Shown here: in pieces, positions 1 through 50,159 of the stretch | Layout: each line of letters begins with the position of its first letter | Numbering within the stretch: the stretch's first letter is position 1 | Assembly: GCA_013214545.1 (NCBI GenBank) | Contig: JABSQB010000001.1 | Span: 1 to 50,159, forward strand | Direction of reading: 5' to 3' | DNA length: 50,159 bases | DNA from: Henriciella sp. | GTDB taxonomy: Bacteria > Pseudomonadota > Alphaproteobacteria > Caulobacterales > Hyphomonadaceae | Position numbers and translations under genes: made by a program | The notes under the pieces: model-generated | The model's database searches: none | What the model saw: only the letters and a program-made list of their open reading frames with translations | Told to the model about the DNA's origin: nothing

Positions 1-246
1 CGCGACGGAAACAGGACCGCGAGGTCGAGGCCCTCGCGATCCATCGCTGCGACCTGCGAGGCTGCGTCCCAGCCGCGTGCCTCCGAGGCGGCGTAGACAT
101 CGTCGTGCTCCTCGCGCCAGCCGGTTCTGGCGCGGCTCGCCGATGACAATCTTGGCACCCTCGCTGCCAAAGCGCTTGGCCAGGCCAAACCCGATCCCTG
201 TTGCGCCGCCCGTGATGACGACGGTCTTGTCTTTGAAACTGTCCAT
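1..246 (-). pseudogene. SDR oxidoreductase 5' end joined out of frame to an amidohydrolase fragment (runs off the edge)
   Basis: Reading down from the ATG at 246, preceded by the strong ribosome site AGGAGG, the first 37 or so residues are a classical short-chain dehydrogenase N-terminus with the NAD(P)-binding motif TGGATGIG and a GAKIVIGEPR strand. Around 120-140 the family resemblance stops. From there to the edge, the frame shifted by +1 reads GWDAASQVAAMDREGLDLAV and then LFPSR, which is typical of amidohydrolase-family-2 (ACMSD-like) proteins, while the SDR frame turns into an Arg/Gly-rich stretch. The piece therefore looks like two genes fused by a deletion, or an assembly join. It lies 22 bases downstream of the acyl-CoA dehydrogenase, with which an SDR would plausibly form a lipid-degradation operon. 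I am confident of both halves, less so of whether the junction is real. Confidence 0.6.
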
Positions 247-267
247 GTTGATCCTCCTCAGCCGAGC

Positions 268-1437
268 CTACACTGCGAGTTGCCGGGCCGCCAAATCGCG
301 CATGATTTCTTCCGAGCCGCCGCCAATCGCCATGACCCGCACTTCGCGATAAATCCGCTCGACCCGGTGGCCACGGATGAAGCCTGCACCGCCAAGGATC
401 TGCATCGCTTCGCGGGCGCAGAATTCCAGCGTCTCGGTGGCCTGAACTTTCAGCATGGCTAGCTCGGCAACTGGCGTGTTGCCGTTTTGAACGTGCCAGG
501 CATAGGTGTCGAGCATGGTCGTTGTCGCCCAGACACGCTGGGCCATCGCCGCGATTTTGTGGCGGATGACCTGATGATCGGCGAGGCGCTTGCCAAAGGT
601 CTTGCGCTCATGCGCCCAGGCCGCGGCTTCTTCCACGCAGACCCGCGCTGAAGCCGCCGCGCCCGCGGCCATACCAAGGCGCTCGCCATTGAAGTTCGCC
701 ATGATGCCGTAAAAACCTTTATTCTCGGCGCCGATCAGGTTTTCGGCTGGCACGAACACGTCGTCGAAGTGAATGGTGGCGGTGTCTGAGGCCCACCAGC
801 CCTGCTTGGGAAGTTCGGTTCGGCTGACGCCTTCGCTTTCCAGATCGATCAGCATCAGCGAAATCCCGCCCATGCCTTCGCCGCCCGTGCGCACGGCGGT
901 GGTCAGCCATTTCGAGGTCATACCACCTGTGATGTAGGTCTTCGATCCGTTGACCCGCCAGCCATTGCCGTCCTTCACAGCTTTGGTTTTCAGCTGCGCA
1001 ACATCGGATCCGGCCGACGGTTCGGTGATGCCGAGGCTGATCTGCTTTTCCCCGGAGAGGACTTTGTTGCCAATCTCGGTTTTCATCTCTTCGCTGCCCA
1101 GCGCCATGATTGGCGGCAGCCCAATGCCGTGGATCATCAGCGCCGACGAGACGCCTCCCGCGCCCATGCGTGCTAATTCTTCTGACGTTACGATCCCATG
1201 GAAGCGATCAAATTCGGTGCCTTCACCGCCATATTCAGTTGGATAGCCGATGCCCAGCAGGCCGGCCGCCTTGGCTTTCTTGAACAGTTCGCGCGGGATC
1301 CGGCCAGCCTCTTCCCACTCTTCGACATAAGGCATCATTTCGCGCTCGACGAAGCCGCGAACGCTGCGGCGCCATTCTGTGTGGGTTTCGTCCATGTGCG
1401 GGCAGGGCGGGCGGAGGTCGTCAAATGTCAAAGTCAT
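268..1437 (-). CDS. acyl-CoA dehydrogenase
   Basis: FAD-dependent acyl-CoA dehydrogenase (389 aa), which introduces the alpha-beta double bond into an acyl-CoA thioester and passes electrons to ETF in the cytoplasm. The three usual domains are present: an N-terminal helical domain (about 17-130), a beta domain with the signature ITEPSAGSD (137-145) and a C-terminal helical domain with QILGGAGF (347-354). At the position where medium-chain enzymes carry the catalytic Glu (the YEGT loop) this protein has IGGGSEEI (371-378). The base is more likely Glu252 in GERL, the position used by long-chain and isovaleryl-CoA dehydrogenases. The substrate is unknown. A later Met at 1395 (MDETHTEW) is an alternative start; neither has a good ribosome site. 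The downstream neighbour is the broken SDR. Confidence 0.93.
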   Translation of the reverse strand: MTLTFDDLRPPCPHMDETHTEWRRSVRGFVEREMMPYVEEWEEAGRIPRELFKKAKAAGLLGIGYPTEYGGEGTEFDRFHGIVTSEELARMGAGGVSSALMIHGIGLPPIMALGSEEMKTEIGNKVLSGEKQISLGITEPSAGSDVAQLKTKAVKDGNGWRVNGSKTYITGGMTSKWLTTAVRTGGEGMGGISLMLIDLESEGVSRTELPKQGWWASDTATIHFDDVFVPAENLIGAENKGFYGIMANFNGERLGMAAGAAASARVCVEEAAAWAHERKTFGKRLADHQVIRHKIAAMAQRVWATTTMLDTYAWHVQNGNTPVAELAMLKVQATETLEFCAREAMQILGGAGFIRGHRVERIYREVRVMAIGGGSEEIMRDLAARQLAV

Positions 1438-1523
1438 GGCCGGGATCGTGGCCGACCAGGGTAACAGGTCAAGCCGTCACGTGGCGGCAGACCAGGGCTG
1501 GTGTTTATGCCTACGATCGCCAT

Positions 1524-2195
1524 ATGAGAAGCATGCAAGTCTATAACGATCCCGCGCAGGGGCCGCAGCGTCCGCCAATATTCCGTAAAGGCTTTCCGGG
1601 TGTGATCCTCGCGTTGACCGGGGCGATTGTTGCGGTGACCTTGATCCAGTTTAATGCACCCGATGACCTGCAGGACTGGATGTTCTCCGTCGGCGCCGTG
1701 GCGGGTGGACCAAGTTTTGACAATGTCTACCGGCCTTGGGGAGATTTTGCGCCTTATGTCCTGCATACGTTTCTGCATGGCGGGTCGTTCCATCTGATGA
1801 TGAACATGGCAATGCTAATCGCGCTCGGGCCGATCGTGGTTCAGGGGCTCGGCCAAACATCGCGAAGCGCGATCCTGTTTCTCATCTTCTTCTTTGTCTG
1901 CGCGGCGGGCGGCGCCGCGGCGCAAATGCTCTGGTACGCGATCGATGCACAGGACGGGATCGCCATCGGTGCGTCGTCTGCGATTTCAGGACTGCTGCCC
2001 GCCATTGGGTTCCTGCGCAATGGTTGGCGCGGGGCTTGGTCGATCAGCGTGCCATGGATCGTGATCAATATCGTACTTGCAGTTCTCGGCGGTGATATCG
2101 GCATCATGCGCATCGCCTGGGCCGCCCACCTCGGCGGTCTCGCCGCGGGATTTAGCTTTCCCCTATTTATCGGCCTTTCACGACCGGCGCGCTGA
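1524..2195 (+). CDS. rhomboid family intramembrane serine protease
   Basis: Predicted rhomboid protease (223 aa), which cleaves transmembrane segments within the inner membrane. It has about six hydrophobic helices, the HGGSFHLMMNM stretch typical of helix 2, the nucleophile motif GASSAISG containing the catalytic Ser in helix 4, and the catalytic His in AAHLGGLAAG of helix 6. I chose the ATG at 1524 because the residues upstream of it in frame are not rhomboid-like; an ATG at 1533 is also possible. The gene ends inside the 3' end of the convergent Nudix gene, with a 29-base overlap. The substrate cannot be inferred from the neighbourhood. Confidence 0.9.
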   Translation: MRSMQVYNDPAQGPQRPPIFRKGFPGVILALTGAIVAVTLIQFNAPDDLQDWMFSVGAVAGGPSFDNVYRPWGDFAPYVLHTFLHGGSFHLMMNMAMLIALGPIVVQGLGQTSRSAILFLIFFFVCAAGGAAAQMLWYAIDAQDGIAIGASSAISGLLPAIGFLRNGWRGAWSISVPWIVINIVLAVLGGDIGIMRIAWAAHLGGLAAGFSFPLFIGLSRPAR

Positions 2196-3105
2196 GGCCG
2201 CGCGCGCCTGTTCTACGAAGTGCTTCACGTTTGAACCGGTGTAGCTCTGCAGGGCGACCGCCAGTGCCGCTTTCTATTTCACCGGTGCCTTCGACCAGAC
2301 CTGTGCGATCGAGCGCGCGTCGGAAATTCTGCTTGTGCAGCTTTTGGCCGAGGATCGCTTCGACTGTGTTTTGCAAGGCGGTGAGCGTGAAGCGGTCAGG
2401 CATCAATTCGAACACGACCGGACGGTAGCGAATCTTTGCCCGAAGTCGGCTGATCGCCGTGGCAAGAATGCGCCGGTGGTCGGACGCCATGGGCTCACCC
2501 AGATTTGCGTCCGGCAGCGGCAGGTCGCTGTCGCGCGCGCACTCAGCAACGAGACCGGCTTCATAAAGCAGCTCATAGCGCTCGAGCACGGCCTCATCTG
2601 GCCAGTCTTCTCCGTCCAGGCCGAATGCGCTGCGCGCCCGGGTCTGCCGATCCGCATTGCCAGCGGCCCAGGTTGAGAGTCTGGCGGCGATGACTTTATC
2701 GATAATGGCCGGGCGTCCGCCGCGATGGTCTTCCCAGGGAAAGTGGCGGTACCATCCACGCCAGCGTGCTTCGAACGCGTCGGGAAGGCGTTCAGCCTCT
2801 GGGGTCAGAGCAAGATAACCGACACTGACCACGCGGGCATCCTGCGGCGCGTCCAGCAGTGTGGCCTCCGGGCTTTCGCGGTCGCGGTCACCGAATGTGT
2901 AGAGCTGCTCGACATAGCCAAGCTGGAAACCGGTTTGTTCTTTCACCCAGCCGCGCAGGGCGAGTTCGAACGTGCGATGCTGCGCTGGATCGAAGGCACC
3001 AAAGGGTAGCGCGGTCAGATCGGCATCGCGCCGGGTCGCGAGCACGCGCGGCTTCTCGCCGTCAAACGCAACAATCACAACTGAGAGGCCAATGATCAGG
3101 CTCAT
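2167..3105 (-). CDS. Nudix-domain protein with C-terminal winged helix (NrtR/NadQ-like regulator)
   Basis: A 312-residue protein with an N-terminal Nudix-like fold (about 1-150) followed by a C-terminal winged helix (about 225-300; KLHKQNFRRALDRTGLVEGT and GRPAELHRF), the architecture of the NrtR/NadQ regulators of NAD metabolism. The Nudix box region (about 45-68) reads ELALRGWVKEQTGF and lacks the REUXEE core needed for metal-dependent hydrolysis. I therefore infer a ligand-sensing transcription regulator rather than an enzyme. No NAD biosynthesis gene is in the window, so the targets lie elsewhere. Its start codon overlaps the stop of the upstream HD-domain gene by four bases, so the two are probably translationally coupled. 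It could alternatively be a Nudix regulator with another ligand. Confidence 0.75.
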   Translation of the reverse strand: MSLIIGLSVVIVAFDGEKPRVLATRRDADLTALPFGAFDPAQHRTFELALRGWVKEQTGFQLGYVEQLYTFGDRDRESPEATLLDAPQDARVVSVGYLALTPEAERLPDAFEARWRGWYRHFPWEDHRGGRPAIIDKVIAARLSTWAAGNADRQTRARSAFGLDGEDWPDEAVLERYELLYEAGLVAECARDSDLPLPDANLGEPMASDHRRILATAISRLRAKIRYRPVVFELMPDRFTLTALQNTVEAILGQKLHKQNFRRALDRTGLVEGTGEIESGTGGRPAELHRFKREALRRTGARGLSAPVVKGR

Positions 3106-3722
3106 GCAGGCGCCTCGATCTCGGCGAGCAGAGCGACCGTACGCGCGATGAATTCAGCCTGGGCTTGCTCGGTCGGTTGCGGTTTCAGATCGAGATGCAC
3201 GCCCCGGGGTGGATGGCCGAAGAAGCGGTCAGACTCAGCTTCGGAAAATCCTGCCAGCTGCGTGGCTTCGAACCAGGCGCAGATATTGTCGGCCTTCTTG
3301 ATCAGGCGTTTCAGGCTGCCAGGAGTCTCCGCCGGCAAGCCAAAGCGCGCGTGAATGGCATGCGCGAGGCGGGTCTCGATCTCCTTATAGCCATCACCGA
3401 GCACGGCTTTGAACGGCGAGATCATATCGCCAATCACATATTCCGGTGCATCATGCAGCAGCGCCAGTAAGCGCGAGCGGGGATCAATGCGCGGCTCGAT
3501 ATGGACGCACAAGGCTTCGACCACCACACTGTGCTGCGCGACGGAGAAGGCGTGAGCGCCGCTGGTCTGGCCATTCCAGCGCGCGACCCGGGCGAGTCCA
3601 TGTGCGATGTCTTCAATCTCGACATCCATCGGCGACGGATCGATCAGGTCCAGCCGACGGCCAGACAGCATGCGCTGCCAGACGCGCGCGGGTGGTTTTC
3701 GTTTAGATGTTCGGTTCGACAT
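3102..3722 (-). CDS. HD-domain phosphohydrolase (YfbR-like)
   Basis: A 206-residue HD-superfamily metal-dependent phosphohydrolase resembling YfbR-type 5'-deoxynucleotidases. Visible elements are the first metal His in VAQHSVVVEAL (His64), the HD pair in LLALLHDAPEYVIGDM (His90-Asp91), followed by the family-typical ISPFK and a later KKADN segment carrying the final Asp. It probably removes the 5' phosphate from (deoxy)nucleoside monophosphates in the cytoplasm; the exact substrate is an inference. It is the first gene of a two-gene unit with the Nudix/winged-helix protein (ATGA overlap at 3102-3105), which is consistent with a nucleotide-related role for the pair. Confidence 0.83.
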   Translation of the reverse strand: MSNRTSKRKPPARVWQRMLSGRRLDLIDPSPMDVEIEDIAHGLARVARWNGQTSGAHAFSVAQHSVVVEALCVHIEPRIDPRSRLLALLHDAPEYVIGDMISPFKAVLGDGYKEIETRLAHAIHARFGLPAETPGSLKRLIKKADNICAWFEATQLAGFSEAESDRFFGHPPRGVHLDLKPQPTEQAQAEFIARTVALLAEIEAPA

Positions 3723-3873
3723 TTGCCCTCTGTTTACGCAAAAGTCGGCAGGGGTAAAGAAATTGGGCGATTTTGATTACGAATTGCCGACTCCGGGCCA
3801 CATTTGACTCAGCTCTCGTTAAGACGTGATCGGCATATTCAATACATCGACGGCATAAGACCGAGGCATGGTG

Positions 3874-4017
3874 ATGTTTGAAGCAATGGTGAATTGGGCT
3901 GGTCAATCCAGCACAGCATGGTGGGTGCTCTCTTTGGCGGTCATTGTCATTCTGGTTGAGGCGATTCGCGTCAGCAAAGACGTCTTCTGGGCGGACATGA
4001 TTGAAGAAGACGAGTAG
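3874..4017 (+). CDS. 47-residue single-pass membrane peptide
   Basis: A short open frame, MFEAMVNWAGQSSTAWWVLS and onward, with one clear hydrophobic helix (about residues 14-30, WWVLSLAVIVILVEAI), a basic junction (RVSKDV) and an acidic tail (MIEEDE). The positive side of the junction suggests the C-terminus faces the cytoplasm. I chose this ATG because GAGG lies seven bases upstream; an in-frame ATG at 3868 is adjacent. A strong intrinsic terminator follows 27 bases after the stop, so the unit looks monocistronic and deliberately ended, which supports a real gene. I do not recognise the family. Confidence 0.6.
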   Translation: MFEAMVNWAGQSSTAWWVLSLAVIVILVEAIRVSKDVFWADMIEEDE

Positions 4018-4043
4018 TCTGTCTTGCGCAGTCTAAAAGCATC

Positions 4044-4080
4044 ATCCCGGACGCTCAGCGATCCGGGATTTGTTGTTTTT
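4044..4080 (+). terminator. intrinsic terminator after the small membrane peptide
   Basis: Perfect 8-base inverted repeat ATCCCGGA (4044-4051) and TCCGGGAT (4062-4069) with a 10-base loop, followed by TTGTTGTTTTT. Confidence 0.85.
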
Positions 4081-4150
4081 AAAGGGGCGTGAAAGGCGGT
4101 CCGCTGTCTCTCCAATTGACGACCAGCAGAATCTCGCAAACATTACCCGC

Positions 4151-5245
4151 ATGAGTGGGAACCAAACTAAAAACCGCAGCGCAGCGCTGATGCTTTCAAG
4201 CGCCTTGCTTATGAGCTCTGCAGCACCAGCAGCGGCTCAATCCGAACTGAGCCTGGATGCACCGCAAGCGAGCGGGCTATGCCTGAACTATCAGATCAGC
4301 CTGGGACCTGAGGTGGACATCCTGCTGGCGAACGATAATCCAGAAGAGCATTTGCAGGCCACTTATCAGGCCTCTAGACGATTGAACCTGATCACAGCGG
4401 CTTGTGCAGAAGCGCCGGAAACCAATCCCTATGCCGACGCGACCGGGACCGAACTTGAGAGCCTGCGCACAGAACTCGCCACCAATACGACAGACAAATG
4501 CAATGCGATTGGCAGCGATGTTTTTGAACAACTGAAAAGCGCAGGCCGCTTCGTCACTTCGGACCCGGACCAGCTGAAGGTTGTTACGACAGCGCTGCGA
4601 CAGATGAACGGGTTGCTGATTGAGGAGTGTCCGGACGCGTTGCAAGGTTCGCTTACTCAACTCGGCTCAGAAATTGATCGCTATGACGCAGGAACCGTCC
4701 AGTGGCCGATCTGTCTGGAGAGTCGCACCGCTCTGACAGAGGCTATGGACACGTTCGCGCAGCAATTGGAAGACCCGGCAAATGATCCGGCAACGCTTCA
4801 GAACGAAGCATTCCGTCCGGCCGTCGCCGCGTTCGAGGCGGATTGCGCCTTTGATCAGGGATGGCGGCAGGACAAGGTCGCCACGATCGCGCATATCGAG
4901 ACTTTGATGTCTGAGCGAACCCCATCGGTGCGGAATACATGCCTCGCTGTGCTGCCGGAAATTGAACAGCGGATCGACGCGATTAATGCCAGAAGCGCAG
5001 CCTTTGAACCGGGATGCTCGAAAGTATTCGAGCTTGAATACACCAATGTGAATGACAAGCGCTCGATTGAAACTGTGTTCAATAATACGTGCCGCCTGTT
5101 TCCTGCCGCGATTGAGACGCCGCGCCAGCACTTCCAGCGAGCCATGCGACTGGTCGATGAACTGTATGCCGAACATTCGGTGATGCGTTACCGGATCGAG
5201 TCCGGCGAAACGGATGTCGCGTCCTGTCGTGCGCCCGGACAATAA
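4151..5245 (+). CDS. secreted cysteine-rich protein of unknown function
   Basis: A 364-residue protein with an N-terminal signal peptide (hydrophobic core LMLSSALLMSSAAPAAA, likely cleaved near AAAQ-S), so it is probably periplasmic or exported. The mature part is mostly helical and acidic and carries ten cysteines spread singly along the chain (motifs LCLNY, AACAE, KCNAI, EECPD, PICLE, DCAFD, NTCLA, GCSKV, NTCRL, SCRAP), an even number compatible with five disulfides. I do not recognise the family. The start at 4151 is chosen because the signal peptide begins there; the upstream in-frame stretch overlaps the preceding terminator. It is flanked by the small membrane peptide and convergent ctrA. 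Confidence 0.75.
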   Translation: MSGNQTKNRSAALMLSSALLMSSAAPAAAQSELSLDAPQASGLCLNYQISLGPEVDILLANDNPEEHLQATYQASRRLNLITAACAEAPETNPYADATGTELESLRTELATNTTDKCNAIGSDVFEQLKSAGRFVTSDPDQLKVVTTALRQMNGLLIEECPDALQGSLTQLGSEIDRYDAGTVQWPICLESRTALTEAMDTFAQQLEDPANDPATLQNEAFRPAVAAFEADCAFDQGWRQDKVATIAHIETLMSERTPSVRNTCLAVLPEIEQRIDAINARSAAFEPGCSKVFELEYTNVNDKRSIETVFNNTCRLFPAAIETPRQHFQRAMRLVDELYAEHSVMRYRIESGETDVASCRAPGQ

Positions 5246-5297
5246 AGTCGTGCACCTGAGCTATCGGCGATAGGCAGATTGCACGCGGTCCTGATAA

Positions 5298-5384
5298 CTC
5301 TCACGGTTGAGCGCAGGCCCCTTGCAACCCGATCTGATGTTTGAAGGCCAAGAGATTGACGCGCTGCTTGAGCTGCTGGGGTAA
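5298..5384 (+). pseudogene. possible gene remnant (C-terminal tail only)
   Basis: Between the secreted protein and ctrA an isolated open stretch ends in LMFEGQEIDALLELLG and a stop at 5382-5384. It looks like an orderly protein C-terminus but is preceded in the same frame by stops (TGA TAA near 5292-5297). It may be the vestige of a lost gene or chance. The rest of 5246-5411 shows nothing I can name. Confidence 0.2.
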
Positions 5385-5411
5385 TACGTTTGGCGTTGTG
5401 ATAATTACGCG

Positions 5412-5452
5412 TCAGAAACAGAAAAAACCCGGAGCCTTGCGGCACCGGGTTT
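5412..5452 (-). terminator. ctrA intrinsic terminator
   Basis: On the minus strand after the ctrA stop, AAACCCGG and GGC (5441-5452) pair with GCC and CCGGGTTT (5425-5436) around a GCAA tetraloop with one A-A mismatch. The stem runs straight into TTTTTTCTGTTTC on the transcript. Confidence 0.85.
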
Positions 5453-5477
5453 CAAGTCAATTCGGGGAAGAAGGGGT

Positions 5478-6179
5478 TTAAGCGGCAACCGCTTCCTTCT
5501 TCGGTTTCGGATCGCGAAGCACATAGCCGCGGCCCCAAACAGTTTCGATATAGTGCTCGCCGCCTGTGGCCTGCTGCAACTTCTTGCGCAGCTTACAGAT
5601 GAACACGTCGATGATTTTCAGTTCCGGTTCGTCCATACCGCCATACAGGTGGTTGAGGAACATTTCCTTGGTCAGGGTCGTGCCCTTGCGCAAGGAGAGC
5701 AGCTCGAACATCTGGTATTCTTTGCCGGTCAGGTGAACGCGCTCTTCGTCGACTTCGACGGTCTTGGCATCCAGGTTGACCAGGATTTCGCCGGTGCGGA
5801 TGACGCTTTCGGCGTGACCTTTCGAGCGACGGACAATCGCGGTGATGCGCGCGATCAGTTCGTCTTTGTTGAAAGGTTTGGTGAGATAATCATCGGCGCC
5901 GTAGCCGAGCGTCTTCACTTTTGCTTCGATGTCAGGGTTACCAGACAGGATCAGCACAGGCGTATTCACGCGGGCCATGCGGAGCTGTTTCAGCACGTCA
6001 TACCCAGAGATATCCGGCAGAGACAGGTCGAGAATGATGATGTCATACTCGTAGACTTTGCCTAGATCGACGCCCTCTTCACCAAGGTCCGTCGTGTAGA
6101 TGTTAAAGCCTGCCGCTTTCAGCATCAGCTCGATGCTGCGGGCGACCGCATTATCATCTTCGATTAGTAAGACTCGCAT
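5478..6179 (-). CDS. ctrA: cell cycle response regulator CtrA
   Basis: OmpR/PhoB-type response regulator (233 aa) that is the master cell-cycle transcription factor of Caulobacter-like bacteria. The receiver domain (1-115) has the acidic pocket EDD (7-9), phospho-acceptor Asp51 in [10 protein letters not shown] and Lys in LTKPFN. The winged-helix domain (about 125-225) contains the CtrA-typical [14 protein letters not shown] and [12 protein letters not shown]. The C-terminus ends in AVAA, matching the hydrophobic ClpXP degradation tag of CtrA. Family knowledge: it is phosphorylated through CckA-ChpT, binds TTAA-N7-TTAAC sites and is antagonised by SciP, which is also encoded in this window. 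The promoter carries three GANTC sites. Identification is essentially certain. Confidence 0.98.
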
Positions 6180-6191
6180 ATTCAGCTCCCC

Positions 6192-6277
6192 GAATCAGTC
6201 TATTAGCTTTGTACCGCTATCGTTAACCATTGTGAATCTAGGTAATGAAAGTAACCGAAGATTTAACAATCGGATTC
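6192..6277 (-). promoter_or_regulatory. ctrA promoter region with three GANTC sites and a CtrA half-site
   Basis: Upstream of ctrA, GAATC (6192-6196), GAATC (6234-6238) and GATTC (6273-6277) occur within 86 bases, where chance would give well under one. A TTAACCAT motif matching the CtrA half-site lies at 6223-6230. In Caulobacter the methylation state of a GANTC site tunes ctrA transcription and CtrA autoregulates, so this is a probable cell-cycle control region. The exact start site is not determinable here. Confidence 0.65.
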
Positions 6278-6302
6278 GAAACGATAATTTTATTCACACC
6301 TC

Positions 6303-7139
6303 TTAAGCATGCATGTCTTGCCCACTGCGCCCAAGAAGCGTGTGAGCAATGGCGATTACGTCCTGAATTGGCTGTGAGGACGCATTGGTTGAAATTAACG
6401 TTCGCTGGCTGCGGATGGCTTCTCTGACGGCATCATCGCGCATCACTGTACCGGCGAGATGCGGGCGGAAGCCAAGGAAAGTCTGACAGGCCTGCGCGAC
6501 AGCGGAAAACGTGCTCTGACCGGCGGCGCGGGTTTCGCACTGATTGATGGCAATGGTCTGCTCAACGTTCGGGGCATAACCTTTCAGCACTTTGATAAAG
6601 GCATAGGCGTCGGTCATTGAGGTTGGTTCGTCGGTGATCACCATCAGAACCTTGTCGGCCGCGCGCGCCAGGCGCATGCAATTGGCTTCGATGCCAGCGC
6701 CAAGGTCGAGGATGACCTGATCATATTGCAGGGCGAGCGCGGAAAGACCGGCGGCAAGACGAGCGACTTCTTCTGAAGAAAGCTCAGCCAGCGCGCCAGA
6801 TCCGGAGCGGCCCGGCAGAACATCAAATCCGCCCTGGGCAGAGCCGCCATCCACGGGTGTCACGGCATCTTCAAGCTCGACCCAGCCCGCGATCACCGCG
6901 GCCAGATCGGTTTCCGGGGCAATGCCGAGCTGCACATCAACATTTGCGAGGCCAAGGTCGCCATCGACCAGGAGTGTGCGTTTGCCAGCCTGCGCCATGG
7001 CGCTGGCCAGGGTGATCGACATGAAAGTCTTACCGACGCCGCCTTTGCCAGAACCGACCGCGATGATCGAGGCAGGTTCAACGCGCCTTGGGGGGCGCTG
7101 GTTCGGGCGTTCCTGGGATTTGGGAAGAAGGAAGCTCAT
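6303..7139 (-). CDS. flhG: MinD-like ATPase FlhG (FleN)
   Basis: Deviant-Walker-A ATPase (278 aa) of the MinD/ParA family. The P-loop KGGVGKT sits at 32-38 with the signature Lys of the MinD group, the LLVDGDLGLANVDVQLG switch follows at 56-72, and VILDLGAGIEANCMRLA is the Walker B region. LANVDVQLG and DLGAG are typical of FlhG/FleN rather than of MinD or ParA. In flagellated bacteria FlhG counterbalances FlhF and sets flagellar number and position at the cell pole. A short N-terminal extension rich in Arg and Pro precedes the ATPase core. Its ATG overlaps the flhF stop by one base (TAATG), so the pair is translationally coupled. In this genome the partner FlhF looks degenerate. Confidence 0.9.
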   Translation of the reverse strand: MSFLLPKSQERPNQRPPRRVEPASIIAVGSGKGGVGKTFMSITLASAMAQAGKRTLLVDGDLGLANVDVQLGIAPETDLAAVIAGWVELEDAVTPVDGGSAQGGFDVLPGRSGSGALAELSSEEVARLAAGLSALALQYDQVILDLGAGIEANCMRLARAADKVLMVITDEPTSMTDAYAFIKVLKGYAPNVEQTIAINQCETRAAGQSTFSAVAQACQTFLGFRPHLAGTVMRDDAVREAIRSQRTLISTNASSQPIQDVIAIAHTLLGRSGQDMHA

Positions 7140-8143
7140 TACGCGGCTCCTTTAAGAGCAACATGGGCAGGTGCGTCTTCTGTCAGCAACTGCGCCAGTC
7201 GTGTTGGCGTCGCGGGAACCAGCCCACCGCCGATAAACGGTGTGATGGCAAGGTGAGAAAAGGCAATCTTCGCTGAGATCAGGGCCGAGACAATTCCGCC
7301 TCTGCGTCTGGTCACGTCCAGCTTGGTGACGATCGCCCGACGAACGCCGCATCGCGCAAAGGCTCGCGCGGCTTCGCTTAGGTCTTCAGGATGGCCTTCG
7401 GCACTGATCACCAGAACCGGCTCGGCATCGATGACGGCGAGCAGGTCTTGCAGGCTGGCCATATCGTCCTGATCGAAGGGGATAATCGCCGGCATATCGA
7501 TAATGCAGCGTTGTCCCTGCTTCTGGATGTCCCCCAGCAGTTTGAACAGCTCGTCCGGATTGGTCACGGATCGGATCTGATCTTGTTCTTTTTCAAGGTA
7601 GGCGGCGAGTTGGGCCCCGCCAGCGGTAAGGTCGAGGTCCGCCGCGACCGGCAGCACTTCCGCTTTGGCCACGGACGCGCGCCGCGTCAGTTTCGCTGCG
7701 GTAGCCGTGCGGCCATGACCTGGCGCGCCGACGAGCACGATATTGCGGTGCGGCACCGGCGGGATCGGGTCGCAGGAAATTGTGTTTTCGAGACCGGCCG
7801 CAATCGCAGCACTCGGTTCGCTGCCTTCAAATCCATTGGTAATGCCGGCATCGGCAATCCGGTCAGCGAAGCGCTGCGGCGCACCGTGCCAGAGCAGGGC
7901 ATCGCGCACGCGGTTTCGAACCGGACTTTCAACAAGGCGAGGAGATGGTGCGGCGCCAAGACGGGTCAGGATGCGCGATTCACTCGGCACCATACCACCG
8001 CCCATTTTGTCCGTAGCGGCTCGAACTTCCACACCCCCAGGAACTTCGCGTTCGGACAGGATGACAGCGTCATCGCCCATTTCCGCGAAGATCATTGCCT
8101 TTGCAGCCTCGAGGGACTCAGCGGCAAACATCTTCATACGCAT
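7139..8143 (-). CDS. flhF: FlhF-like SRP-type GTPase with degenerate nucleotide-binding motifs
   Basis: A 334-residue homologue of FlhF, the SRP-family GTPase that marks the pole for flagellum assembly. It has the FlhF-specific N-terminus MRMKMFAAESLEAAKAMI, a short helical N domain and a G domain from about 130. Several catalytic elements are altered. The P-loop is GAPGHGRT (139-146) with Arg in place of the invariant Lys. The DTYR/IAAVEQL region reads DLDLTAGGAQLAAY. The DTAGR motif is replaced by IIDMPAIIPFD (214-224). Only TKLD (273-276) is intact. I infer weak or no GTP hydrolysis. I chose the ATG at 8143 because GGAG lies eight bases upstream. The promoter holds a DnaA box, a GANTC site and a CtrA half-site. 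Confidence 0.85.
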   Translation of the reverse strand: MRMKMFAAESLEAAKAMIFAEMGDDAVILSEREVPGGVEVRAATDKMGGGMVPSESRILTRLGAAPSPRLVESPVRNRVRDALLWHGAPQRFADRIADAGITNGFEGSEPSAAIAAGLENTISCDPIPPVPHRNIVLVGAPGHGRTATAAKLTRRASVAKAEVLPVAADLDLTAGGAQLAAYLEKEQDQIRSVTNPDELFKLLGDIQKQGQRCIIDMPAIIPFDQDDMASLQDLLAVIDAEPVLVISAEGHPEDLSEAARAFARCGVRRAIVTKLDVTRRRGGIVSALISAKIAFSHLAITPFIGGGLVPATPTRLAQLLTEDAPAHVALKGAA

Positions 8144-8184
8144 ACGGCACACTCCACTCTAGTGCACCGGAGTGTTGGAGCGAA

Positions 8185-8244
8185 ATGGTTAACAGAATCT
8201 GTTGATTTGTTAGTTTTTCACAGAAGAAGCGCAATTGTGGATAA
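8185..8244 (-). promoter_or_regulatory. flhF-flhG promoter region with CtrA half-site, GANTC site and DnaA box
   Basis: Within 60 bases upstream of flhF lie TTAACCAT read on the minus strand (8185-8192), GAATC (8195-8199, inside the small palindrome AACAGAATCTGTT) and a perfect consensus DnaA box TTATCCACA read on the minus strand (8236-8244). Together these are binding or modification sites for CtrA, CcrM and DnaA. The assignment as a cell-cycle promoter is an inference from motifs. Confidence 0.5.
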
Positions 8245-8249
8245 GTTTA

Positions 8250-8275
8250 CACCTGCGGAAGCTGATCCGCAGGTG
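8250..8275 (-). terminator. hairpin downstream of the fatty acid hydroxylase
   Basis: Perfect 10-base inverted repeat CACCTGCGGA (8250-8259) and TCCGCAGGTG (8266-8275) with a six-base loop, 30 bases past the hydroxylase stop. There is no T-run on either side, so it may be a weak terminator or an mRNA 3' stabiliser rather than a classical intrinsic terminator. Confidence 0.5.
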
Positions 8276-8304
8276 CTTTCGCCATCCTCGTGCAGGAGTG
8301 AGAG

Positions 8305-9444
8305 TCATTCAGCGGGTTGAAGCTTTGGTGCTGTTGCGGGCAATTCGTTAACATCATCCTCCGCCCGGAACACCGTCTTCTGATTGGGCAGGAATGGCGC
8401 GAGGTAGAGACCTGCCACGGTCATCGGATAATCCGGCGCGGTGCCAATGCCGATATTGTCATGCGGGCGCTCGTCACGCGGATTGTGGAAGGTGCCAAAC
8501 AGAATGTCCCAGACAATGAACTCGCCGCCATAATTGGAGTCGCCAATGCCTTTGTCGGGATAATGATGGTAGCGATGATTGTCGCCAATCGAGAAGATAT
8601 ACTCCCACCAGCCAAGCTCGAGATCGATATTGGAGTGCTGGAAGATGCCAATGCTGAGCTGAAGGATCACAGCGACCAGGGCGACTTCGGCGCTCGGCTG
8701 CACCAGGGCGAGCGGAATAGCATAGAAAATGGCCTGGCTGACAATTTCCAGCGGATGCGCGCGGATTCCGTTCAGCCAATAGAGGCGCTCAACAGAATGG
8801 TGCGCGGCGTGAATGCGCCACAAAGCCGGGATCTCGTGCAGGGCGCGGTGGAACCAGTAGCGGAAGAAGTCTTTGATCAGGATGAACAGGGTAACCTGGA
8901 TGATCAGGTTCCAATCATCAGGCCAGAGATTGTGTCCATAAGGCTCCAGCATTTCGACGATGCCGATGATGAACAGGGCGCTGACAATCAGGCCTGAGAT
9001 CCCGCTCCAGAACGCGCCCGAAAAATACATGATGATGTCGACGGCGGTATCATTGCCGCCTTCCAGCCATTTGCGGCTGTACGGCATCAGTCGTTCCAGC
9101 GGCGCGCAATAGAGGCCGAATATGATTGGCAGCAGGACGAAGCCGAGCAGAGTCAGGCTGGTAATCCCATTCTCGACTAGCCTGTAGCCGATGAAAAAGG
9201 ACAGGATCAGCGTGAACGGAAAGATGGTGTGGGCCAGGACTTTGCGAAGGCGTGTACCTTCCAGCTTGTAAGATAGGCTATCCAAGTGTCGCCAGAACCA
9301 GCGCGTCGGCTTGACCAGCACCCATTGCAAAATGAACTCCAAAGCGTGCAATGGCGCGCCAAGCCAGGTTTCCAGGAAGCGTGCAATGGGGGCCTTTTTC
9401 GGCATTCTACGATTGCTCGTGTTGGGCTGTTGGGCGAGGGCCAT
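8305..9444 (-). CDS. fatty acid hydroxylase / sterol desaturase family membrane protein
   Basis: Integral membrane di-iron oxygenase (379 aa) of the fatty acid hydroxylase superfamily. Hydrophobic segments cover roughly 72-160 and 178-195, with more after 235. The histidine clusters are HRALH (199-203), HAAHH (212-216), a His in RAHPLE (230) and HRYHH near 292-296, which together would ligate the di-iron centre. Members hydroxylate or desaturate lipid, carotenoid or sterol-like substrates using O2; the substrate here is unknown. AGGAG seven bases before the ATG supports the start. The gene interrupts what would otherwise be a continuous flhG-flhF-fliN-flbE-fliG-fliF series on the same strand, and has its own putative operator just upstream. 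Confidence 0.88.
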   Translation of the reverse strand: MALAQQPNTSNRRMPKKAPIARFLETWLGAPLHALEFILQWVLVKPTRWFWRHLDSLSYKLEGTRLRKVLAHTIFPFTLILSFFIGYRLVENGITSLTLLGFVLLPIIFGLYCAPLERLMPYSRKWLEGGNDTAVDIIMYFSGAFWSGISGLIVSALFIIGIVEMLEPYGHNLWPDDWNLIIQVTLFILIKDFFRYWFHRALHEIPALWRIHAAHHSVERLYWLNGIRAHPLEIVSQAIFYAIPLALVQPSAEVALVAVILQLSIGIFQHSNIDLELGWWEYIFSIGDNHRYHHYPDKGIGDSNYGGEFIVWDILFGTFHNPRDERPHDNIGIGTAPDYPMTVAGLYLAPFLPNQKTVFRAEDDVNELPATAPKLQPAE

Positions 9445-9474
9445 GCGTGGTCTCCTACGGTCTCAAAAAGTTGA

Positions 9475-9504
9475 GATTAATTAAATGAACAGGTTCAATT
9501 AATC
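9475..9504. promoter_or_regulatory. putative operator upstream of the fatty acid hydroxylase
   Basis: Nested inverted repeat: GATTAATT (9475-9482) with AATTAATC (9497-9504), and inside it TGAAC-AG-GTTCA (9486-9497). The inner TGAAC-N2-GTTCA core is the kind of site bound by TetR-family lipid regulators. It lies about 30-60 bases before the hydroxylase start. No TetR gene is in the window. Confidence 0.45.
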
Positions 9505-9605
9505 GCGCACAAGCATTCTGTCAACACCAAATCGAACACCCGCAGGCTCGCTTCAGATCAGAGACGATCGAAGCCTATCAATATTCGAGAATGGGAGAGC
9601 GGGGC

Positions 9606-9872
9606 TTACGCGAAGCCCAGCGAGCGTCCGTCGACGATTTCGCTCAAGGTCACGCCCAGCTGTCCATCTGCGACGACCAGGCGGCCGCGGGCCATAAGGC
9701 GATCTGAAACATAGATATCGACCAGATCGGTTGTGCTGTTTTCCAGCGCGACGATTTCGCCTTCAGACAGAGACATCAGCTCTTCGACCGGCACCCGGGC
9801 TTCGCCGAGCACCACATCAACCTTGACCGGGGCATCCATGAGGCTGTCTTCGAGGGCGCGGTTGACGGTCAT
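9606..9872 (-). CDS. fliN: flagellar motor switch protein FliN
   Basis: A short FliN (88 aa) consisting almost entirely of one SpoA domain. VKVDVVLGEARVPVEEL (16-32), LSEGEIVALENS, VDIYVSDRLMARGRLVVADG and the terminal LGVTLSEI are all canonical FliN/SpoA segments. FliN forms the base of the cytoplasmic C-ring, where it stabilises the switch and binds FliH and CheY. The usual N-terminal extension is almost absent. Its position after fliF, fliG and flbE matches the Caulobacter order, but flbD, which follows fliN there, is missing and the next gene is a fatty acid hydroxylase. There is a 73-base gap to the upstream gene. Confidence 0.93.
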   Translation of the reverse strand: MTVNRALEDSLMDAPVKVDVVLGEARVPVEELMSLSEGEIVALENSTTDLVDIYVSDRLMARGRLVVADGQLGVTLSEIVDGRSLGFA

Positions 9873-9945
9873 CAGGTCTCAATCGTGGTTGGCGTGAACG
9901 CTCAGACTGGCGGTGAATGGTTGCCGAGTGGTGAACAGTTTTGAC

Positions 9946-10299
9946 TTAGCGGCCAAATAAATCGCCTTGGCCTTCAATCACAACTGCGGCGAGGCGGCGC
10001 ACGCGCTCCAGCGCGTCCTTGCGGTCAGTTTCGTCAATCGCTGCGTGTTCAAGATGCGCCGCGAGATCAACGATGCCGGCCAAGACCTTCTTGAGATCGT
10101 CAGACGCTTGCGCAAGCTTGCTGGCCTCCGCGGCGAGCGTGTCATTACGGGCGATAGACGCGCCGCTCGCCTGCGCATCGCTGAGCAGTAGGGCCAGATC
10201 CTGCGGCGTCATCCGAACCGTATCTGCTTCTTTTGGCGCCGGCGCGCTGAAATCGCTGGCAAACGGATAAGGCTCGATTTTCTCAACGCGGCGCTTCAT
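9946..10299 (-). CDS. FlbE/FliH-like flagellar assembly protein
   Basis: A 117-residue, mostly helical acidic protein located between fliG and fliN, the place of flbE (fliH) in Caulobacter-type operons. The N-terminus (KRRVEKIEPYPFASDFS) resembles the conserved start of FliH/FlbE proteins, with aromatic residues that in FliH contact the export apparatus. The rest (about 35-115) is a coiled-coil-like region with alternating Ala, Leu and charged residues. FliH proteins are normally around 200 or more residues; the C-terminal domain that binds the FliI ATPase appears to be missing. The start overlaps the fliG stop by four bases. The assignment rests mainly on gene order and the N-terminus. Confidence 0.6.
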   Translation of the reverse strand: MKRRVEKIEPYPFASDFSAPAPKEADTVRMTPQDLALLLSDAQASGASIARNDTLAAEASKLAQASDDLKKVLAGIVDLAAHLEHAAIDETDRKDALERVRRLAAVVIEGQGDLFGR

Positions 10300-11222
10300 T
10301 CGATCAGCTCGTCTTCAGCGTCATGGGTCAGGATGTCGCCGCGTTTGACCAATGCGCGCGCAATCTCGATGATCTCGCTGCGAGCGGCGTCAATCTCGCT
10401 GCGCCGGATTGGACCCGCAGCTTCAATCTCATCGCGGAGCAGGTCGCCGGCGCGTTGGGTGATGTTCGCGAAGAAGGCCTCGGAGACGGGAGCCGGGGCA
10501 CCTTTCAGAGCGAACGTGAGTACGGCCCGATCGACGCTTCCAAGAATGGTCTGCAGGCTGGCCGCATCGAGATTGGCCAGGTCTTCGAAAGTGAACATGA
10601 AGGCTCTGATCTTCTCGCCTGCGCCAGGTTCGGCCGTATCGAGCGACGACAAGAGCGATTGTTCAGCCTTGCTGTCGAGACGGTCGAAGATGCGCGCGAC
10701 GTGCTCATGCCCGCCTTGCGTGCGGCTGGGGCTCGCCTGATCGAGACGGGTCTGTAAAGCAAGCTCCAATCCCCTGATCGCGGCAGGATGAATCTCCCCA
10801 AGGCTCAACATGCGTTTCAGCGCTTCTGTTGCGAGGGCGCGGGGCAGGGTCTGAACCGCACTGGCGGCGGTTTCCGGGGCGAGCCGCGACAGGACCAGCG
10901 CAATCACTTGCGGGCTTTCCTTGTCGACGAGGCTCGCGACGAAGCTGCCCTCATGGCGGGACAGACGGTCCCAGAAGGAGGATGGGGCTGCGGCCTGCGC
11001 CGGAGCGATGGTCGCCATCGAAGTCACATAGGTCTGCACAGCGCGTTGCTCGGCGGCGGCATCCTCAGGCATAGCCCGCATGGCGGCGCTCAATTGTTCG
11101 GCTTCCTGCGGTGAGAGCTGTGACCACACAGCCGAAGCGCGTGCGCCGAGCGCCCGCATTAGCAGGGCGCTGCGCTGCAAACCGCTATTGATTGGGGAAG
11201 GGGCGCGCGCAGGAAGGGTCAT
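10296..11222 (-). CDS. fliG: flagellar motor switch protein FliG
   Basis: FliG (308 aa) links the MS-ring protein FliF to the C-ring and carries the torque-transmitting helix. The N-terminal FliF-binding domain covers about 12-75. The middle domain has ESPQVIALVLSRL (102-114), where the conserved EHPQ is ESPQ. The C-terminal domain (about 175-298) has FTFEDLANLD and the torque region. The charged residues that act in the E. coli motor are all present by alignment: Lys240 (FALKG), Arg257 (TQRAG), Asp264-Glu265 (LLRDEI) and Arg273 (GPIR). This argues for continuing selection. It starts immediately after the fliF stop codon and overlaps the next gene by four bases. It is somewhat shorter than the usual 330 or more residues. 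Confidence 0.95.
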   Translation of the reverse strand: MTLPARAPSPINSGLQRSALLMRALGARASAVWSQLSPQEAEQLSAAMRAMPEDAAAEQRAVQTYVTSMATIAPAQAAAPSSFWDRLSRHEGSFVASLVDKESPQVIALVLSRLAPETAASAVQTLPRALATEALKRMLSLGEIHPAAIRGLELALQTRLDQASPSRTQGGHEHVARIFDRLDSKAEQSLLSSLDTAEPGAGEKIRAFMFTFEDLANLDAASLQTILGSVDRAVLTFALKGAPAPVSEAFFANITQRAGDLLRDEIEAAGPIRRSEIDAARSEIIEIARALVKRGDILTHDAEDELIE

Positions 11223-11870
11223 CTATTCCTCCGCATAAGACAGCCAGCCGCGGACCAGACTTGCGGTCTCATTCGGCTTGGTTTCTGCCAATTGCGCAGC
11301 TTCGTTCAGCTGCGCGCCAATGCTGGTATCCGGCGCGGGCAGCCGCGTTGGCTGAGGAAGCACGGTGTCGCGCCGCGGCTGTGGGGCGGCAGGGGCGGCT
11401 TCGACGCGCGTCGAAGTCGGAACGCCGATCAAGCCGGCAAAGAGCAGGGCGCTCAGCAGGCCAAGGCCCGTTAGCTCAGCGATCTGCAATGGTGTCAGAG
11501 AGCTGCCGACGCCGCGGGCAAACGGGAACTGCGTCAGGGTCAGCGTTTCGCTGGTCGGATCGAAGCCAATTCCGGCGATCAGGATATTCTCAATCTGTGT
11601 CCGAACTGCGCGCAGATCGCTGCCCATTTCGCCGTCAATCATGATCAAGATGGTGCGATCGCTGCGACCGGTGACGGAAACCCGGACTTTTTCAGCGCCG
11701 GTGATCGGTTCCAGAAGATAGGTCAGTTCTCGCTCAACAGAATTGCCGACAGGTTCTGATTTCACTCCGCCGAACACATCATAGACCCGCAAAGACAAAA
11801 GCCCCGCTGCGAGGACAAACGCAGCCAGGGCTATCAGTCGTAGATAAGGAGGGCGGGTTTTCGCGCTCAT
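11223..11870 (-). CDS. fliF: miniature FliF: MS-ring protein lacking RBM1, RBM2 and the beta-collar
   Basis: A 215-residue protein clearly related to the C-terminal part of FliF. It has a first membrane helix (about 11-28), then a single ring-building motif corresponding to RBM3 (about 45-118): ELTYLLEPITGAEKVRVSV matches the first half and ILIMIDG with IENILIAGIGFDP and LTLTQFPFA the second. In full-length FliF (about 550 aa) these halves are separated by the beta-collar insertion, which is absent here, as are RBM1 and RBM2. A second membrane helix (about 128-150), a Pro-rich linker and the FliG-binding tail ETASLVRGWLSYAEE follow. I chose the ATG at 11870 (AAGGTG five bases upstream); an upstream ATG at 11903 exists. 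It is first in the operon with fliG. Confidence 0.85.
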   Translation of the reverse strand: MSAKTRPPYLRLIALAAFVLAAGLLSLRVYDVFGGVKSEPVGNSVERELTYLLEPITGAEKVRVSVTGRSDRTILIMIDGEMGSDLRAVRTQIENILIAGIGFDPTSETLTLTQFPFARGVGSSLTPLQIAELTGLGLLSALLFAGLIGVPTSTRVEAAPAAPQPRRDTVLPQPTRLPAPDTSIGAQLNEAAQLAETKPNETASLVRGWLSYAEE

Positions 11871-11998
11871 CAAGACACCTTCGCCCGGCGCAGATGCGGG
11901 CATACCCGTTTCTTTTACGGGCGGCGTCGTAAACGGCGCTTTAACACCGGCCTTGTCCCCTCAGACCGATCACATGCGATATGCGATCGATTTGAGCG

Positions 11999-12268
11999 CT
12001 AGGCGCGGTACTGTTGCAGCCGTGTTGTGCGCAGGCCTTTGCGGCCGTGCTTGGAATAAAGAGCCCGCCAGCCGGAGAATTCTTCTTCGCTGAGATCGTA
12101 GCGACGAAGCGCTTCTTCCTCAGAAAGCAAACCGCCGCTTACGGCAGCGACAACTTCTGCTTTGCGGCGAGTTACCCAGCGGGTAATGCCAGGCTTTGGC
12201 AGGTCTGAAAGTGTCAGCGGTCGACCGTCAGGGCCTCTCACGCTGAGAGATTGAGCATTCTGCGCCAT
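11999..12268 (-). CDS. sciP: small CtrA inhibitory protein SciP (DUF1153)
   Basis: An 89-residue helix-turn-helix protein of the DUF1153 family. The conserved GPDGRPLTLSDLP, ITRWVTRRKAEVVAAVSGGL, a tandem of helices SEEEALRRYDLSEEEFSGW and the C-terminal GLRTTRLQQYR are diagnostic. In Caulobacter SciP binds CtrA and blocks activation of CtrA-dependent promoters, including flagellar ones, in early G1, and it is encoded next to fliF as here. I chose the ATG at 12268 because GGTGA lies five bases upstream; an ATG at 12280 is the alternative. The presence of SciP and CtrA at either end of the flagellar-rotor cassette suggests the cassette is under cell-cycle control. Confidence 0.93.
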   Translation of the reverse strand: MAQNAQSLSVRGPDGRPLTLSDLPKPGITRWVTRRKAEVVAAVSGGLLSEEEALRRYDLSEEEFSGWRALYSKHGRKGLRTTRLQQYRA

Positions 12269-12482
12269 TTTGTTCACCATCTTCTGTTGGTTTAACAAGC
12301 CACTTCTGTAGCCATGGCACGCTTATACAGGCGCGGAATTAAATCCGATTTCAAACCGATCTGTGAATTTTCCTGAAAATTGCACACAACCCAGCGCGCC
12401 GCGTTAGGACGCTGTTTGCAAACCTGTCCCGATTTGGATCAGCCAATGGTGACAACAGGTTCAGAGGTGAAATCTGAAACGC

Positions 12483-13520
12483 TTAGCTGCCGCTGAGTTT
12501 CGCAAAGCGGGCCAAATCGGCAGCTGTGTCGCCGGCAATGTCTGGAACCGCGGTCATCAGCAACTCGGCCGCGTGACAGGTGCCGCGCACCTCTCGGCAG
12601 CGGGCCTCGACTCCGGCTTTGATTAACAGGCGATAGAAGGCAACGCCTTCATCGCGCAGCGGGTCGCATTCATTGACGCTGATCATGGTCGCCGGCAGCC
12701 CGCGGACATCGTCTTCGGTGGCAAAGAGCGGCCAGGCGAGCGGGTTTTTGTTCTCAAACTCTTCAATGCCATAGGCCATGCGGCCGCGATTGGAATGCAG
12801 CGCGATCAGAATGCCATTATTCTCGATCGAGGATGGCAAGTCATCGCGCGGCCATTCGCCGGCAATGTAGGGGCATAGTGGATAGAGGCCGCTGATCAGG
12901 CCGATATCGCCGTCCTGTTTCAGCTTCAATCCGGTGGCGATGGTCAGGTTGCCGCCGCCGCTTTCGCCCGCAATCACGATGCGGTCCTTGTCGATGCCGA
13001 GCTTGTCAGCGCTCTCTGACAACCAGTGAACACCAGAGACGCAATCGTTCAGACCGGCAGGAAAGGGCGCGACTTCCGGCGCAGAGGAGGGGGACACGCA
13101 ATTTCGAAAATCGACCATGGCGACCGCCACGCCATTGGCCGCGATGATTTTCGACCAGGCGCGATAGTTCCCGTAGAAGCAGGAGAAAACCATCATCCCG
13201 CCGCCATGAATGTAGTAGATGCAGGGCACTTTCTCGCTCCCTTCGGGGCGGACGAAGCGGACTTTGATTGTGTTGCCATCAGGCCGCGAGGTGAATTCGT
13301 GTTCTGAAATTTCGAGCCCGGCGGACGGGGCGACCATTTCATTGTCGGCCATGTTGAAGATCATCTCCAACTGTTCGGTCGTAGCGAGAGCTTGCGGTGA
13401 GTTGGCTTGGCGCAATTGTTCCTCGCGGGACGGGACATCGCTCTCGTTCGCTGCTGGCATCATCGTCAGAACAGCTTTCAAGCGAGGATCCAGCCGGGGA
13501 TCGTTTGCGATATCTACCAT
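12483..13520 (-). CDS. alpha/beta hydrolase (hormone-sensitive-lipase type esterase)
   Basis: Cytoplasmic esterase-like alpha/beta hydrolase (345 aa) of the HSL family. HGGG (105-108) forms the oxyanion hole, GESGGG holds the nucleophile Ser187, the acid is probably the Asp in NECDPLRDEG, and the His is in RGTCHAAE near the C-terminus. About 90 residues precede the core, forming a cap-like extension. Substrates are short to medium acyl esters in the family; nothing here narrows it down. GGAG eight bases before the ATG supports the start. It is transcribed on its own, 82 bases after the desaturase-side intergenic region, and has no obvious regulator nearby. Confidence 0.88.
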   Translation of the reverse strand: MVDIANDPRLDPRLKAVLTMMPAANESDVPSREEQLRQANSPQALATTEQLEMIFNMADNEMVAPSAGLEISEHEFTSRPDGNTIKVRFVRPEGSEKVPCIYYIHGGGMMVFSCFYGNYRAWSKIIAANGVAVAMVDFRNCVSPSSAPEVAPFPAGLNDCVSGVHWLSESADKLGIDKDRIVIAGESGGGNLTIATGLKLKQDGDIGLISGLYPLCPYIAGEWPRDDLPSSIENNGILIALHSNRGRMAYGIEEFENKNPLAWPLFATEDDVRGLPATMISVNECDPLRDEGVAFYRLLIKAGVEARCREVRGTCHAAELLMTAVPDIAGDTAADLARFAKLSGS

Positions 13521-13602
13521 AGTGCGCGCTCCTGTTTCTGGTGCGCGCAGCCAAGCAAAAAGGCGAAGCGGATGCTAGTTTGTCGTCGCGAGAGCTGAAG
13601 CT

Positions 13603-14493
13603 TTATGCGAATTGCGGGGCGATCTTCAGGTTCTTCACCCAGCCCAGTTTCTCGTAGATGAGCAGCATGGTGCCATTATAATCGACGATCCGGTTCCACA
13701 GGCCTTTGCGCGGGCGATGCAAGGCGCTGACGGGTTGGTCGTGATGATGATCGTGGAACGCCTCGCCGCCTGTCAGAAGACCGATCAGATGATCTGCCCA
13801 GACCGGGGTTTTGAGGTGGCCGAGCACATTGATCCCGTACGTCGTCGCGTGGAATTGAATGGCACGCCCAATGACGAAACAGGCATGACAGATCGCGGTC
13901 AGAACCAGGGACCCTCCAGCCGCCCAGACGATGAGATAGATCGCCGCCGGGATCACCAGGTGAAGCACCAGCGAAATCGAATTGTAGAAACCGTCCATCC
14001 AGACAATGATCGGATGCTGCTTCAGCCACATCGCCATCGGTCTCGCCATATCTTTGGTGTCGCGCCAGAGGATCCAGCCGACCCAGGCCCAGCGCTTGGA
14101 CTCAAAGGGATTATGCGGGTCGCCCGGCTTGTCCGAGAAGCGGTGATGCTGGCTGTGATAATTGACCCAGTCGCGCACGGTCCCTTGCATCGCAATCATC
14201 AGATTGAGCATGGTGATCACCTGGCCAGGCGCTCTCAGCTCGCCAGCACGGTGCTGCATGATCCGGTGGAGCGGGCCAATCCCGGCATTGCAGATGAAGA
14301 TCGAGAACAGAACAATGCCGATCCCAAGCGGCAGATAGTACCAGCGCAGGGTCAGACCAGACAGGGTCAGACCGAGGACAATCATCGTGATCAGCATGGC
14401 CAGCCCGAGGGCCGGATAAAGGAAAGCCGAGAAGAAACTCGCGAAATTGAACGTTTTCCAGGTTTTGGGGATCGCGATCGAGCGAGGGATCAT
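13603..14493 (-). CDS. membrane fatty acid desaturase (acyl-CoA desaturase family)
   Basis: Integral membrane di-iron desaturase (296 aa) introducing a cis double bond into acyl chains, using O2 and an electron donor. All three histidine boxes of the delta-9 type are visible: HRIMQH (76-81), HSQHH (113-117, followed by the typical RFSDKPGDPHNP) and GEAFHDHHHDQP near the C-terminus. Four hydrophobic helices flank the boxes. I chose the ATG at 14493 because GGAGG lies eight bases upstream; the frame is open up to an ATG at 14532. It likely helps set membrane unsaturation together with other lipid enzymes in this window. Convergence and overlap with other genes are absent. Confidence 0.92.
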   Translation of the reverse strand: MIPRSIAIPKTWKTFNFASFFSAFLYPALGLAMLITMIVLGLTLSGLTLRWYYLPLGIGIVLFSIFICNAGIGPLHRIMQHRAGELRAPGQVITMLNLMIAMQGTVRDWVNYHSQHHRFSDKPGDPHNPFESKRWAWVGWILWRDTKDMARPMAMWLKQHPIIVWMDGFYNSISLVLHLVIPAAIYLIVWAAGGSLVLTAICHACFVIGRAIQFHATTYGINVLGHLKTPVWADHLIGLLTGGEAFHDHHHDQPVSALHRPRKGLWNRIVDYNGTMLLIYEKLGWVKNLKIAPQFA

Positions 14494-14603
14494 TCTGAAG
14501 GCCTCCGGGTCTGTGCAGTAAACATTATGCATCTGCGTCGTGTTACCAAGCAGTTAAGACTCGTTCGCAGATCGGAAAAGGCCACAATGTCTCAATCTGC
14601 AGC

Positions 14604-14650
14604 AATCTTCAAAAGTGTGACGGGAGAGTCACGTTTTTGCGGCTCTCCCG
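14604..14650 (-). terminator. terminator of the yjhX-like gene
   Basis: Perfect 8-base inverted repeat CGGGAGAG (14621-14628) and CTCTCCCG (14643-14650) just past the stop of the minus-strand gene, followed on the transcript by TCACACTTTT. Confidence 0.6.
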
Positions 14651-14659
14651 CCTGGTCGA

Positions 14660-14917
14660 TCAACGATTATCGAACTCTGACCGCACCAGCTCCAAGCCGC
14701 GCCGGGTGATGCGGTAAGGCTGGCCCTGTTTAGAGGCGATGGCGCGTCGGCGTTTCAGTTTGCGAAATAGGAAAAGATCCAGGCCGGGCGCTCGCCAGCC
14801 TTCGCGATTGATACAGATGACGCGTTCGATTTTGCGGCTTTCGCCGCGTTCGATCTCGATCCGCCCGCCTTGCGCGAGCAAGTGAAGGATGCGCTGTTCG
14901 GCGCGTGAGATATCCAT
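14660..14917 (-). CDS. YjhX family protein (UPF0386)
   Basis: An 85-residue basic protein matching the YjhX/UPF0386 family end to end: MDISRAEQRILHLLAQGGRI, REGW, FRKLKRRRAI and YRITRRGLELVRSEFDNR. The fold is probably a winged helix. In E. coli YjhX has been called a toxin paired with YjhQ, but no acetyltransferase-type antitoxin gene is adjacent here, so a toxin role is doubtful; a small DNA-binding protein is equally possible. It stands alone, ends at a hairpin terminator and starts next to an elaborate inverted repeat. Confidence 0.85.
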   Translation of the reverse strand: MDISRAEQRILHLLAQGGRIEIERGESRKIERVICINREGWRAPGLDLFLFRKLKRRRAIASKQGQPYRITRRGLELVRSEFDNR

Positions 14918-14953
14918 GGTTAGGTTGTCCGATTGTGCGCGGCGCGCGCGCAG

Positions 14954-14999
14954 AGAAACAGGCTGATCCAGTGAATGGATCAGTGCTCAGGCTGTTTCT
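14954..14999. repeat. nested inverted repeat upstream of the yjhX-like gene
   Basis: Outer arms AGAAACAG (14954-14961) and CTGTTTCT (14992-14999), inner arms CTGATCCA (14963-14970) and TGGATCAG (14976-14983) with a five-base loop; eight unpaired bases on the right side. It lies 37 bases upstream of the yjhX-like start. It could be an operator or cruciform, or a terminator for a lost gene. The remainder of 14918-15151 shows only the ribosome site of the cupin gene. Confidence 0.55.
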
Positions 15000-15151
15000 G
15001 GCCCCATCTCGCGATTTGAATTTGCGGTCGGGGCCCTTACCGGGTCTCGGACAAGTTGAACATAAAGTCTCCGTTGGACGTCTCCATAGGAAACGCTTGC
15101 CGATGACGTCAAGTCTATCCTAGCCTTCAAACAAATCGACTGGAGGGAAAA

Positions 15152-15703
15152 ATGAGCAAGATGAACGAGATGCTGTCCGGGCTTCGCCGGATTGTCACCG
15201 CTGATGATGAAGCGGGGAAGTCTCACATCATGATCGATGGCGGGCCTGCGGCCGAATTTCGAACCGGTGATCTCGGCGGTCTGCTGGAGATCTGGCATGA
15301 TGAGGTCTCCGGTCCGCTTGATCCAAAACCCTGTGAAGACAAAGGCGCTGGCACGCCCATTCTGTCGCCGGACAAGGGCAAGGTGAAAATTCGCTGGTTC
15401 ACGTCAGGTCCAACGCCGGAAGGGGCGCCGCCTGAAATGATTGCTGAACTTACCCGCAAGGCCTTTGTTGATATTGGCGCTGGCGACCATCAGCCGGACA
15501 CAAGCAAGCATCCAGCCATGCACACAACCCATACTCTGGATGCGATCATTCTCGTCAAAGGCCACGTGCGCTTGATCTTGGATAAGGAAGAAACGGTGAT
15601 CGGTCCGGGTGATGTTGTGGTGCAGCGCGCGACCAATCATGCCTGGGCCGTGGAAGGGGAAGAGCCAGCTTTATTTGTGGCTGTGCTCGTCGATCGCAGC
15701 TGA
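15152..15703 (+). CDS. cupin domain protein
   Basis: A 183-residue single-cupin protein. The C-terminal half (about 90-180) has the barrel with HTLDAIILVKGHVRLILD and IGPGDVVVQRATNHAWAVEG, the two cupin motifs. His in MHTTHTLD and in ATNHAW are candidate metal ligands, although the usual second His and Glu of motif 1 are not obvious. The N-terminal half (IVTADDEAGKSHIMIDGGP and onward) resembles the N-terminal segment of similar cupins found beside dioxygenases and aldolases. The function is not assignable; a role as a binding protein or isomerase is possible. TGGAGGG six bases before the ATG is an excellent ribosome site. The 3' end overlaps convergent zur by 33 bases. Confidence 0.8.
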   Translation: MSKMNEMLSGLRRIVTADDEAGKSHIMIDGGPAAEFRTGDLGGLLEIWHDEVSGPLDPKPCEDKGAGTPILSPDKGKVKIRWFTSGPTPEGAPPEMIAELTRKAFVDIGAGDHQPDTSKHPAMHTTHTLDAIILVKGHVRLILDKEETVIGPGDVVVQRATNHAWAVEGEEPALFVAVLVDRS

Positions 15704-16255
15704 GGCCGCTGCCGGGCCAGTCTTTCCGTCCCAGTGATCGCAGCCGAGCTTGCCGCGACAATCGCCGCGCACTTCCAGCGAGGCATGGCTGACGCCGAAT
15801 CCTTGCTGATCGGCGGCGCTCATCAGGCTGATGATTGCATCATTTGCTGAGATTTCCTGGGCCTGACCGCATTTCTCGCAAACGAAGAAGGCGAGCGGCA
15901 CATCGCTCGGTCCGAGATCCAACGCCAGATAGGCGTTGAGGCTTTCGACCCGAGACACAAAGCCTAAGGATACGAGGAAATCGAGCGCGCGATAGGCGGT
16001 TGGCGGCGATACTGAGCCAACACCATCGAGCGAGGCCAGAACTTCATACGCCGTCATCGGGCGCTGCGCGTCCAAAAGCACATTCAGCACGTGCTTGCGA
16101 ATGGCGGTCAGGCTTTTGCCGGATAGCTGTGCCTCATCGGCGGCGGCTTGCAGCAATTCTTCCCGGCTCGGTTTTTTGGAGTCGGGTTGGCGCCAGCGGC
16201 GGCGGTGGAGCCGGCGTTTACCGGTGGCGGGCGAGCGCGTGCGAAATCGTGTCAT
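15671..16255 (-). CDS. zur: Fur-family zinc uptake regulator Zur
   Basis: A 194-residue Fur-family repressor. The N-terminal winged helix (about 35-105) has LTAIRKHVLNVLLDAQRPMTAYEVL and SPPTAYRALDFLVSLGFVSRVESLNAY. The C-terminal dimerisation domain has the structural-zinc motif CEKCG. The second cysteine pair is represented by a Cys-Arg-Gly-Lys-Leu-Gly-Cys arrangement near the C-terminus rather than CXXC. The Ala/Tyr/Ser pattern of the helix and the short acidic loop favour Zur over Fur or PerR. A basic N-terminal extension of about 25 residues is present. A Zur-like palindrome overlaps the start codon, implying autoregulation. The zinc-uptake targets are not in the window. Confidence 0.85.
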   Translation of the reverse strand: MTRFRTRSPATGKRRLHRRRWRQPDSKKPSREELLQAAADEAQLSGKSLTAIRKHVLNVLLDAQRPMTAYEVLASLDGVGSVSPPTAYRALDFLVSLGFVSRVESLNAYLALDLGPSDVPLAFFVCEKCGQAQEISANDAIISLMSAADQQGFGVSHASLEVRGDCRGKLGCDHWDGKTGPAAASAAIDEHSHK

Positions 16256-16263
16256 AATATGAC
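16251..16263. promoter_or_regulatory. Zur-type operator over the zur start codon
   Basis: GTCATA-A-TATGAC is a perfect 6-1-6 palindrome resembling the alphaproteobacterial Zur box (TGTTATA-N-TATAACA core). It covers the zur ATG (16253-16255), so zur mRNA would have little or no leader. The divergent VOC gene starts 122 bases away and may share it. Confidence 0.5.
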
Positions 16264-16384
16264 GTATATGCGGGATAGAAGTGTGCGTCGAGTTAAATCC
16301 TGCGCATTAAATCGCCGCGCCTTGCTGGAATGTATGCAGCGCGGCATAGGACTGACCGAAGCGTTCAATCGAGAAGGACCGCGA

Positions 16385-17098
16385 GTGTCTGATCTGACCC
16401 CGTCCTGGATTGCCAAAGACTGTCTGGATGTCGGGCTGTTTACCAACCAGCTTGAGCCGATGCTCGCCTTTTGGCAGCAGGAGGTTGGCTTACCCTTCGA
16501 TCACATGCTGCCGGTCGGCGGCGGTGTGCGTCAGCACCGGCATGATTTTGATGGCGCGGTGCTGAAGCTCAATCACGCACGCGACCCACTCGCCCCCGCC
16601 TCTTGCGGCGGTCTTCAACGACTGATCATTGCCCAAGCAGGCCGAACCCACGCTGAAGAACTGAGCGATCCGGATGGCAACCGGGTCCAACTGGTCCCCA
16701 AAGGCACGACCGGGGTGGACCACTGGGCCATCGAAATCGCTGTGCGCGACGCGGATCTGTTCCTGGCACATTATCAACAAGGCCTCGGCCTGCCGCGGAT
16801 TGAAGGCGCGCTGGCCGTGCGATGTGGGCGCAGCTTGATTATCGGCGTTGTCGATCCGGACCGGGCCGACGAAACCGATCAGGACGACATGCGCCGTACA
16901 GGCTTTCGCTACACCACCATTCAAGTCGACAAGGTCGACTCCGTCCATGCGCAGGCGGTGGCGCGCGGCGCGATTGAAGCGGCGGCGCCGCAAACCCTCG
17001 GCAAAACAGCGCGGATTTCTTTTTTGAAAGACCCGCATGGTAACTGGATGGAATTGTCTCAGCGCGCCTCAATCACCGGCTCGCTCGAGCCAGGTTGA
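16385..17098 (+). CDS. VOC (glyoxalase/bleomycin resistance) superfamily protein
   Basis: A 237-residue protein with two VOC modules: DVGLFTNQLEPMLAFWQQEVGLPF (about 12-35) through DPDGNRVQLVPKG, and then VDHWAIEIAVRDADLFLAHY through ISFLKDPHGNWMEL. Each module gives half of the metal-binding barrel; DPDGN and DPHGN are typical end loops, with the Glu in WMELSQ a likely ligand. Members include glyoxalases, extradiol dioxygenases and epimerases, and the reaction here cannot be told. I chose the GTG at 16385 because AAGGA lies six bases upstream and homology begins there; longer in-frame starts would overlap the zur promoter. It ends seven bases from the convergent AraC gene. Confidence 0.8.
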   Translation: MSDLTPSWIAKDCLDVGLFTNQLEPMLAFWQQEVGLPFDHMLPVGGGVRQHRHDFDGAVLKLNHARDPLAPASCGGLQRLIIAQAGRTHAEELSDPDGNRVQLVPKGTTGVDHWAIEIAVRDADLFLAHYQQGLGLPRIEGALAVRCGRSLIIGVVDPDRADETDQDDMRRTGFRYTTIQVDKVDSVHAQAVARGAIEAAAPQTLGKTARISFLKDPHGNWMELSQRASITGSLEPG

Positions 17099-17105
17099 GA
17101 TAAAG

Positions 17106-17996
17106 CTAAGCCGAACTGATCTGCGCCTTGCGCCAGGCTTTCGGCGTGATGCCGTGATGCTGCTTGAAGATACGCGTCAGATGCGGCTGATCCGAAAACC
17201 CGCAGGCGAGGGCAATACTGATCAGCGGCTTGGCGGGATCCAGCATCATCTCTTCCGCGCGCTCCACGCGGTAGCGCATCAGGAACTGGTAAGGGCTGTC
17301 GCCGATCACCGATTTGAACAGGCGCGAAAAGTGCGAGGCAGAAAGCCCGGCTTCGCGGGCAAGATCTTCGATCTGGATCGGCTTGCCGTAACTGGCGGCG
17401 ACGAAGTCCAGGACACGTTTATAGTGTTCGGCTGTAAAACTGCTCGAAAACGCGATCTCTTCGGCGCGATTGTCACCATATTTCTGGACCAGCTTGACCA
17501 GAAAAACGCGCGCCAAGCTCTCAAACATAACGTCAGAACTTGCGCCGCCAATCCGCAAGGCGTCCAGCAACATCATCGCGGCTGAGGTGATATCTGCGTC
17601 CTCGAATTGCGGCAGGTCATGCAATTGCTGATCAGTCAGCAGCAGGCCGAGTTCGCTCTGCGTGAAGGCCGCGAGCTTCTCCGGGTCGAGGGTTATGACG
17701 ATACACTTTGATTGTTCATGCCAGCGCCAACCGCTTTTCAGTCCGGCTGGCGTCACGACGATTTCATTCTTGTGAAAGACAAAATCGCGGTGCTCATCGC
17801 CGCGCCAGTTTTCAACCCTATGCGGCGTGTCCTTGAGATTGATCAGGATGTGATGTTGCGCGAAAGCTTCCGTCGGCATCGTCGCAGGCTCAGCTTCGAA
17901 ATACTCCAGCGACAGGAGGTCGGCCGCGCGCGGACGGACCTGGTCGCCGGACCGCGTCAAAGGCTCTGACGGATAGATCTCCTGATAGGTTCTCAT
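17106..17996 (-). CDS. AraC family transcriptional regulator
   Basis: A 296-residue regulator with an N-terminal cupin-like sensing half (about 1-170; HHILINLKDTPHRVENW, TPAGLKSGWRW) and a C-terminal AraC DNA-binding domain (about 195-293) with both helix-turn-helix units: IQIEDLAREAGLSASHFSRLF and ISIALACGFSDQPHLTRIFK, ending HHGITPKAWRK. It is divergent from the hydrolase gene at 18112 (116-base gap) and likely activates that three-gene cassette in response to a small organic ligand. There is no evidence on the ligand. Confidence 0.92.
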   Translation of the reverse strand: MRTYQEIYPSEPLTRSGDQVRPRAADLLSLEYFEAEPATMPTEAFAQHHILINLKDTPHRVENWRGDEHRDFVFHKNEIVVTPAGLKSGWRWHEQSKCIVITLDPEKLAAFTQSELGLLLTDQQLHDLPQFEDADITSAAMMLLDALRIGGASSDVMFESLARVFLVKLVQKYGDNRAEEIAFSSSFTAEHYKRVLDFVAASYGKPIQIEDLAREAGLSASHFSRLFKSVIGDSPYQFLMRYRVERAEEMMLDPAKPLISIALACGFSDQPHLTRIFKQHHGITPKAWRKAQISSA

Positions 17997-18111
17997 CCGC
18001 TGAGATTAGGCGCGATAGTCGGAATCTTCAAAAACAAAGTTGCTCCCTCCAAGCAATGTGATCGCGGTCTGCATAGCTTGGGCTCATCGAAATTGAGTCA
18101 CGGAGACTAAA

Positions 18112-19086
18112 ATGAACAAGCTGATTAAATCCCTCGCCGCCACCGCCGCTGCTGGCGCTATCACCGCTTGCGGTACTGCTGGCACCCCTACGGCAGATGC
18201 CGCTTACACCGTTGAGCGGGTAACATTTGAATCCGGCGGTGAAACGCTGGTTGGCAATCTCTACATTCCAGCCGGCGTAGATGGTGAGAACCGTACTGAC
18301 GCCGTCGTCGTCACTGGCGCATGGACCACAATCAAGGAACACATGCCTGGCACGTATGCGGCTGAAATGGCCAAGCGCGGCGAGATTGCGCTGGCCTTCG
18401 ATTTCCGCACCTGGGGCGAAAGCGGCGGGGCAACGCGCAGCTTTGAGAATCCAGACAACAAGATTGAGGACATTATCGCGGCGGGTGAATTTCTCGCTAC
18501 CCGTCCGGAAGTGGACGGCGTGAACGGCCTCGGCATCTGCGCCAGCGCTGGCTACATGGCGACCGCTGCTGAGCAATCGCCAACCTTCCAGACCATCGCT
18601 TTGGTCGCGCCATGGCTGCACAACGCGGCGATTGTGGAAGAGGTTTATGGCGGCGCCGATGGGGTTGCTGGCCTGATCGAAACCGGCCGCAACGCTGCTG
18701 CGACGGAAGCCGAAACCGGCGCGCCGCAACTTATCCCGGCGACCGGACCGGAAGGTTCCGCTTCGCTCATGCCGGGTGTCCCATACTATACTGAAGAAGG
18801 CCTCGGCATGATCCCGGAATGGGAGAATACGTTCAACCTCGCCTCTTGGGAAGGCTGGCTGACCTTTGACGGCGTACGCGCCGCCCCCGGTATCTCTCAG
18901 CCTTTGATGATCGTGCATTCCGAAGATGCCGCAATCCCAGCTGGCGCGCATCAGTTCTTTGCCGATCTCCAGTCTGACAAGGAAGAGCTGTGGCTCGATG
19001 GCATAACGCAGTTTGATTTCTATCACCGTGAAGACGCCGTCACGACGGCCAGCGATGCAGTCGCCGCTTTCTTCGCCAATCACTAA
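18112..19086 (+). CDS. alpha/beta hydrolase lipoprotein
   Basis: A 324-residue hydrolase with an N-terminal lipoprotein signal; the lipobox ITAC puts the acylated Cys at residue 20, so it should be anchored in the periplasm. The mature part is an alpha/beta hydrolase of the dienelactone-hydrolase-like type: VVVTGAWTTIKEHMPGTYA, FDFRTWGESGG, the elbow GLGICASAGY (a CASAG variant of GxSxG), the acid in MIVHSEDAAIP and the His in TQFDFYHRED. The variant elbow leaves open whether Ser or Cys is the nucleophile. GGAG nine bases before the ATG supports the start. It is first of a putative operon with the SnoaL-like protein and the amidohydrolase, divergent from the AraC regulator. Confidence 0.85.
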   Translation: MNKLIKSLAATAAAGAITACGTAGTPTADAAYTVERVTFESGGETLVGNLYIPAGVDGENRTDAVVVTGAWTTIKEHMPGTYAAEMAKRGEIALAFDFRTWGESGGATRSFENPDNKIEDIIAAGEFLATRPEVDGVNGLGICASAGYMATAAEQSPTFQTIALVAPWLHNAAIVEEVYGGADGVAGLIETGRNAAATEAETGAPQLIPATGPEGSASLMPGVPYYTEEGLGMIPEWENTFNLASWEGWLTFDGVRAAPGISQPLMIVHSEDAAIPAGAHQFFADLQSDKEELWLDGITQFDFYHREDAVTTASDAVAAFFANH

Positions 19087-19151
19087 ACACCAAAGCTGTG
19101 CCGGGGCGGACTATTGATCCCGGCGCAGCGCCGATGACAGGAGCTGAAAAG

Positions 19152-20087
19152 ATGAAACCCCTGATAGGAGCCCTCGCGATGACCGCTGCCCTGATCGCCG
19201 CCCCGCACGCCCACGCGACGTCGGCAGACGAAGCCACGATCAAGACGATTGTCGAAAGCGTTGGTCTGCTGGCTGACCGGCATGAGTTCGAAGCGCTGGA
19301 AAAACTCTATGCCGACGAATTCATGCTCGACTATTCTTCGCTGTCTGGCGCGCCGGCAGAGCTGAAGAGCCCGCAAGCGCTGATGACCGATTGGGCCGGC
19401 GTTCTGCCCGGATTTGACCGCACCCGTCATGCGCTGTCCGACGTCGAAGCGACAATTGACGGCGATCAGGCGCAAGCCAGCGCAGATGTTGAAGCCGGGC
19501 ATTGGGTCGATGGCGCATACTGGCAAGTCGACGGACATTACGATTATCAGCTGGAGCGTCAGGCTGGCGGCTGGAAGATCACGTCGATGACCTTCACACT
19601 CGAGAATGAGATCGGGTCGCGAGATGTGTTTGGCCCCGCGATTGAGGCCGCAACCGCCAATCCAGCCGCCTATATCCAGCGCCAGCAAACGCGTCAGGCC
19701 GTCATGGATTTTCTCACCGGTCTGGAAGACAAGGATATGGAGAAGGTGAACAATGTCTGGGCCGAAGACGCGGTGCAGGACATGCCCTACGTGCCGGACG
19801 GCTGGTCGCATCAGGTTGTCGGCAAAGAGGCTTTGATCGCGCAATATGCAGGCTGGCCGGAGGCTGCTGGCGCCGCCAATTTCACCGACGCGCTGATCTT
19901 CTACCCCATGCAAGACCCGCAGACTGTCTATGTCGAGTTCAAAGGCGAGGTCGAGATCCTGCCAACCGGACGCACGTATCGCCAGACCTATGGCAGCCTT
20001 TTCCATGTCGAGAATGGCAAGATCACGCTGTATCGTGAATATTTCGATCCGCGCTTGTTTGAGCACGCCTTTGGTCTGTCAGACTAG
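19152..20087 (+). CDS. exported protein with two SnoaL/NTF2-like domains
   Basis: A 311-residue protein with a Sec signal peptide (GALAMTAALIAAPHAHA, cleavage near residue 22) followed by two consecutive NTF2-like cone folds. The first (about 24-155) has VGLLADRHEFEALEKLYADEF and YDYQLERQAGGWKITSMTF. The second (about 170-305) has VMDFLTGLEDKDMEKVNNVW and GSLFHVENGKITLYREYFDP. SnoaL-like domains act as isomerases, dehydratases or binding proteins; catalytic residues cannot be set here. I chose the ATG at 19152 (AGGAG eight bases upstream, signal peptide begins there). It sits between a periplasmic hydrolase and an amidohydrolase. Confidence 0.78.
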   Translation: MKPLIGALAMTAALIAAPHAHATSADEATIKTIVESVGLLADRHEFEALEKLYADEFMLDYSSLSGAPAELKSPQALMTDWAGVLPGFDRTRHALSDVEATIDGDQAQASADVEAGHWVDGAYWQVDGHYDYQLERQAGGWKITSMTFTLENEIGSRDVFGPAIEAATANPAAYIQRQQTRQAVMDFLTGLEDKDMEKVNNVWAEDAVQDMPYVPDGWSHQVVGKEALIAQYAGWPEAAGAANFTDALIFYPMQDPQTVYVEFKGEVEILPTGRTYRQTYGSLFHVENGKITLYREYFDPRLFEHAFGLSD

Positions 20088-20179
20088 GTGACAATCCGCG
20101 TCTGGCGTGAAGCCGCGGGCTGGGCTAACCCATCCCGTGCGCTTCGCGCATTTGTATTCAGTCTGACAGGAGACCGGCC

Positions 20180-20992
20180 ATGATTATCGACGCCTGGGGA
20201 CAGCATCCAACGCTTCGCCATAGTCAGGATCCGATCTTCGCCACCTTGCGGCGCTGGAACAAGACCGACACCCCGACCGAAGAGCTGCCGGTCTCCGCGA
20301 CGGTCGCAATGCTCGATCAGGCCGGGGTCGACAAGATGCTGATCAGTGCCTGGTCGGCGCCGCGCAATACAATGATCTCGAATGACGAGGTGGCCAGCTT
20401 CGTCGCCGAGGCGCCGGATCGTCTGGTCGGTGTTGGGTCTGTCGATATCTCGAACCCGATGCAGGCCGTCGCAGAAGTCCGCCGCTGCGTCCGTGAGCTT
20501 GGGTTTAAAGCCATTCGCGTCCTGCCCTGGCTCTGGGAAGTGCCGCCGACGGACCGACGTTTCTATCCAGTCTATGTCGCCTGTGTGGAAGAGGGCGTCC
20601 CATTCTGTACTCAGATTGGCCATACCGGCCCGTTGATGAGTTCTGAGGTTGGCCGCCCAATCTATCTCGATCAGGTCGCGCTGGATTTCCCGGACCTTGT
20701 CATTGTCGGCGGTCATATCGGTTACCCCTGGACCGAGGAAGCCGTCGCGGTCGCAACCAAGCACCAGAATGTCTATATCGACACGTCCGCCTACACGGTG
20801 AAACGTTATCCGCCTGAGCTGGTGCGTTATCTGCGCGCGCATGGGGCGTCGAAAGTCATGTTCGGGACCAATTATCCGATGATTACCGCCGCAAAAGCCC
20901 TGGCGGATCTCGATGAGCTCGGCCTGTCGGACGACGGCAAAGCCGCGTTCCTGGGCGGAAATGCAGCGCGCGTGTTCGGGCTGGAAAATTAG
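20180..20992 (+). CDS. amidohydrolase-family-2 protein with altered metal site
   Basis: A 270-residue TIM-barrel protein of the amidohydrolase-2 (ACMSD/decarboxylase-like) family: VAMLDQAGVDKMLISAW, LVGVGSVDISNPMQAVAEVRR, GFKAIRVLPWLW, FPDLVIVGGHIGYPW and YIDTSAYTVKRYPPEL. Metal ligands deviate. The N-terminal HxH is DAWGQHP, keeping one His, and the late Asp of FGSDYP is Asn in FGTNYP. The GHIG His and the early IGHTG His are kept. A decarboxylase needs these ligands, so activity may differ or the metal may be bound in another way. AGGAG seven bases before the ATG is a good ribosome site. It is the third gene of the AraC-linked cassette. Confidence 0.85.
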   Translation: MIIDAWGQHPTLRHSQDPIFATLRRWNKTDTPTEELPVSATVAMLDQAGVDKMLISAWSAPRNTMISNDEVASFVAEAPDRLVGVGSVDISNPMQAVAEVRRCVRELGFKAIRVLPWLWEVPPTDRRFYPVYVACVEEGVPFCTQIGHTGPLMSSEVGRPIYLDQVALDFPDLVIVGGHIGYPWTEEAVAVATKHQNVYIDTSAYTVKRYPPELVRYLRAHGASKVMFGTNYPMITAAKALADLDELGLSDDGKAAFLGGNAARVFGLEN

Positions 20993-21051
20993 GTCAACTG
21001 TCCGATTCGGTAGATTGCTTTGCTTTGGATCCTTGACCTACCGTCTGTGGG

Positions 21052-21573
21052 ATGAAGGTTTGGATTTGTTGCGCTTTGATAGGCTTGCTCGGTTGCACGG
21101 CGGTTGCGCAACCAAAACACTATTCGAGCTCAAACTGTGGCGGCGGACCGACGCGATCTGAGCAGGTAAAGATCCTGTTCGGCCATCTATCAATTCTCTT
21201 ACAAGGTGATGCCGAAGCGGAGGACATCGACTTACGGTCTCGAATAATGCGCAGGCTGTCGGTGCCGGAGCGGCAATACAAACCCGTTCGCGATGAAGAT
21301 GGAGCCATGTTCATCGCCGGATGCAGGTTTCGCTCATGTTATGAGAAAGCGTCGGTGATCTTTCGACCTGATGGTTCGGTGGCTTTGGCGGCATTGTTGA
21401 CGAGGACGGACGACAGAAAAGATGATGAATTGTTCGAGCTCGAGATCCACATCTTATCCGGACAATCGGAACAAAGATATGTCGACGCGGTCGAAACCTG
21501 GGCCAGCGACAAGGGCGAAATCGTGCGATCCGAGATCTTCCGGGCTGATGAAAACACAGAAGATCCGAGCTAA
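21052..21573 (+). CDS. small lipoprotein of unknown function
   Basis: A 173-residue protein with a lipoprotein signal (lipobox LLGC, acylated Cys15), followed by a Cys- and Gly-containing linker and a compact alpha/beta domain with RPDGSVALAALLTR and an acidic C-terminus. Four further cysteines occur (SNCGGG, AGCRFRSCYE and others). The pattern FRPDGSVALA resembles the TonB-C-like or energy-transducer linker fold seen in some periplasmic proteins, but I do not recognise it. It has lower GC and more mixed codon use than its neighbours, which could indicate recent acquisition. It stands alone downstream of the amidohydrolase. Confidence 0.65.
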   Translation: MKVWICCALIGLLGCTAVAQPKHYSSSNCGGGPTRSEQVKILFGHLSILLQGDAEAEDIDLRSRIMRRLSVPERQYKPVRDEDGAMFIAGCRFRSCYEKASVIFRPDGSVALAALLTRTDDRKDDELFELEIHILSGQSEQRYVDAVETWASDKGEIVRSEIFRADENTEDPS

Positions 21574-21599
21574 GGATGCAATCCAGTCGGCAAACGGCG

Positions 21600-21628
21600 T
21601 TGACTCAGAACAAATAGAAACATAAAGA
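21600..21628 (+). promoter_or_regulatory. putative sigma-70 promoter of the zinc-ribbon membrane protein
   Basis: TTGACT (21600-21605) and TAAAGA (21623-21628) with a 17-base spacer, 38 bases upstream of the ATG at 21667 in an unusually AT-rich stretch. Confidence 0.5.
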
Positions 21629-21666
21629 GAACAAAATATGATCAAACTTTCGCTTAAAGGGCTGGC

Positions 21667-22860
21667 ATGGGCGCGATATCAACCACTTCTGACGTCTTGG
21701 ATCAGGCGCTGCGCAGCGCCGGTCTCGAGGAAGCGTTTGATGATCGCGGCGTCGCCTACGAAGATTGTCCCGGCTGCGGCGCGACGGGCGGGCTGAAGCT
21801 CTCGCTGGCGCGGGGACGCGTCCATTGCGGCGCGTGCGGCAGCGAAGGACCCTTGCTCGCTTATTTGCGAGAGAAGGCCGAGGCGGGGGAATGGAACCAT
21901 GAGCCATATTCGGAAGCCGAGATCATTCCCATGGATCCGCGCCCGGAACCCCAGCCACGACCGGCGAATGATGATGCACCGTCCGAGAGGGCAATGACAT
22001 CGCTGCCGGTCGCGATTGCTGAACCGTTGCATGTGGAACTGGTCAAAGAAATTGTGCAAGAAGATCCACCTCGAGTGACGCGCGCGGATGGCGCTACGGC
22101 AGCGAGCGGTCGCTGGGGCGAGCGGATCATTATCTCGCTCCTGGCCCTGGTGTTTCTCGCTGCCGGATTGGCGGCCGCGGCGCTGTCAGGATTTGCCAAT
22201 TATCAGGCGTTCAGCGCTGGCGTTCTCGATCCGACTCAGGCGCGCGTCTGGGGCTGGAGCGGTGTGATCGCGTCGGTCTGTTCGTTTGGCGGGTTCACCT
22301 TTTTCTGGTGGCACATGTCGGGGCGTCGTCTTGGGGAGGCGATGCGGTCGCTGGTCTTCGCGCTCGCAGGCGCGGGGACCAGCATTGCCGGCACGTCCTT
22401 ATTCATGCTCAACAATGCACAGCAACAAGACGCGCAACTGGCTCAGACTGAGCAGGTCCAGGCCTTACGCGAAGCAGAGATCGCTGACTGGACCCGTCAA
22501 TTGCAGGGCATTCCTGCCGACACGCGCTCGATCGAAGGGCTGGAGGCATATCTCGCCGGGGTCGAGGCAGTGGGGCGCACGCACCAGAAACCCTATCGCG
22601 ATGCTCAGAATGAGCTCGGTCTCGCGCGCCGCCGCGCGATGCTGGAAGACAAGATTGCAGGGGCGCGAGCCGATCTGCGTCAGGCGGCGGAGGCAAGCGG
22701 GCTCACTCTCCCTGCGCAAAGCCTCCCCGCCTGGTTTTTTGCGCTGATGCTCGAACTCTTTTCCTCCCAGGGGACAAGCATAGCTTTCGTCTCGCTGCTC
22801 CTGCTCTTCGGCGCGCGATCAACAGCAGGTCCAGGGCCTGCAGAACGAGCGGAGGCTTAG
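21667..22860 (+). CDS. zinc-ribbon and four-helix membrane protein with coiled coil, unknown function
   Basis: A 397-residue protein of unusual layout. It has an N-terminal helix, a zinc ribbon CPGCG and CGACG (34-38 and 54-58) like those of primase-type CHC2 fingers, an acidic Pro-rich linker (80-145), three membrane helices (about 153-176, 194-216, 228-248), a long charged coiled coil (about 250-345; QTEQVQALREAEIADWTRQL, ARADLRQAAEA) and a last membrane helix (about 357-385). The topology would put the zinc ribbon in the cytoplasm. I do not recognise a family. AAAGGG five bases before the ATG supports the start. It ends four bases before the convergent KAS III-like gene. Confidence 0.75.
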   Translation: MGAISTTSDVLDQALRSAGLEEAFDDRGVAYEDCPGCGATGGLKLSLARGRVHCGACGSEGPLLAYLREKAEAGEWNHEPYSEAEIIPMDPRPEPQPRPANDDAPSERAMTSLPVAIAEPLHVELVKEIVQEDPPRVTRADGATAASGRWGERIIISLLALVFLAAGLAAAALSGFANYQAFSAGVLDPTQARVWGWSGVIASVCSFGGFTFFWWHMSGRRLGEAMRSLVFALAGAGTSIAGTSLFMLNNAQQQDAQLAQTEQVQALREAEIADWTRQLQGIPADTRSIEGLEAYLAGVEAVGRTHQKPYRDAQNELGLARRRAMLEDKIAGARADLRQAAEASGLTLPAQSLPAWFFALMLELFSSQGTSIAFVSLLLLFGARSTAGPGPAERAEA

Positions 22861-22864
22861 TCGG

Positions 22865-23986
22865 CTAGGCGGCTTTTTCGACAAACACCGTGCCAGCTGA
22901 ATAACCGGCGCCAAACGAACAGATCAGGCCTTTGTCGCCGGCGGTCATGTCTTCGCTATGCTTGTGGAATGCGATGATCGACCCGGCTGAGCTGGTATTG
23001 GCATAGGTGTCGAGCACGGTTGGGCTCTCGTCCGCCGTTGCCTCGCGGCCCAGCACTTTCGAGGCGATCAGCCGGTTCATATTCGCATTGGCCTGATGCA
23101 GCCACATCCGCCGCAGGTTTGGCGCTTCCAGTTCGAGGCGCTCAAGTTCCGCAATGATCATCTTGGCGACCATCGGCACGACTTCCTTGAACACTTTCCG
23201 GCCTTCCTGAACGAACAGCTTGTCCTCAGCGCCAATGCCCTCAGGCGCGCAGCGATTGAGGAAGCCAAAATTGTTGCGGATGTTATTGGAGAACTGGGTC
23301 TTCAGCTGCGTGCCAAGGATTTTCCAGTGCTCGGCTGGCGCAATGTCCTCAGCTTCGATCAGAACAGCGGTGGCCACATCCCCGAAGATGAAGTGACTGT
23401 CGCGATCGGTAAAATTGAGGTGGCCAGAGCAAATCTCAGGATTGACCATCAGCACTGATTTTGCGCTGCCGGAGCGGACAAAATCAGCCGCCGTCTGGAT
23501 CCCGAATGTTGCTGATGAGCAGGCGACATTCATGTCAAACCCGAACCCGTCAATGCCGAGCGCATCCTGGATCTCGACCGCCATGGCCGGATATCCCCGC
23601 TGCATGTTCGACGCTGCGCACAGCACGGCATCAACATCTTTCGGGTCACGCCCGGCCCGTTCGAGCGCCATGCGCGCTGCGTTGACGGCGATCTCTGCCA
23701 GAACAGAAATCTCTTCATTTGGACGTTCCGGAATGTTCGGGCGCATCACATCGGGGTCGACGATTCCGGCCTTGTCGACGACAAAGCGCGACTTGATGCC
23801 GGAGGCTTTTTCGATGAACTCGACGCTGGAATGGGTCTTGGCTTCGGCGGTTCCGGCTTCGATCTCAGCCGCGTGTTCGGCGTTCCATTTGTCCGCCCAG
23901 GCATTGTAGCTCTCGACCAGTTCCGCGTTGGAAACCGATTGGGCGGGCGTCCACAGGCCAGTGGCCGAAATGACGGGTGTGATCAT
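22865..23986 (-). CDS. beta-ketoacyl-ACP synthase III family protein
   Basis: A 373-residue thiolase-fold condensing enzyme of the KAS III (FabH-like) group. The catalytic triad is visible: Cys156 in NVACSSATFG, His297 in WLHQANANMN and Asn330 in YANTSSAGS, with the C-terminal GAGYSAGTVFVEK. It would condense an acyl-CoA or acyl-ACP with malonyl-ACP to start a fatty acid or related lipid. It is longer than E. coli FabH (317 aa), with insertions near residues 30-60 and 215-260, as in the FabH-like proteins used for special lipids. I chose the ATG at 23986 (GAGGGA upstream) over an ATG at 24004. It is monocistronic. Confidence 0.9.
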   Translation of the reverse strand: MITPVISATGLWTPAQSVSNAELVESYNAWADKWNAEHAAEIEAGTAEAKTHSSVEFIEKASGIKSRFVVDKAGIVDPDVMRPNIPERPNEEISVLAEIAVNAARMALERAGRDPKDVDAVLCAASNMQRGYPAMAVEIQDALGIDGFGFDMNVACSSATFGIQTAADFVRSGSAKSVLMVNPEICSGHLNFTDRDSHFIFGDVATAVLIEAEDIAPAEHWKILGTQLKTQFSNNIRNNFGFLNRCAPEGIGAEDKLFVQEGRKVFKEVVPMVAKMIIAELERLELEAPNLRRMWLHQANANMNRLIASKVLGREATADESPTVLDTYANTSSAGSIIAFHKHSEDMTAGDKGLICSFGAGYSAGTVFVEKAA

Positions 23987-24070
23987 AAATCCCTCACGCG
24001 CCAATCCAGGCGCCTTGTTACTGTAACCGCTAACATTAGTCCCAGTGATGCCACAGGTCGAGCGTAGGAG

Positions 24071-24253
24071 TCACTTCAGGCTTTGCGAAATTCCGGTTGC
24101 CTCGTCGCGCGCAGCGCGTTCACAGTCCAGGCGCTCATTCGGGGTCGGCAATTCGCGGCACTCGTCGATCCGCCGGTCATCATAGATGTCCTGACCAATG
24201 GCGCAGGCGCCGAGCAGGGCACACAAGCTGATACAGAGCGCCGCCCGTTTCAT
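24071..24253 (-). CDS. small lipoprotein with a CX11C motif (second of a pair)
   Basis: A 60-residue lipoprotein precursor with lipobox LGAC (acylated Cys17). The mature 44 residues are charged and contain IDECRELPTPNERLDCERAA, in which two cysteines are separated by 11 residues, exactly as in the gene just upstream. It is probably anchored in an outer or inner membrane leaflet with one disulfide. The family is unknown. The ATG shares its A with the TAA of the preceding gene, so translation is coupled. It is last in the ygfZ-tag-lipoprotein-lipoprotein operon. Confidence 0.7.
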   Translation of the reverse strand: MKRAALCISLCALLGACAIGQDIYDDRRIDECRELPTPNERLDCERAARDEATGISQSLK

Positions 24254-24510
24254 TATCCGTCCCCGGCGCCCGCAATCTCGCGGCCAAGTTCGCGGCGGTC
24301 GGCATCATCCTGACGTTGTTGATCCTTTGCATCGTCGCGTGCGCGTTCCCGTTCCGCCTGGGCGATGGCGTCTGCGATGCAGCGATCACGGCTGGTCGTC
24401 TGAGTGATGGATTCGCATTTCGCATAAGCGCGATCACGGTCAAACTCGGTATTGGTGATGCAACCGGCGAGGACCAGCGCAAGGACGGGAAGGGTGAGCG
24501 CAAATTTCAT
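24253..24510 (-). CDS. small lipoprotein with a CX11C motif (first of a pair)
   Basis: An 85-residue lipoprotein precursor: signal KFALTLPVLALVLAGC (acylated Cys17), then TEFDRDRAYAKCESITQTTS and RDRC with an 11-residue gap between cysteines, then a long charged helix rich in Arg, Asp and Gln (ERERARDDAKDQQRQDDADR). The spacing and the D-R-x-x-x-C pattern match the next gene, so the two look like diverged tandem duplicates. I start it at the ATG 24510, where the signal peptide begins; this overlaps the tag stop by four bases. The function is unknown. Confidence 0.7.
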   Translation of the reverse strand: MKFALTLPVLALVLAGCITNTEFDRDRAYAKCESITQTTSRDRCIADAIAQAERERARDDAKDQQRQDDADRRELGREIAGAGDG

Positions 24511-25091
24511 CGAGCCATCTCCTGAACTTCTTTGTGACGAGGACAACCGACCTCGTGATCATTGTAAAGACCGCAGGCCTGCATCCAGGCATAAACGATC
24601 GTCGGACCGACAAATTTGTGGCCACGTTTTTTCAAGGCCTTGGAACAGGCTTCTGAAATGTCGGTCTTGGTGGGACCGTCCCGATAGTCTTCGAAATAGC
24701 TGACTATCGGTTTGCCGTGGACAAAGTCCCAGCAAAACTCTGAGAAATCCTCACCGCGATCAAACCCGTCCAGAAACGCGCGGGCATTGCCAATACACGC
24801 TTCGATTTTCTTTGGACTGCGAATGATGCCAGGATTGGTTAGAGCTTTATCGATCCGGGCCTGATCCCAGCGCGCAATCTTTTCAGGGTCGAAGCCGTCA
24901 AACTCTTCGCGCATAGAGTCACGCTTGCGCAGGATGGTGATCCAGGCGAGCCCCGCTTGCATGCCGTCAAGCTGCAGCTTTTCCCAGAGCGCGCGCGGGT
25001 CATATTCCGGCACGCCCCACTCGGTGTCATGGTAGGTGCGGTACAGCTCGTCTTCGATGGGGGCCCAGGCGCAATGGATACGGTCGCTCAT
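24507..25091 (-). CDS. tag: DNA-3-methyladenine glycosylase I
   Basis: Tag (194 aa) removes 3-methyladenine from alkylated DNA, starting base excision repair. The family signatures are complete: RIHCAWAPIEDELYRTYHDT with EWGVP, LWEKLQLDGMQAGLAWITIL, FDGFDPEKIA, KKRGHKFVGPTIVYAWMQA and the C-terminal NDHEVGCPRH. The zinc site of Tag (Cys near the N-terminus in HCAW, the His in YHDTEWG, then the His and Cys of the last motif) is present. I chose the ATG at 25091, which overlaps the ygfZ stop (ATGA), over an upstream ATG at 25127. Coupling to two lipoproteins has no evident logic. Confidence 0.95.
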   Translation of the reverse strand: MSDRIHCAWAPIEDELYRTYHDTEWGVPEYDPRALWEKLQLDGMQAGLAWITILRKRDSMREEFDGFDPEKIARWDQARIDKALTNPGIIRSPKKIEACIGNARAFLDGFDRGEDFSEFCWDFVHGKPIVSYFEDYRDGPTKTDISEACSKALKKRGHKFVGPTIVYAWMQACGLYNDHEVGCPRHKEVQEMAR

Positions 25092-25957
25092 GCTTCCTTC
25101 ATAGGCGCGAGATCTGCCTCCAGCCAACCCGGTATTTTAAATGTGACCGGTGTTTCATGAATTTCAGGATGCGTACCTGCCTGCTGCGCTGCAGCGAGCC
25201 GATCAATGCGCACAACCGCAAGGGCTTGCGCGGTCCCGGTGCTGGTTACGGCGCCGATCGGCAATGGCGCCTTGATCTCATCGCCGGACGCTGCTTGGAG
25301 CGTTTCGGGCAAGTCGAGCCGCAAGGTGCGTTTGCGGATCTTGCCGCGGCGATGCATGCGGCTGACGACTTCCTGGCCAACGAAGCAGCCTTTATTGAGC
25401 GCGACACCATCAAGCACGTCCATGTTGATTTCGGCTGGGAACACCTCTGCAGCGCCAAAATCTGAGCCTTGCTCCGGCACAGCATGAGCGATGCGGTCGC
25501 GATGGTACTTGGCGAGAGACTCTGATGAATCTTCAACATCCATGCTGCCCGCGATCAGACGCAGCCGCCCCTCTGCATAGCGCGGATCGCGATAGGCATA
25601 AGCTGCGCCGTCTGGCGTTTCAGGGTGCTTCGCGCACGGGTCGAGGCCGGCAAAAACGAACAAATCATCGCGGTGTTCAATCTCTACGTCACTGCGCAGA
25701 CGGAACATTTTCAACCGCTTGGCGAGGTCCGCGACATGCTGCTTGGAGACGTCGAGCCAGACCCCGTCTTCGGTGCGCAGGGCGAGATAGTCAGCAATGA
25801 CTTTGCCTTGCGGCGTTAGCAGCGCGCCGTAGCGGGTTTCGCCTTCCGCCCAATCCGTCGTCGCATTGGTCACCAGGCGCTCGAGCAGGGCGATCGTGTC
25901 GGGGCCGCGCAAAGAAAGGAGCGACCGGTGCGGCAGGAGAACGAGATTGGAAGTCAT
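25088..25957 (-). CDS. ygfZ: folate-binding protein YgfZ
   Basis: A GcvT-like tetrahydrofolate-binding protein (289 aa) that supports iron-sulfur enzyme maturation and repair. The hallmark KGCFVGQE motif (in VALNKGCFVGQEVVSRMHRR) is intact with its conserved Cys, and the N-terminal domain has SLLSLRGPDTIALLERLVTN and YGALLTPQGKVIADY. Start choice is uncertain: the ATG at 25957 gives MTSNLVLLPHRS, which matches typical N-termini; 25966 and 26023 are in frame and no ribosome site decides. It heads a four-gene operon with overlapping ends. The downstream region of the convergent-side outer-membrane gene ends in a terminator just before it. Confidence 0.92.
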   Translation of the reverse strand: MTSNLVLLPHRSLLSLRGPDTIALLERLVTNATTDWAEGETRYGALLTPQGKVIADYLALRTEDGVWLDVSKQHVADLAKRLKMFRLRSDVEIEHRDDLFVFAGLDPCAKHPETPDGAAYAYRDPRYAEGRLRLIAGSMDVEDSSESLAKYHRDRIAHAVPEQGSDFGAAEVFPAEINMDVLDGVALNKGCFVGQEVVSRMHRRGKIRKRTLRLDLPETLQAASGDEIKAPLPIGAVTSTGTAQALAVVRIDRLAAAQQAGTHPEIHETPVTFKIPGWLEADLAPMKEA

Positions 25958-26001
25958 CTGGCGCATGTAATAAGAGCGCCCGCGATTGTCATCCTGGCGA
26001 A

Positions 26002-26045
26002 TAAAAAAAGGGCCCGACGACAAGAGAGGAAAGTACGCCGGGCCC
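26002..26045 (-). terminator. terminator of the outer-membrane protein gene
   Basis: On the minus strand GGGCCCG (26039-26045) pairs with CGGGCCC (26010-26016) across a 22-base loop, followed by seven T residues. Confidence 0.8.
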
Positions 26046-26089
26046 CAACTCTAAGAGGCAGTGTGAGAGGGAGGGTAAATTGCTATCTC

Positions 26090-26830
26090 TTAGAAATTAT
26101 AACGCGCGCCGATGGTCAGGCTTGAGCCATCAAAATCATCTTCGACGCTGGCATTGAACAGGTTGGCACCGCCGCCGATGAAGCGGCGCTCAAATTCCAG
26201 ATCCCGGATCTGGTAGTAACGCGCCTCGCCGTAGATTTCCCATTGCGTGCCGGTGAGCCAAGTCAGCCCGCCCGCAACTGTGCCAGCGAGGCCGCTATCG
26301 TCGCCGGTGGCGACAAAGTTCGGGGTTGGCGAGCCGCCGCCAGCATACAGAATATTGGCGTCAACAGTGGCAACGCCAAGGCCGCCACCAACGAACGGAA
26401 TGACGGTTTGATTGTCGTCCCAGATGATGTCGGAATAATTGTTGATCAGAAAGAAATCGATTGAGACATCGCCTGAGAAGGGCTGGCTGCCGCTGTTAAA
26501 GCTGCCGCCGCTGACATCGGCTTCAATACGAGAGTATTCGAGCTCCAGGCGCGGATTGAAAATCCCGAAAAACTCCCAAGGCGTGTCATATCCCAGGGCG
26601 AGGCCGAAAGTTGCATCGCTGTCAAAGTCAGTCGCGATACGCGCCGGGGCACCAGCGGTTCCAGGTGCGCCTGCGACAGGGTTCTGGACACCGGTCAGTT
26701 CAGCATCTCCGGGAAAGCCTGCGCCGACAAATCCGGCGACGTACCAGCCTTGATCTTTCTCGGCCTGGGCCGGCAAGGCGGCGAAAGCCAGCGCTGCAGA
26801 TGCGAGCGAGAGAGTTGTGAATTTTGACAT
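26090..26830 (-). CDS. outer-membrane beta-barrel protein (OmpA/OprF-N or Omp25 type)
   Basis: A 246-residue protein with a signal peptide (LASAALAFAALPAQA, cleavage near residue 23) and eight or so amphipathic beta-strands typical of a small outer-membrane barrel: GWYVAGFVGAGF, DATFGLALGYDTPW, PRLELEYSRIEADV, VIPFVGGGLGVATV, WEIYGEARYYQIRD and the last strand SLTIGARYNF ending in the BamA-recognised Phe. Long loops between strands are Gly/Asn/Pro-rich. Its role is structural or unknown. A strong terminator follows, as for abundant outer-membrane proteins. Confidence 0.87.
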   Translation of the reverse strand: MSKFTTLSLASAALAFAALPAQAEKDQGWYVAGFVGAGFPGDAELTGVQNPVAGAPGTAGAPARIATDFDSDATFGLALGYDTPWEFFGIFNPRLELEYSRIEADVSGGSFNSGSQPFSGDVSIDFFLINNYSDIIWDDNQTVIPFVGGGLGVATVDANILYAGGGSPTPNFVATGDDSGLAGTVAGGLTWLTGTQWEIYGEARYYQIRDLEFERRFIGGGANLFNASVEDDFDGSSLTIGARYNF

Positions 26831-26996
26831 GCGGGAAGGTCCTTCTGCGCCAATGTTTTTTGTTTCGTTGAGGCTGGCCTAACCGCTAATCTGAACACGT
26901 GCATGTCACGTCTCTTCACCAAGACTCACGCCGATTTGAGATCACAATTTCAGCTCCGGGGCTTGCCAGAGCGCCTTACGCGCTGCGCCGGTTTGG

Positions 26997-27842
26997 GTGA
27001 CAGCGCGTGAGGCTTCGGCCATAGATGAGGCTCGGATTCGCGGATGGGAGCGCAGGGCGTTGAGCGAACGAAAAGGGCTGAACCGCAGACTGTTCTGGCT
27101 GTATGAGGGCCATGGGCCGGCGCCTTATTATTTCCGGCTGGGCCTGCTGACCTTCGACATCCTGACCATCGCTTACTTTCTCTGGGCGCCCTTTCGGGGC
27201 GATGGGGTTTCGCACCCGATTGCCGATTACGCCATCGGGACAATCATCGCGCTCGACCTTGCGGCGCGCTATTACATTGCCGAGCCGAAGATCAAGTTCT
27301 GGAAACGCTTCTATAATTGGGCCGACCTGATTGTAGTGATCTCAATGCTGGCGCCGCTGTTTACGCAAAACCTTGCCTTCCTGCGTTTGCTGCGCGCGGT
27401 TCGGATCATTCGTGCCTTCACGCTGCTGAAGCGCTTGAAAGGTGTCTCGTCCTATCTGAAGCGCCATGAGCGGATCTTTGACCGGGTCACCAACCTGATC
27501 GTATTTGTGTTCCTGATGGCGGGCCTGGTCTTCGTTCTGCAGAAAGACACCATTCCAGGCATCGAGAATTATGTCGATGCGCTCTATTTCACTGTCACCA
27601 GTCTGACCACGACGGGGTATGGCGATATCCTGATGGAGGGCATGTGGGGCCGTCTGCTTGCGGTGGTGATTATGGTGCTTGGCCTAACCCTGTTCCTGCG
27701 GCTTTTGCGGGCGATTACCCTCCCCGGCGACAAGGTTGACTATACCTGCCAGTCATGCGGACTGACGCGCCATGATGCCGACGCCATTCACTGCAAGCAT
27801 TGTGGTGCCATGATGAAGATTGAAACACCCGGTCGAGGATAA
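26997..27842 (+). CDS. voltage-gated potassium channel with C-terminal zinc ribbon
   Basis: A 281-residue six-helix cation channel subunit. S1-S3 cover about 45-122, S4 is LRLLRAVRIIRAFTLLKRLK (129-148) with regularly spaced Arg residues, the pore loop holds the K+ selectivity filter TTTGYGD (204-210), and S6 follows at about 219-240. After S6 there is no RCK or cNMP domain. Instead CQSCG and CKHCG (251-255 and 266-270) form a small zinc ribbon. The start is uncertain: GTG 26997 is used here; a TTG at 27060 (GGGAG upstream) would remove 21 charged residues. The stop is three bases before the ligase gene, so they are co-transcribed. Confidence 0.88.
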   Translation: MTAREASAIDEARIRGWERRALSERKGLNRRLFWLYEGHGPAPYYFRLGLLTFDILTIAYFLWAPFRGDGVSHPIADYAIGTIIALDLAARYYIAEPKIKFWKRFYNWADLIVVISMLAPLFTQNLAFLRLLRAVRIIRAFTLLKRLKGVSSYLKRHERIFDRVTNLIVFVFLMAGLVFVLQKDTIPGIENYVDALYFTVTSLTTTGYGDILMEGMWGRLLAVVIMVLGLTLFLRLLRAITLPGDKVDYTCQSCGLTRHDADAIHCKHCGAMMKIETPGRG

Positions 27843-27845
27843 GCG

Positions 27846-29708
27846 ATGAGTGAGACCAGTCACATTCCATTTCGGGAAGTGCCTTATCTGCCGCAAAAGA
27901 CGAATGTCGAACACCGCGATGATGGCAGCATCCTGATCAGCAATGGACAGCCGCTGAAAGACCATCCCCCGCACATGTTGTGGCCGCTCAGATATTGGGC
28001 CGAGCAGGCGCCGGACCGAACCTGGTTGGCGCAGCGCGATCCGGTCGATCCAAGCCGGGACGGTTGGCAGCAGATCTCCTACGCGGAAGCTTGGCAGCGC
28101 GTGCAGGCAGTGGCGCAAGGCTTCTTGAATGCTGGAGACGCAGCGCCGATCATGATCCTGTCGCGCAACACGATTGATCATGCCCTGGTCATGTATGGCG
28201 CCATGCTGGCCGGGTGTCCGGTCGTGCCCGTGACCCCTGCTTATGCACTCCTGAGCCAGGATTTCGCGCGGCTGAACTATGTCGATCAGCTGGTTGAGCC
28301 AAAGTACATTTATGTTGAGGATGGCACTGAGTATCAGCGCGGCCTTGACGGAATGAATATCGGCGACCGCTTGGTTCTGTATTCTCGCAACGCTCCGAAA
28401 GACTGCGAGAGCATCTCCCTCGACGCGTTTGCGACACCGGGCGGGAATTCGGTGGCTGAAGCCTATGACCGACTGACACCAGAGACTGTCGCCAAGTACA
28501 TGCTGACCTCGGGCTCAACCGGAGAGCCGAAGGCGGTGGTCAATACGCATGGGATGATCGCCGCGAACGCAAAGATGATCCGCTCGGTCTGGGATGAACC
28601 ACGCCTTGCGGAGGTCACCGGAGAAGTGCAGGTCATGTGCAACTTCCTACCCTGGAGCCATACGTACGGGGCCAATGCCATCCTGCACAACATGACCGAT
28701 TGGGGCGGCACGCTTTATCTCGACTGGGGCGCACCGACACCGGCGCGCTTGCCGGAAATGCTGCGCAACTTGAAAGAGGTTTCACCAACCCAGCACACCA
28801 CGGTGCCTGCGGCCTGGGCCGCATTGGCAACGGAGTTTGAAAAAGACGAAGCACTGGCTCAAACCTTTTTCAAGCGCATCTGCCAGATGGCTTATGGCGG
28901 CGCAGCTATGGGTCAGGACATTTATGAACGCATCCAGAGAGTTGCGGTTGGGGTGACAGGTGAGCGCATCTCTTTGTCGGCCGGCTATGGCGCGACAGAG
29001 ACCTCGCCGACGGCGAGCAATGTTCATTGGCCGAATGATACGATGGGTCTGATCGGGCTGCCCTTGCCGGGCAATGTCTTCAAGCTCGTACCCGCAGGTG
29101 ACAAGCAAGAGCTGCGCGTCAAAGGCGTGAATGTCACGCCGGGCTATTATCGCAATGAAGAAAAGACGCGCGCAGCCTTCGATGAAGAGGGCTTCTACCG
29201 ACTGGGCGATGCGGTGCGTTTTGTCGATCCGGACCATCCCGAAAAAGGCCTCGCTTTTGATGGCCGCACGGCGGAGGAGTTCAAGCTGGCCAATGGGACT
29301 TGGGTCTCAGCTGGCAAGCTCCGGGTTCAGGCGGTGCAGGCGGTTGATGGCGCGCTCGCGGACGCGGTCGTGTGCGGACTCAATCGCGATGAGGTATGCT
29401 TGCTCGGCTTCTTGAACGAGACTTACTGCGCGCGGCTGACGGGCGAGGACGTGCCGCTCAGCGATCTGATCGAAAATCCGATTGTAGTCGAGGCGGTGCG
29501 CACCGGGCTCGAAAAGCACAATGCGCAAAACCCGAATGCCGCCAGCCGGATTGCCCGCGTATTGCTGCAACCCACCCCGCCGCAAGCCGACTCCGGAGAG
29601 ATCACCGAGAAGGGATACATCAATCAGAACAAGGCACAGGCTTTGCGCGGCGCCGACGTTGAACGTCTGTATAGCGAAGCTTCGGCGCCTGGACTGATCG
29701 TACTTTAG
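27846..29708 (+). CDS. feruloyl-CoA synthetase-like AMP-binding ligase
   Basis: A 620-residue ANL-family adenylate-forming enzyme most like feruloyl-CoA synthases. The P-loop-like LTSGSTGEPKAVVNTH (about 220-235) and LSAGYGATETSPTAS are standard, the hinge region is RLGDAVRFVDPDHPEKGLAF, and the A10 segment is GEITEKGYINQNKA with its catalytic Lys. Such enzymes activate hydroxycinnamic or other aryl/acyl acids to CoA thioesters via acyl-AMP. The substrate is inferred by family only; no hydratase/aldolase (Ech) or vanillin dehydrogenase is adjacent, so ferulate itself is unproven. It follows the potassium channel by three bases and precedes a strong hairpin and a ThDP enzyme. Confidence 0.85.
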   Translation: MSETSHIPFREVPYLPQKTNVEHRDDGSILISNGQPLKDHPPHMLWPLRYWAEQAPDRTWLAQRDPVDPSRDGWQQISYAEAWQRVQAVAQGFLNAGDAAPIMILSRNTIDHALVMYGAMLAGCPVVPVTPAYALLSQDFARLNYVDQLVEPKYIYVEDGTEYQRGLDGMNIGDRLVLYSRNAPKDCESISLDAFATPGGNSVAEAYDRLTPETVAKYMLTSGSTGEPKAVVNTHGMIAANAKMIRSVWDEPRLAEVTGEVQVMCNFLPWSHTYGANAILHNMTDWGGTLYLDWGAPTPARLPEMLRNLKEVSPTQHTTVPAAWAALATEFEKDEALAQTFFKRICQMAYGGAAMGQDIYERIQRVAVGVTGERISLSAGYGATETSPTASNVHWPNDTMGLIGLPLPGNVFKLVPAGDKQELRVKGVNVTPGYYRNEEKTRAAFDEEGFYRLGDAVRFVDPDHPEKGLAFDGRTAEEFKLANGTWVSAGKLRVQAVQAVDGALADAVVCGLNRDEVCLLGFLNETYCARLTGEDVPLSDLIENPIVVEAVRTGLEKHNAQNPNAASRIARVLLQPTPPQADSGEITEKGYINQNKAQALRGADVERLYSEASAPGLIVL

Positions 29709-29828
29709 TAGGTGTCACCATATTGGATGACTTGAATTTGTTATCCCCGCATCTGATATTGCCGGAGCAAGACCATCCGACTATGGATCTTGCAGCCATA
29801 TCCCCTTTGTGGCTTGTCTGCGGACCTC

Positions 29829-29869
29829 GACAGGACGATAGATCGCTTCGCGTGGTCAATCGTCCTGTC
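29829..29869 (+). terminator. long stem-loop between the ligase and ThDP enzyme genes
   Basis: Perfect 11-base inverted repeat GACAGGACGAT (29829-29839) and ATCGTCCTGTC (29859-29869), whose loop folds further (GATCGC with GTGGTC, two G-U pairs, five-base TTCGC loop). The tail TTGATTCC is T-poor, so it may be a terminator, a processing site or a leader structure. It ends 74 bases before the downstream ATG. Confidence 0.5.
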
Positions 29870-29943
29870 TTGATTCCAGGCCTGTATTTTCCGCGGCATC
29901 CGTCTAAAACCACCCGACAAATCAAACAGGATGAGAATTCGTC

Positions 29944-31512
29944 ATGGCCGATCCGTTAAAAGATTCCCTCACAGGTGCCGAAGCACTGGTCGCGACCTTG
30001 GCCGACAATGGCGTCACGGCCTGTTTCGCCAATCCAGGCACGTCAGAGATGCACCTCGTCACCGCGCTCGATGGCGAGCCGCGCATCCGTTCTGTCCTGT
30101 GCCTGTTTGAGGGCGTGGCGACGGGCGCTGCCGATGGCTATGCGCGCGTCTCAGGGACGCCGGCCATGACGCTGTTGCACCTTGGGGCGGGCTATCTGAA
30201 TGCGGGCGCGAACATCCACAATGCCGGCCGGGCGAACACGCCCATGATCAACGTCATTGGTGATCACGCGGTTCCGCACCTGCAATATGATGCACCGCTG
30301 ACCTCTGACATTGCGGGCCTTGCCGGACCGAACTCGCTCTGGCTGAAATCGGCAGACAAGGTTGAGGAAACCGGCGCCCTCGCATCTGAAGCCTATGCCG
30401 CAAGCTTTGGCCCGAAACCCGGGCCTGTGTCGCTTTTGCTGCCTGCCGATAGCGCCTGGCTTGAGGGCGGCGTGAAAGGTGATGTCGTTCAGGCGCCTAG
30501 CCTGAACCAGGTGAGCGAAACCGATATCAAGGCGGCCGCTGAAGCCATCGCCAAAGCCTCAAACCCGGTCATAATAATCAATGGCACCGCTTTGTCCGAA
30601 CCCGGCCTTCAAGCAGCGGCTCGCCTGAAAACAGCGGGTGTGAGGATCCTCACCGATACGTTCTATGCCAAGATGCGCCGCGGCGCTGGTGTGTTTGCGC
30701 CGGAGCGGATGCAGTATTTTGCCGAAGGCGCGATGGCGGATCTGGAAGGCAGCGATCTGATGATCCTCGCCGGTACCAGCGCGCCCGTGGCGTTCTTCTC
30801 TTATCCAGGAAAACCGAGCCTGCTCGTACCTGAAGGGTGCGATGTGCTTGAGCTCGGCGATGCCAGCACCGATAGTGCGCAATCTCTGACCGCGCTCGCT
30901 GACGAGATGGATGCATCAGAGGCGGCGCCGGTTGAGTCTCTGATTGAGCCAGACGCCCCGAGCGGCGACCTCACCGCGCAGAGCGTCGGTCAGAGCCTCG
31001 CGCGCCATATGCCAGAGAATGCCCTGGTTTCAGATGACGGCGTTTCCAATGGCTTACTGTCTTATCTGCCGACCCAGAATGCGCGGGCGCACGACTGGAT
31101 GATGCTGACCGGCGGTGCGATCGGGCAGGGGATGCCGCTAGCGCTTGGCGCGTCTCTGGCGGCGCCAGATCGTAAAGTCATTTGCCTGTCGGGTGACGGT
31201 GCTGGCATGTACACTAATCAGGCTTTGTGGAGCATGGCCCGAGAGGGCGCGGATGTGACGACCATTGTATTCGTCAATCACTCCTACCGGATTTTGAATA
31301 TTGAGCTCTACCGCACCGGCGCCGGTAATCCTGGCCCAACCGCGAAGAACATGCTGTCGATTGGTGGACCGGATATTGATTGGGTGCAGCTGTCGACCAG
31401 CATGGGTGTGCCTGCAGTCGAAGCGACCACGGCCGAAGAATTTGACGCGGCCCTGGCCGATGCCATTGCCGCGCCTGGACCACGCCTGATCGCTGCCGTC
31501 GTGCCGGGATGA
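29944..31512 (+). CDS. thiamine-diphosphate-dependent enzyme (acetolactate synthase-like)
   Basis: A 522-residue ThDP enzyme of the acetolactate synthase/benzoylformate decarboxylase type with three domains. The N-terminal Pyr domain has TACFANPGTSEMHLV and the cofactor-activating Glu in CLFEGVATGAADGYAR. The middle domain covers about 190-340. The PP domain carries the ThDP motif GDGAGMYTNQALWSMAREGA and VFVNHSYRILN. The family carries out decarboxylation or carboligation of 2-oxo acids; without a small regulatory subunit gene it is probably not the biosynthetic IlvB. The gene is 235 bases after the ligase, with a hairpin in between, and ends in a 14-base inverted repeat overlapping the stop. 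Confidence 0.88.
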   Translation: MADPLKDSLTGAEALVATLADNGVTACFANPGTSEMHLVTALDGEPRIRSVLCLFEGVATGAADGYARVSGTPAMTLLHLGAGYLNAGANIHNAGRANTPMINVIGDHAVPHLQYDAPLTSDIAGLAGPNSLWLKSADKVEETGALASEAYAASFGPKPGPVSLLLPADSAWLEGGVKGDVVQAPSLNQVSETDIKAAAEAIAKASNPVIIINGTALSEPGLQAAARLKTAGVRILTDTFYAKMRRGAGVFAPERMQYFAEGAMADLEGSDLMILAGTSAPVAFFSYPGKPSLLVPEGCDVLELGDASTDSAQSLTALADEMDASEAAPVESLIEPDAPSGDLTAQSVGQSLARHMPENALVSDDGVSNGLLSYLPTQNARAHDWMMLTGGAIGQGMPLALGASLAAPDRKVICLSGDGAGMYTNQALWSMAREGADVTTIVFVNHSYRILNIELYRTGAGNPGPTAKNMLSIGGPDIDWVQLSTSMGVPAVEATTAEEFDAALADAIAAPGPRLIAAVVPG

Positions 31513-31544
31513 GTGAGAGTTATGGGTAAAATCCCGGCACGACG
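31497..31544. terminator. convergent 14-base-pair stem-loop
   Basis: CGTCGTGCCGGGAT (31497-31510) and ATCCCGGCACGACG (31531-31544) are perfect inverse complements around a 20-base loop. The left arm includes the last codons and stop of the ThDP gene; the right arm ends nine bases before the 3' end of the convergent UrcA-like gene. No T-run follows, so it may act through the convergent transcripts or as a 3' mRNA protector. Confidence 0.6.
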
Positions 31545-31553
31545 CACCACGCA

Positions 31554-31901
31554 TTAACGCGCAGCGATTCGAACGGGCCTCACCAGTCGGCCGGTACGGG
31601 CTTCATGCAGTTCAGCGAGCTCCGGATTGCCGGTATGGGCGACGAACTTATCCAACATTGGCTGAACGCAGACGCGCTCCTGGACCCGGTGCATGGCACT
31701 GATTTGTCCATTCAGGTAGCAGGCTTTGCGGAAGACCTTTTTGGCGTGCCGATAGGTTTCAGCCGCGGGCGCATCCGGCGAGTAGGTCACGCGCGCTTCC
31801 ACTCTTTCAGAGAACGCGTTGGTTTCTGCAGCGGCGCTGGTCAGAGGGAGCGGCGTTGCGATTGCGAGGCCAAGGGCCACGATTGCGAATTGCAGTTTCA
31901 T
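31554..31901 (-). CDS. UrcA-like exported small protein
   Basis: A 115-residue protein with a Sec signal peptide (QFAIVALGLAIATPLPLTSAAAE) and a mature helical domain with VEARVTYSPDAPAAETYRHAKK, KACYLNG and RVCVQPMLDKFVAHTGNPEL. The two cysteines, 22 residues apart, and the VxYSP-start followed by an amphipathic helix resemble the UrcA family of periplasmic proteins, which are common in this group of bacteria and have no assigned function. I chose the ATG at 31901 because GAAGGAG lies six bases upstream; longer frames to 31949 are unlikely. Confidence 0.7.
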   Translation of the reverse strand: MKLQFAIVALGLAIATPLPLTSAAAETNAFSERVEARVTYSPDAPAAETYRHAKKVFRKACYLNGQISAMHRVQERVCVQPMLDKFVAHTGNPELAELHEARTGRLVRPVRIAAR

Positions 31902-32014
31902 AATCATCTCCTTCAAAACACTCATTGCGAGTGAGACGGGAGATGGCATGCGTCCCGGTCCGCTTAAATCGAGCTTGTCGACAGGCGCTCATGAGAAAAA
32001 ATCGAGGCGAGTGG

Positions 32015-32893
32015 TTAACCGCTAATCGGCTGGAGCGTGGCCAGTTCGCGCTCGAACCACTCTGCGATTTCTGTCACATCCCGACGTTTGCCAGCGCGCG
32101 GTGTCATCGCGATATGATATTGCCGCGACCAGTCCTTGAGCGGAACACCGACCGTTCGCAGGCGGCGGTGCATCACATGTTCGCGCAAAATGATCTCCGG
32201 TAAAAGCGCAATGCCCTGACAATTAAAAACGGCACTTAGCGTAATCAGGAAGTCTGAGATGATCAGTTTTGGACCGCTGCTCAGCGATATCTGCCCGGGC
32301 ACTGCGTCCCACTTGCTCCAGATATCTTCGGAAAAGACCTGGATCCGGCGTGTGGCCTTTGACTCGACATCCAGCTCAGGATGGCAGACAGCGATCAAAT
32401 CACTGGTGCCCAATGGTTGGCTGATCAAATGTTCCCAGTCGCCGGAGCCGTAACGGATGCTGAGGTCGACTTCCTCGCGCGTGTGGTCCAGCAACCGATC
32501 GGAGGTCAGGATATCGAGCTGCACATCCGGAAAGCTCGCTTCAAACTTGTCGAGCCGCGGCGCGAGAATGATCGCCGCGAAAGACGACAGAGTTGAGATG
32601 CGGATCCGCTGAGAGCGCGGAGGCCGGCGTTCGAAACGAGAGAACCCTGTCATCAACACGTCGAAGGCATTGAGCGTGGTCAGTTTGAGCGATTGTCCTT
32701 CGTCGGTCAGCTCGAGACCAGACGGTGTGCGCTCGAACAGTTTGGCACCAATAAAGTCTTCCAGCGCGATAATTTGCTTGCTGACCGCGCCCTGGGTCAC
32801 GCCCAGTTCTTCGGCGGCGCGAGACAGGTTGAGATGGCGAGACACAGCGTGAAACGCTTTGACGGCATTAAGGGGCGGAAGGCGATTGAGCAT
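32015..32893 (-). CDS. LysR family transcriptional regulator (GcvA-like)
   Basis: A 292-residue LysR regulator: N-terminal winged helix (LPPLNAVKAFHAVSRHLNLS and RAAEELGVTQGAVSKQIIALEDFIGAKLFERT) and a two-lobed periplasmic-binding-protein-like effector domain (about 92-285) with RISTLSSFAAIILAPRLDKF, VDLSIRYGSGDWEHL and GIALLPEIIL. The sequence style is that of the GcvA/AmpR subgroup. It does not stand divergent from an obvious target: the nearest divergent gene is the Sel1-like one 368 bases away. Its likely effector is unknown. Confidence 0.92.
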   Translation of the reverse strand: MLNRLPPLNAVKAFHAVSRHLNLSRAAEELGVTQGAVSKQIIALEDFIGAKLFERTPSGLELTDEGQSLKLTTLNAFDVLMTGFSRFERRPPRSQRIRISTLSSFAAIILAPRLDKFEASFPDVQLDILTSDRLLDHTREEVDLSIRYGSGDWEHLISQPLGTSDLIAVCHPELDVESKATRRIQVFSEDIWSKWDAVPGQISLSSGPKLIISDFLITLSAVFNCQGIALLPEIILREHVMHRRLRTVGVPLKDWSRQYHIAMTPRAGKRRDVTEIAEWFERELATLQPISG

Positions 32894-33071
32894 TTGAGCA
32901 GTTTAACAGACCAAAACCTCAAACGCGAAGATCCCACTCTTGAATATTGGTTTCATGGCGCAGAAATTTTCTCCGCCCAGCGATGAGAAAAATGCGAGCG
33001 CACGCAAACATGGCTAACGCGTTCATCGGCATTTTTCGCACCTGTCACGTCAAAATAGCTCAAAATCCGCT

Positions 33072-33149
33072 GAGTCCTTAACCGCGCGACCCGCGGGCGT
33101 TAACGAACTGCCTGTTTGGAGCGCTCAGCGTTAACCATACAGAAGAGTC
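33072..33149 (+). promoter_or_regulatory. upstream region with GANTC sites and a CtrA half-site
   Basis: GAGTC (33072-33076), TTAACC (33078-33083), TTAAC (33100-33104), TTAACCAT (33131-33138) and GAGTC (33145-33149) cluster within 78 bases, echoing the ctrA and flhF promoters. No full TTAA-N7-TTAA spacing is present. The rest of the 367-base gap 32894-33260 shows nothing else I can name besides the hairpins next to the gene. Confidence 0.4.
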
Positions 33150-33200
33150 TCTCCGGCAATCTCACCCCTGTCGCCGAGGAATTGGAGACAGTGATGGTGG

Positions 33201-33252
33201 GTGTCTCGAGACCTGGAAAACCAGGGTCGAGCACCTCTCGAAACGAGAGAGG
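33201..33252 (+). promoter_or_regulatory. structured mRNA leader hiding the ribosome site of the Sel1-like gene
   Basis: First hairpin: GTG-CTCGA-CCTGG (33201-33216, with small bulges), AAAA loop, CCAGG-TCGAG-CAC (33221-33234). Second hairpin: CCTCTCG (33234-33240) can pair either with CGAGAG (33244-33249) or, shifted, CCTCTC with GAGAGG (33247-33252). GAGAGG is the ribosome site eight bases before the ATG, so it is masked either way. This suggests translational control. Confidence 0.5.
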
Positions 33253-33260
33253 AAAAGAAG

Positions 33261-33539
33261 ATGCCTTATTCAGATATGGCAACCGATATCGCTCCTGAAA
33301 CCGGGCTGGAAGCAGCCACGGCGACCGGAAAAGAGCTGTACCGCGTGGGCCTGGCCTATTCAGAGGGTGTGGACTGCGAACAGGATCTGATCGCTGCGCA
33401 CAAATGGTTCAACCTGGCTGTGCTTAAAGGCTGTGATGACGCAAAGATTTGTCGTCAGGAAATGGCCGACATGCTCGCCAAGGAAGACATCAAGTCTGCC
33501 CTTGCTGCCGCGCGCGCCTGGTTGCAGCTGGCCAACTAA
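33261..33539 (+). CDS. Sel1-like repeat protein, short
   Basis: A 92-residue protein with one clear Sel1-type helical repeat (GLAYSEGVDCEQDLIAAHKW followed by FNLAVLKGCDDAKICRQEMA) and a second partial helix pair ending ARAWLQLAN. Sel1 repeats form alpha-solenoid scaffolds that bind other proteins. With only about one and a half repeats, it is probably an adaptor or self-associating unit. No signal peptide, so cytoplasmic. The ATG is preceded by GAGAGAGG. Its promoter carries GANTC and CtrA-like sites and its leader is structured, so it may be cell-cycle controlled. The stop overlaps the convergent lipoprotein gene by four bases. Confidence 0.72.
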   Translation: MPYSDMATDIAPETGLEAATATGKELYRVGLAYSEGVDCEQDLIAAHKWFNLAVLKGCDDAKICRQEMADMLAKEDIKSALAAARAWLQLAN

Positions 33540-33994
33540 TAGTTCGGCAAGCCGCGAAAGCTGCCAAACATGTCCGTGCCCTCATATTGAGGTGAGGGGC
33601 AGGGTGTGTTGTCACTCTCGGCTTCTGTGCGACAGGAGAGATCCTGAACCTGAACATTGAGTTCTGAACAGGGCTGCTCATACGCGTCGAACATATTCAG
33701 CTCGCTCGTCGTGCGGGCGACGCCGCTGTCTTTAAGATTGGCGAGGTTGATCCCGGAGCCGGTAATGTTATCGCCAACCACGAAATTGGCGTTCAGCAAA
33801 ATGTACTCTTCTGTGGTTCGCAAAGCATAGTGCACGTTCGGATTGCACTTGCCTTCTTCGACGTCCGGGTTGGCTTCAAACCGAACCAGCAACGTCTCTT
33901 CCCCTAAATCCGCATACGGATCGGCTGGCTCAGACCCGCCGCAGGCCGATACCAGAGCCGTCGCCAAGGCGATGCTTGCAAACTGTGTTTTCAT
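33536..33994 (-). CDS. lipoprotein of unknown function
   Basis: A 152-residue lipoprotein precursor (lipobox VSAC, acylated Cys18). The mature part contains RTTEEYILLNANFVVGDNIT, an SELNMFDAYEQPC segment, and further cysteines (KCNPN, SELNV region, SCRTE, TPCPS), pointing to disulfides. I do not recognise the family. I start it at the ATG 33994 where the signal peptide begins (GGGGA upstream). It follows chvI by 22 bases on the same strand, so it may be co-transcribed and part of the envelope-stress response that ChvI controls. Confidence 0.65.
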   Translation of the reverse strand: MKTQFASIALATALVSACGGSEPADPYADLGEETLLVRFEANPDVEEGKCNPNVHYALRTTEEYILLNANFVVGDNITGSGINLANLKDSGVARTTSELNMFDAYEQPCSELNVQVQDLSCRTEAESDNTPCPSPQYEGTDMFGSFRGLPNY

Positions 33995-34016
33995 TTTTGT
34001 CCCCACCAAATTGAAA

Positions 34017-34712
34017 CTAGCTTTCATTGTAGCGATAGCCGACCCCATACAGGGTCTCGATCGCATCAAATTCCTTATCGCTTTCGCGGAACTTTTTACG
34101 CAGCCGTTTGATGTGGCTGTCAATCGTCCGGTCATCGACATAGATCTGATCATCATACGCCGCGTCCATGAGATTATCGCGCGACTTCACATAGCCCGGG
34201 CGCTGCGCCAGAGCTTGCAGGATCAGAAACTCGGTCACGGTCAGGCGCACCGGATGACCATCCCACGAACAGGAATGCCGGTTCGGGTCGAGCGTCAGGC
34301 GCCCGCGGACAATCGGTTTGACGTCGCCATCCTCTGGCCCCGCATCGGATGAACGCGAGCGGCGCAGGACCGCTTTGACGCGCTCAGACAAGAGACGGTT
34401 GGAACAGGGCTTCCGGACGAAATCATCCGCGCCAATATTGAAGCCGATCACTTCGTCGATCTCTTCGTCTTTCGAGGTCAGGAAAATGACTGGCAGTTCA
34501 GACGTCTGGCGCAGACGCTTGAGCAACTCCATGCCGTCCATCTTGGGCATTTTCACATCCAGGATGGCGAGGTCCGGTGGACTGTCGGTGAGGGCACCAA
34601 GCGCGGTCAGACCGTCATGATAGGTGCGGACATTGTAACCTTCGGCTTCGAAGAAGATCTTCAGCGAAGCAACAATGTTCTCGTCATCATCTACAAGTGC
34701 AAGTGTGGTCAT
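34017..34712 (-). CDS. chvI: response regulator ChvI
   Basis: OmpR-type response regulator (231 aa) matching alphaproteobacterial ChvI closely: receiver domain with VDDDEN (7-12), Asp52 in [37 protein letters not shown] and, in place of KPF, KPC (101-103). The DNA-binding domain includes [40 protein letters not shown] and [10 protein letters not shown]. ChvI responds to envelope, acid or host-related stress through the kinase ChvG, often with ExoR. No ChvG, HprK or PTS gene is adjacent, so here it stands apart from its usual kinase. Upstream is a diguanylate cyclase, downstream a lipoprotein. I chose the ATG at 34712. Confidence 0.92.
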
Positions 34713-34888
34713 GGTCCAGCCCTTTGCTTTCAAACCCGATCCTGCGACATCCGGGCGAATATTTCGGCGGCTGTTGAACCATGGTTCGATGGCCACCGGA
34801 AGCCCCGGCTTTGTCGTTTCTGCACTGTTACGAGAATTTTAGGCGCAGATTTGCACCGAATGGGGCAATTTTGCGTTCTATTGCAGCG

Positions 34889-36067
34889 CTATGCGCGCAA
34901 CGGCTGTTCTTTGCGCGATGGTTTTGGCACGGCTGTGGTGCCAAAGGTGATGCACTGGCGCTTGCCGGCATCCTTGGCTTGGTAAAGCGCCTTGTCGGCC
35001 AAACTGAGCACCTTACTCGGCGTTGATCCATGGTTCGGGTACCGGGCATGGCCGATCGAGGCCGAGATGCGCAAAACCGTTTTGTCCCAAAGATAAGGCC
35101 GGCTGATAATCTCGATCAGGTATTCCGCATACTTTCGGATGCTGGCGAGCGTGCCATCGACATTCTCCAGCAGGATGACGAATTCGTCTCCGCCGAGACG
35201 CACCAGAAGATCTTCATCGTCGGTCACTTCACGCAGGCGCTCTGACAGCGCCTTGATCAGATAGTCACCGGCATTGTGGCCGAATGTGTCGTTCACAGCT
35301 TTAAAGCCATCCAGGTCGATCAGCAGGATGTCGAAGGTCTCGCCGGATTCCAGGGCGTCGAACCTTTGCTGCAGGCGAATACGATTGCCGAGACCCGACA
35401 AGGCGTCATGCGCCGCGAGATGAGACTGGTATTCCACCAGATCCAACAGCTGACGGTTCACCTTGTCGCTTTGCATGACCAGGGTCACCGCGGCGCCCCC
35501 ACAGCCAAGAATGGCGAGCAGGATCATGAAGGATGACATCAAGAGATCCGTGGTCGGATCGATGACGAATTCCGGCAGATAAGACCCGCTATAGGCAAGC
35601 CCGGTAATCCCGATGACAACCAACAGGTTCAGCGCGGTGAAAAGGATCGTGTCGCGCGCGCTCAGCAAGATTGCGGCGATCACCGGGAGGACCGGCAATA
35701 TGCCAATATGATAGCCGGTAACCCCGCCAGCGAAGGCAATCTCGCCCCAGACCAGGGCTGAGAAGGCTAGCAGCAAGATGCGCACCATGGGCTGCGGGCG
35801 TTCACTGAAAAGGCTGAATTTGAGACCCAGTGCGCAAATCGCAGCGCCGACGGTTCCGGTCGCAATGTTGAACAGCGCAGTCGATTCAAACCCGAGCTGA
35901 AACACCTGCAAAACCGTGTACAGCACGGTCATGAGCAGGCCAAAGCCGGCGACAAATACCATGCGTCGCCGATGGATGTCCTCCGTCGACAGAATGAAGC
36001 TGCCATCGTCTTTCACCAGCTTGGTGCTGGGAGACATAGCGCCGAGTAGGGTAAAGAAGCGTTTCAA
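34889..36067 (-). CDS. membrane diguanylate cyclase (GGDEF)
   Basis: A 392-residue protein with six or so membrane helices (about 37-58, 70-88, 95-113, 122-135, 140-158, 175-198), an MHYT/7TM-like sensor region, then a GGDEF domain (about 213-380) with DALSGLGNRIRLQQRF, LIDLDGFKAVNDTFGHNAGD and the active-site motif GGDEF (292-296). The allosteric I-site RxxD that normally precedes it by five residues reads DDED, so product inhibition is likely absent. It makes cyclic-di-GMP, the signal that in this lineage governs polar development, adhesion and motility. No EAL domain. It has a GATTC site upstream but no clear partner. Confidence 0.92.
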   Translation of the reverse strand: MKRFFTLLGAMSPSTKLVKDDGSFILSTEDIHRRRMVFVAGFGLLMTVLYTVLQVFQLGFESTALFNIATGTVGAAICALGLKFSLFSERPQPMVRILLLAFSALVWGEIAFAGGVTGYHIGILPVLPVIAAILLSARDTILFTALNLLVVIGITGLAYSGSYLPEFVIDPTTDLLMSSFMILLAILGCGGAAVTLVMQSDKVNRQLLDLVEYQSHLAAHDALSGLGNRIRLQQRFDALESGETFDILLIDLDGFKAVNDTFGHNAGDYLIKALSERLREVTDDEDLLVRLGGDEFVILLENVDGTLASIRKYAEYLIEIISRPYLWDKTVLRISASIGHARYPNHGSTPSKVLSLADKALYQAKDAGKRQCITFGTTAVPKPSRKEQPLRA

Positions 36068-36186
36068 ATTAGCGTCCCTGATTTGCCTGTGAATATAGGG
36101 CTGAGGCGATAACTTAGGGTTGATTTATCCGTGAAATTTTATCGATTCCTGCACGCCAAATGGAAACGAACACAGCGAGAACAGGC

Positions 36187-36215
36187 TTGACGCAGTAAGG
36201 CAGGTTCGGTACGGG
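36187..36215 (+). promoter_or_regulatory. promoter of the his leader
   Basis: TTGACG (36187-36192), a 17-base spacer and a weak -10 TACGGG (36210-36215) predict initiation about 36222-36223, at the A of the leader-peptide ATG. That would make the transcript leaderless, as known for rhizobial trpL. Confidence 0.5.
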
Positions 36216-36222
36216 CCGCGTC

Positions 36223-36261
36223 ATGAAAACGAAATTGCATCATCATCATCAACAGACCTGA
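36223..36261 (+). CDS. histidine leader peptide (HisL-like)
   Basis: A 12-codon open frame reading MKTKLHHHHQQT and stop: four consecutive CAT His codons (36238-36249) followed by CAA and CAG Gln codons. Runs of His codons in short peptides upstream of histidine genes are the mark of ribosome-mediated attenuation. The stop codon (36259-36261) is immediately before the antiterminator arm. No ribosome site is visible, which fits a leaderless message starting at the ATG. It precedes tRNA-Gln, hisS, hisZ and hisG. The double Gln codons in front of a tRNA-Gln gene are notable, but may be chance. Confidence 0.75.
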   Translation: MKTKLHHHHQQT

Positions 36262-36309
36262 CGCGCCCGACGAGGCGCGAACGATCTCGGTGCGCCTCAC
36301 GTTTTCATG
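36262..36309 (+). promoter_or_regulatory. his attenuator: antiterminator and terminator hairpins
   Basis: Antiterminator: CGCGCC (36262-36267) pairs with GGCGCG (36274-36279). Terminator: GAGGCGC (36272-36278) pairs with GCGCCTC (36292-36298), then ACGTTTTC. The two share 36274-36278 and exclude each other. A ribosome stalled on the His codons leaves 36262-36267 free and favours antitermination; one at the stop codon masks it and lets the terminator form. In addition CATGAAAACG (36222-36231, the leader start) is inversely complementary to CGTTTTCATG (36300-36309) over the T-run. Confidence 0.7.
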
Positions 36310-36324
36310 AAAATCCACCCCTCA

Positions 36325-36353
36325 TTGACGTGAATTCAGAGTGTCCACCGATC
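36325..36353 (+). promoter_or_regulatory. possible tRNA-Gln promoter
   Basis: TTGACG (36325-36330) with a weak -10 CCGATC at a 17-base spacing (36348-36353), nine bases before the tRNA. If used, the tRNA escapes the attenuator upstream. Confidence 0.35.
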
Positions 36354-36361
36354 CGACCTTT

Positions 36362-36435
36362 TGCCGGGTCGTCTAATGGTAGGACAACCGAATTTGACTC
36401 GGTCAATGCTGGTTCGATTCCAGCCCCGGCATCCA
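36362..36435 (+). tRNA. tRNA-Gln (anticodon TTG)
   Basis: A 74-base cloverleaf. Acceptor stem TGCCGGG and CCCGGCA, D-arm GTC-TAATGGTAG-GAC, anticodon stem ACCGA and TCGGT with loop ATTTGAC (anticodon TTG), T-arm GCTGG-TTCGATT-CCAGC, discriminator T and encoded CCA. The U1-A72 pair is typical of tRNA-Gln and is an identity element for both GlnRS and the GatCAB amidotransferase. It lies 53 bases after the attenuator and 63 before hisS, on the same strand. Confidence 0.95.
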
Positions 36436-36497
36436 AAGCTTCACACCAGCAGCGGCTTCGTTTAGACGGACCGCGACCCGAGACAAAGGCAATCGAA

Positions 36498-37973
36498 ATG
36501 GGCAAGACCAAACAGCCGAAACCGATCGATCTCGCGCGCAAGCCGCGCGGCTTTCCGGATAAGCGCGAAAATCTCATCCATGCCGAACAGGATATGATCG
36601 AGAAAATCACCGGCGTTTACCGGCGCTGGGGCTTTGAAGGGCTGGAGACCGGGGCGTTTGAATATGCCGATGCGCTCGGCAAGTTTCTGCCCGATGATGA
36701 CCGTCCGAATGCCGGGGTATTTGCGCTTCAGGATGATGACGAACAATGGATGAGCCTGCGCTATGATCTTACTGCGCCGCTTGCCCGTTTCGCGGCAGAG
36801 AACTGGCAGACCTTGCCGAAACCATTCAGGCGCTATGCCGCCGGTCCCGTCTGGCGCAATGAAAAGCCGGGTCCGGGCCGGTTCCGTGAATTCCTGCAAT
36901 GCGATGCCGACACAGTTGGTGCCGCAGGTGCGCATGCAGATGCTGAGATGATCGCGATGGCCGCTGAAGCCATGCGCGCAGCTGGCGCGGCCAACGGCGA
37001 GTTTACCATTCGCGTCAATACGCGTCGCTTGCTCAATGCGGTGCTTGAGACGGTCGGCGCAAGCGAGGACAGTACGCGGCTCACCATCCTGCGGGCGCTC
37101 GACAAGCTTGATAAGTTTGGGGTCAGCGGCGTCGCCGATCTGCTCGGTGCGGGCCGCATGGATGAAAGTGGTGACTTCACCAAAGGGGCTGGTCTGGACG
37201 CAGCCGGCGTCAAACAAGTGCTCGCCTTTGCCGAAGCGGGGCGTTCAACACGCAGTGAAACGCTGGAGGCATTGGGCCAGGCGGTAGGCACGGGCGAAGA
37301 AGCCGCCGCGGGCCTTGCAGAACTCGATGCCATTGCGCGCGGGCTCGAAGCGCTTGGCGCGCCAGAGTCTGACGTCACGATCGATCCGTCGGTCGTGCGC
37401 GGTCTGGAATACTATACCGGACCCGTCTTCGAAGCAGAGCTTTTGAAAGAGACCGTGGACGAAGACGGCAACACGGTCCGGATTGGCTCTGTCGGTGGTG
37501 GCGGTCGATATGATGACCTTGTTGCTCGCTTCACGGGCGAGAAAATTCCCGCAACAGGATTCTCAGTTGGCGTCAGTCGGCTCGCGGCGGCGTTCTCGAT
37601 CAGCGGCGTTATTGGAGAATTGAACGGGCCGGTTGTTGTCCTCAATATGGACCGGGAGGATCCATCCGAGGCGCTGAAGCTTGCGACCGAACTGCGCAGC
37701 ACCGGTATTCGCGCCGAAGCCTATATGGGCAGCTCCGGCATGCGCCCACAAATGAAGTACGCGGACCGCCGCGGCGCACCCGCTGTGATTATGGTCGGCA
37801 GCGACGAGCTCGAAAAGGGCGTCGTGACCATCAAGGACTTGAAAGAAGGCGCGCGCCAGGCAGCGGCGATTGCGAGTAATGAAGAGTATCGCGAAGCGCG
37901 CCCGGGCCAGTTCGAGGCGCCGCGCGCCGACATGATTGCGCGCATCCAGGCGATTCTGGAGGCGGACCAGTGA
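36498..37973 (+). CDS. hisS: histidine--tRNA ligase
   Basis: Class II histidyl-tRNA synthetase (491 aa), of the longer alphaproteobacterial type. Motif 2 is RYAAGPVWRNEKPGPGRFRE with FLQCDADTVG, HisA-type residues are in VRGLEYYTGPVFEAEL, motif 3 is in GGRYDDLVARFTGEKIPATG with FSVGVSR, and the anticodon-binding domain (about 375-470) has VVVLNMDREDPSEALKLATELR. It charges tRNA-His with histidine in the cytoplasm. I chose the ATG at 36498; the open frame upstream crosses the tRNA and cannot be used. It is the first gene of hisS-hisZ-hisG and is placed behind a His attenuator. The 3' end overlaps hisZ (GTGA). Confidence 0.95.
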   Translation: MGKTKQPKPIDLARKPRGFPDKRENLIHAEQDMIEKITGVYRRWGFEGLETGAFEYADALGKFLPDDDRPNAGVFALQDDDEQWMSLRYDLTAPLARFAAENWQTLPKPFRRYAAGPVWRNEKPGPGRFREFLQCDADTVGAAGAHADAEMIAMAAEAMRAAGAANGEFTIRVNTRRLLNAVLETVGASEDSTRLTILRALDKLDKFGVSGVADLLGAGRMDESGDFTKGAGLDAAGVKQVLAFAEAGRSTRSETLEALGQAVGTGEEAAAGLAELDAIARGLEALGAPESDVTIDPSVVRGLEYYTGPVFEAELLKETVDEDGNTVRIGSVGGGGRYDDLVARFTGEKIPATGFSVGVSRLAAAFSISGVIGELNGPVVVLNMDREDPSEALKLATELRSTGIRAEAYMGSSGMRPQMKYADRRGAPAVIMVGSDELEKGVVTIKDLKEGARQAAAIASNEEYREARPGQFEAPRADMIARIQAILEADQ

Positions 37974-39097
37974 GTGTTGCGCAGCAGGTTTTTACCGCGC
38001 TCGCGGCACGCGGCGGTGACGAAGTAGACGTGCCGGTCATTATCGAGGCTGCGGTTCCGCTGGAGCTCTCCGGCGAAGTCGTCCGCAGCCGGATTTGTAC
38101 GTTTGCAGATGCCGATGGGCGCGAATGGGCCTTGCGGCCAGATCTCACTCTGCCGGTCGCGCAGGCGGAAATCGCAGCGCGCAGCGCAGGCGCTTCCGAC
38201 GAAACGCTGCGCCGATATCGCGGCCCCGTGTTTCGCTTGCCGTCCATACCGGGAGAACCGGTGGAATACGAACAGGTTGGGCTGGAACGGTTCGGCGCCC
38301 CGCGCGGCGTCGAGGAAGATGTCTGGCTATTTGAGACGCTGGCTGATGCTTGCGCCGCAGCAGGCGTTGAGACCGGCGTGATTTCATTTGGCGATCTTGC
38401 CATCTTCCCAGCTTTTGTCGACGCTTTGGGATTGCAAGATGATGTTGCTGCCGGACTGAAACGGGCCTTTCGTCAGGAGGGCGGCGTACGGGCCTATCTT
38501 GCTGGGCACAGCGAAAAGCGCAGCGGCTTGTCACAGCGCCTGAAAGGCATGGACCGCGAAGAGGTCGCTTCTTTCGTTGATGATATCTACGCCATGACCG
38601 GGCTGCGACCCGTGGGCGAACGCACCGCTGATGAAGTGGTTGAGCGCCTGTTCCAAAGCGCTGGATCCTCTGCCGATGCGAGCCTGTCGGAGGACGCAGA
38701 TGCGATCCTGACAGAGCTGCTCTCGCTGCAAGTGCCATATCAGGAAGCCCCCGCTGCCTTGCGCGCGCTTGCCGATCGTGCGGGTCTGAAAGGTCTGGAT
38801 CAGCTGCTTGATCAGTTTGCCGAGCGGACCGAGCAAATCGCGGCTTCCACGCATGGCGCGTTACTGGGCGCTGCGCAGTTTGCCACGCGGTTCGGGCGTC
38901 GGTTCACTTATTATGATGGCTTCGTGTTTGAGATCGCCGCCGATGCCAGCGAAGCGGCAATGAAGCGTCCCATCGCTGCGGGCGGACGTTATGATTCGCT
39001 GCTTACAGATCTTTCCGGCGGCGCAGTTTCAGCCACGGCCATTGGCGGCATCATTATTCCTCATCGTCTTGCCGGACAGTCTGGAGCAGGCTCATGA
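37970..39097 (+). CDS. hisZ: ATP phosphoribosyltransferase regulatory subunit HisZ
   Basis: HisZ (375 aa), a catalytically inactive HisRS paralogue that joins short HisG to form the allosteric first enzyme of histidine synthesis. The HisRS-like core (WALRPDLTLPVAQAEIAARS, RYRGPVFRLP, EYEQVGLERFG) is recognisable, with the family features ISFGDLAIFPAFVDALGL and the late FTYYDGFVFEIA with AAGGRYDSLLTDLSGGAVSA. The start is a GTG overlapping the hisS stop (GTGA); the stop overlaps hisG by four bases. Being an aminoacyl-tRNA synthetase-fold protein beside hisS suggests an origin by duplication. Confidence 0.95.
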   Translation: MSVAQQVFTALAARGGDEVDVPVIIEAAVPLELSGEVVRSRICTFADADGREWALRPDLTLPVAQAEIAARSAGASDETLRRYRGPVFRLPSIPGEPVEYEQVGLERFGAPRGVEEDVWLFETLADACAAAGVETGVISFGDLAIFPAFVDALGLQDDVAAGLKRAFRQEGGVRAYLAGHSEKRSGLSQRLKGMDREEVASFVDDIYAMTGLRPVGERTADEVVERLFQSAGSSADASLSEDADAILTELLSLQVPYQEAPAALRALADRAGLKGLDQLLDQFAERTEQIAASTHGALLGAAQFATRFGRRFTYYDGFVFEIAADASEAAMKRPIAAGGRYDSLLTDLSGGAVSATAIGGIIIPHRLAGQSGAGS

Positions 39098-40029
39098 CCC
39101 GTCTATCAATTGCGATACCGTCAAAAGGGCGGCTGAAGGAAAAGTCTGAGGAGTGGTTCGCCAAGAGCGGCTTTAAGTTGCGCCAGAAGGGTGGTGGCCG
39201 CGGCTATAGCGCGGAACTGAGCGGACTTGGCGATGTCGATGTGATGCTGTTATCGGCGCGCGAGATTGCCACCGGGCTGATCGAGGGACAGATCCATTTG
39301 GGCATCACGGGCGAAGACTTGCTGCACGATCTGTCGGGCGCCGCCGAGACTGATTTCGAGGTGCTCCACAGGCTCGGCTTTGGCGGTGCGGATGTTATCG
39401 TTGCTGTTCCCGCAGCCTGGCTGGATGTAGAAACCATGGCGGATCTGGAAGCGGCCGGCGCTTTGTTCCGCGAACGCCACGGGCGACGCATGCGCGTTGC
39501 CACCAAGTATTTGCGATTGACCCGCCGATTCTTTGCTGAGCGATCAGTCGGAGAGTATCGCCTCGTCGAAAGCGCCGGGGCCACGGAAGCTGCGCCGGCG
39601 GCAGGGTCTGCCGAAGTGATCGTCGACATCACATCGACTGGCGCAACTCTGAAGGCGAATGATCTCAAAATCCTCCAAGACGGGGTGATTCTAAAGAGCG
39701 AGGCGGCGCTGACCGCATCGCTGAAAGCAGGTTGGTCAGATGAGTCGCTGGCACCGCTGCGGACCTTGCTGGATGGCGTACAAGCGACAGCGCGCGCAAA
39801 AACCCTGTCGCGTCTGGAAATGTCGAATTCGGTCAGCGAGGCGGATATGTCCGCAATCGGATTAACCATGATCAATGAGCGGGCCGCGCTTTGTCCTTCA
39901 GAAAAGGTACGCGAGGCGGCGCGCGCATTAACCAAACATGGCGCGGGAACTGTTGCGATTACAACAGTGGATCAGGTATTCGCCCCCGAAAACCGGGTCT
40001 TCGAAAATTTTGTTAAACAGGTGTCATAA
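39094..40029 (+). CDS. hisG: ATP phosphoribosyltransferase catalytic subunit HisG
   Basis: HisG catalyses the committed step of histidine synthesis, ATP plus PRPP to phosphoribosyl-ATP. Recognisable segments are LSIAIPSKGRLKEKSEEWFA, DVMLLSAREIATGLIEGQIH with LGITGEDLL, MRVATKYLRLTRRFFAE and the PRPP-binding VIVDITSTGATLKANDLKIL. At 311 residues it is longer than the usual HisZ-dependent short form (about 210) because of a C-terminal region (about 230-311) reading SRLEMSNSVSEADMSAIGLT, similar in length to alphaproteobacterial HisG with an extra segment. It is the last gene of hisS-hisZ-hisG. Confidence 0.92.
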   Translation: MTRLSIAIPSKGRLKEKSEEWFAKSGFKLRQKGGGRGYSAELSGLGDVDVMLLSAREIATGLIEGQIHLGITGEDLLHDLSGAAETDFEVLHRLGFGGADVIVAVPAAWLDVETMADLEAAGALFRERHGRRMRVATKYLRLTRRFFAERSVGEYRLVESAGATEAAPAAGSAEVIVDITSTGATLKANDLKILQDGVILKSEAALTASLKAGWSDESLAPLRTLLDGVQATARAKTLSRLEMSNSVSEADMSAIGLTMINERAALCPSEKVREAARALTKHGAGTVAITTVDQVFAPENRVFENFVKQVS

Positions 40030-40034
40030 ATCGC

Positions 40035-40063
40035 TTGACGACCTGCGACATTATGGCGATACA
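40035..40063 (+). promoter_or_regulatory. promoter of candidate small RNA
   Basis: TTGACG (40035-40040), a 17-base spacer and GATACA (40058-40063) directly behind the hisG stop. Confidence 0.55.
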
Positions 40064-40069
40064 GGTTCT

Positions 40070-40139
40070 GCAAGTTTCTGGGAGGAAACGCTGCAATCAC
40101 TTTTCAGGGCGTGACCTTTTGGTCGCGCCTTTTTTCTTT
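40070..40139 (+). ncRNA. candidate small RNA, about 70 bases (possibly suhB/MmgR-like)
   Basis: A self-contained unit with a promoter at 40035-40063 and a strong intrinsic terminator at 40107-40139 but no open frame inside. The body contains TTTCTGGGAGGAAACGCTG, an anti-ribosome-site-like single-stranded stretch that recalls the conserved core of the alphaproteobacterial suhB/MmgR small RNA family, from memory. TGCA in GTTCTGCAAG may pair with the later GCTGCAATC. It could otherwise be the hisG 3' end with an internal processing signal. Confidence 0.55.
40107..40139 (+). terminator. terminator of the candidate small RNA and the his operon
   Basis: GGCGTGACC (40108-40116), TTTT loop, GGTCGCGCC (40121-40129; one G-U pair), then TTTTTTCTTTC. 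This is the strongest intrinsic terminator in the window. Confidence 0.9.
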
Positions 40140-40182
40140 CTCGGTATTCGCCCCCTGTTTTACTCCGGATTACGCCCCCGGC

Positions 40183-40214
40183 AAGAAACGACTCCCCCAA
40201 AAGAAACGACTCCC
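40183..40214 (+). repeat. 14-base direct repeat, period 18
   Basis: AAGAAACGACTCCC occurs at 40183-40196 and 40201-40214. The second copy continues into a small hairpin CTCCC-AAAG-GGGAG (40210-40223). Beyond it, 40224-40550 is AT-rich, contains the palindrome TTATTG-AAAAA-CAATAA and presumably the argD promoter, and I see no further feature. Confidence 0.6.
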
Positions 40215-40550
40215 AAAGGGGAGCCGCCAAGATGATTGGAGTGAGATTATCAATCTGGCGACGCTCAGGGGGAGAGAGGGGTCGAGAAATCGCCAAATCA
40301 TTTATTATTGAAAAACAATAACTGTTTATCGTTTTTCGTCAATGGTCGAATTCGCATTTGTCACCTGAAAGTTTTGTAAGGAAGATTTGTATCGATAATT
40401 TCGCTGCGGCGGCATGATCGTGTCTCAGATGTAACATATCGCGCCCGAATTTGCCTCAAGCATGGCATGTGTTGACTTTCAGTCAGAGGCTCGCCAAGCG
40501 TGCGCTGAAGGGCAACCCAAGCGATTATCAGACTCAGACAGGAGAATACT

Positions 40551-41744
40551 ATGTCCGATCCGCGTCAGCACATCATGCCGGTCTACCGTCCACCGGAAGA
40601 AGCGTTCGAGCGTGGGGAAGGCGTGCGCCTGATCACCGAAGAGGGCAAATCCTATCTCGATTTCGTCGCAGGTATTGCGGTGAGCGCGCTTGGCCATTCG
40701 CATCCTGCCATGGTCGAAGCACTTCAGGACCAGGCGGCAAAGCTCTGGCACACGTCGAACATGTTCCGCGTACCAGCAGGCGAAGAGCTGGCGCGCAAAA
40801 TGTGTGAGCGCTTGCCATTTGCTGACCGCGTTTTCTTCACCAATTCGGGCACAGAGGCGATTGAATGCGCGCTGAAGACAGCCCGAAAGTATCACTGGGC
40901 AAATGGCGACGAGGATCGTTATGAGATCGTCACCTTTTCCGGTGCTTTCCATGGCCGCTCCCTTGGCGCGATCAATGCTGGCGGCAATCCGAAATATCAG
41001 GAAGGCTTTGGACCGGCGCTGCCAGGGTTCACTCAGGTGGAGTTCGGCGATCATGAGGCTCTGGACAAAGCAGTGACGGACAAGACCGCAGCTGTGCTGG
41101 TTGAGCCTGTGCAGGGCGAAGGCGGTGTGCGGGCCATACCGGAAACCTGCCTGACCGAGCTGCGCAAGCTTTGTGATGAGCGCGGCGCGCTGCTGATTTA
41201 TGACGAAGTGCAATGCGGTATGGGCCGAACCGGCCAATTGTTCGCGCACGAATGGGCTGAGAATGCTGAGCCCGATATCATGTGTGTCGCCAAGGGCGTG
41301 GGCGGCGGATTCCCATTCGGCGCATGTCTCACCACGGAAGCGGCCGGCAGCGTCATGCAACCCGGCAGCCATGGTTCGACTTATGGCGGCAACCCGCTCG
41401 CCATGGCGGTCGGCAATGTCGTTTGGGACATCATCGCTGATGAAGCGTTTTTGGCTCAGGTCCGCCGCGTATCCGGTACCGTCGTGCAGGGACTGAAATC
41501 GCTCGCAGATAGTCACCCTGACAAAGTCGTCGGCGTCACCGGCAAAGGTCTGCTGGTTGGATTGCAGCTGAAAGCCTTGCCGAAACCGGTTCAGAATGCC
41601 TGCCGCGACCGAGGCCTGCTGGTCGGTGTCGCGGGCAATAATGTCCTGCGCCTCGCACCGCCGCTGGTGATCGAAGATTTAGATGTGCGCGAAGCCGTCA
41701 GCGTCATGGACGAAGCGCTCGGCAGCTGGGAAGTCGCGACTTAG
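40551..41744 (+). CDS. argD: acetylornithine/succinyldiaminopimelate aminotransferase
   Basis: PLP-dependent class III aminotransferase (397 aa) converting N-acetylglutamate semialdehyde to N-acetylornithine in arginine synthesis, and often succinyl-DAP too. Visible elements: GIAVSALGHSHPAMVEALQD, NSGTEAIECALKTARKYH (PLP phosphate loop), FSGAFHGRSLGA, IYDEVQCGMGRTG and the Schiff-base Lys248 in DIMCVAKGVGGGFPFG, then GSHGSTYGGNPLAMAVG. The ACAGGAG ribosome site is six bases before the ATG. Argininosuccinate genes are not nearby. The alternative call is another omega-aminotransferase of the same subfamily. It ends by overlapping the convergent oppC by four bases. Confidence 0.9.
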   Translation: MSDPRQHIMPVYRPPEEAFERGEGVRLITEEGKSYLDFVAGIAVSALGHSHPAMVEALQDQAAKLWHTSNMFRVPAGEELARKMCERLPFADRVFFTNSGTEAIECALKTARKYHWANGDEDRYEIVTFSGAFHGRSLGAINAGGNPKYQEGFGPALPGFTQVEFGDHEALDKAVTDKTAAVLVEPVQGEGGVRAIPETCLTELRKLCDERGALLIYDEVQCGMGRTGQLFAHEWAENAEPDIMCVAKGVGGGFPFGACLTTEAAGSVMQPGSHGSTYGGNPLAMAVGNVVWDIIADEAFLAQVRRVSGTVVQGLKSLADSHPDKVVGVTGKGLLVGLQLKALPKPVQNACRDRGLLVGVAGNNVLRLAPPLVIEDLDVREAVSVMDEALGSWEVAT

Positions 41745-42643
41745 CGCTCTTTCGGGTCCAGCGCGTCCCGCAGACCGTCGCCGATAAAGTTCAGGCAGAG
41801 CAGGGTCACCATCATGGTGAGCGCTGGGGCGAGCAGCATCCAGGGCTTGTCCTGCATTTCCTTGGCGCCGTCGGAGATCAGCACACCGAGCGAAGTCAGT
41901 GGCTCATTCACGCCGAGGCCGAGGAAGGAGAGGAAACTCTCTGCCAGGATGACTACTGGAATGGTCAGCGTCACATAGACCGCAACGGGACCAACCACGT
42001 TGGGGATGATGTGACGACGAATGGTGGTGAAGAAAGGCACGCCGGTGGCACGCGCTGCTTCGATGAATTCCATATTCTTGATCGCCAGCGTCTGGCCGCG
42101 GACAATCCGGCTCATGGTCAACCATTCGACCGCGCCAATCGCCGCGAAAATCAGGATGATGTTACGCCCGAATACGGTCAGCAGCAGGATGACGAAGAAG
42201 ATGAAGGGCATGGCATAAAGCACGTCGACAAAGCGCATCATGATATTGTCCACCCGACCGCCAACGAAGCCAGCGACCGCGCCCCAGGTCACGCCAATGA
42301 TCAGCGATACGATGGTCGCCACCATGCCGACTGCGAGCGAGATTCGCAGTCCGATCATCAATCGTGCAAGACTGTCGCGGCCCTGCGTATCCGTGCCGAG
42401 AAGGTGAAGATTCTCGAATGTCGGCGCGAGTTCAACATTGCTCGAAATCGTCCGGTAATCATGCACCCAGACAAGCGGCCCGATCGCGGCGATCAGGACC
42501 ATGATCCCGAGCACCCACATTGAAACCACGGCAGCTTTGTTGCGGAACAGGCGGGCGCGGGCATCGTCCCAAAGTGAACGGCCGCCCTGGATCGCAGTTT
42601 CCACCGCTTGCTTGCGGCCAGTCAGGTCCATCGTATCAGTCAT
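41741..42643 (-). CDS. peptide ABC transporter permease, OppC type
   Basis: A 300-residue inner-membrane permease with an N-terminal cytoplasmic segment, helix 1 (about 35-55; AAVVSMWVLGIMVLIAAIGP) and five further helices. The periplasmic FENLHLLGTDTQGRDSLARL and the EAA coupling motif EAARATGVPFFTTIRRHIIP with NVVGP are diagnostic of the DppC/OppC group. It pairs with the OppB-type gene upstream, whose stop it overlaps by eight bases. No substrate-binding protein or ATPase (OppD/OppF) gene is in the adjacent sequence, so those must be encoded elsewhere. The substrate is probably oligopeptide or a similar compound. Confidence 0.92.
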   Translation of the reverse strand: MTDTMDLTGRKQAVETAIQGGRSLWDDARARLFRNKAAVVSMWVLGIMVLIAAIGPLVWVHDYRTISSNVELAPTFENLHLLGTDTQGRDSLARLMIGLRISLAVGMVATIVSLIIGVTWGAVAGFVGGRVDNIMMRFVDVLYAMPFIFFVILLLTVFGRNIILIFAAIGAVEWLTMSRIVRGQTLAIKNMEFIEAARATGVPFFTTIRRHIIPNVVGPVAVYVTLTIPVVILAESFLSFLGLGVNEPLTSLGVLISDGAKEMQDKPWMLLAPALTMMVTLLCLNFIGDGLRDALDPKER

Positions 42644-43607
42644 ACTTCACCTTCGGATCGAGCAGGGCGTACAGAATATCCGCCACCAGATTGAACAGAA
42701 CGATCAGCGTCGCGTAGATAATCAGCGCGCCCATCACCAGCGTGTAGTCGCGATTGATCGCGCCATCGACGAAGTAGGAGCCCATGCCGGGTAGTCCGAA
42801 AATGCGCTCAATCACCAGTGACCCGGTCATCACCCGCGCCATGGCTGGGCCAACATAAGAGACGAGTGGCAGTATGGCAGATGGCAAGGCGTGTTTCATC
42901 ACCACATCGCGCTCGGACAGGCCCTTAGCGCGGGCCGTTCGGATATGGCCCGAACGCATCGTCTCGATCACGCTCGCCCGCATCAGACGCGAAATGATCG
43001 CAATCTGGGGGAGCGCCAGCGTGATTACGGGCAGGGTCATATTGTGCAAACTCATCCCGATATTGGGATAAGTGCCGAGCCCGCCGACGGCGAATATGCC
43101 AAAGGTCAGAGCGAAGATCAGGATCAGGATCGGCCCGGTCACAAAGGTCGGAATTGAAATCCCCGCCATGGCAAAGCCCATGACTGAATAATCGCCCGCT
43201 GTGTTCTGGCGTAGGCCCGCAAATATACCCATCGCGGTGCCGACAATGATGGCCAGCGTGATCGACAAGAATCCAATCGCCAGACTGATCGGCAGGCCGT
43301 CGGCAATGAGATCATTCACGCTCTTGCCCAGTGTCTTCATGCTGGGCCCGAAATCGAGCTGAACGACGCCCCAGAGATAGTCGGTATATTGCTGCCAAAG
43401 CGGCTTATCGAGGCCGAATTTGGCGTTCAGTGCAGCTTCGGTAGCGGCGTTGAGTTTGCGTTCCCCGTCAAAAGGTCCACCCGGGGCCATCCGCATCATG
43501 AAGAAGGCGACGGTGATGATGACCAGCAGAGTCGGAATGGCAATCAATAGGCGTCGGGCCGTATAGGCCCAGGGAATGCGCGAGGCGATACGCTGTACGG
43601 CAGACAA
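42636..43607 (-). CDS. peptide ABC transporter permease, OppB type
   Basis: A 323-residue permease with six membrane helices. The OppB-style N-terminus TARRLLIAIPTLLVIITVAF with FMMRMAPGGPFDGER, periplasmic AALNAKFGLDKPLWQQYTDY, and the coupling motif RTARAKGLSERDVVMKHALP with SAILPL are all visible. It forms the translocation pore with the OppC-type protein. It is the first gene of this two-gene unit; the gene upstream is divergent. Confidence 0.93.
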   Translation of the reverse strand: MSAVQRIASRIPWAYTARRLLIAIPTLLVIITVAFFMMRMAPGGPFDGERKLNAATEAALNAKFGLDKPLWQQYTDYLWGVVQLDFGPSMKTLGKSVNDLIADGLPISLAIGFLSITLAIIVGTAMGIFAGLRQNTAGDYSVMGFAMAGISIPTFVTGPILILIFALTFGIFAVGGLGTYPNIGMSLHNMTLPVITLALPQIAIISRLMRASVIETMRSGHIRTARAKGLSERDVVMKHALPSAILPLVSYVGPAMARVMTGSLVIERIFGLPGMGSYFVDGAINRDYTLVMGALIIYATLIVLFNLVADILYALLDPKVKYD

Positions 43608-43733
43608 GGTTCCGGCGTCCCTTATGTTATGTGCATTAGATTCAACACGAAGGGCTTGGCAGCCCCGCCAACACTTCTTACGTTCACGCCCTTAGACGCA
43701 AAGTCAACGCCCATCTACACTGGAGCCCCTTTC

Positions 43734-44144
43734 ATGGCCGATATCCGCAAAGTCACCGACGGGTTCGCCGTCGCGCCGCAAATTGACGAGAGTGACGTGC
43801 AGGCGATTGTCGACGCAGGATACAAGACCCTGATTGCCAACCGCCCGGACGGCGAAGGCGGCATCGATCAACCGCGCATGGGCGCTATCCGTGCTAAAGC
43901 AGAAGCGCTGGGCCTGACCTTTGTGGCGATCCCGTTTGCCGGCGCGCCAACGCCTGACATTCTCGAGCGATTCGGGGCGGCATTGGCCGAAGCCCCGGCG
44001 CCTGTTTTAGCATATTGCCGAACCGGTACGCGCTCAATCACAGCCTGGGCACTGACCCATGGCGGGCAAGGGATGGGCGAGGAAGTCGTCGATGCAGCTG
44101 CAGGCGCGGGCTATGATCTCTCGGCGCTCAAGCCACTGCTGTAA
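43734..44144 (+). CDS. DUF442 / BLH-type phosphatase-like protein
   Basis: A 136-residue protein of the DUF442 (beta-lactamase hydrolase-like, TIGR01244) family: IRKVTDGFAVAPQIDESDVQ, GYKTLIANRPDGEGGIDQPR, FVAIPFAGAPTPDILERFG and the catalytic loop AYCRTGTRSITAW with Cys95, in a phosphatase/sulfurtransferase-like arrangement. Homologues fused to MBL domains are linked to sulfide oxidation; this one stands alone, although an MBL hydrolase is 1.5 kb away on the same strand. GGAG eight bases before the ATG supports the start. Homology begins here rather than further upstream. Confidence 0.88.
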   Translation: MADIRKVTDGFAVAPQIDESDVQAIVDAGYKTLIANRPDGEGGIDQPRMGAIRAKAEALGLTFVAIPFAGAPTPDILERFGAALAEAPAPVLAYCRTGTRSITAWALTHGGQGMGEEVVDAAAGAGYDLSALKPLL

Positions 44145-44263
44145 CGGCCTCCTCAAATATTTGTGAGCATTTATTCACTTCAAGTGACCAAAAGAGCTTG
44201 CTAGCGTCTTCACAAAATGCGAATTCACCATAAAAGCCGCTGCGAAGGCTTGAGGAGTAAAGT

Positions 44264-45196
44264 ATGTCGCGAAACTGGCTGACAGACTTTAAATATGAAG
44301 ATGGCGCTTGGCTGGTCAAAAAGACCGGTCACCGCATTCCGGCGACCCGTGAGCTGGCGAATGACATCTTCACGTGGCTGACCTTTTACACGCTGGCGCA
44401 GTCCTGGCGCAGCTGGCGACGCGTGACCGGACATAAGCGTCCCACGATTGCGTTCTATCCGGAAAAACCGCGGCCTTGGTACTTCATCTGGCCGGTCATG
44501 CATGCCTCCGGCGCCAAGCTGATTTCAGACACCAGCATCGCCGACATTGTTTTCCAGTTCGATGATTCAACCGAAACCGATCACGCCCCGCCGAAAACCA
44601 AAGCTGGTGCAAAACTGGTGAACTTTGGCTGTAAGGACATTTCGAAATCTAACGTCGCGGCGGCGTTTGAGCGCGCTGCGGGCTACAGCCTAGCCGTTGA
44701 TCCGCGGACGTTCACTGGCACGATGGTGGAAAAATCCGAGAAGAATGCCTGTCATGATGGCCGTATTCTGGAAGGTCCGATCGAGCCGCTGGCCGACAAG
44801 ACCTATCAGGTTTTGGTCGATAACGAGATTCCGGGCGGTCTGATTGAAGACTTGCGCTGCTGCATTTGTGGCGGCGAACCAGCCATCGTCTTCCGCAAGC
44901 GCCGTCCGATCGGTCGCCGCTTTCTCAATGAGAATGCTGAAGTTTTGCTCGATACGCCGCAAAACTGCTACTCGGAAGATGAAATTCGCGTGATCTCACG
45001 ATTTGCTGATGAGATCGGTCTGGAATGGGGCGGCGTCGACGTGCTACGCGATAATGCGTCCGGCAAGATCTACATTGTCGACGCGAATAAAACCGATATG
45101 GGCCCGCCCGTGGCGCTGAAGCTTGGCGACAAGCTGAAATCCACCCGCCGCATGGCAAAGGCCTTTGTCGCCGCGTTTGCGCCGAAACGTAGGTAG
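44264..45196 (+). CDS. ATP-grasp-like protein of unknown function
   Basis: A 310-residue protein. The central part (about 165-300) reads like an ATP-grasp fold: TMVEKSEKNACHDGRILEGP, YQVLVDNEIPGGLIEDLRCC, EPAIVFRKRRPIGRRF and a C-terminal DEIGLEWGGVDVLRDNASGK with IYIVDANKTDMGPP, in which Asp and Asn/Lys may bind magnesium-ATP. The N-terminal part is helical (FTWLTFYTLAQSWRSWRRV) and lacks a signal peptide. ATP-grasp enzymes form amide, thioester or phosphate bonds; the substrate is unknown. GAGGAG eight bases before the ATG supports the start. Confidence 0.65.
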   Translation: MSRNWLTDFKYEDGAWLVKKTGHRIPATRELANDIFTWLTFYTLAQSWRSWRRVTGHKRPTIAFYPEKPRPWYFIWPVMHASGAKLISDTSIADIVFQFDDSTETDHAPPKTKAGAKLVNFGCKDISKSNVAAAFERAAGYSLAVDPRTFTGTMVEKSEKNACHDGRILEGPIEPLADKTYQVLVDNEIPGGLIEDLRCCICGGEPAIVFRKRRPIGRRFLNENAEVLLDTPQNCYSEDEIRVISRFADEIGLEWGGVDVLRDNASGKIYIVDANKTDMGPPVALKLGDKLKSTRRMAKAFVAAFAPKRR

Positions 45197-45268
45197 TTTG
45201 CCGGACTTGCGAAATCAGGGCAGGACGTCCCAGAAGAAAAACTAGAAGAAACAAGACAGCGAACTCCC

Positions 45269-46180
45269 ATGGCCATTCCTTTTGTGCGTGAAATTGACTT
45301 TGAATATGGAAAAGTGGAGCAGGTCTCTCCGCTGATCCGGCGCGTTGTCGCCAACAATCCCGGCCCGTTCACTTATGTTGGTACGGGCGTCTATATCATT
45401 GGCCATGGCGAAGTCGCCGTGATTGACCCAGGCCCGCATGATGAGGCGCATTTCGAAGCGCTGAAAGCCGCGCTTGAGGGCGAGACGGTGAAATATGTGC
45501 TGGTCTCGCACGGGCACTCCGATCACTCCCCCCTGGCCAAGCCACTCGCTGAATGGGCGGGCTGTAAAGTCTACGCCAAAGGTTGCGGCGAGCCGACCGC
45601 GAAAGGCGAGCTCGGCAGCGAGGATGATCCGGGCTTCTCTCCGGATGAATGCACCGAGGATGGCGATCTGTTCGAAGGTCCGGGCTGGACACTGGAAACC
45701 ATCGAGACGCCAGGCCACACACGCAACCATCTGTGCTTCGCGTTGAAGGAAGAGAATGCCTGTCTGACCGGAGACCACATTATGGGATGGTCTACCACGA
45801 TCGTTGCGCCGCCAGACGGCAATATGGCTGACTATTTCAAAAGCCTCGACAAGATTGAAGAGCGTGGCTTTGACATTCTGTGGCCAACGCATGGCTCACC
45901 GATTGAAGGCAAAGCCTTCGTGGCTGAATTTATCCAGGCCTATCGCCAGCATCGTCAGGACCGCGAAGACGGCGTGATTGCTCAGATGAAATCCGGTGAA
46001 ACATCGATCCCGAACATGGTCAAAACCATGTATGTCGGGCTCGAAGAACGCCTCTTCCCAGCCGCTTGCCTCAGTCTGCTCGGCCATATGTTCAAGCTGA
46101 TCGATGAAGGCCGCGTGACCGCCAGCGATACCCGCCCTGTTGTACAGAGCGAGTTCCGTCTGACCAAAGTGGACGCTTAG
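45269..46180 (+). CDS. metallo-beta-lactamase-fold hydrolase (LACTB2-like)
   Basis: A 303-residue MBL-fold hydrolase. The metal motif HGHSDH (81-86), Asp in VAVIDPGPHD (53), ETPGHTRNHLCF with the second His, LTGDHIMGWSTTIVAPPDGN with the bridging Asp and WPTHGSP with the last His are all in place, so two metals can bind. A C-terminal winged-helix-like extension (about 230-303) follows, as in LACTB2-type RNases and related thioesterases; the function is not certain. It follows the ATP-grasp-like gene by 72 bases. Confidence 0.88.
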   Translation: MAIPFVREIDFEYGKVEQVSPLIRRVVANNPGPFTYVGTGVYIIGHGEVAVIDPGPHDEAHFEALKAALEGETVKYVLVSHGHSDHSPLAKPLAEWAGCKVYAKGCGEPTAKGELGSEDDPGFSPDECTEDGDLFEGPGWTLETIETPGHTRNHLCFALKEENACLTGDHIMGWSTTIVAPPDGNMADYFKSLDKIEERGFDILWPTHGSPIEGKAFVAEFIQAYRQHRQDREDGVIAQMKSGETSIPNMVKTMYVGLEERLFPAACLSLLGHMFKLIDEGRVTASDTRPVVQSEFRLTKVDA

Positions 46181-46183
46181 GCT

Positions 46184-47086
46184 TTAAGGCGCGCGGCGGC
46201 CGTCGGCGCGGTCTTCCAACTCGATCATCACACCATACACGCGGGTTGAGTTTGCACCGAGGTCGGACAGGCCGACACGGCTGGTTGACCGAATGTCGAC
46301 GCGCGTTACGCCGCCCTCAGGGCGCACGCGCACAGCGATGTCATCCTTGAACCCGAACCAGCCAGAGGTTGCCGTTGCTTCGACCTGGATCGCGCCATCG
46401 GCGGCAGGCGCTTCCGGTACAGCTGAGACGATCTTCCAGCCTTTGCGGTCCATGACACGCTCTGCCACGGCGGCGACTTCAGCAGGCGAACCATCAAAGT
46501 AAAGCGATTGCATCGTCGGATAGACCGTGCCTTTTCCAGCTTCCTTGGTTTCGGCTTCTTCTTGCAGCTCTGAAACCAGACGGCCAGCTGTGCCCGGCCA
46601 GCGGGCTTCGGCATAGTCGGGGACAGTTGGTGCATCCAGCACGGGATTGGTTTCGCCCTGCGCGGCGCGCGCATCCATGATGGCCTGGCTATACTGGATC
46701 GGGTCAGACCAGTCGGTCTGAATATCGTGCAGCGGCGGCAGAGCGCCAGCTTGAGCGCCCATCCCGGCGAGGCGGAACAGAGTGAAGGCTGCGATCAAAG
46801 TCGCGCCAAGGGCGATGATGAAGGCTTGCTTGCGCGGCGCTTTGATCAGCGCAATCACCTGCGCAACCAGTGACACGACGACTGCGGCCAGCGCGATCCG
46901 GGGCCCGACCTCGATGGTCATTTGCCCAAGCCCAACCTGCCATGGCCACCAGCCCCATTTCGTTCCGAGTGCGGCCACGGCGAACCAGAGAATAGTGAAA
47001 ATGGCGGCGCAGAGCGCGAAAATCGCAACTTTCATGCGCCATCCGGCTTTCGGGGTCTCGCCCGGGGTCTCGATGGCTTCGCTCAT
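46184..47086 (-). CDS. DUF1499 membrane protein
   Basis: A 300-residue protein with four membrane helices in the N-terminal half (about 17-42, 64-82, 88-107, with a weaker one between) and a soluble DUF1499 domain (about 145-295) with ARWPGTAGRLVSELQEEAET, ERVMDRKGWKIVSAVPEA and the end VDIRSTSRVGLSDLGANSTR. The domain is widespread in alphaproteobacteria with unknown function, possibly polyketide-cyclase-like. The orientation is opposite to the MBL gene and the genes nearly touch. Confidence 0.8.
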   Translation of the reverse strand: MSEAIETPGETPKAGWRMKVAIFALCAAIFTILWFAVAALGTKWGWWPWQVGLGQMTIEVGPRIALAAVVVSLVAQVIALIKAPRKQAFIIALGATLIAAFTLFRLAGMGAQAGALPPLHDIQTDWSDPIQYSQAIMDARAAQGETNPVLDAPTVPDYAEARWPGTAGRLVSELQEEAETKEAGKGTVYPTMQSLYFDGSPAEVAAVAERVMDRKGWKIVSAVPEAPAADGAIQVEATATSGWFGFKDDIAVRVRPEGGVTRVDIRSTSRVGLSDLGANSTRVYGVMIELEDRADGRRAP

Positions 47087-47170
47087 TGGGGGTCTCCTCT
47101 GTCCCGTTTCTGGCGAGATAGACCATTCTTGCGAACAAGGAAATATTTTGCGCAGGGAGAACCCAGCGCC

Positions 47171-47923
47171 TTAGGGCAGATCGGCGGCCTCTCCGAACCC
47201 GGTATACTCATACGGTTCGACGCCAGGCGCCTGCAAAGCCTGCTCATACAGGACCCAGGCGCGGGTTTTCTCCGCATCATCGCACGTCACCTGGACCCAT
47301 TCCTGATCTTCAGGCCCTTGCTCGAATTCCGTGCTTTGCGGCAGCGCGGCTTCGTTCATTTCGTAGGAGATGCCGTCCTTTTCAGCGATGAAGAAGCCTT
47401 CTGCGATGTAAGACTTGTAAGTGAGGACATCGCCGGTTTTGAGCTCCAGCTGTTCAACACCGTCGCCGACAAAGACCTCGAGGCTGGTATCTTCATTGAT
47501 CGTGAATGTGGTCGGAAACGTCTTCGCGACGAAGACCAGCTCGTCACTGATCATGCGCTCGACATTCCACGGGCTGTAAGTCGCTTTGTGCGGCAGACCG
47601 CAATATATGGGCGGATACTCCTCAAAGGTGATGGTTTCGTGCCCCATCACCGTGACGCCTTCCTCGGTCACCGCGAACGCTCTCGGATATTCGCCAGACC
47701 AGTAAAGCTGCATCTCCCAGCCTTCCGGATAGCCAATGGTTGGAATGTCATCCGGATCGGACATGATCTCACTGAGATCGGCTGGTTCATCGACGATGGG
47801 CAGGGTTTCGGTTTCCGCTTCGGCGTCTCCGCTATCGACCGGATCGGGGTCTTGCCCGCTTGGACTGCAAGCTGCGAGTGCAAGGCTTACGATGAAAATC
47901 GATGTTGTCGTTCTGATCATCAT
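47171..47923 (-). CDS. lipoprotein of unknown function
   Basis: A 250-residue lipoprotein precursor (lipobox LAAC, acylated Cys19) with an acidic linker rich in Asp and Glu (24-60), then a beta-rich domain with EGWEMQLYWSGEYPRAFAVT, VFVGDGVEQLELKTGDVLTY and a last segment AWVLYEQALQAPGVEPYEYT. There are two further cysteines (IYCGL, VTCDD). I do not recognise the family. An ATG at 47920 is an alternative start. It is divergent from gltX (about 147 bases apart). Confidence 0.65.
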   Translation of the reverse strand: MMIRTTTSIFIVSLALAACSPSGQDPDPVDSGDAEAETETLPIVDEPADLSEIMSDPDDIPTIGYPEGWEMQLYWSGEYPRAFAVTEEGVTVMGHETITFEEYPPIYCGLPHKATYSPWNVERMISDELVFVAKTFPTTFTINEDTSLEVFVGDGVEQLELKTGDVLTYKSYIAEGFFIAEKDGISYEMNEAALPQSTEFEQGPEDQEWVQVTCDDAEKTRAWVLYEQALQAPGVEPYEYTGFGEAADLP

Positions 47924-48070
47924 GCTCTCCCAATTGCCCCGATCTGGTAGAAATGCCGATGATCAGGCTGTGCCGGGACTCGATGGTCGCTGTCAAATGT
48001 GGCGGCAATGGCTTGGCTTTTGGGGCGTTTTCGTGTGGAAGGGGCGCTTCTTAGTCTTGAAGGCTCTGCC

Positions 48071-49408
48071 ATGACCAATCCTGTTGTTCGCTTCGCTCCA
48101 TCGCCGACCGGCAAATTGCATGTCGGCAATGTCCGTACTGCGCTGATCAATTGGCTGTTTGCCAAGGGGCAGGGTGGGACGTTCATCCTGCGCATTGATG
48201 ATACTGATACAGAGCGGTCAACGGCTGAATATGAGCAAGGCATTCGCGATGATTTGACCTGGCTCGGCCTGACCTGGGACAAGACGTTCAAACAGTCCGA
48301 GCGCTTTGATCAGTATGATGCCGCCGCCGACAAGCTGCGCGAAATGGGCTTGTTGTACGCCTGTTACGAAACCGCGGATGAGCTCGACCGTCAGCGCAAG
48401 TTGCAGCGCGCACGCGGCAAGCCGCCCGTTTATAATCGCGCCGGGCTCAATCTGACGGACGAAGAAAAAGCAGCCTATGAAGCCGAAGGCCGCAAGCCGC
48501 ACTGGCGTTTCAAGCTGAGCGGCGAACGGATTGTCTGGAATGATCTGGTGCGCGGCGAGCAGGCGATCGATACGAGCTCGCTCTCAGATCCCGTGCTGAT
48601 CCGTGCCGACGGGTCGTATCTCTATACGCTGCCAAGCTGCGTGGATGATGTCGAGGCTGGCATCACCCACGTGGTGCGCGGCGAAGACCACGTGACCAAT
48701 TCCGGGGCGCAGATCGAGATTTTCAAGGCCCTCGGCGGAACCGCGCCCGGCATGGCACACACCCCGCTTCTGGTTGGCGCTGACGGCGCGAGTCTGTCCA
48801 AGCGTCTTGGCTCGCTCGGCATGGGTGATCTGCGCGAGCAGGGGATTGAACCGCTGGCCATTTGCTCTCTGCTTGGCAAGCTTGGCACCAGCGACAATGT
48901 TGAGATCCGCGAGTCGCTGACACAGCTGGCCGAAGAGTTTGCCTTCGACAAGATTGGCCGCGCGCCTGCGCGTTTTGACGAAGCCGAATTGCAAGGCTTG
49001 AACGCGTCCATCACCCACACGATGGATTTTGACGCCGCGAAGGATCGGCTGCGCGCCATCGATCCGCAGGCCGCGAATGAAGCTTTCTGGCTGTTAGTGC
49101 GGGAAAACTGTCAGACCGTTGAAGATGCAGCTCGCTTTGTGCCGGTCGCGTTTGGCGAGATTTCGCCTCTGATTGATGACGAGGACCGCGACTTCATCTC
49201 GGCCGCTGCAGGCCTTTTGCCAGAAGGCGAGATGACCAGCGAAACCTGGAGTGCCTGGACCTCAGCGCTAAAAGCTGAGACCGGCCGCAAAGGCAAAGGT
49301 CTGTTCATGCCATTGCGCAAGGCCCTGACAGGCATGGAGCGCGGGCCAAGCGTCGGCGACATGCTGGTGTTGATGGGACGCGAGCGCGCCCTCAAACGCC
49401 TCGGCTAG
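48071..49408 (+). CDS. gltX: glutamate--tRNA ligase
   Basis: Class I glutamyl-tRNA synthetase (445 aa), with the HIGH-type motif HVGN (17-20) in FAPSPTGKLHVGNVRTALIN, LRIDDTDTERS and the KMSKS-type motif LSKR (242-245) in GASLSKRLG. It has no zinc-binding Cys cluster. Alphaproteobacteria usually lack GlnRS and form Gln-tRNA by mischarging tRNA-Gln with Glu followed by GatCAB; many have two GluRS. Whether this one serves tRNA-Glu, tRNA-Gln or both is not visible. I chose the ATG at 48071, where family similarity begins; GAAGG is upstream. Confidence 0.93.
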   Translation: MTNPVVRFAPSPTGKLHVGNVRTALINWLFAKGQGGTFILRIDDTDTERSTAEYEQGIRDDLTWLGLTWDKTFKQSERFDQYDAAADKLREMGLLYACYETADELDRQRKLQRARGKPPVYNRAGLNLTDEEKAAYEAEGRKPHWRFKLSGERIVWNDLVRGEQAIDTSSLSDPVLIRADGSYLYTLPSCVDDVEAGITHVVRGEDHVTNSGAQIEIFKALGGTAPGMAHTPLLVGADGASLSKRLGSLGMGDLREQGIEPLAICSLLGKLGTSDNVEIRESLTQLAEEFAFDKIGRAPARFDEAELQGLNASITHTMDFDAAKDRLRAIDPQAANEAFWLLVRENCQTVEDAARFVPVAFGEISPLIDDEDRDFISAAAGLLPEGEMTSETWSAWTSALKAETGRKGKGLFMPLRKALTGMERGPSVGDMLVLMGRERALKRLG

Positions 49409-49417
49409 CCACAAGGC

Positions 49418-49843
49418 CTAGTGCTTTGACAAAACCATGCGCGTGTGTACCGACAGCACGCCGTCTGTGGCTGCGATCTCTTCGCGAAATTGGGATAGCT
49501 CATCCATGCGGTGGAAGGCGCAATTGACGAGGATGTCGATGTCGCCTGCAATGCAGTAGGTTTCGATAACCCCGGGTTTGCGGGCGATGGAGGGGGCGAT
49601 GTCATTGTCGCGCGTGGCGGGCTCGAGCTGGATCGTCAGATAGGCCCGGAAACTGGCTGAGACATCAGGACGTTCCACGATTGTATATCCCTGGATCACG
49701 CCGCGTTCTTCCAGTCTTGTGATCCGGTCATGCGTAGCGCTGCGCGACAAGCCAATTTCTTTGGCCAACGTCACGAGGCTGGCGCGCGCGTCCTGTTTGA
49801 GGGCGGCCAGCAGTTTGCGGTCTTTGTCGTCCAGCGAGTTCAT
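49418..49843 (-). CDS. Lrp/AsnC family transcriptional regulator
   Basis: A 141-residue Lrp/AsnC protein: the helix-turn-helix (LDDKDRKLLAALKQDARASL with VTLAKEIGLSRSATHDRITR) and the RAM ligand-binding domain (about 65-140) with ERPDVSASFRAYLTIQLEP, KPGVIETYCIAGDIDILV and DGVLSVHTRMVLSK. It likely senses an amino acid. It is divergent from a LysE-type exporter gene, the standard layout for an Lrp regulator of amino-acid export. I chose the ATG at 49843; a longer in-frame extension is Arg/Pro-rich and unlikely. Confidence 0.92.
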   Translation of the reverse strand: MNSLDDKDRKLLAALKQDARASLVTLAKEIGLSRSATHDRITRLEERGVIQGYTIVERPDVSASFRAYLTIQLEPATRDNDIAPSIARKPGVIETYCIAGDIDILVNCAFHRMDELSQFREEIAATDGVLSVHTRMVLSKH

Positions 49844-49880
49844 CCGGTCTGTATAATGTGTCGGTGATTTCCTGTCATCG

Positions 49881-49895
49881 CCGGAAATTATCCGG
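49881..49895. promoter_or_regulatory. possible Lrp operator
   Basis: CCGGA-AATTA-TCCGG, a palindrome with an AT centre in the divergent gap between the Lrp and LysE genes, at the expected place for an autoregulatory Lrp site. Confidence 0.45.
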
Positions 49896-49978
49896 GTTTT
49901 CCAGCATCTTGCGGGTGGAGGCCGAATGCGGGGATGCATAATTTTTCTGATGCGCCAGCACATAACAGGGAGTGCATC

Positions 49979-50159
49979 ATGGAAATTCAGATCTTCGCGA
50001 TCTTTGCAATCACCACATTTTTCGTTGTCTTCTCGCCCGGTCCGGCAGCAATCACAGCGGCCTCACAAGGCGCTGCCAACGGGCCATGGCGCGCCCTCTC
50101 CGGCGTGTTCGGGATAGCCTCGGCCAATGCCGTCTATTTTGCGCTCTCGGCCACCGGCA
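49979..50159 (+). CDS. LysE family amino acid exporter (partial, runs off the edge)
   Basis: The first 60 residues of a LysE/RhtB-type exporter: MEIQIFAIFAITTFFVVFSP, then GPAAITAASQGAANG, the conserved SPGPA region at the end of helix 1, and the start of helix 2 (GVFGIASANAVYFALSATG). The family exports amino acids through the inner membrane. AGGG upstream of the ATG and a divergent Lrp regulator support the call. The rest lies beyond the window. Confidence 0.88.
   Translation, partial: MEIQIFAIFAITTFFVVFSPGPAAITAASQGAANGPWRALSGVFGIASANAVYFALSATG

Follow-up and report, generated by a model that had tools for sequence, protein, structure and literature searches.

Architecture and distribution of the cassette

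On the reverse strand of the window, by which we mean the whole 50,159-nt stretch of DNA that was analysed, a compact set of flagellar rotor genes lies between sciP and ctrA. The first gene, sciP (11999..12298, -), scores above the cut-off of the NCBIfam model for the CtrA inhibitor SciP and stands directly upstream of fliF in the mini locus described here and in native loci alike. The mini fliF (11223..11870, -) encodes 215 aa, or 226 aa if translation starts at the ATG at 11903, arranged as a first transmembrane helix, an RBM3 domain without the beta-collar, a second transmembrane helix, a disordered linker and a FliG-binding tail; it does not have the RBM1, RBM2 and collared RBM3 of a full-length FliF. 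The adjoining fliG (10296..11222, -; 308 aa) retains its middle and C-terminal domains and has a shortened N domain, matched by Pfam FliG_N only over positions 3-53 of 104. Next come a shortened fliH (9946..10299, -; 117 aa), which keeps the N-terminal part, has lost the C-terminal domain and by eye shares a terminal LF motif with native FliH, and fliN (9606..9872, -), a bare SpoA domain of 88 aa where native relatives have 113-119 aa. The proportions and layout of FliF had been described correctly in the sequence-only reading, as had the loss of the FliH C-terminal domain and the reduction of FliN. Beyond a fatty-acid-hydroxylase gene (8305..9444, -), which occupies the position between fliN and flhF in the closest relatives only and is not part of the module, lie an flhF-like gene (7139..8152, -), whose P-loop has changed from SGKT to HGRT in the mini lineage, a strongly conserved flhG-like gene for a MinD/ParA ATPase (6303..7139, -) and ctrA (5478..6179, -).

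A Foldseek search with the FliF model gave no match at E<=0.001, and ribosomal KH-like domains ranked beside FliF, so that the fold alone would not have identified the protein. The CtrA box TTAA-N7-TTAA, with one mismatch allowed, matched four times in the window against 3.05 expected by chance, and its occurrence near sciP and fliF is therefore uninformative. An assembly artefact or a chance reading frame was ruled out by conservation in dozens of genomes and by low dN/dS.

The short FliF was detected by single-sequence search in 70 of the 105 genomes of the family Hyphomonadaceae. Searches with a profile of the FliF alignment, in which no more than seven first-look candidates were scored for each genome, so that members may have been missed, gave matches in 113 of the 398 order-level genomes (67 of them Hyphomonadaceae, 46 not) and in 25 of 385 at the level of the class. 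Of the 46 order-level matches outside the family, 44 were frames of 507-910 aa, ordinary FliF proteins matched over their second half, and two were short frames (G261, 75 aa; G348, 207 aa) matched by the profile end only. At class level, two matched genomes were Hyphomonadaceae with the short form and the other 23 had frames of at least 541 aa, except G705 (126 aa, profile end only). Cassette records bearing a genus name belong to Henriciella and Hyphomonas.

Gene order is conserved as well. SciP adjoins the short FliF in all 38 loci read, often with flhF-flhG-ctrA also present, and the order sciP-fliF-fliG-fliH-fliN-flhF-flhG-ctrA, with ctrA closing the block, was found in 20/20 loci. Among 79 loci selected by FlhG, the fliFGHN-flhFG run occurs in 36 (one of them, L158, with just a FliF fragment), and 34 of these have sciP first and ctrA present; 29 of the remaining loci have no FliG in the stretch, 13 have a full-type FliF and one is cut. 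In some members the sciP-fliFGHN half is located apart from flhFG-ctrA. In one genome (G089, locus L173) the reading frame of the cassette FliG is interrupted, leaving one frame of 75 aa and another of 240 aa.

Ancestry of the cassette and the separate swimming flagellum

Contig C57 of the same genome carries a complete second flagellar set, comprising its own FliF (509 aa), FliG, a FliM-size SpoA protein, FliN, FliP, a FliI-type ATPase, FlhA (the one copy in the genome), FlbT, flagellin, FlgD, FlgH, FlgI, FlgK, two FliL, five rod/hook-family matches, MotA and MotB. The sequence-only reading had reasoned that the cassette would be a paralogue if the genome also contained, elsewhere, a full-length fliF together with a complete set of flagellar genes. 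Such a set does exist; nevertheless, the cassette is not merely a paralogue, because the C57 set is of a distinct type, its FliG forming a separate clade (100/100), and because the cassette survives in nine genomes without detected flagellum genes. A simple recent paralogy with the C57 genes is ruled out by the same separation of the FliGs. The mini FliGs make up a single clade (100/97) that lies on the same side as the native FliGs from the sciP locus, in a tree that we took as unrooted; the E. coli row joins the mini clade there, on a long branch that the program flagged. The short FliF, for which it had been asked whether it defines a clade, goes with this one FliG clade and is a family trait.

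A comparable island is known from Hyphomonas neptunium, whose swimming flagellum belongs to the same bacterial family, consists of homologous proteins and is linked to CtrA; its motility island, HNE_0239-HNE_0276, is a complete set that spans the flagellin gene number HNE_0264, and motility is lost in a fliL mutant (PMC7200025, in excerpt). Genome G041, which is probably H. neptunium, has FliF at 233 kb and FlhA at 258-260 kb, and by this position the island would match the C57 type and not the cassette. A search of 20 genomes for CheW detected it in just two; our own (G000) was not one of them, despite its complete flagellum. CheY-type switching of the mini motor is thus unsupported, although its FliM keeps the EIEALL segment described below. 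Second matches to FHIPEP, the FlhA family, occur in G079, G081, G098 and G099, the third of which also has a second FliF_C match; this suggests extra flagellar or secretion systems in these four genomes.

Comparison with native loci is indicative of how the cassette arose. In Ponticaulis and other Hyphomonadaceae (L143 and L181, with FlbD and FlhA named by NCBIfam in the latter), the native order is flgE-sciP-fliF-fliG-fliH-fliN-flbD-flhA-flhF-flhG, with a FliF of 548-593 aa. Relative to it, the mini locus has lost flbD and flhA from between fliN and flhF, and FliF, FliH, FliN and the FliG N domain have all been cut. At a second locus, the native genome G032 has flgI, dksA, flgH, flgA, two rod genes, fliL and fliM; in a second native genome, G077, flgH, rod genes, fliL and fliM are found, with dksA not beside fliM. 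In the mini lineage, FliM of a second kind (FliM2) directly follows dksA in 10/10 loci, and FlgH, FlgG and FliL gave no match in the dksA/FliM2 stretch of any of the ten. Taken together, the sciP and dksA loci point to the same pruning at two places, in which motor parts were kept and propeller parts lost. The corresponding stator genes, judged by their neighbours, appear to be ancestral too and seem to have stayed in place: motB2 has six neighbours in common with the native genes of G032 and motA2 one, while no shared neighbour was found for motA in G077.

In all ten mini-lineage dksA loci, a 428-aa protein (L184:272-1558, -) is encoded divergently beside dksA/FliM2. It has apparent membrane helices at both ends, as judged by eye. 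Neither of the native stretches around fliM contains a match to it, and none was found in Pfam at E<=0.05 or among PDB sequences at E<=1; we regard it as a candidate partner of the stripped motor. Near the motA2 locus, at a contig end (L183, 1-378), lies a partial ORF that by eye resembles a transposase.

Motor residues and retention without flagellum genes

We compared 56 distinct mini FliGs at the positions that we take to be those of the classical torque helix. K264 is kept in 55/56, R281 in 56/56, an acidic residue at 289 in 56/56 and a basic residue at 297 in 55/56. The claim that FliG keeps all torque-helix charges is therefore accurate for four of five positions and too strong for position 288, which is acidic in only 38/56; the EHPQ motif is also variable. 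In the FliG of the organism's swimming flagellum, three of these five classical positions differ. On the stator side, MotA2, a MotA_N protein, has E98, P173, P222 and R/K90 in 10/10 sequences, and MotB2, with MotB_plug and OmpA domains, has Asp32 in all of at least 12 MotB2-type rows. FliM2 is a FliM by profile (probability 97.5, E 5.1e-12) that keeps the N-terminal EIEALL segment and the SpoA domain, with an eroded middle domain left unmatched by PF02154. The FlhF P-loop reads HGRT in 57/58 mini-lineage sequences as against GKT in 15/16 native ones (SGKT in 14/16), from which its GTPase cycle may be altered.

Nine cassette genomes, belonging to four genera, have neither PF08345 nor FlhA. All are drafts and six match MAG records, so that a missed contig could hide a flagellar island; their completeness is 100% (G020), 99% (G028 and G061), 95% (G025), 93% (G073), 90% (G030), 88% (G002), 86% (G003) and 80% (G088). 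In G030 only a partial FliF was recovered by the profile search, and in G003 the short FliF was seen in locus reading only. A further genome, G068, lacks FliF_C and has FlhA, and was left out of the count. The rod/hook family PF00460 was found in 0/9 of the flagellum-less cassette genomes compared with 8/8 flagellated genomes among the same 20, and with the export gate (FlhA/FHIPEP) absent from all nine, neither a flagellum nor the inner ring of an injectisome is indicated. What these genomes do retain, in every case, is one FliG_C, one MotA_N, one FliM-size and one FliN-size protein, and MotB_plug is kept in seven, no MotB having been found in G030 and G088. By comparison, in each of six flagellated cassette genomes, our own included, MotA, MotB and FliG are present twice and FliM/FliN domains four times. 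In the small genomes G001, G013 and G031, neither FliG nor the short FliF was found, and other parts are missing to differing degrees.

Because several dS values are near or past saturation, the dN/dS ratios given here are rough. Over four pairs, dN/dS was 0.11-0.18 for FliF and 0.07-0.18 for FliG. In pairs of flagellum-less genomes it was 0.07-0.21 for FliG, 0.08-0.12 for MotA2, 0.13-0.22 for MotB2, 0.06-0.12 for FliN, 0.20-0.22 for FliH and 0.27-0.48 for FliF, and it was 0.32 for FliM2, for which a single pair was computable. By this measure, stator and FliG are still constrained in genomes without flagella, and FliF less so. Retention even where no flagellum genes were found means that the cassette probably has a job other than swimming. 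The genes motA2, motB2 and fliM2 are not linked to the cassette, and co-retention suggests that their products are its partners. As judged from sequence, the cassette would supply the rotor of a rotor-stator set whose genes are dispersed and retained together, in cells that swim by another flagellum or not at all.

A proposed stripped motor and its alternatives

These results support the proposal of the sequence-only reading that the genes encode a rotor complex in reduced form that serves a non-flagellar purpose. The example given there, a polar scaffold, fares less well, since the same genomes retain FliM and MotA of the second kind, in most cases MotB as well, and residues critical to a stator, which points to an energised rotor-stator unit. 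In the explanation that we favour, and consider fairly probable, the cassette is the retained core of an ancestral Caulobacterales-type motor, a rotor driven by MotA2B2 that serves as a load or surface sensor. Gene content, loci, selection and retention are sequence results; assembly, rotation, placement and sensing, as we infer them, would be as follows. The ancestral motor would have been stripped of export gate, rod, hook and filament, with swimming taken over by a second set, here the one on C57. Mini FliF with FliG, FliM2 and FliN would form a ring in the inner membrane, driven by a peptidoglycan-anchored, proton-conducting MotA2B2 stator and probably placed at the pole by FlhF and FlhG, and the stripped motor would be used to sense load or surface contact. 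The stronger statement, that this is a free-standing, filament-less rotary motor derived by pruning of a flagellum and dedicated, independently of any flagellum, to sensing or actuation at a cell-cycle-controlled pole, we advance tentatively, as somewhat more doubtful than not.

The position of a stripped motor beside sciP and ctrA would fit a dedicated signalling rotor. The relatives in question also attach by a holdfast. In Caulobacter crescentus, whose motor is built from the same FliF, FliG, FliM, FliN, MotA and MotB families, mutants with the inner rotor and without outer flagellar parts activate the holdfast via MotB and the stator-associated cyclase DgcB; this activation needs proton flux and an assembled rotor with engaged stators, and it is this rotor that drives c-di-GMP and holdfast signalling in them (PMC7885107, in excerpt). 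That organism, however, has one full motor with export gate and filament, whereas the motor considered here is permanently stripped, has a one-RBM FliF and is encoded apart from the swimming flagellum. Furthermore, the same paper argues that Caulobacter normally responds to load on its filament rather than to a motor without a tether, so that sensing without a filament would need another source of load. Several observations count against the retained-motor reading. FliL is gone from the FliM2 locus, the middle domain of FliM2 is eroded, FliG varies at position 288 and in the EHPQ motif, and the P-loop lysine of FlhF is replaced by arginine. Also on this side are the separate location of motA2, motB2 and fliM2, the faster evolution of FliF in flagellum-less genomes, the missing parts of the set in G001, G013 and G031, and the finding in G077 of no shared neighbours for motA and no dksA by fliM.

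Alternatively, the cassette may be a passive polar scaffold or landmark, in which a mini MS/C ring placed by FlhF/FlhG would recruit polar proteins with CtrA/SciP timing and would not rotate, MotA2 and MotB2 serving something else. This is the main rival, and we think it unlikely. The linkage to flhF-flhG-ctrA and to sciP, the location of motA2, motB2 and fliM2 elsewhere, the eroded FliM2 and the altered P-loop are all as a scaffold would have them. A non-rotating ring would leave unexplained, however, why torque-helix charges are kept across the 56 mini FliGs and why stator genes with ion-path residues are co-retained in flagellum-less genomes, and in part of the lineage the fliFGHN half lies apart from flhFG-ctrA. 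FlhF and FlhG normally place polar flagella, and a second flagellum is present in most cassette genomes, which would suit an accessory of the swimming flagellum that helps to place it at the pole or lends the C57-type motor a second pair of stator proteins or components of a hybrid rotor. Such a role is improbable, as the C57 set has its own FliF, FliG, FliM, FliN, MotA, MotB and FliL, and as nine genomes with no detected flagellum retain the cassette. Least probable is a decaying vestige without present function, for which the domain losses in FliF, FliG, FliH and FliN, the absent parts in small genomes, the FliG in two frames in G089 and the faster FliF evolution without flagella could be cited, against gene order, low dN/dS and key residues conserved over two main genera.

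Among known systems, the stripped motor resembles several in part. Rotor proteins without a filament, termed half motors, were reported in 11% of non-motile species, with an alternative function raised as possible; in the excerpt of that census (PMC12199754) no mechanism is given, and its main text does not contain the word Hyphomonas, whereas the present case brings together rotor, stator, synteny, selection and a one-domain FliF. Non-flagellated Lysobacter likewise kept a partial flagellar gene set after losing swimming, as the mirror image of the present case: fliG, fliM, motA, motB, rod and filament genes were lost and the export system is still functional according to the authors (PMC9927559, in excerpt), while the present set retains its motor and has lost the genes for export gate and rod. 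ExbBD, TolQR, AglR and Zorya are ion-driven stator relatives in non-flagellar work (PMC12505986, in excerpt); unlike them, the present set has a MotB2 of OmpA type with MotB_plug, a MotA2 with MotA_N, and a FliG/FliM/FliN rotor. The Hat-like complex, for which H. neptunium is one of many species on record, is maintained in the absence of FliF and follows the export system (PMC9380563, in excerpt), and is thus unmatched by the cassette. Among the matches listed from open-licence PMC text, titles and the beginnings of abstracts did not describe a short FliF or a flagellum-free MotAB/FliGMN motor.

If the favoured explanation is right, the cassette would offer a natural minimal MS ring with one RBM and no collar, a test case for whether motor-based surface sensing depends on a filament, and a detailed example of how a flagellum can turn into a machine for purposes other than motility. 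As a conserved half motor, it has a pruning history traceable at two loci, conserved torque and proton sites, and purifying selection after apparent loss of the flagellum. The cassette appears to be present in H. neptunium, going by the presumed identity of G041, a species in which mutants have been made (PMC7200025, in excerpt).
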